From a virus, in the IMG/VR virus record IMGVR_UViG_3300030331_001645, positions 1 through 20,419 of that record: a stretch of DNA of 20,419 nt. The stretch is one strand, 5' to 3'. The notes below the pieces were generated by a model, which saw only the letters and a list, made by a program, of their open reading frames with translations, did not search any database and was not told where the DNA came from. A program made the translations under genes and the position numbers. Below, in pieces: positions 1-20,419 of this stretch (the stretch's first letter is position 1; every line of letters starts with the position of its first letter).

Positions 1-264
1 GAATATGAAGATCAAGATAGATTTCCACAAAAATTTTCTATGTTTATTCCTTCTGAATCTGTTCCCGCCTTCTGTGAAGAAGTTATGAAAATGGTTGATA
101 CCAAACAAAAGAAAGGGAAAGTTTGGGATTATTCAAAGAAAGAAGAAGTCGAAGTTGATGGTATCTACATCAACGCAAAAGCCAAAGAAGGCAAATATGG
201 ACTATTTGGAAATATAAATTTAAACTTTATTGAGCCTACAGCGGGCGATGATATTCCTTTTTAA
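1..264 (+). CDS. Putative single-stranded DNA-binding protein, 3' end (partial)
   Basis: The reading frame is open from the first base of the window, so the gene starts upstream; 87 residues are visible. The protein is polar and lysine/glutamate rich and ends ...PTAGDDIPF. An acidic tail closing in DDIPF is the classic C-terminal peptide of bacterial and phage single-stranded DNA-binding proteins, which recruits replication and repair partners. The visible body (GKVWDYSKKEEVEVDGIYIN, then a Gly-rich strand and FGNINLNF) fits the beta-rich end of an OB-fold, but the N-terminal DNA-binding core is out of view. It is the only replication-type gene here and is transcribed toward the small minus-strand gene at 236-508, overlapping its 3' end by 29 bases. 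The identification rests mainly on the tail motif; another acidic-tailed replication protein is possible. Confidence 0.6.
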   Translation, partial: EYEDQDRFPQKFSMFIPSESVPAFCEEVMKMVDTKQKKGKVWDYSKKEEVEVDGIYINAKAKEGKYGLFGNINLNFIEPTAGDDIPF

Positions 265-508
265 TTCTTGAATTATTATCTTTTTCTTTTTTAAGACTAA
301 TCTTTATTATTTCTGTTTCGAGATCGCCAATTTTTGCAATGCAATTTTTGATGATCTCGTCTTTTTGCCAATTTTGCCGCTGATAATTTACAGCTATATC
401 AAGTAAATAATCGAAGTCAGTTATCTCGGCCAACATCCGCGCTTGAATCTCAAGATAAAGTTGATCTTCAAGCGTTTCTGTTATGGTAAGCCAATCATCC
501 CAAGCCAT
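236..508 (-). CDS. Hypothetical helical protein, 90 aa
   Basis: Function not recognised. The start is well supported: a full AAGGAGG Shine-Dalgarno lies on the minus strand at 519-525, about ten bases before the ATG at 508. The protein looks entirely alpha-helical, with an acidic N-terminal half, a central segment (FDYLLDIAVNYQRQNWQKDE) followed by an amphipathic stretch (IAKIGDLETEIIKISL), and a basic, charged C-terminus. It has no membrane segment or catalytic motif. It is convergent with the SSB-like gene, and its last codons overlap that gene's DDIPF tail codons antisense. A small accessory or regulatory protein is plausible, but nothing in the sequence proves a role. Confidence 0.7.
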   Translation of the reverse strand: MAWDDWLTITETLEDQLYLEIQARMLAEITDFDYLLDIAVNYQRQNWQKDEIIKNCIAKIGDLETEIIKISLKKEKDNNSRIKKEYHRPL

Positions 509-537
509 AGCAACATGACCTCCTTATATTGAAAATA

Positions 538-569
538 GGCTAACATTGGGGACTGTTAGCCCATTTTTT
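538..569 (+). terminator. Hairpin with T-run, probable terminator
   Basis: An 8-bp perfect inverted repeat, GGCTAACA (538-545) and TGTTAGCC (554-561), encloses an 8-base loop. It is followed by CA and six T's (564-569), the shape of an intrinsic terminator on the plus strand. Read on the minus strand the same stem is followed by TATTTTC, a weaker U-tract, so it may act in both directions between the small minus genes at 620-832 and 236-508. It would stop plus-strand transcripts that run past the SSB-like gene before they reach the secreted-protein cassette. Confidence 0.6.
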
Positions 570-619
570 GCAGAGAAGGGACTAACCACCGAATCCCTTA
601 CGCCAACCATAACTTAAAG

Positions 620-832
620 TTATGTTACAGGCCACAACTTTTCTTTAACTAACTTAACTATTTCGTCATCAATGTCCGTTTCTGTGGACTTGCTGTAGTC
701 CTCAAGCAATCCAACGACAAGAGATTTTACCGCATTGGATTTGACGAAGAACTTCAGTATTGGCTTGATAAATCGAATCATTTTTTGTAATATATTCTTC
801 CCAACTCTAGACAAGTTTGCTAGTTTTAGCAA
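620..832 (-). CDS. Small basic amphipathic protein, 53-70 aa
   Basis: Function not recognised. The longest frame begins with a TTG at 832 (70 aa). An ATG at 781 gives a 53-residue protein starting MIRFIKPILKFFVKSNAVKS, which looks more like a natural start, though the only upstream purine run (GGGAAG) is weak. The N-terminal half is basic and hydrophobic (KPILKFF...AVKSLVVGLLEDY) and could lie on a membrane. The C-terminal half is acidic (TETDIDDEIVKLVKEKL). It is divergent from the membrane-protein gene at 845. Being small, helical and next to a holin-like gene it may belong to the lysis or envelope functions, but this is conjecture from position only. Confidence 0.5.
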   Translation of the reverse strand: MLKLANLSRVGKNILQKMIRFIKPILKFFVKSNAVKSLVVGLLEDYSKSTETDIDDEIVKLVKEKLWPVT

Positions 833-833
833 A
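816..833. promoter_or_regulatory. Perfect hairpin/operator-like repeat between divergent genes
   Basis: TTTGCTA (816-822) and TAGCAAA (827-833) are exact inverse complements around a GTTT loop. The repeat sits in the divergent intergenic region, immediately ahead of the AAAGG ribosome-binding sequence of the gene at 845, and covers the TTG start option of the gene at 620-832. It could be an operator or an RNA hairpin that affects translation of the plus-strand operon. There is no T-run, so it is not a terminator. No convincing -35/-10 pair could be placed nearby. Confidence 0.35.
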
Positions 834-844
834 AAGGCCGTTTT

Positions 845-1117
845 ATGGAAGAACTAGAAGAAGAAAAACAAAGGCCGAATATTGTTGCAACTTTCGTTCA
901 ACTTGTCGTTCTTGGGTGGTCTTTGGCGGTTATTTCTTGGTCATACTATAACCCGAACCCTGTAAGACAAATTGATACCACCTTTGCCGCAGGCTTGCTT
1001 TCGGGCGTCCTTACGCAATTTGGAGTTGACCTGAAAAGTAAGAATAATGACAAAAAAAAGTTAAAAGGTAAAGTAGATATAGTAGACAACAAAAACTCGA
1101 AAGTAGGTATCAAATGA
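845..1117 (+). CDS. Single-pass membrane protein, holin-like candidate, 90 aa
   Basis: First gene of a four-gene plus-strand operon; AAAAGG lies just upstream of the ATG. The N-terminus is short and acidic (MEELEEEKQRP). A membrane segment follows at about residues 13-33 (IVATFVQLVVLGWSLAVISW), then a weaker hydrophobic stretch at about 46-60 (FAAGLLSGVLTQFG), and the C-terminal third is very lysine rich and hydrophilic. Small size, one or two membrane segments and a charged basic tail are holin-like, but no endolysin is visible next to it, so lysis is only one option. From memory, close relatives occur in marine cyanophages, usually unnamed. The stop overlaps the next start (ATGA), so translation should be coupled to the secreted proteins downstream, which suggests an envelope-related role. 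Confidence 0.6.
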   Translation: MEELEEEKQRPNIVATFVQLVVLGWSLAVISWSYYNPNPVRQIDTTFAAGLLSGVLTQFGVDLKSKNNDKKKLKGKVDIVDNKNSKVGIK

Positions 1118-1623
1118 AAAAATTACTTTCTATTTTATTTTTGCTTCCTTTGCCTCTGCAAGCGGGCTATATCCACAAAATTACGGCATCAGCGCAAGGC
1201 GTGGTTGATGGTAGCTATTCGCAGGCAAAACGAATCGGCTCAACCTATTCGATGAGTTCGACAGGGATTACAGCGGGAACAATGGGGCATCTTGATTCGC
1301 CCGCACTAGATAACAGTTCAGTATTAACAGGCGTGGCCGCAACACACGGAACAGGGTCTTATACTCAAACCACAGCGGGCGCCGCAACAAGTTTTTCAGA
1401 ATCATTTATTCAAGGGGATGCGGTAACTACAACGGCAAGCGTTTCTTCTGGAATTGTCTCTTCTTTACCAGTAACAGGCGACACAATCACATATTCAGGC
1501 GGGTCTAATACAGGGCAATCAATAGGAATCACTTCAGTAGCAGGCGGAACTATAACATTAAGCCCCGGCGCGGCGGGAACAAGTGTAACAGGTTCAATAA
1601 CAAGTTCTATCGAAATCGAATAA
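1114..1623 (+). CDS. Secreted Ser/Thr/Gly-rich protein with Sec signal peptide, 169 aa
   Basis: Function unknown. Residues 1-17 form a typical Sec signal peptide: MKK, a leucine-rich core, and cleavage predicted after LQA. The mature part is dominated by Ser, Thr, Gly and Ala, has no cysteine, and looks like a beta-rich extracellular fold. Residues 87-102 (TAGAATSFSESFIQGD) match residues 105-120 of the next gene's product. The C-terminal ~65 residues (ITYSGGS..GQSIGITSVAGGTITL) form a further beta-rich unit that the next protein lacks. It starts by ATGA overlap with the membrane protein and its TAA overlaps the next ATG. I recall similar unnamed exported proteins in T4-like cyanophages. Secretion from the infected cell, or a virion or envelope decoration, are both possible. 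Confidence 0.7.
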   Translation: MKKLLSILFLLPLPLQAGYIHKITASAQGVVDGSYSQAKRIGSTYSMSSTGITAGTMGHLDSPALDNSSVLTGVAATHGTGSYTQTTAGAATSFSESFIQGDAVTTTASVSSGIVSSLPVTGDTITYSGGSNTGQSIGITSVAGGTITLSPGAAGTSVTGSITSSIEIE

Positions 1624-2060
1624 TGCGGCGCTTATTTATAAGCCTTTTTTTATTCTCCAGTTCGCCCTGTTTTGCTATTCCAGTTATTCCTAATTTTTCG
1701 GCCGGAAGTTCTATATCTCGAACAACAAGTTCACAATCAACACGGGAAATAATTCAGTCTTATTCTTATTCTACGGGGTATCAGTACACAACAGGCGGAA
1801 CCAATGTCGAAGCGGTCACGGCAGGCGGAACGATCAGTCCTGAAGCGATTGCAGGGGCAACACAAACAATTAACGGCGTTACATCAACAACAACAGGAAT
1901 AAATTTGACTACTAAACCCCAATGGAAGCAATCGACAGCAGGCGCGGCAACTCAATTTCACGAGTCGTATATTGGGCCGGGGCTAAATTCTTATGTCCAT
2001 ATAGACCGCACTATTGAAGTTCAATCTGTAACTGAATCAACGTCCACTTTTACACAATGA
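1623..2060 (+). CDS. Secreted protein with Sec signal peptide, 145 aa
   Basis: Function unknown. A signal peptide is clear (MRR, a Leu/Phe-rich core, Ser-rich region, predicted cut after CFA at residue 18). The mature protein starts IPVIPNF and is Thr/Ser rich. The block TAGAATQFHESYIGPG at residues 105-120 matches the preceding secreted protein, which suggests a distant paralogous pair. The remaining tail (RTIEVQSVTESTSTFTQ) is a predicted beta region. The only cysteine lies in the signal peptide. The ATG overlaps the preceding stop (TAATG) and the gene's own stop overlaps the next start (ATGA), so the three secreted proteins should be made in a fixed ratio. I recall unnamed relatives in cyanophages. 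Confidence 0.7.
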   Translation: MRRLFISLFLFSSSPCFAIPVIPNFSAGSSISRTTSSQSTREIIQSYSYSTGYQYTTGGTNVEAVTAGGTISPEAIAGATQTINGVTSTTTGINLTTKPQWKQSTAGAATQFHESYIGPGLNSYVHIDRTIEVQSVTESTSTFTQ

Positions 2061-2767
2061 TAAAAAAATTTAAGATAGCAGGCGCAATATTATTTTTTTC
2101 TGTCCAGTTTCCAACTTATGCCAATACCAATATGACAAATAATCCAGTATCAAATTCGTCTGGAAGCGTTACAAATTTAGGCGTGATGAATATGCCGACA
2201 AGACAATTTCAAAATCAAGTCGGCGGTAATACTGTAGTCTGTCAATCTGATACTTTAGTTATCCAGCCTTTTGTCACTTCTTCAGCTTCATTTACAAAAC
2301 CTTATCAAGACTATTATCTAGACCCTATATATTCAGTAAAAGATACAGAAGGCGCGACAGATGCAAACGGCGTAACTATAGGCGATGGCGACCCCGACAA
2401 CCCCGGCCAAATTATCGGTTATAAAACAATAAGAACAGCGCAAAAAGATACATATAATATTTCGCCGGGAATCAGTTTATCTTGGAATATTTCACTTGAT
2501 CGTAAGGCAGTCAGGTTATGCCGCGAAGCGCAACAAAGACAATCAGATTTAATTCAGGCAAGAATAAACGACAATATGTACGCGCTTGAACTCGGACGTT
2601 TGAAAACATGCGGCGATCTTTTATCTAAGGGGTATAACTGGAAAAAAGGAACAAAGTACTATAAATTATGCGAAGATGTCGAATTAACAAATCCAAGCAA
2701 TACGTTAATTAATCATCAACATTCTTTGAAAGAAGTTTCTGTTTCTTCAAACGAGAAGAAGAACTGA
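2057..2767 (+). CDS. Secreted protein with four cysteines and Sec signal peptide, 236 aa
   Basis: Function unknown; last gene of the plus-strand cassette. A signal peptide covers about residues 1-22 (MIKKFKIAGAILFF..., cut after TYA). The mature protein has exactly four cysteines (C62, C155, C185, C205), an even number compatible with two disulfides after export. An acidic turn-rich stretch at residues 109-117 (GDGDPDNPG) could bind calcium. The N-terminal part is Asn/Ser rich. Residues 148-190 form a charged helical segment (LDRKAVRLCREAQQRQSDLI and onward). The 3' end overlaps the convergent Ile-Pro-rich gene by 59 bases. I recall a similar family, including the DPDNPGQI stretch and the late Cys residues, among cyanophage hypothetical proteins; this could not be checked here. 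Confidence 0.7.
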   Translation: MIKKFKIAGAILFFSVQFPTYANTNMTNNPVSNSSGSVTNLGVMNMPTRQFQNQVGGNTVVCQSDTLVIQPFVTSSASFTKPYQDYYLDPIYSVKDTEGATDANGVTIGDGDPDNPGQIIGYKTIRTAQKDTYNISPGISLSWNISLDRKAVRLCREAQQRQSDLIQARINDNMYALELGRLKTCGDLLSKGYNWKKGTKYYKLCEDVELTNPSNTLINHQHSLKEVSVSSNEKKN

Positions 2768-3437
2768 ATTTAGTTCCTGACTTTTTGCCAATTAGTTTTT
2801 TTGCGCGATTTATTATCTGTTTAAATATTGGTTTTAGCAGTCTTGTCAAAAAAGGCGTAGCAGTTGCGGCGGATGTTGCGACAATAGTTACCACTAAAGT
2901 CGTTGCTACTACGGAAGACGAGGGAAGGTTTCTATCGACAAAATTAGTTTTACCCCATAATTCCACACATTTTCCATTTATTACTTCAAAGCCGACAACT
3001 TTTTCTTGCGCCTCTGCGTTTCTTAGATCATTTAATCTGAATCGTTGGTTTTTCGCAGGGCAATCAATTTCTTTTTCTTCAATAACGTTATTATCATTAT
3101 TTTCTTTTGTTTTTGGAATTTCTGGCGTTTTTATATCTGGTATTTCTGGCGCTTCTGTTTTGGTGTTTTGTTTTGGTGTAATTATTTTTGCAGATGGCGA
3201 ATAATCAGGGGCAAAATAAAATGGTGCGGTGTGATCACATAAGGCAACATTTCCATCGGGGTCGTTATTAAAATGATCTTTACCACCTGTTAGAGAATCG
3301 CGTACAACAGCGCAAGGCGCATCAATAACAGGAACGCCCATATCAATAGAAACAGGCGTATCAAGGACGATAGGCGGTTCAATATGGATAGGTTCTGGAA
3401 TATGTATGTTGGGAATATTAATTTCTGGTATTTCCAA
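2709..3437 (-). CDS. Ile-Pro-rich protein with C-terminal membrane segment, 242 aa
   Basis: Function unknown. The N-terminal ~30 residues are a beta-like Ile-Pro repeat (EIPEINIPNIHIPEP...), with a second proline-rich linker at about 95-110 (EAPEIPDIKTPEIPKT). A middle domain (about 120-170) carries cysteines and a conserved-looking CPAKNQRFRLNDLRN...CVELWG segment. A hydrophobic segment at about 175-200 (SSVVATTLVVTIVATSAATA) precedes a strongly basic C-terminus. The start is a TTG three bases after the upstream stop, with no clear Shine-Dalgarno, so coupled re-initiation or frameshifting from the upstream gene is possible. I recall unnamed cyanophage proteins of the same build. The 3' end overlaps the convergent secreted-protein gene. 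Confidence 0.7.
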   Translation of the reverse strand: MEIPEINIPNIHIPEPIHIEPPIVLDTPVSIDMGVPVIDAPCAVVRDSLTGGKDHFNNDPDGNVALCDHTAPFYFAPDYSPSAKIITPKQNTKTEAPEIPDIKTPEIPKTKENNDNNVIEEKEIDCPAKNQRFRLNDLRNAEAQEKVVGFEVINGKCVELWGKTNFVDRNLPSSSVVATTLVVTIVATSAATATPFLTRLLKPIFKQIINRAKKLIGKKSGTKFSSSSRLKKQKLLSKNVDD

Positions 3438-3439
3438 AA

Positions 3440-3637
3440 TTAAAATGGAATTACGTTGCCTGTTGTTTTTGGTATTTTGGGAACTTCTGGTAAGGGTATT
3501 TTATCAATAACTTGTTGAATCATTTTTTCTTTGAAATCATCACTTGTTACCATCATGTAACCATAGACGCCCGCGCCTAACATTGACGCGCTGATTATAA
3601 AACTTAAAATAGATAATATTTGAGAAATCCTTGCCAT
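3440..3637 (-). CDS. Small membrane protein with Ile-Pro tail, 65 aa
   Basis: MARISQILSILSFIISASML begins a single hydrophobic segment (residues ~5-30) that ends in YGYMMV. It is followed by a charged helix (SDDFKEKMIQQVIDK) and a proline-rich tail (IPLPEVPKIPKTTGNVIPF). The tail resembles the Ile-Pro start of the next gene (2709-3437), and the two are separated by only two bases, so they probably function together at the membrane. The ATG at 3637 is preceded by a weak AGTAGGG. A TATAAT-like box lies about 40 bases upstream on the minus strand. Role unknown; from memory it resembles a small gene that accompanies the Ile-Pro-rich gene in other marine cyanophages. Confidence 0.7.
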   Translation of the reverse strand: MARISQILSILSFIISASMLGAGVYGYMMVTSDDFKEKMIQQVIDKIPLPEVPKIPKTTGNVIPF

Positions 3638-3764
3638 GAGATCAGCCCTACTTCGTGCGTTAGTACCTTGTACAATTATAACCTTTTGTGGAATATGTGC
3701 ATTGGCGCCTTTATATCTGACTCTTGGGGTTATGACAAAACAAATGAACGAGAAAATTAATTAA
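3636..3764 (+). CDS. Candidate 42-aa membrane peptide, antisense to neighbours (tentative)
   Basis: An ATG at 3636 opens 42 codons ending in TAA at 3762-3764. The peptide starts MRSALLRALVPCTIITFCGI, has one strong membrane segment (about residues 8-32) and ends in a polar tail, MTKQMNEKIN. It fills exactly the interval between two minus-strand genes. Its ATG overlaps the ATG of the gene at 3637 head to head (CATG), and its stop overlaps the end of the gene at 3757. The hydrophobic core with a basic N-terminus and polar tail looks protein-like, but there is no good Shine-Dalgarno and the interval may instead be leader DNA for the minus-strand gene. Treat as a candidate only. Confidence 0.35.
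   Translation: MRSALLRALVPCTIITFCGICALAPLYLTLGVMTKQMNEKIN
3675..3680 (-). promoter_or_regulatory. Possible -10 box (TATAAT) for the 3637-2709 gene pair
   Basis: On the minus strand the sequence GGTTATAATTGTAC carries an exact TATAAT about 38 bases before the ATG at 3637. No good TTGACA-like -35 is found 16-18 bases upstream, so this is a weak candidate. The nearby GTAC-CTT-GTAC repeat (3663-3673) would fall near the transcription start. Confidence 0.3.
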
Positions 3765-3957
3765 CTTTTTCTTTTATCTCTTCTTTTTCAAAATTTTCAA
3801 GTTCAGCAATTCTTTCTTGACAAGAAAAAATCTTCATTTTAATAGAATCACGAGCAGTTACTAGCTCTTGAATTTTTTGTTGAATTTTGTTGCCTTCATC
3901 AATTGCAACTGTCATGTCTAGTTTGATCTGATCTATTCGTGTTAGTTTTTTTGACAT
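3757..3957 (-). CDS. Small coiled-coil protein, 66 aa
   Basis: No known function. The whole protein is predicted helical with heptad-like spacing (IDQIKLDMTVAIDEGNKIQQ, then IQELVTARDSIKMKI and ERIAELENFEKEEIKEK), suggesting a short coiled coil that oligomerises. A single cysteine sits near residue 47. Its start overlaps the stop of the gene upstream (stop-start at 3957), so it is translationally coupled to the 95-aa protein and is at the distal end of the tail-gene transcript. It could be a fibre-associated or chaperone-type protein, by position only. Confidence 0.65.
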   Translation of the reverse strand: MSKKLTRIDQIKLDMTVAIDEGNKIQQKIQELVTARDSIKMKIFSCQERIAELENFEKEEIKEKVN

Positions 3958-4244
3958 TATTCAGATGGTTTGTCTGCTATCAGTTTAGCCTTCCACGCAG
4001 CTTTGACATCATCAGTCCACGCAGCGTTACATATTGCAGATACTTCGGCTGGCTGTGCTGATAAATCAGTATCTACTAGGTTATCAGAATCATCTAACGT
4101 ACCAGCTTGCAGTACATATCTTTCAAAAGATCTTGTTAATTCGTTGCCATCTTTTTTAATGACTGTTGCCTTTCTTATTTGCACCGCTTTATAAATGCCC
4201 ACGACCTCTATCTTGTCGTATTCGATTGACTCTGTAAGTGCCAT
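3957..4244 (-). CDS. Conserved phage hypothetical protein next to tail fibre, 95 aa
   Basis: The start at 4244 has CGGAG about a dozen bases upstream. The N-terminal half reads as beta strands (IEYDKIEVVGIYKAVQIRKA, then TVIKKDGNELTRSFERYVL). The C-terminal half is helical and ends with a charged segment (AICNAAWTDDVKAAWKAKLI). From memory, close relatives occur right after tail fibre genes in marine phages, where they are unnamed; I know of no demonstrated role. It sits between the tail fibre and the coiled-coil gene, so involvement in fibre assembly or attachment is a reasonable guess. Confidence 0.7.
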   Translation of the reverse strand: MALTESIEYDKIEVVGIYKAVQIRKATVIKKDGNELTRSFERYVLQAGTLDDSDNLVDTDLSAQPAEVSAICNAAWTDDVKAAWKAKLIADKPSE

Positions 4245-4300
4245 TAGGATTAATCTCCGATTAAAACAGGTTTAGGCTTAGTTTAGAGACATAGCTCGGT

Positions 4301-5815
4301 CTATGAAGTGAAATAATGTCCATGTAGGTCAAATCGACCTGCCGCTTGTGCTAGATTAGTACCTAAAAAGTTATTACCATCAGTTTTAAAAAATTGGAGA
4401 TGGGATGAACCGGGACTTTGAAATATTGTTGGTAAATCTGCAGTATCGGAAAAATATCCAGTTGTGAAACCATAAGAAGCACCACCTGCTGTTGCAAAAC
4501 TGCTAAAATTTCCAGACGTAAATGGTAAATTGTTTATTTGTAAACTACCACTTTTAAGAGTTCCAGATGATACTTGTAATTTAATTATAAAATGAACAAC
4601 ATGACCGACTTTTCTATATACACCAACTTGTGATGAATAACTTACCCCACTATCATAACAAGCACTTGAAGCAGAACCAGAGTTAAATTCTGGACTGAAA
4701 GTTCCCTCTTCATAATCGTCAAAAAGCTCACTTGTTCCTGTTCCAGAGGTAGCACTAAAGTCAATACCTTTACCAGAAGTTCCAATTACGAGGTTTCCAG
4801 TATGTATAGTTACATTACCACCTGAAGCCTCTGTGTCTATTGATAATCTATCAACACGCGAACCTCCAGAAAATTGATCTATCCTAAATGAGTTATCACT
4901 TGCTCTTGCTTCAATATTGTATTGGTCTATATGGTCATCTCCATCATCAGAAACTAAACTTAATCTTGCGTCTTCTCCTTCGCTACCAATAACAAGTATT
5001 CTACCTTCGCCAGAAGCTGGGATAAGATTAAGTGTACCAGAATCATAAGTCAATTCAGATTCACCTTCTAAAGTATTAGCACTTCCAGAACCAGTAATAA
5101 CTCTGTTATTTGCGTTGTTATTTATTGTTGTACCACCAACCCCTGTAAGGGCAGAGCCGTCTCCAGAAAAAGCTGTTGCCGTTAATGTTCCATTAGAAGA
5201 ATTAAAAGATAGATTTGAACCTGACTTTGGCGGTAGGTCACCTGTTGCTGCTGTTACAAATAAAGGAAAACAAGTTGTATCTGAAGATTCATCTGCGACA
5301 GTAACATTTGTAGAAGCAACACCCGCTATGACCGTATTTAAAGCCACACCCGCAACAGTAATTGCATCAGCTTCTAAAGTTCCGTCAAAATCCCCATCAA
5401 CGGCGTCTACATCACCGACAAAAGTTGTTGCAGTAACATTTCCTGTAACTGTCAAACCAGAGGAAGAAAAACTTCCCCTTGTGGTTCCTCCGCAAGTTAC
5501 ATCGACAGTATCAGCCGCACTTGAAAAAATACCAGTATTTAAATCATCCCTAAAACCTAAAGCGGGCGCACTTGCAGAACCATCTTCAAGCGTCAAAGTT
5601 CCGTCAAGTTGCAATAAAGTTACCCACCCATCGTTTGAACTATTTCTTATTTTTAAAACGCCTTCATTTGTATCTGCCCACCATTGATAAGCGTATTTTG
5701 TAGAAGGTTCAGTTGATGATGAATTATTACTTACAATCGCGGCCAAAGCATTGTTCAGGTCTGAACGAAAATTCGCCCCTGTGGCATTATCTAGAACATA
5801 ATCATGCGTTGCCAT
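4301..5815 (-). CDS. Tail fibre protein, 504 aa
   Basis: The N-terminus (MATHDYVLDNATGANFRSDL, then NNALAAIVSNNSS and YQWWADTNEGVLKIRN) is a signature I associate with the attachment end of cyanophage tail fibres. It is followed by EDGSASAPALGFRDDLNTGIF and long low-complexity Ser/Thr/Gly/Asp strands such as GLTVTGNVTATTFVGD, typical of trimeric beta-structured shafts. The C-terminal ~130 residues (from about YEEGTFSPEFNSG) form a distinct, aromatic-richer domain likely to bind the host or carry a tip fold. No S74-type chaperone motif is seen. It lies immediately after the J-like gene, the usual fibre position. A weak TAAAAATA-like element (minus strand, 5824-5831) precedes it, and its ribosome-binding site is poor. 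Confidence 0.85.
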   Translation of the reverse strand: MATHDYVLDNATGANFRSDLNNALAAIVSNNSSSTEPSTKYAYQWWADTNEGVLKIRNSSNDGWVTLLQLDGTLTLEDGSASAPALGFRDDLNTGIFSSAADTVDVTCGGTTRGSFSSSGLTVTGNVTATTFVGDVDAVDGDFDGTLEADAITVAGVALNTVIAGVASTNVTVADESSDTTCFPLFVTAATGDLPPKSGSNLSFNSSNGTLTATAFSGDGSALTGVGGTTINNNANNRVITGSGSANTLEGESELTYDSGTLNLIPASGEGRILVIGSEGEDARLSLVSDDGDDHIDQYNIEARASDNSFRIDQFSGGSRVDRLSIDTEASGGNVTIHTGNLVIGTSGKGIDFSATSGTGTSELFDDYEEGTFSPEFNSGSASSACYDSGVSYSSQVGVYRKVGHVVHFIIKLQVSSGTLKSGSLQINNLPFTSGNFSSFATAGGASYGFTTGYFSDTADLPTIFQSPGSSHLQFFKTDGNNFLGTNLAQAAGRFDLHGHYFTS

Positions 5816-5849
5816 TTTCTATCTATTTTTACTTAAGATTATCATAATT

Positions 5850-8800
5850 CTAGGAACCGCGCCCAAATCCGACAGCGGTATATCTAAAATTCCTATCAAC
5901 AAAACTTGAACCATTTTTAACATCTATATCAAAGCCGCTTCCGGTAATGTTGTGAAGGCTGAAAAAATCCCCGCTTTCCATATTTTCAAGAATAATTCCA
6001 ATTGTTGGAAGATGTGCTGTTGTTGACCCGCCAAGTTCAGAAGTACCCGTAAAAAAGGTATTTATGAAAGAAACCGATTTGCGAGAAGTCCCTGAAGCAA
6101 TAACGGCTGTCGGCGACTCTGTTCTTCTTATTAAATTTGCAGAATATCCAAGTTCTTTGATTAAAATACTTTGTGCAGGGTCATCGCTTGTTAATTGTGT
6201 TCTAAATTTAAAACCTCTACCGATAAAAGTTCCATTTGCCATCGGCTCAAATGGTGTGAAATTAGCCCCGTAAGTGCAATTTCCGCTTGTTGTCTGACTT
6301 GTAGTTCCTGTCAAAACAAAATCATTTACACTTCCTGTACTTTGAATAACGTATTCGCCATCAATACCTGTTCCGCTAGTAAAATCAACAACAATAACAT
6401 TTCCCGCTACATAGCCGTGATTTGCTTTTGTTATTACAATTTGTGTTCCAGTTTGGGCGTAGGTTGCCGAAACCGATAAGTCAGGGTCTAAATCTGTTAT
6501 TGCAACAAGTAGCTTTGCGTTTGTATCAAAGGCCGTTTGAGCGTCAATATCTGTCCAAACATCAATTAAAGCTGTTCTTGAATCAATTAAATCATTAGGA
6601 TAAAAAGATTCTGTAACCATATGACGGGTCAGATTCACGACTTGTTTTGCGCCAAAATCAACATTACTTACAAAATCATATTTACCAGAAGAAGCAATAT
6701 CGCCAAGAAAATCAATTGAAGATAAAGAATCAATTAAACCTACGGAATCAAGCTCAGTCGTTGACCCAAGCACTAGGCCACTTAAATTTGAATCAAAAAA
6801 TGTATTTGTTTTTGCACCATTAAAAGGTGTTGCGTCAGTATCTTCTCTATCTGTAAGAATTGCAAGTTTGGGTACCGCATCAGGGATTGTAACAACAACT
6901 GAAGTTTCGCCAGAACTAAGACGTCCGCCGTCATCGCGGAATTTGAGAATATATTCCCCTTCAATAGCGGGGACAAGTGTTTCTGATACGTTACCCGGTA
7001 GGGCGGGAATAATATCAACAGAATTTGTAAAAGTGCCTGTTCCATCCGTCAAATTACTGTGCCTGACTACAATGTTGCCGCCGTGGGTCACGTCAACGTC
7101 TGTTGCTTTATCAAAGCGTAATCTTACAAATTGATCGTTTACAGGTTCAACAGTTACATTTGAAACGTCTTGTGGAAGTGCAGTTTTTCCAACAGCTTCA
7201 AAAGTAAGGTCATTTGAAGTTGCTGAAAGTTGCCCGTTTACGTTGTAGCTAAAAACTTGAAATTCATAAGTTCCAAGCTGACTATTCATTATTTGAAAAT
7301 CAGGTCTTGAAACTCTTTCTGTGAAATAGTTACCATTTTCAAAACGATAATTAACTTGATACTCAATGACACCGACTATTGGCTGCCAACTTAAAAATAT
7401 TTTTGATACGGCCTGATTGTTAATCGGAACGATTGTTTCAACGGCTGAAAGATTAGAAGGCGGCGGCTGTAGCTCATTTAATTTTGAAACTGTTCTTGTT
7501 GGTAAAGATGCCCCATCTTCAATAAATGCGTATTTTTCATTTATGTAAGATAAAGCTGTAATTGTATAATTTGTTGAATCTGTTTCTTCAACTGTTATTA
7601 CTCTAAATTTTTGCGCTTCAACTGTTGAATTTTGAATTAAATAGATTGTGTTTGCATTTGGCGTCTGTGAAAATGCTTCAGAAACAGTAACAACGCCATT
7701 TGTAATATCTGAAATATCTTTTGTCTCAACTGTGCCATCAGGCAAAATCAGAGATAAAGTCGGACTGTTTGTTGTGGGTAAATCTGTATTTTCTGTATCG
7801 TCAACTGTAACAACTGTTGTTGAAGTAACGCTTTTAAGTCTTCCTGAACGCCTAACACCCGCGCGAACAGGGTCATTGATACTAATAACAGCGCCCGGCC
7901 TACACATCAAACCGCCTTCCATTGATGTAGTAAATGTCACTAATTCACTTTCATTTGCTTCTGAAAATGCAATTGCTTTTGCCAATCTTTGCGCTTGACC
8001 CCGCGATGTACACGCGAAACCTTTTACTTGCTTAACGACAGTTCCAATCTTTGCTGAAAGTGTGGTATTTTCAAAAACTTCGTAATCTATATCTTGCGAA
8101 TCCATATTGTAATAACTGACAGATATTACAGAATGTCTTTGCTTCAGACTTGAACCTGAATAATTGAAACCATCACTTGAAATATTGGCGAGTGAGAAAA
8201 GGAAAGAAGAATCTTTTGGGGAATCTTGAGCAAGTAAAATACTACCTGTTGACCATATCGGCATACAACGCATGACACCCGCAAGTTCATTTATTAAATC
8301 AAACGCGGAACTTGAAGATTGAATATTTACGTTACATGAGAAGCGCGCCTCCTGTCCGCCAAAACCGTCATCAACAAGAGTGTTTGCAAATTTTGATGCG
8401 GTTACAAAAGAAAACAAGTCAAGGTTTGAATCTGCAATATGCGTTCCAAATCCATATCTTTCTGTTGTCAAAAGATCAAGCAAAATCATCGAAGGGCATG
8501 AACACCAAGTCGCGGCCTGAAAAGTACCTCCAAATATATAGCCGTCAGGATAAACAATCCGGCCTGTTGCAGAATCAACAGTTGGCGTTCCTGAACTAGA
8601 AGCGCCTGCGCCCGGAATCCTTACTTTGATACCGCGGATACGGAATTTACGGCGTGGAATTGAACTGAACTGTTGAGAATCAAGCCTTATTGCGTTATAT
8701 GCTGAGTTTGCATAAGTACTTGCATCATCAATTATTTCTGCAAAACTGGCAAATTGAAAAGAATCTATTAAAGATGAATCTGTTGAATCTGCGGTAACTC

Positions 8801-9461
8801 TTATAACTCTTATATCAACGGGAAAAGAACCTGTGATTTTTACTGAATAATCTTTTTGATATGCGTCAGCGGTTCGACCTGTAATCGTATCTGTAATTAC
8901 ATCTGTAAAACCTCCTGAATTATATTGAACAGCGACTTTCAATTGAACAGTAGAGCCTAAAAGATCACCATCTGTTGTTGCTTTTTGTATCTGCGGAAAA
9001 CTGACAGTTACTTTTACCCGATCAACATTTGTATTTGTAATCTGTCTTGTAACTGGCGCTGAAGTTGTAACTGTTACACCGACAGGCGTGATTGAAGAAG
9101 AACTTTCAATTCCATCAACTTTTGTCTGGTTTGCAGTTCCAAAACGCGGTGTAAAAGTAACATTCTGAAAATTAAAATCTGAATCCGCAGGGTTTGATGA
9201 ATTTGCAGATGCTTGCAAAACAGGGGTATCATTTAGAAAGACGTCCTTTAAATACGCGTTGACATAAGCGGCTGAAGTGCGATCTGTTATACCTTCTTTT
9301 GAAGCGGTTGCAGAACCTTCAATCTCTCCTTCTGATATAAGGTCAAGGAAAGTCGCAAACTGTTTACTGTGAAGCGTGTCAGGGGTTCTTGTCGGTTGTC
9401 TTGGGGGCGGTGGCGAACCTCCACCACCTGAACCGCGAATAATTTTTCTTTTATCGGTCAT
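5850..9461 (-). CDS. J: Tail tip / host specificity protein J-like, 1203 aa
   Basis: The largest gene of the window encodes the central tail-tip protein that organises the distal end of a siphovirus tail. The N-terminus has a Gly/Pro linker (GSGGGGSPPPPRQPTRTPDT) followed by FATFLDLISEGEIEG, characteristic of lambda gpJ relatives. The hub region runs to about residue 650. A fibronectin-III-like domain spans roughly 663-755 (PPPSNLSAVE ... YEFQVFSYNVNG), then a second beta-sandwich to about 860. A beta-rich module at residues 999-1064 is homologous to one inserted in the M-like protein. The length is close to lambda gpJ (1132 aa). The start forms an ATGA overlap with the I-like gene. The symbol reflects lambda correspondence. 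Confidence 0.92.
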   Translation of the reverse strand: MTDKRKIIRGSGGGGSPPPPRQPTRTPDTLHSKQFATFLDLISEGEIEGSATASKEGITDRTSAAYVNAYLKDVFLNDTPVLQASANSSNPADSDFNFQNVTFTPRFGTANQTKVDGIESSSSITPVGVTVTTSAPVTRQITNTNVDRVKVTVSFPQIQKATTDGDLLGSTVQLKVAVQYNSGGFTDVITDTITGRTADAYQKDYSVKITGSFPVDIRVIRVTADSTDSSLIDSFQFASFAEIIDDASTYANSAYNAIRLDSQQFSSIPRRKFRIRGIKVRIPGAGASSSGTPTVDSATGRIVYPDGYIFGGTFQAATWCSCPSMILLDLLTTERYGFGTHIADSNLDLFSFVTASKFANTLVDDGFGGQEARFSCNVNIQSSSSAFDLINELAGVMRCMPIWSTGSILLAQDSPKDSSFLFSLANISSDGFNYSGSSLKQRHSVISVSYYNMDSQDIDYEVFENTTLSAKIGTVVKQVKGFACTSRGQAQRLAKAIAFSEANESELVTFTTSMEGGLMCRPGAVISINDPVRAGVRRSGRLKSVTSTTVVTVDDTENTDLPTTNSPTLSLILPDGTVETKDISDITNGVVTVSEAFSQTPNANTIYLIQNSTVEAQKFRVITVEETDSTNYTITALSYINEKYAFIEDGASLPTRTVSKLNELQPPPSNLSAVETIVPINNQAVSKIFLSWQPIVGVIEYQVNYRFENGNYFTERVSRPDFQIMNSQLGTYEFQVFSYNVNGQLSATSNDLTFEAVGKTALPQDVSNVTVEPVNDQFVRLRFDKATDVDVTHGGNIVVRHSNLTDGTGTFTNSVDIIPALPGNVSETLVPAIEGEYILKFRDDGGRLSSGETSVVVTIPDAVPKLAILTDREDTDATPFNGAKTNTFFDSNLSGLVLGSTTELDSVGLIDSLSSIDFLGDIASSGKYDFVSNVDFGAKQVVNLTRHMVTESFYPNDLIDSRTALIDVWTDIDAQTAFDTNAKLLVAITDLDPDLSVSATYAQTGTQIVITKANHGYVAGNVIVVDFTSGTGIDGEYVIQSTGSVNDFVLTGTTSQTTSGNCTYGANFTPFEPMANGTFIGRGFKFRTQLTSDDPAQSILIKELGYSANLIRRTESPTAVIASGTSRKSVSFINTFFTGTSELGGSTTAHLPTIGIILENMESGDFFSLHNITGSGFDIDVKNGSSFVDRNFRYTAVGFGRGS

Positions 9462-10105
9462 GCTTGAACTTGCTCCGTATCAATTCCTCCAGAAATAACA
9501 ACTGAACCTGTAAAAATCTCGCCGTAGACAATAGGAACTGGCGTTCCAGCTCGGCTTGTTTGTTGCGTTCCTGAAAAGCTGAACGACAAACGCGGGTCTT
9601 GTTCACTTGAAAATTCAGGCATTTTTGGCGTAGGAAATAGCATCCCACTTACGCCGCTAAGAACTAAACTTGCACCGATAAGACCAAGAGCCGCCGAACC
9701 ATATGCCCCTGCCGCATATAAACCTGTTGCACCTATTAAACCACCTCCGCCTGCTAATCCCGCACCTGAACCGCCTGCAAAAAGCCCCGCACCCATCGGC
9801 GTAAATGATAAACCGATCAAGGCCACTCCAAGAAGCACTTTTCCGAAATTACCCCCCGAACCTGAAATAACAGGTACAAAAGATATATCTGATTTACCAA
9901 TAGGATTGTGTAGCTCGTCCGCACCAATTTCCTCCTCATTAGTTATGACTTTATAATATCTATTTGCCATATGACTTTCCAGTTGTGGAAAATTATTTAT
10001 AAGAAAACTTACGGCTTGGGCTACATTAGAAACATTTATATCTTCAAACTCTTTATGACCGACTTGTTTTGCCAGTTCTCCATATAGCTTAATTTTACGA
10101 AGCAT
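9458..10105 (-). CDS. I: Tail assembly protein I-like, 215 aa
   Basis: The first ~75 residues form a ubiquitin-like beta-grasp (MLRKIKLYGELAKQVGHKEF ... AVSFLINNF ... FVPVISG). A long Gly/Ala/Leu-rich hydrophobic stretch follows (residues ~80-160). The protein ends with a conserved tail, PRLSFSFSGTQQTSRAGTPV and then PIVYGEIFTGSVVISGGIDTE. This is the architecture of lambda gpI, needed for tail tip assembly and absent from the mature lambda tail. It overlaps the K-like gene upstream by 11 bases and the J-like gene downstream by an ATGA. Position and domain order make the assignment strong; its exact action is not known even in lambda. Confidence 0.85.
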   Translation of the reverse strand: MLRKIKLYGELAKQVGHKEFEDINVSNVAQAVSFLINNFPQLESHMANRYYKVITNEEEIGADELHNPIGKSDISFVPVISGSGGNFGKVLLGVALIGLSFTPMGAGLFAGGSGAGLAGGGGLIGATGLYAAGAYGSAALGLIGASLVLSGVSGMLFPTPKMPEFSSEQDPRLSFSFSGTQQTSRAGTPVPIVYGEIFTGSVVISGGIDTEQVQA

Positions 10106-10796
10106 AACGCAACCTCATTCCTGTGCATTTTAACAACCAAGGGTTGTATGGCTCTCTACAAGATAGTCTATCTCTTAAATGATGTATTACATCGCCATCT
10201 ACAAAAATCGCCACATGATTCAATCCGACAACCCCAATTGACATAAATAATAAATCGTTATTTTTTAATTTTTCGTTATTTTTTAATTCAACAAATCCTG
10301 TATCTTTCGCGCATCTTTCAAACATCGGGTCAGCTTGAAATTCTTCAGGTGTTGTTGGCCTTTCCCAATCTCTAAGTTCTATATTTAATTTCTCTTTATA
10401 ATATCTGCGAACAAGTGACCAACAATCAGAAACACCCCAAACCCAAGGCAAGCCGATCATATCTGGTTCATATCCTGATGGCGCATATTCGCCCCATGTT
10501 TCCGTTTTAGGGTTGACAATATACCAAGGTAAATTTGATTGCTCACAGCTTATTTTATCGGCTTCTGAAGCGACAGGCGGTGTTGTCGGGTGTGAATGTA
10601 CTATTCCAATAATTTCTCCAAGAGAATCCCCCGCAACGAAATCTTCTGGATTCATTATGAAACATTGATGCGAAGTAATTGCTAAATTTTGACAAGGAAA
10701 ATATTTTTCTTTTCCGCGAATATTTAACAAAAGACCGCAAGATTCTTTCGGGTCTTGTTCTTTGGCATGAAGCAATGCGTCAGCCTTCCAAGTCAT
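10095..10796 (-). CDS. K: Tail tip protein K-like: JAMM peptidase plus NlpC/P60 domain, 233 aa
   Basis: Two hydrolase domains are readable. The first is an Mov34/JAMM metalloprotease: E18 in KESCGLLL, then H67-S-H69 and S77-x2-D80 in HSHPTTPPVASEAD, a complete zinc-binding set. The second is an NlpC/P60 cysteine peptidase: nucleophile C125 in WGVSDCWSLV and H194 in NHVAIF. Lambda gpK has the same pairing and acts in tail tip assembly, possibly with peptidoglycan cleavage. The longer frame begins at 10838, but ATG 10796 is preferred because it forms an ATGA overlap with the L-like stop and matches the family N-terminus (TWKADALLHAKEQDPKESCG). The linker (LKNNEKLKNND) is coded by a short tandem duplication. 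Confidence 0.9.
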   Translation of the reverse strand: MTWKADALLHAKEQDPKESCGLLLNIRGKEKYFPCQNLAITSHQCFIMNPEDFVAGDSLGEIIGIVHSHPTTPPVASEADKISCEQSNLPWYIVNPKTETWGEYAPSGYEPDMIGLPWVWGVSDCWSLVRRYYKEKLNIELRDWERPTTPEEFQADPMFERCAKDTGFVELKNNEKLKNNDLLFMSIGVVGLNHVAIFVDGDVIHHLRDRLSCREPYNPWLLKCTGMRLRYAS

Positions 10797-11371
10797 CCTG
10801 AAATCAATCCAATACTTGGAAATTCTGCACGGGTGCATTGACGTTTAGGCGCTCGAACTCCCGCCATATCAAAAACCGCCGCAAGTTCAAAAGATACAAC
10901 AGTTCGATTTTCTGCCGATTTTCTGTCAATAATGTAAATTTCTTGGGGAAATTCTGCCGTGTTGTCTGGGGTTCCATATGGGTTTACATTGCTTGGAAAA
11001 TTAGCGGCATCAATAAATTTTGCTTGTGTTCTTATCCTTTTAACAGTTGCGCCTGTCAAATCGTTTCCTGTAGTTATTGCGTTAACTGTAAGAAGTATTG
11101 CTGAAAGTGTTCCAAGAGCATTTGAAAAAGTAAGCGTTGGGCGTGGAAGTTGGCCTTTTCCATATTGAAAACCTTCTGCCTGAACAGGAAATCTTGTATA
11201 TGCGTTACCCTGCCAAATTATTTCGCCGTTATCTTTCAAACTTGTTCCCGCATGAAAACGAAAAGTTGTTGTTGCGCCATGTAGTGAATTATCAAGTGTT
11301 AAAGTAAAAAGTTCAATTACCGCTGATGGGTTAACTTTCTGTAAATCACTTACAATTTTATCTGAACTCAC
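10793..11371 (-). CDS. L: Minor tail protein L-like, 192 aa
   Basis: The core matches the lambda gpL family: IELFTLTL near the start, WQGNAYTRFPVQAEGF, a GQLPRPTLTFSNALGTLSA block, and EFPQEIYIIDRKSAENRTVV with VSFELAA. The family sits between the M and J proteins at the tail tip. The start is GTG 11371, forming GTGA with the M-like stop. In lambda gpL a C-terminal region with four cysteines holds an iron-sulfur cluster; here the protein stops soon after APKRQCTRAEFPSIGLISG and contains just one cysteine, so cluster binding appears lost or never present. The length (192 aa) is shorter than lambda gpL (232 aa), consistent with a missing C-terminal region. Confidence 0.85.
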   Translation of the reverse strand: MSSDKIVSDLQKVNPSAVIELFTLTLDNSLHGATTTFRFHAGTSLKDNGEIIWQGNAYTRFPVQAEGFQYGKGQLPRPTLTFSNALGTLSAILLTVNAITTGNDLTGATVKRIRTQAKFIDAANFPSNVNPYGTPDNTAEFPQEIYIIDRKSAENRTVVSFELAAVFDMAGVRAPKRQCTRAEFPSIGLISG

Positions 11372-11937
11372 GGCTCGAACACCTGTCTAAATGTAGCGCT
11401 GATTGATGCCCTGTTGTTATATGGAATAGATTTTGACCAACTTTCGCAAACAAATAATTTTGCACCTGAAAGAGTGATTGAAACATTTCCGCTGTTTGTT
11501 GCACTTGAAGCGGCTGTAACTGTAAAAGTGTTTGCGTCAACCGCTGTTGCAACTGTAAAAGAACCATCAGTTGCAGACCCTGATGTGTAGTCGATTGTCA
11601 AAACATCGCCTATTGCAACACCATGATTTGAAATTGTAATTGTAACTGTTGTTCCTGATTGTGAATAAGTTCCTGTTTTTGTAAATCCTTCACCGGGCGG
11701 TGTAAATGTAAAACTTTCTTGATCGTTTGCACGGCTATCAAGAAAAGCTTCGACAACATCTGATTCTGTTTCGCTTAATTCAAAATTAACATTATAGACT
11801 TTCGGGTTTTGATTGCTTGCCAAGCCAAAAAATATTCTTTGTTCAAATCCATCTGCAAATCTTACTGTGCGAACAGCGGGCGCAGACTTCTTTGAAAAAC
11901 CTTGATATGTAGGTGTGACGCTTGGAAAGGTTGCCAT
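11368..11937 (-). CDS. M: Minor tail protein M-like with inserted beta module, 189 aa
   Basis: Residues 1-85 (FADGFEQRIFFGLASNQNPK and then VYNVNFELSETESDVVEAFL, FTFTPPGEG) and 158-189 (GAKLFVCESWSKSI ... ISATFRQVFEP) together make a standard lambda gpM-like tail tip protein. Between them residues ~88-155 form an extra beta-rich module (TYSQSGTTVTITISNHG ... GDVLTIDYTSGSATDG ... NTFTV ... NSGNVSI), clearly related to residues 999-1064 of the J-like protein. Lambda gpM is 109 aa, so the extra ~80 residues equal the insert. It starts one base after the tape measure stop, with GGGAGG inside the tape measure end serving as a distant ribosome-binding site. Role: links the tape measure/tube end to the L and J proteins. 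Confidence 0.88.
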   Translation of the reverse strand: MATFPSVTPTYQGFSKKSAPAVRTVRFADGFEQRIFFGLASNQNPKVYNVNFELSETESDVVEAFLDSRANDQESFTFTPPGEGFTKTGTYSQSGTTVTITISNHGVAIGDVLTIDYTSGSATDGSFTVATAVDANTFTVTAASSATNSGNVSITLSGAKLFVCESWSKSIPYNNRASISATFRQVFEP

Positions 11938-11938
11938 T

Positions 11939-14011
11939 TTAAGTTGCTAATAAACCTCCCGGCCTTTTTTGTTTTATTAATTCTGATTGTATCGCCGAAG
12001 CAAGAGCAACGCCAAGTTCTTTCCCGCGATTTTCATTTGCATCTGATTGCATACCTTCAGCCGATACATTCACATTTATATTATTTACAATACCGCCGCC
12101 GCCAATTTGATTATTTGGGATAATAGTTCCCGCAGAACGAGGAACAAATATTTCCGGCCCTCGCTCGCCTACAATCGAAGGCTTTCCAACAGGCGGCCTT
12201 CCTCCATTTGCAAACCCTAAGAATGAGCCAAATTTAGTTCCACCTAATAAGCCTGTAAGAGCCATTTGAACTCCAAGTCTTAACAAGGACGATGCAAGAT
12301 CATTAATAATTGATTTAGCCGCTTCTCCAAGAGTTCTGGTTCCCTCTATAGCACCGACTAGAGCATCAGTAATACCTGTTCCAATGTCTTCTCCAATCTT
12401 TTTAAAGGCATCATTTAATTTTTTTGCTTCTTCTGCATTTCTTTTAATTTGTTCCCCTTTAAGTTTGTGCTGTAAATTTTGCTCTTGTAAAAGTTTTAAC
12501 TCTTCTAATTGTTTGCCTTCAAACTGTTCTTCAAGTTCTTTAATAGCTAGTTCATGCTCTTTTCTAATCTTTGCTTCTTCAGTAAGTTCTTTTGAAATTG
12601 TATTATTTTTTTGCAAGGAAGCATTTGAATCTGTCAAATTTTTCTTTATCGTTTCGAATTCTTTGCTCAAATCTCTAAGTTTTGCATCTTCTAAACCTAG
12701 TTTTAATTTTTCAACTTCTTCATTTGCTTTTACAATATCTCTTTCAATTGCGAGTTTGGTTCCGCGATCACTTCTGTTTGTTCCTAAACCTTGAAGACTT
12801 TCCTCTAATTTTTTAATTTTTTCTTCTGTTTCTTCAATATTTCTTGTTATTTCAGCCGCGCTTCCTTGTTCCAAAAGATCATTGAATTTTTTTTGTTCTG
12901 AATTTGCTTTCATCAAAGCGGCGGCAACAAACCCAAGTCCAATGACCAAAAGACCGATTCCAGTTTTTGCAATAGCAATTTTAAATGCTGTAGCGGCGGC
13001 GGTAGCCGTGGCAAATCCCGCTGAAGTCGCCGCAAGTGTAGCTTTATAAGCGACAAGACTTCCAAGTGATACTCTTGACGCAACAGTTATTCCAATAAAT
13101 CCCGCTTTCAATGCCGTTATTTGTGCCGCAACAATAGGAACAACAACTGCAATTCCTTTTATAGCCGCCGCAATTCCAATAAATGTAAATGTAACTGTTC
13201 CCGCTTCACTATCAACAAAACTGACAACTCCTTCAATTAATGCTGTCAAACCTTTAGTTGCTTTAAGAACTACAGGTAATAATTTATCGCCAAGTGTTAA
13301 TTGAAGTTCAAGGACAGCGTTGTTAAATGATTTAAATACTTCTGCGGGCGAAGCGTCCATGATCGCACCAATTTTGTCTGCGCCTTCATCCGCTGATTTT
13401 GCTAAAGCTCTCAAAATGATGTCAGATTTGAGCAATCCTTTTGACGCAAAATCTTTTAATTTACCTGAAGCAATTCCAGTTTCGTCTGATATGGCTTTTA
13501 ATAGTTGCGGAACCTGTTCTGCGATACTTCTAAATTCATCCCCTTGTAGACGCCCAGAACCTAAACCTTGCGCTAGTTGAGTAAATGCCGCGCTCGCTTC
13601 AGTTGCGTTTAATCCCGCTAATTTTGCAATCGTGTTAAAACCTATAAAAGTAGTTTCGATATCTTTTAATCCGATACCTAGCGGTCTCAATCTTGCAAAA
13701 ATATCTGTTACACCTTTTGTTGCTTCAACTATTGATAAATTAAACCTATCTTGCGCTTTTCTAACTAATTCTTGCGCTCCTGCAAATTCTCCAAATTCTG
13801 ACGTCAAAACTTTCATTCTTAATTGTAAAGCCTGAAAATTTGAAGCCGTATTAACAGCTTGTCTTGCAACCGCCGTGAAAGCAACACCCGCAAATGCGGC
13901 CTTAAGTTTTCCTAAATTATTTTGTAACCCTGTTGATTGCGCCTGTACACCTTTTAATGCTCTTGTGGCCTGCGAAGCATCAACTGTAAGTTTTACATTA
14001 GCCTGTGCCAC
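11939..14011 (-). CDS. H: Tail tape measure protein, 690 aa
   Basis: This protein spans the tail lumen, sets tail length and is ejected with DNA. The N-terminal ~200 residues contain the tape-measure domain (FQALQLRMKVLTSEFGEF, then FTQLAQGLGSGRLQGDEFRS and IAEQVPQLLKAISDETGI). Hydrophobic, potentially membrane-inserting stretches follow at about 265-370, a charged coiled coil at about 375-530 (many E/K heptads), and a Gly-rich end with FANGGRPPVGKPSIVGERGP then EIFVPRSAGTIIPN, as in lambda gpH. Using the known ~1.5 angstrom per residue relation, 690 residues predict a tail of roughly 100 nm. Start GTG at 14011 with AAAAGG upstream; it follows the chaperone frameshift gene, the usual place. 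H is used by lambda analogy. Confidence 0.95.
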   Translation of the reverse strand: MAQANVKLTVDASQATRALKGVQAQSTGLQNNLGKLKAAFAGVAFTAVARQAVNTASNFQALQLRMKVLTSEFGEFAGAQELVRKAQDRFNLSIVEATKGVTDIFARLRPLGIGLKDIETTFIGFNTIAKLAGLNATEASAAFTQLAQGLGSGRLQGDEFRSIAEQVPQLLKAISDETGIASGKLKDFASKGLLKSDIILRALAKSADEGADKIGAIMDASPAEVFKSFNNAVLELQLTLGDKLLPVVLKATKGLTALIEGVVSFVDSEAGTVTFTFIGIAAAIKGIAVVVPIVAAQITALKAGFIGITVASRVSLGSLVAYKATLAATSAGFATATAAATAFKIAIAKTGIGLLVIGLGFVAAALMKANSEQKKFNDLLEQGSAAEITRNIEETEEKIKKLEESLQGLGTNRSDRGTKLAIERDIVKANEEVEKLKLGLEDAKLRDLSKEFETIKKNLTDSNASLQKNNTISKELTEEAKIRKEHELAIKELEEQFEGKQLEELKLLQEQNLQHKLKGEQIKRNAEEAKKLNDAFKKIGEDIGTGITDALVGAIEGTRTLGEAAKSIINDLASSLLRLGVQMALTGLLGGTKFGSFLGFANGGRPPVGKPSIVGERGPEIFVPRSAGTIIPNNQIGGGGIVNNINVNVSAEGMQSDANENRGKELGVALASAIQSELIKQKRPGGLLAT

Positions 14012-14029
14012 AAATTAACAAAACCTTTT

Positions 14030-14042
14030 CTTATATATTACC
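14030..14042 (-). promoter_or_regulatory. AT-rich promoter-like element before tape measure gene (weak copy)
   Basis: The minus strand reads AAGGTAATATATAAGAAAAGG here. GGTAATATATAA matches most of the elements found ahead of the capsid gene (GGGTTAATATATAAATA) and the major tail gene, but the final AAATA is degenerate (AAGAA). It overlaps the last codons of the chaperone frameshift extension. Weakest of the three. Confidence 0.3.
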
Positions 14043-14220
14043 TTCTATTTGCTCTTTGGCGATTTAATTCTCTTTTTTCTCTTTCATTCTTAACTTCATA
14101 ATATGCAGCCCAATATATTAGTTCTTCTTCTGTAATCAAAGAACGTAATTCTTGAATTGTTTTGCCTAATTCTGTTGCGAGAAAAAATTCAAAATTTATC
14201 CAATTATCTCGCGATATTAT
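14038..14220 (-). CDS. T: Tail assembly chaperone -1 frameshift extension (T-like), 60 aa
   Basis: This frame has no plausible start codon of its own and is open from the slippery A-run to a TAA at 14038-14040. It encodes IISRDNWINFEFFLATELGK, then TIQELRSLITEEELIYWAAY and a charged, Arg/Lys-rich end. The segment LRSLITEEELIYWAAYYE is typical of the second half of phage tail chaperone fusions (lambda gpT-like, with a Trp/Tyr-rich helix). Joined by a -1 shift to the upstream 115-aa protein it gives a ~175-aa fusion. In lambda the gpG and gpGT proteins bind the tape measure and recruit tube subunits; the gene order major tail, chaperone, tape measure is preserved here. The frameshift is inferred from sequence. 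Confidence 0.85.
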   Translation of the reverse strand: MISRDNWINFEFFLATELGKTIQELRSLITEEELIYWAAYYEVKNEREKRELNRQRANRR

Positions 14221-14228
14221 TTTTTTGC
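14217..14228 (-). other. Programmed -1 ribosomal frameshift site (GC AAAAAAA TAA)
   Basis: On the minus strand the sequence is GCA AAA AAA TAA: a heptamer A AAA AAA directly followed by the zero-frame stop. A tandem slip back by one base keeps both lysine tRNAs paired and opens the 60-codon extension (next codons ATA ATA TCG). The position at the end of the chaperone gene is the same as in lambda G/GT and many other siphoviruses. Confidence 0.82.
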
Positions 14229-14564
14229 TGTATCAACATTTAATTTAATGTCGAACATAAATAATTCAATTTCGTTCAAGACATTTTCTGGAAGTTCTCT
14301 TTGTAGGTTGGGCGCATCTGCGGGTGCAAATGCCTTTGTGCCATCTTCTAATTCTGCATTTTTACAAAGAAGATATGTTGATATTGTCAAAGCATCATCT
14401 GTATTTGCCGCTGATTGAGCGCGAACTCGATCATCCCTTGTTAAAGGCTTAAAGTATAAATCGACAATTTTTTCTCCGTTTTTATTTTTAAATTCGTATT
14501 TTCTTCTGGCTGTCATCTGATCTTTATAAGATTCAGTTAACAGATCAATAGTTCTTTTTTGCAT
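14217..14564 (-). CDS. G: Tail assembly chaperone (G-like), 115 aa
   Basis: This is the short, unshifted product of the chaperone pair. The N-terminus (MQKRTIDLLTESYKDQMTAR) is helical, then a beta hairpin (KYEFKNKNGEKIVDLYFKPL) leads into TRDDRVRAQSAANTDDALTI and STYLLCKNAELEDGTKAF, typical of phage tail chaperone cores that resemble the tube-protein tail assembly family. It ends NVDTAKK then K and a TAA placed right after seven A's. Most ribosomes should stop here and a minority shift -1 into the extension. It lies between the major tail protein and the tape measure gene. Confidence 0.85.
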   Translation of the reverse strand: MQKRTIDLLTESYKDQMTARRKYEFKNKNGEKIVDLYFKPLTRDDRVRAQSAANTDDALTISTYLLCKNAELEDGTKAFAPADAPNLQRELPENVLNEIELFMFDIKLNVDTAKK

Positions 14565-14596
14565 TGGTTAATTAGTTGACTAATAAACTCAATGTA

Positions 14597-15016
14597 TCAG
14601 ATAGCGCTTGTTATGGTACCGCTTGTTATAAAACTGATATTTATTACTTGAACCTCGCCAAGTGTTGCGCCATATTCTGCGTTTGTAATAATGCCCGCAA
14701 AACTAATTTTCTTTGAAGAAGTTGATGAATCAGGAAATAATTCAAATAATGCGTCAGCATTATCGCCTGTAGTTAATACATCATCAATAAATGTTGTATA
14801 ACCTGCGCCAGTTTCTGATGGATTGTAAAGAAGTTCCGCTGAACCTTCGCCCGCTATCAAACCGCCGATATTCGATTTAAATGTATCGCCTTGTTTTGTT
14901 GTTTCCATCGTGTCTTTTGTTATGGACAAAGACCATGATCTTGTTTGTCCAACGTCAGCTTCGGTGCCGCCCGCATTTTCAAACATAATTTTTCCAACAT
15001 CGCCTTTGATAGCCAT
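14597..15016 (-). CDS. Major tail (tube) protein, 139 aa
   Basis: Forms the stacked hexameric rings of the tail tube. The sequence (MAIKGDVGKIMFENAGGTEA, RSWSLSITKDTMETTKQGD, FKSNIGGLIAGEGSAELLYN, KISFAGIITNAEYGATLGEV, INISFITSGTIT) has the beta-sandwich strand pattern and the W-S-L-S-I / TKQGD / G-x-A-E-L hallmarks of the phage major tail protein family. It lies upstream of the chaperone pair and downstream of the tail terminator, as expected. There is no recognisable Shine-Dalgarno before the ATG (the leader reads TTCTTTTTTTGTT). A TATAAATA-containing element ends about 15 bases upstream, so a dedicated promoter with a very short leader is possible. Confidence 0.92.
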   Translation of the reverse strand: MAIKGDVGKIMFENAGGTEADVGQTRSWSLSITKDTMETTKQGDTFKSNIGGLIAGEGSAELLYNPSETGAGYTTFIDDVLTTGDNADALFELFPDSSTSSKKISFAGIITNAEYGATLGEVQVINISFITSGTITSAI

Positions 15017-15031
15017 AACAAAAAAAGAATC

Positions 15032-15050
15032 TATTTATAAATATATTAAC
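15032..15050 (-). promoter_or_regulatory. TATAAATA-containing promoter-like element before major tail gene
   Basis: The minus strand reads GTTAATATATTTATAAATAG just before the major tail protein start. It shares GTTAATATA and TAAATA with the element ahead of the capsid gene. TATAAATA is the T4 late promoter consensus, recognised by a phage sigma-like factor. It overlaps the stop codon of the 47-aa gene (15046-15048). No separate -35 box is evident. Confidence 0.45.
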
Positions 15051-15189
15051 TCTTAATTGTTTTTTTTACATCTTTTTTTAATTTTTCTTGCTTTTCCATA
15101 TATCGCCTGCAACGTCCATCCCAATAAGCGGGGTCACGGCGACCTTTTACAGCTTCGATTGCATCAAGCATTTTTTCTGTAATTTCCAT
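15046..15189 (-). CDS. Small basic protein between tail terminator and tail tube genes, 47 aa
   Basis: Function not recognised. The ATG overlaps the tail terminator stop (TAATG), and 47 codons end at TAA 15046-15048. The peptide has a helical start (MEITEKMLDAIEAVKGRRDP), a central motif (AYWDGRCRRYMEKQEK), and a lysine-rich end (LKKDVKKTIKS). The stop-start overlap, its place in the array and the structured Trp/Asp/Cys/Arg core make it a real gene rather than noise. It may be a tail assembly accessory protein; no catalytic motif is seen. Confidence 0.7.
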   Translation of the reverse strand: MEITEKMLDAIEAVKGRRDPAYWDGRCRRYMEKQEKLKKDVKKTIKS

Positions 15190-15611
15190 TAAAGTTCCTC
15201 GAAAATTTCAAAGGTCATCCGCAATTGTGTTTGAAATTGACCTTCTGGATTTGGATTGTCTACGACCTCCGGCCCAATCGGGGCATCGAAGATCACATTA
15301 GAAACTGTAATTCGATTGTATAAATCCCGCAACCTTTTGCCGATTGTGTAGTTATCACCCGAACCTATTCCCTGCGGTGTAAAGATATTAAAGACAACAA
15401 TTCCATTTACGCGGTTCAATCCGTCCGCATTTCCCTGTGTTAGATAATTACTTTCGCCGAATGTTGTAAGGCATTGAACAAAGGTTGTTACGGCGCTACT
15501 ATCAAAAGACATATTATGAAAAACAACAGATATTGCGGGGCTACTGGCAAGTTCTGTTGCGACTCTAGCTTCGATTGTTGCTCTTACTGTATTTAAATCA
15601 ATAGCGGCCAT
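15189..15611 (-). CDS. Tail terminator (U-like) protein, 140 aa
   Basis: The length, position and pattern fit the tail-terminator family that caps the tube and joins it to the head. The N-terminal helix (MAAIDLNTVRATIEARVATE) is followed by strands FVQCLTTFGESNYLTQGN, then GIVVFNIFTPQGIGSG and a helix YTIGKRLRDLYNRI, ending in FQTQLRMTFEIFEEL. The helix-strand-long loop-helix-strand arrangement matches lambda gpU and HK97 gp10-neighbour terminators. The ATG overlaps the stop of the gp10-like gene (TAATG). The assignment is mainly by order and fold pattern, not a catalytic signature. Confidence 0.8.
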   Translation of the reverse strand: MAAIDLNTVRATIEARVATELASSPAISVVFHNMSFDSSAVTTFVQCLTTFGESNYLTQGNADGLNRVNGIVVFNIFTPQGIGSGDNYTIGKRLRDLYNRITVSNVIFDAPIGPEVVDNPNPEGQFQTQLRMTFEIFEEL

Positions 15612-16063
15612 TATTTACCCCTTATTTGTTTGTAAAGGTCTTGAATTTCGTTTGCAAGTTCTTTTGCCAACAGATCAAGATGTTTTGGCTTCAATCCCTT
15701 CAAACTTCTATATGTTCCACCCCAAGACGGCGGCAAACTTGTTCCAAACATAACAGGTTCAGCATATGGAACATTATTATGAATATGATATTTTTTTCTA
15801 AAATTTTCTTTTCCTAGTTGATAATTTAAAGGCTTCGGCGGTCTTACGACTGTGCCTTTCCCAGAAGCGCCATATTTGCCTTCCTTTGCGGGTGCGCCGC
15901 TTTCTGCGTTTTCTCCTATCTGCCAAGAAACAGCAAGCCTTCCAGAATCTACAGGCGAACCTTCTTTGACAATACGATCTCCCGTCAATACAGCAACAGA
16001 TAACAAAGTATTGATTTGTTCTTCTGAATAATCCCCGATTTGTTCAATGCGTATTCTTCTCAT
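15611..16063 (-). CDS. HK97 gp10-like neck/tail-joining protein, 150 aa
   Basis: The motif EGSPVDSGRLAVSWQI (residues ~35-50) is the recognisable core of the HK97 gp10-like family: a Pro-Val-Asp-Thr/Ser-Gly turn followed by a Trp-containing strand. A second conserved site follows in YHIHNNVPYAEPVMFGTSLP (Asn-x-x-Pro-Tyr-Ala). The C-terminal helix is charged (LDLLAKELANEIQDLYKQIR). These proteins lie between head closure and tail terminator and are thought to join or stabilise the head-tail interface. The start overlaps the head-closure stop by ATGA. Confidence 0.85.
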   Translation of the reverse strand: MRRIRIEQIGDYSEEQINTLLSVAVLTGDRIVKEGSPVDSGRLAVSWQIGENAESGAPAKEGKYGASGKGTVVRPPKPLNYQLGKENFRKKYHIHNNVPYAEPVMFGTSLPPSWGGTYRSLKGLKPKHLDLLAKELANEIQDLYKQIRGK

Positions 16064-16425
16064 GTTCTCAAATAAAGGGTGTAAGAAATATCGGTTCCGC
16101 CTGATGTTTTAGTAAGGACGCGAATAATATTATGTACAATATTTGAAATAAGAACTTTATCTTTTGTCGTAGGTTTTGTTGTAACATCCCCCGCCGATAT
16201 TGTAATTTTTTTATCTTCCGCCTGAATAAGTTCATTTACTTCGCGCATATTTACATCTTCAAAAACGGCTTTAACAGTTGCATCGCTGTTCGATTCTGAA
16301 ATAACGCCTGTTGTTGTATTGTAAGAACCCGCAGTAATAGTTCTTACTGTTACATCTTGTCCAAAGCCTTGTATTGAAGCAACATTTTTTATTGCTTTTT
16401 GGACGGCGCTCGCGAAGTTTGGCAT
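16060..16425 (-). CDS. Head closure-type protein, 121 aa
   Basis: A beta-barrel-like protein in the head closure position. An N-terminal helix (SAVQKAIKNVASIQGFG) is followed by alternating strands (VTVRTITAGSYNTTTGVI, ATVKAVFEDVNMREVNELIQ, KKITISAGDVTTKPTTKDKV, NIIRVLTKTSGGTDISYTLY). The short turn GSYNTTTGVI and the pattern A-V-F-E-D...K-I-T-I resemble head-tail stoppers such as SPP1 gp16-like proteins. It is coupled by TAATG to the gene upstream and by ATGA to the gp10-like gene downstream. Confidence rests on order and strand pattern. Confidence 0.7.
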   Translation of the reverse strand: MPNFASAVQKAIKNVASIQGFGQDVTVRTITAGSYNTTTGVISESNSDATVKAVFEDVNMREVNELIQAEDKKITISAGDVTTKPTTKDKVLISNIVHNIIRVLTKTSGGTDISYTLYLRT

Positions 16426-16661
16426 TAGACCTTATAAGCTATGCAAGCGCCACTTGATAGAGTGATACTTGTGAATAATCCGAAAATAGTTTGACCCGCA
16501 AGAAAAGTTTCAGAATCAATTGAATTTCCTGAATAATTATGTGAAGCCGTATTGATCTGTGTATCTTCTTTGAAAAAAATACTTTTAAATCTGCCTGTGT
16601 GTGCGGCTGTGTCTGTAATAAGTTCTCCACCAAGTGCGTAATCTGGGTCTGCGTTGTACAT
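16425..16661 (-). CDS. Small virion-region protein, 78 aa
   Basis: Function not established. The sequence (MYNADPDYALGGELITDTAA, HTGRFKSIFFKEDTQIN, then FLAGQTIFGLFTSITLSSGA) looks like a small beta sandwich, with the GGELITDTAAHTGRF block as its most distinctive feature. I recall similar small proteins in the connector region of marine and lambdoid phages, sometimes annotated as capsid-associated. It has a strong ribosome-binding site (AGGAG, overlapping the last codons of the connector gene) at 8-10 bases. Stop-start overlap with the head-closure gene places it in the virion operon; a decoration or connector accessory is possible. Confidence 0.7.
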   Translation of the reverse strand: MYNADPDYALGGELITDTAAHTGRFKSIFFKEDTQINTASHNYSGNSIDSETFLAGQTIFGLFTSITLSSGACIAYKV

Positions 16662-16667
16662 GAAAAA

Positions 16668-17228
16668 TTAACTCCTTTTGATTGAAATGTTACCCGGCCC
16701 ACTTATTCGCAAGCCTGTGAAATAGCGTTCAAATAATGGCGGAACGCGATCAGCGCCGACAGAACCGCTGAATACGGGTTCAACAGCGACACCGCCAACG
16801 CCTACTCTTTTATAATCCTCCAAGCCTGATAAGCCAAGTCCATTTCTATTATTATTTAAATAAACAGCTAATATTGCCTGCGCTCTTTTAACCTGATCTG
16901 GAATTTCTGTGTCTGTAAAATAATCCGTTGTTATGCGAAAAGGAAATCCGACAGCATAAGTGTTAACATATGTGTCTGGTTTTCTGACTCCTGTTCGCGG
17001 CCATTGTAAAGCCTGCGTATCTGTTGCCCTTGCTCCAAGAAATCTCTCGCGATCAATTCTGACAGTTGCCGTATATAACGCGCGATTTTTATTATCTGTT
17101 GTCGAACCATCCCACGCCGCAACGTCATCATCAAGGACAAGCCCTTCAATAATCGCGTTTGCGTCATCAAGTGTTAAATAACTATTTGCTGATGCGCTTC
17201 CCGCTGTTGCTGTTATGGTGATTGCCAT
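16668..17228 (-). CDS. Head-tail connector (gp6-like adaptor), 186 aa
   Basis: The N-terminus MAITITATAGSASANSYLTL followed by DDANAIIEG is typical of the connector-adaptor family built of helices under the portal. Central landmarks are AAWDGSTTDNKNRALYTATV, RIDRERFLGARATDTQALQW PRTG (a Trp-Pro-Arg site), and IPDQVKRAQAILAVYLNN. ATG 17228 is preferred over a longer frame from 17288 because the extra 20 residues (MWWLLFLLKQ...) overlap another gene and look non-native, and AAAGG precedes 17228. The C-terminus is (F)RISGPGNISIKRS. It probably forms a ring that adapts the portal to the head closure protein. Confidence 0.85.
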   Translation of the reverse strand: MAITITATAGSASANSYLTLDDANAIIEGLVLDDDVAAWDGSTTDNKNRALYTATVRIDRERFLGARATDTQALQWPRTGVRKPDTYVNTYAVGFPFRITTDYFTDTEIPDQVKRAQAILAVYLNNNRNGLGLSGLEDYKRVGVGGVAVEPVFSGSVGADRVPPLFERYFTGLRISGPGNISIKRS

Positions 17229-17334
17229 TTTCGACCTTTGATTTCGATTTACGTTTTTTTGTTTTAGTAGGAATAGAAGCCACCACAACGGCAGCTTCTT
17301 TTTCCCTTATTCGCTTAAAAGCAAATAATCCCAT
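17182..17334 (-). CDS. Small Lys/Arg-rich phage protein, 50 aa
   Basis: Found by direct reading. ATG 17334 overlaps the stop of the upstream capsid-associated gene (TAATG), and TAG falls at 17182-17184, inside the connector gene (47 bases of out-of-frame overlap). The peptide begins MGLFAFKRIREKEAAVVVAS and becomes basic and low-complexity (KTKKRKSKSKVENGNHHNSN). From memory, many siphoviruses with this gene order carry a short basic protein with the same M-x-F-R-x-R-x-x-E start right after the capsid genes; no function is known. The basic tail suggests nucleic acid contact or disorder. Confidence 0.6.
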   Translation of the reverse strand: MGLFAFKRIREKEAAVVVASIPTKTKKRKSKSKVENGNHHNSNSGKRISK

Positions 17335-17699
17335 TAACTTGAAGCACCTTTAAGAGCTACAAAATTAATAACGATTGCTTCGCTCAATGAACCGCCAGAA
17401 ACGTTTGTAACTGTGATTCCAAAAGAGCCTGCGGCGATTGCTGAAACTCCTACCAAGTAAGAACCCGCAGTTCCCGCAGAACCATGAACAGCAACGACAA
17501 CATCAGTTGCGGCGATTTTATCGTTAGTAACTGTGAAACTTGCTTCAGCCGCAGCGCCTAACGCCGCGTCATTCATGGTAATCTGACCTGACTCTGCGTT
17601 AAGAGTCACACCTGTTGTTTTGTTAGTTGCTTGAGTAACAGTTCCGCCTGTAGTTGGGCCGGCTAGTTTTCCCGCACTAACTTCAAATAAAGATGGCAT
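17334..17699 (-). CDS. Capsid decoration or fibre-type protein, 121 aa
   Basis: Placed directly after the major capsid gene and expressed from AGAGG at 17704-17708. The protein is Gly/Ala/Thr/Val rich with no cysteine. The N-terminal segment (MPSLFEVSAGKLAGPTTGGT, VTQATNKTTGVTLNAESGQI, TMNDAAL) and the C-terminal beta repeats (FTVTNDKIAATDVVVAVHGS, SFGITVTNVSGGSLSEAIVI) predict an Ig-like beta sandwich. From memory the TGVTLN..SGQITMN and GGSLSEAxxxNF patterns occur in head decoration/fibre proteins of other phages. No experimental function can be read from sequence. Confidence 0.7.
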   Translation of the reverse strand: MPSLFEVSAGKLAGPTTGGTVTQATNKTTGVTLNAESGQITMNDAALGAAAEASFTVTNDKIAATDVVVAVHGSAGTAGSYLVGVSAIAAGSFGITVTNVSGGSLSEAIVINFVALKGASS

Positions 17700-17711
17700 A
17701 ATTAGTTACCT

Positions 17712-18734
17712 CTAGTCTTGATTAGATACGTTGGTAATTCTTACGATACCAATGTTCTTTGTTTCGTAGACCTTCGACCAGTTGCCTACAGTTTCTAGCT
17801 GACTTCTTGTTGGATTTGTAGTTGTTACAGCCCACTTACTTCCGACAGGATGATATGTGTAATGCAAGTCGATTGACATAGCATCAGACTTTGCGAGAAT
17901 GTCGCGGTCTGTTTCTGTGGTTAACCCTGCCTGTTCGCCCGATGCTACGGAGCCGGCTGTAAAAGCGAATGTTGAATATTCAGTTGATGAACCAGAACCT
18001 GTGGTTGGGACGTCATCAGAAACGATAACTCTTAATCCCATAAATGTAGGAACTGATGGGCTACCGAAAGCGTTTGCAGTTGTACCAGAAGTTGCTGAAC
18101 TGTCAGCATCGCCGTTGTTGTCGTAAATACGATCAATAACATTTCTTTCAACCAAGTCATAAAAGACTTTTGAGTGAACCGCAATAGCTGTTAGTTTTTC
18201 GCCTTGATCTCCAAGAATCGCTCTTGCTCTTGCAATATGGCGTGGAGAAAGTGCTGTTGGTGTGTCGCTTGATTCTGAATCAACAGTTAAGCCAAAGAAA
18301 GCTGAATTGCTATCGTTTGCATTGATTGAACCAAATACACCTGAAAGACAAGAGAATAAATCCTTCTGTCTTTGGTTTGCTATATAAGCACCGATTTTCT
18401 GACCGATTGCAGCCATTGGGTCAGCGCCAGAAGCTAATGCAGCCAAGTCTCTAGACTCAAATGCGCGGCCTCTATGTAATACAACGCCGATTTGCTGATC
18501 GGTTGAAATTTTGCCGGGTGTTAATGATGAAGAATCGGAAAGAACTTCAAAGTCTCCTGAAAGATTCGCTGAGAAAAAAGGCACCTTCACGAAGTCCCCC
18601 CCCTCAGTAGCATTTAGCTCCGCCATAGGCTGAACCACACCGCTTGCCAAGAAAGCATCGCGTTGCGTTGTCTGTTCGATAACGTATGGCGTAAAAATTT
18701 CAGGAATTACAATATCTGAGCGTAAAACCGCCAT
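17712..18734 (-). CDS. Major capsid protein, HK97-fold, 340 aa
   Basis: Forms the icosahedral shell. The N-terminus (MAVLRSDIVIPEIFTPYVIE) and the following FVKVPFFSANLSGDFEVLSD, RGRAFESRDLAALASGADPM, AAIGQKIGAYIANQRQKDLF block form the long-helix (spine) and P-domain region of an HK97-fold coat subfamily; ARAILGDQGEKLTAIAVHSK and DLVERNVIDRI lie in the P-domain, and the C-terminus ends GSKWAVTTTNPTRSQLETVG NWSKVYETKNIGIVRITN. No N-terminal delta domain is fused; a separate scaffold-like gene precedes it. Ribosome site TAGGAG is strong, and the ~97-base leader is the longest gap within the head genes, with a promoter-like element and paired repeats. Confidence 0.92.
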   Translation of the reverse strand: MAVLRSDIVIPEIFTPYVIEQTTQRDAFLASGVVQPMAELNATEGGDFVKVPFFSANLSGDFEVLSDSSSLTPGKISTDQQIGVVLHRGRAFESRDLAALASGADPMAAIGQKIGAYIANQRQKDLFSCLSGVFGSINANDSNSAFFGLTVDSESSDTPTALSPRHIARARAILGDQGEKLTAIAVHSKVFYDLVERNVIDRIYDNNGDADSSATSGTTANAFGSPSVPTFMGLRVIVSDDVPTTGSGSSTEYSTFAFTAGSVASGEQAGLTTETDRDILAKSDAMSIDLHYTYHPVGSKWAVTTTNPTRSQLETVGNWSKVYETKNIGIVRITNVSNQD

Positions 18735-18766
18735 AGATAGACTCCTATAAAAATAATTAACGGTAT

Positions 18767-18796
18767 GGGCGCAGCCCTAACATTCTCAGCGCAGCC
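18767..18796 (-). promoter_or_regulatory. Leader of capsid gene: repeated GGCTGCGC and small hairpin
   Basis: On the minus strand the 8-mer GGCTGCGC occurs twice, with copies exactly 20 bases apart (plus-strand positions 18789-18796 and 18769-18776). The second copy sits in the perfect hairpin GGGC-TGC-GCCC. Both lie between the promoter-like element and the AGGAG of the capsid gene, so they would be in the 5' untranslated RNA. They could stabilise the message or bind a regulator; this is inference from the repeat alone. Confidence 0.35.
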
Positions 18797-18803
18797 TTGA
18801 ATA

Positions 18804-18822
18804 GTTATTTATATATTAACCC
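18804..18822 (-). promoter_or_regulatory. TATAAATA-containing promoter-like element before capsid gene
   Basis: The minus strand reads GGGTTAATATATAAATAAC; the exact octamer TATAAATA occupies 18806-18813. It sits in the gap between scaffold and capsid genes, about 70 bases before the capsid ATG. The same GTTAATATA...TAAATA pattern occurs before the major tail gene. TATAAATA is the T4 late consensus. A sigma-70 reading (-10 TATAAA) is also possible, but no good -35 was found. Confidence 0.5.
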
Positions 18823-18830
18823 TAATTCTG

Positions 18831-19556
18831 TTATTTGTAATTCTTTGCAAGCTCTTTTGCACGTTGCCAACCTTCCCTGCCGTATTTTTTGAATATTTCA
18901 TGTTCCACAGTATGTTCGCCGTTTGCCAATCTACGCATCATTTCAGGGTCAAACTCGCCTGTATTTACTTGAGTTCCGCCAGTTCTAGCAACGGGCGCTC
19001 CTGAACCTGTTGCGGGCTGATTTTTTAACAAATAAGCATGATCTTTTGATAAAGAATTTTTTGCCCATTCTGTAACATTGTGACGTTCATAACCATCTAT
19101 GACGACAGGCTTTCCATCTTTAAGTTCTGTGCGGCCTTTTAAGAAGTTATCAAAGACAAGTTTAGGATTGTGTGTAACCTCTGCAAGAGCCTGTATAGCA
19201 GGGGAAACAAGTTCTAATTCTCTTACCCTTGCTTTGAGTTCTTCGATTTCTTTATCTTTTGCAGCGCTTCGCTCTCGAAACTGTTCTTCGCTTTTTTGGA
19301 TTGCTTCTTTGTAATTTCCTTGTTCTTCAAGTTTCTGTTGCTCCGCTTTATTCTTAAAATCAATTAAAGCCTGAACATCTACTCCTTCGGGTAGAGATTG
19401 AATAGTTTTATCAACCTTTTGCAGTTTTTTCTTTTCGTCTAATATTTCTTTATTTTTTCGTTCTAATGCTTCTATTCTGTTTAATAGAATTTGTGTTTGT
19501 TCATTGGCGTTTGTTTGTTCAGGCGCCGCAAGCTCCTGATTGTTTTCGTCTGACAT
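18831..19556 (-). CDS. Scaffold-like protein, 241 aa
   Basis: An acidic, helical protein immediately upstream of the capsid gene, the usual place for a scaffold that directs procapsid assembly. A Gln/Asn-rich start (SDENNQELAAPEQTNANEQT) is followed by a long coiled coil (about residues 22-115: LNRIEALERKNKEILDEKKK ... KDKEIEELKARVRELE). Then comes a less regular region containing PAIQALAEVTHNPKLVFDNF, and a basic C-terminus (FKKYGREGWQRAKELAKNYK) of the kind that contacts coat protein. No protease catalytic set is seen. A small AACCC-GCA-GGGTT hairpin (19558-19570) lies just before the start, and the Shine-Dalgarno is weak. Confidence 0.8.
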   Translation of the reverse strand: MSDENNQELAAPEQTNANEQTQILLNRIEALERKNKEILDEKKKLQKVDKTIQSLPEGVDVQALIDFKNKAEQQKLEEQGNYKEAIQKSEEQFRERSAAKDKEIEELKARVRELELVSPAIQALAEVTHNPKLVFDNFLKGRTELKDGKPVVIDGYERHNVTEWAKNSLSKDHAYLLKNQPATGSGAPVARTGGTQVNTGEFDPEMMRRLANGEHTVEHEIFKKYGREGWQRAKELAKNYK

Positions 19557-19587
19557 AAACCCGCAGGGTTAAATTTTTCCTATCTTA

Positions 19588-19869
19588 TCAAGACCATTTA
19601 ACTTTGTCAGCCCAATATGCCGCGCTTGTTTTACCTTTAGCAATATTTTTTGCATGTCTAGCCTTAAAACTTTTTCTTTTTGCTTTATCCGCTTCTGATT
19701 CTCCTTTTCTGGGCGGCTTTGTTTTTGCGCCTTGCATTCCGAAACGAATTAATTTAAAGCCATCGCCTTTTTTTATAACAACAGCGTGTGATTTACCGCT
19801 TGGATGATTTGGCGTTCTAATCGGTTTATCAACGCGTTCAAATGTATGGCCGCCCCTTTTTATGGTCAT
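19588..19869 (-). CDS. Small basic conserved phage protein, 93 aa
   Basis: Function not established. A Lys/Arg-rich protein with two conserved-looking blocks: HPSGKSHAVVIKKGDGFKLI RFGMQGAKTKPPRKGESEAD and KAKRKSFKARHAKNIAKGKT SAAYWADKVKWS. The motif RFG-x-QG-x-K-T and the ending AAYWADKVKW are shared, from memory, with small unnamed proteins in many marine and T7-like phages near head genes. The high positive charge suggests nucleic acid or capsid interior binding. The start overlaps the stop of the 51-aa gene (ATGA). It lies one gene upstream of the scaffold-like protein. Confidence 0.7.
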   Translation of the reverse strand: MTIKRGGHTFERVDKPIRTPNHPSGKSHAVVIKKGDGFKLIRFGMQGAKTKPPRKGESEADKAKRKSFKARHAKNIAKGKTSAAYWADKVKWS

Positions 19870-20021
19870 TTGCCTTTTTTACGCATAGCGAGCCTGTGAG
19901 CATCGGTAAAACTCATTCCTTCGCGCATCTTACGCTTCATATAATCCATATGCGCCTTTGTATGGCCGTGTGTTTCCTGATGCCTTTTTAAAGTGTTTTT
20001 TTGACGGGTTGTAAGTTTCAT
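19866..20021 (-). CDS. Small basic protein, 51 aa
   Basis: Found by direct reading. ATG 20021 overlaps the stop of the 39-aa gene (ATGA) and the TGA at 19866-19868 overlaps the next start (ATGA). The peptide (MKLTTRQKNTLKRHQETHGH, TKAHMDYMKRKMREGMSFTD, AHRLAMRKKGK) is His/Lys/Met/Arg rich and helical. The K-x-R-M-R-x-G-x-SF-x-x-AH-x-x-AM-x-K pattern matches, from memory, tiny unnamed genes in cyanophage genomes. Function unknown; likely structural or assembly accessory given its place upstream of the scaffold and capsid genes. Confidence 0.65.
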   Translation of the reverse strand: MKLTTRQKNTLKRHQETHGHTKAHMDYMKRKMREGMSFTDAHRLAMRKKGK

Positions 20022-20137
20022 TTTTTCTTTTTTTTCTTTTTTCTAAGTTTAGCAAGATCAGCGCCAGTTATTTTCTTTTTAGGCGGTGCAACAGCGGCCA
20101 ATCTTTTTTGTTTTGCTGAATACTTTGAATATGGCAT
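20018..20137 (-). CDS. Very small Lys-rich protein, 39 aa
   Basis: Found by direct reading. ATG 20137 overlaps the stop of the 85-aa gene (TAATG); TGA at 20018-20020 overlaps the next ATG. The peptide begins MPYSKYSAKQKRLAAVAPPK, continues KKITGADLAKLRKK and closes with an all-lysine run. The tight stop-start overlaps on both sides and a recalled family of cyanophage mini-proteins with the start SYSxKQKRLA..APP support it. The A-rich end is a potential slippage region. Function unknown; the charge suggests nucleic acid or acidic-protein binding. Confidence 0.6.
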   Translation of the reverse strand: MPYSKYSAKQKRLAAVAPPKKKITGADLAKLRKKKKKKK

Positions 20138-20394
20138 TATTTTTTCCTTAATATGTCGGCGTCAGCTTTTCTTGCGCCACCCTTACCCGATATAAAACTA
20201 TTCACGCGACCCATAGCCCAAGCCGCCATTGAAACATTTCTTGAACCACCTGAAAGATATGCACCTTGGCCGCGTCTATAAACGGCTTTTAACTGAGTCA
20301 AAGTAAATCTTGAATTTTTAGCTTTTTCTCTAAGATTTTTTACTACTGCGGCGCTTAGTGGTTTTGCGGCGGGTTTTCTTTTTTTTGGTGCCAT
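20137..20394 (-). CDS. Small basic conserved phage protein (upstream head region), 85 aa
   Basis: First complete gene of the minus-strand cluster inside the window. A basic N-terminus (MAPKKRKPAAKPLSAAVV) is followed by a helical domain (VKNLREKAKNSRFTLTQLKA), then VYRRGQGAYLSGGSRNVSMA AWAMGRVNSFISGKGGARKA DADILRK. The order L-K-x-V-Y-x-R-G-x-x-A-[Y/W] followed by W-x-x-x-R-V-NSF and K-A-D-x-D is recalled as a small DUF-type family common in phages of marine and other hosts and usually placed near portal or capsid genes. Role undetermined. The upstream Shine-Dalgarno is weak (ATCAAG); 25 bases remain to the window edge. Confidence 0.7.
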   Translation of the reverse strand: MAPKKRKPAAKPLSAAVVKNLREKAKNSRFTLTQLKAVYRRGQGAYLSGGSRNVSMAAWAMGRVNSFISGKGGARKADADILRKK

Positions 20395-20419
20395 CTTGAT
20401 TTACTCTTGATTTTTGAAC

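Follow-up and report, generated by a model that had tools for sequence, protein, structure and literature searches.

A convergent cassette of membrane and exported proteins in marine cyanophages: a candidate module for envelope disruption

Gene content and layout of the cassette

In the current study, we asked what a block of genes encoding membrane and exported proteins might do for the phage that carries it. The window, meaning the whole stretch of DNA analyzed, is a 20,419-base IMG/VR fragment of a cyanosiphovirus resembling KBS-S-2A and P-HS2. Its major capsid protein shares 72-76% identity with the counterparts in KBS-S-2A, S-H1, P-HS2/MED4-184, and MED4-117, and its structural genes occupy the minus strand from the right end as far as a tail-fiber gene at 4301-5815. 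An earlier note, made from the letters of the window alone, had described a four-gene operon at 845-2767. Four plus-strand ORFs are present there as claimed, with ATGA junctions between g1 and g2 and between g3 and g4, and a TAATG junction (1621-1625) between g2 and g3. The first, g1 (845-1117, 90 aa), belongs to DUF6450 (PF20048, E 2.3e-11) and is of the T4-GC 218 type; g2 (1114-1623, 169 aa) is of the T4-GC 237 type (phrog_564, E 4.3e-27); g3 (1623-2060, 145 aa) belongs to DUF6322 (PF19847, E 1.5e-27; phrog_650, E 4e-37) and is of the T4-GC 236 type; and g4 (2057-2767, 236 aa) is of the T4-GC 235 type (phrog_848, E 3.4e-58). Since each matches a phage protein family (E 1e-11 to 1e-58), these are real genes, and g2 is a distant paralog of g3.

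The genes and their order were thus described correctly, but the four do not form the whole unit; they are one arm of a convergent cassette of six to seven genes. The unit also includes two minus-strand genes that face the arm, r1 (2709-3437, 242 aa, TTG start as listed; T4-GC 234 type, phrog_570, E 8.8e-35) and r2 (3440-3637, 65 aa; T4-GC 414 type, phrog_568 'plasmid stability', E 6e-9), and usually a divergent minus-strand gene, left_m (620-832, TTG start as listed), which encodes a small amphipathic protein of 70 aa (phrog_2738, E 1.3e-20; phrog_402). r1 converges on g4 and overlaps it by 59 nt. Siphoviral loci in IMG/VR read left_m on the minus strand, g1, g2, g3, and g4 on the plus strand, and r1 and r2 on the minus strand. 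T4-like loci read g2, g3, and g4 on the plus strand, then r1, in some cases GC219, r2, and g1 on the minus strand, so that g1 switches from the head of one arm to the far end of the other. The arrangement of g2-g3-g4 facing r1 is essentially invariant across IMG/VR loci wherever the flanks are present. left_m adjoins g1 in P-HS2 (51% identity) and P-SCSP1g and lies near the cassette in S-SBP1 and S28-C3. A scan for promoters and terminators returned no more sites than were found in shuffled sequences.

The earlier note had also claimed three exported proteins, and signal-peptide-like leaders are indeed readable in g2, g3, and g4. Each has a basic N-terminus, a hydrophobic core, and small residues ahead of the predicted cut, which would fall at LQA/GYI in g2, CFA/IPV in g3, and TYA/NTN in g4. 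When homologs were scored with a simple n-h-c rule (for g2, those with complete 5′ ends), the leader was recognized in 101/101 for g2, 82/116 for g3, and 50/130 for g4. Most failures were myoviral copies, in which the leader starts beyond the tested region or the hydrophobic region follows an acidic residue; those of g4 were T4-like copies with a true start farther upstream. The four cysteines noticed in g4 proved invariant in 75/75 aligned homologs, and the protein has a C-terminal HxH. g1 is probably a small, holin-sized membrane protein forming a two-helix hairpin: hydropathy peaks at residues 13-32, a second, weaker segment follows, and the C-terminus is basic, in keeping with holins, which are small, with one to three transmembrane helices and a charged C-terminus. 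Its P-SSP7 homolog, PSSP7_043, is annotated with '2 transmembrane regions predicted by TMHMM'. r1 consists of a proline-rich N-terminal domain (median 12.5% proline), a hydrophobic helix in the C-terminal half, and a strongly basic tail, the last two being found in 117/136 homologs; judged from these features, its topology is probably N-out/C-in (type I). Hydropathy of 112 homologs places a transmembrane segment at the N-terminus of r2, ahead of a short proline-rich tail, suggesting that r2 is probably N-in/C-out (type II).

Relatives in three tail morphotypes

Part of this gene set has been seen before. Of 16 cyanomyoviruses, all but S-PM2 were reported to contain a cluster of T4-GCs 218, 219, 234, 235, and 237, in many cases accompanied by a 'plasmid stability' protein; the authors surmised that its genes are functionally linked and that it is mobile, but gave no function (Sullivan et al., 2010; PMC3037559). 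The block is therefore not new as a cluster. In Syn1, GC237-236-235 faces GC234-219-414-218, corresponding to g2-g3-g4 against r1, GC219, r2, and g1. The window carries the same families in the same convergent order, g2-g3-g4 against r1-r2, and is a siphoviral member of this group. It differs from the cyanomyovirus cluster in that GC219 is absent, g1 comes first in the plus-strand arm, the g4 start is at the g3 stop instead of within g3, and left_m is adjacent; GC219 had no match in any of the siphoviral loci of the window's type. Identity to Syn1 is 40% for g4 and 50% for g3, and g2 is 34% identical to its S-SM1 counterpart. The relatives that the earlier note placed in T4-like cyanophages exist, and gene order is conserved across phage loci: g4 is encoded in 420 public phage records and g3 in 407, and a profile-guided scan matched at least 593 g4 relatives in IMG/VR. 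ORFs 174 and 176 of S-CREM2, which were detected by mass spectrometry and resemble g3 and g4 in length and order, had raised the idea that the cassette encodes virion proteins; translation and tblastn found them to be unrelated, and the idea was dropped.

The suggestion that the genes cross phage morphotypes was borne out as well, and further than had been guessed. The siphovirus P-HS2/MED4-184 (MT490303, 3331-6332), with a capsid protein 72% identical to that of the window, has the full order left_m, g1, g2, g3, g4, r1, r2 beside its tail genes. Its cassette proteins are 28-51% identical to those of the window and are annotated only as hypothetical. Weak g4 matches in T7-like cyanopodoviruses were extended by profile search. 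S-SBP1, uncultured phage S28-C3, and P-SCSP1g carry left_m, r1, g1, a g3-type protein, and g4, and P-SSP7 genes 042-045 belong to the r1, g1, g3, and g4 families. In the P-SSP7 record, one transmembrane region is annotated for 042, two for 043, and a possible signal peptide for 044. Compared with the window, P-SSP7 has all of these genes on one strand, a single g2/g3-type protein, and no detected r2. A podoviral g4 query reached 435 records, including 9515-10a, P-SSP2/3/10, S-RIP1/2, KBS-P-1A, and the P-SCSP1 series. The cassette is therefore present in all three tail morphotypes. P-SCSP1g has the window's convergent layout, with a counterpart of the window's r4 (70% identical) and tail-fiber pieces alongside, and this combination points to exchange between podoviruses and siphoviruses.

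Movement between positions and phage classes is what would be expected of a selfish cassette kept through its 'plasmid stability' protein, as proposed in 2010 (Sullivan et al., 2010; PMC3037559) and repeated for S-SCSM1. We consider this the least probable role, and a highly improbable one, since r2 (65 aa) has a single membrane helix and a proline-rich tail rather than recognizable features of a toxin-antitoxin or partition protein, and since the podoviral copies examined have no r2 match yet keep the rest. The neighborhood of the cassette raises another idea, namely that the exported proteins support photosynthesis or nutrition in the thylakoid lumen or periplasm, like cyanophage plastocyanin or PstS, and petE together with psbA or pstS does lie near the cassette in Syn1, S-SCSM1, and S-SM1. 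Auxiliary metabolic genes are normally host-derived, but no host homolog of the cassette was found in 84,980 species genomes, the matches there being apparent phage contigs within assemblies labeled as unrelated bacteria or archaea, together with phage-sized contigs of about 189 kb. Nor do the proteins contain a cofactor-binding domain, and such a role seems very unlikely. In the literature searched, which took in few subscription journals, no paper assigns the cassette a function or reports that several morphotypes share it. We likewise found no mention there that podoviruses carry the cassette, that it takes the place of endolysin loci, or that T4-like copies have the overprinted g4 start described below, and these findings appear new against that literature.

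Position at endolysin loci and possible role

Of the roles raised by the earlier note (envelope remodeling, superinfection exclusion, and lysis), genomic position favors lysis, and the others rank below it. In T4-like genomes, the cassette of Syn1 directly follows the anchor nrdA-nrdB-GC846. After the same anchor, S-PM2, the cyanomyovirus reported without the cluster, has a C39 peptidase, a phage lysozyme (PF00959, E 6.5e-10), and an RlpA-like lytic transglycosylase, so that hydrolases stand at the cassette site. GC846 is followed by an endolysin in S-B68 and by a C39 peptidase and two lysozymes in S-CREM2, and its homolog adjoins an endolysin in S-N03 and S-H34. Between the tail fiber and small terminase genes of T7-like phages, P-SSP7 has r1-g1-g3-g4, and P60 and S-CBP42 have an endolysin. 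Among siphoviruses, the tail fibers of KBS-S-2A are followed by an endolysin, and the tail genes of P-HS2 and the window by the cassette. The endolysin loci of P60, S-CBP42, KBS-S-2A, S-B68, and S-PM2 (GH19, C39, or lysozyme) thus occupy the same slots as the cassette, but they encode recognizable hydrolases and lack cassette genes, and the two distributions are complementary. T7 carries a lysozyme gene between gp3 and gp4; these genes are adjacent in P-SSP7, with no lysozyme gene between them.

Among 23 records searched whole for g4 and for an endolysin of the GH19-like or C39/lysozyme type, g4 occurred in 10, an endolysin in 10 others, and both in none (Fisher P 0.0004, a value uncorrected for kinship and including seven endolysin genomes picked for having endolysins). 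The subset not chosen by endolysin, in which S-PM2, PSS2, and KBS-S-2A have one and S-CBS4, Syn5, and S-H1 do not, gives 3/6 against 0/10 (P = 0.036, likewise uncorrected for kinship). Searches for five hydrolase types found no dedicated endolysin in the cassette genomes examined, and Pfam recognized none in a near-complete related siphoviral contig of 37.9 kb, where the NlpC/P60 domain is the one expected in a tail protein. Certain observations run against a lysis role. In some cassette phages, hydrolase domains occur within long ORFs that are probably tail-associated (a lysozyme domain in S-SM1, an M23 domain in Syn1); these may cut the cell wall but do not amount to a dedicated lysis gene. 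S-CBS4, Syn5, and S-H1 have neither the cassette nor a detected endolysin, and the cassette of S-SM1 sits elsewhere, between regA and hsp20. The lack of a match to known lysis protein families, of a significant fold match, of a recognizable peptidoglycan hydrolase, and of a lipobox in g2-g4, detailed below, also counts against it. Cargo slots of cyanophages are also variable, so a shared position could reflect a cargo hotspot. The complementary distribution of cassette and endolysin is suggestive rather than conclusive.

The cassette lies beside tail-fiber genes in the window, P-HS2, and the podoviruses, and this placement could instead mean that some of the proteins are virion or adsorption accessories that, once exported, attach to released particles or build surface appendages of the phage. 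The AlphaFold2 model of g3 (pLDDT 85, pTM 0.49), with two long beta-strands of 24-25 residues, would suit such a part. The model of g4 is of low confidence (mean pLDDT 64, pTM 0.28), with residues 44-124 beta-rich and followed by a 42-residue helix. Neither protein had a significant fold match in a PDB sequence search or Foldseek: tail proteins and beta-barrel pores topped the g3 list, with E values no better than 0.05 and TM-scores no higher than 0.25, and are not taken as evidence, and BFVD matches of the g4 model were homologs only. Sec leaders would send the proteins away from cytoplasmic assembly, and S-SM1, the virion proteome of which was measured, lists all seven of its cassette proteins as hypothetical or plasmid stability, which suggests non-detection in the virion but does not prove it. 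A virion role therefore appears quite unlikely.

The main rival, ranking next after lysis, is superinfection exclusion or envelope remodeling, in which the exported proteins would form a coat or plug in the periplasm or at the outer membrane of the infected cell and keep competing phages from adsorbing or delivering their DNA, with r1, r2, and g1 as anchors. A set of exported and membrane proteins with no enzymatic signature would fit this role, and its wide occurrence, in most records of T4-like cyanophages and also in siphoviruses and podoviruses that infect the same hosts, is expected where many phages compete. The exchange of g1 between near-identical neighbors (38-45% identity, vs. about 97% around it) points the same way. 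On the other hand, exclusion genes need not occupy endolysin sites in three morphotypes or vanish when an endolysin is present, and exclusion proteins usually comprise one or two genes rather than a conserved set of five to seven. We therefore regard exclusion as unlikely, if less so than the other rivals.

Lysis thus remains our preferred reading, and we give it about an even chance that the cassette is an envelope-disruption module standing in place of the endolysin locus in phages of marine picocyanobacteria. None of the cassette proteins falls into a known family of holins, endolysins, or spanins, and we therefore infer the lysis function and its mechanism, including all interactions, the topologies of r1 and r2, and targeting of the outer membrane. 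As infection ends, the mobile six- to seven-gene cassette would open the host envelope. g1, a small two-helix protein of the inner membrane, would act like a holin, although its family matches are DUF6450 and PHROGs of unknown function, with no holin family among them. r1 would be a type I inner-membrane protein with a proline-rich N-terminal rod spanning the periplasm, and r2 its small type II membrane partner. The Sec-exported and presumably beta-rich g2, g3, and g4 would assemble with r1 and r2 into a complex that reaches the outer membrane and disrupts it in a spanin-like manner. The cutting of peptidoglycan would fall to hydrolases of the tail or the host, or to an unrecognized activity of the cassette, in which no protein contains a Pfam hydrolase.

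The comparison with spanins is of interest because Kongari et al. listed P-SSP7, Syn1, Syn33, P-HM1, P-HM2, and S-SM1 as spanin-less and proposed that the part of an i-spanin could be played by a type I protein of the inner membrane whose helix is C-terminal (Kongari et al., 2018; PMC6139136). With its proline-rich N-terminal domain, C-terminal helix, and basic tail, r1 fits that suggestion. The cassette resembles Rz/Rz1 spanins in pairing membrane and exported partners, in its proline-rich periplasmic segment, in its overlapping genes in different frames, and in its lysis-locus position. It differs in having more components, no sequence match, no lipoprotein, and no type II i-spanin with a coiled coil. 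Direct reading found no lipobox in g2-g4, where no cysteine occupies position +1 after LQA/G, CFA/I, or TYA/N. Nor is there a canonical type II i-spanin with a periplasmic coiled coil, r1 being predicted as type I and r2 as type II but only 65 aa long and proline-rich. It is conceivable, though we hold this broader proposal only tentatively and below an even chance, that the cassette represents a new lysis type that uses, in place of holin, endolysin, and spanin, a proline-rich type I rod together with small membrane proteins and exported proteins that are beta-rich and bear disulfides, is shared by myoviruses, siphoviruses, and podoviruses of marine picocyanobacteria, is interchangeable with endolysin loci, and is how most cyanophages end infection. 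Lysis by cyanophages is a major release route for carbon fixed by Prochlorococcus and Synechococcus. Most of the phages concerned are nevertheless listed as spanin-less, and a fragile host outer membrane was offered as a speculative explanation (Kongari et al., 2018; PMC6139136). If true, the replacement of endolysin loci by a conserved cassette across three phage classes would make this lysis gap genetically testable, and would give a role to DUF6450, DUF6322, and several large PHROG families of unknown function in more than 400 phage records.

A probable overprinted start of g4 in T4-like phages

In the window and the other readable siphoviral copies, an ATG or GTG start of g4 overlaps the g3 stop (the P-HS2 copy, for which the frame assignment differed, was left out of this reading). 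T4-like copies have GTA or ATA at that position. They have instead an ATG inside g3, in the other frame, that lies 163 nt upstream in 65/77 copies, 166 nt in 2, and 169 nt in 9; the remaining row of the 77 (136 nt) is the misassigned P-HS2 copy and is not T4-like. From this internal ATG the g4 frame is open throughout. A GGAG motif precedes it by 11-14 nt, with per-base matches in 77, 76, 62, and 76 of 77. The overlapping valine codon of g3 is GTG in 75/77, vs. 101/518 GTN codons elsewhere in g3, and the base that supplies the A of the ATG is A in 77/77, though the g3 residue varies among Ser, Thr, Lys, Gln, and Arg. This conservation of the GGAG and ATG, the GTG codon, and the A base points to a start inside g3, and T4-GC235 is very probably translated with about 54 extra residues ahead of the hydrophobic leader. 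A -1 frameshift fusing g3 and g4 had been considered because the T4-like copies lack a g4 start codon at the g3 stop; it was rejected in view of the conserved GGAG and ATG inside g3. In podoviral copies, the nearest in-frame start lies 109 nt inside g3 in 3 of the 4 that were read, and 53 nt in P-SCSP1g. As to existing annotation, the g4 start listed for Syn1 (locus position 8064) falls after the leader, which it would miss.

Exchange between loci and possible exchange between morphotypes

The minus-strand gene r4 of this siphovirus (3957-4244 of the window) adjoins the tail fibre and the cassette, and it shares 70% identity with its counterpart in the podovirus P-SCSP1g (L158, 5211-5504). Because of this identity and placement, sequence comparison suggests that a block comprising the tail fibre and the cassette has been exchanged between morphotypes. 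Within the cassette, g1 (845-1117), which encodes a small membrane protein, is swapped between loci; where g2-g4 are ~97% identical, the g1 proteins share just 38-45% identity, or g1 is undetectable. Apparent cyanophage contigs (L143-L150) were also found inside assemblies named Lewinella, Formosa, Euryarchaeota, Nonlabens and Chloroflexota, among others, and their binning into such unrelated assemblies is likely the result of contamination or co-sequenced phage.

Start of g4 and naming of r2

T4-GC235, the g4 of T4-like cyanophages, very probably starts in T4-like loci at a conserved ATG that lies 163-169 nt within g3 in a different frame and is preceded by a conserved GGAG, giving overlaps such as that at 7853-8019 of L001. 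In contrast, the Syn1 annotation places this start elsewhere. The g4 start at window position 2057 does not have the internal arrangement. The membrane protein encoded by r2 (3440-3637) has 65 aa, a single helix and a proline-rich tail, so the name "plasmid stability" given to r2 and to T4-GC414 looks misleading.

Small proteins of endolysin-bearing relatives

Four endolysin-bearing cyanophages (three podoviruses and one siphovirus) have in common a small hydrophobic protein with the motif ASE-IG-SKLK-NS: P60 gp39 (L160, 34317-34547), KBS-S-2A CPKG_00007 (L003, 6269-6418), and its counterparts in L162 (20575-20808) and L163 (3045-3206). Encoded near the endolysin in three of the four, it is a candidate holin of an alternative, endolysin-type lysis locus. 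P60 gp38 (L160, 34061-34324) is a small transmembrane protein with a probable coiled coil and has homologues in S-CBP42, Syn5, S-B28, S-B68, S-N03 and S-H34. Genes of this type occur close to the small terminase or endolysin, and the family weakly matches the Rz-like spanin family phrog_739 (E 0.03). By eye, S-SBP1 gp50 resembles these proteins.
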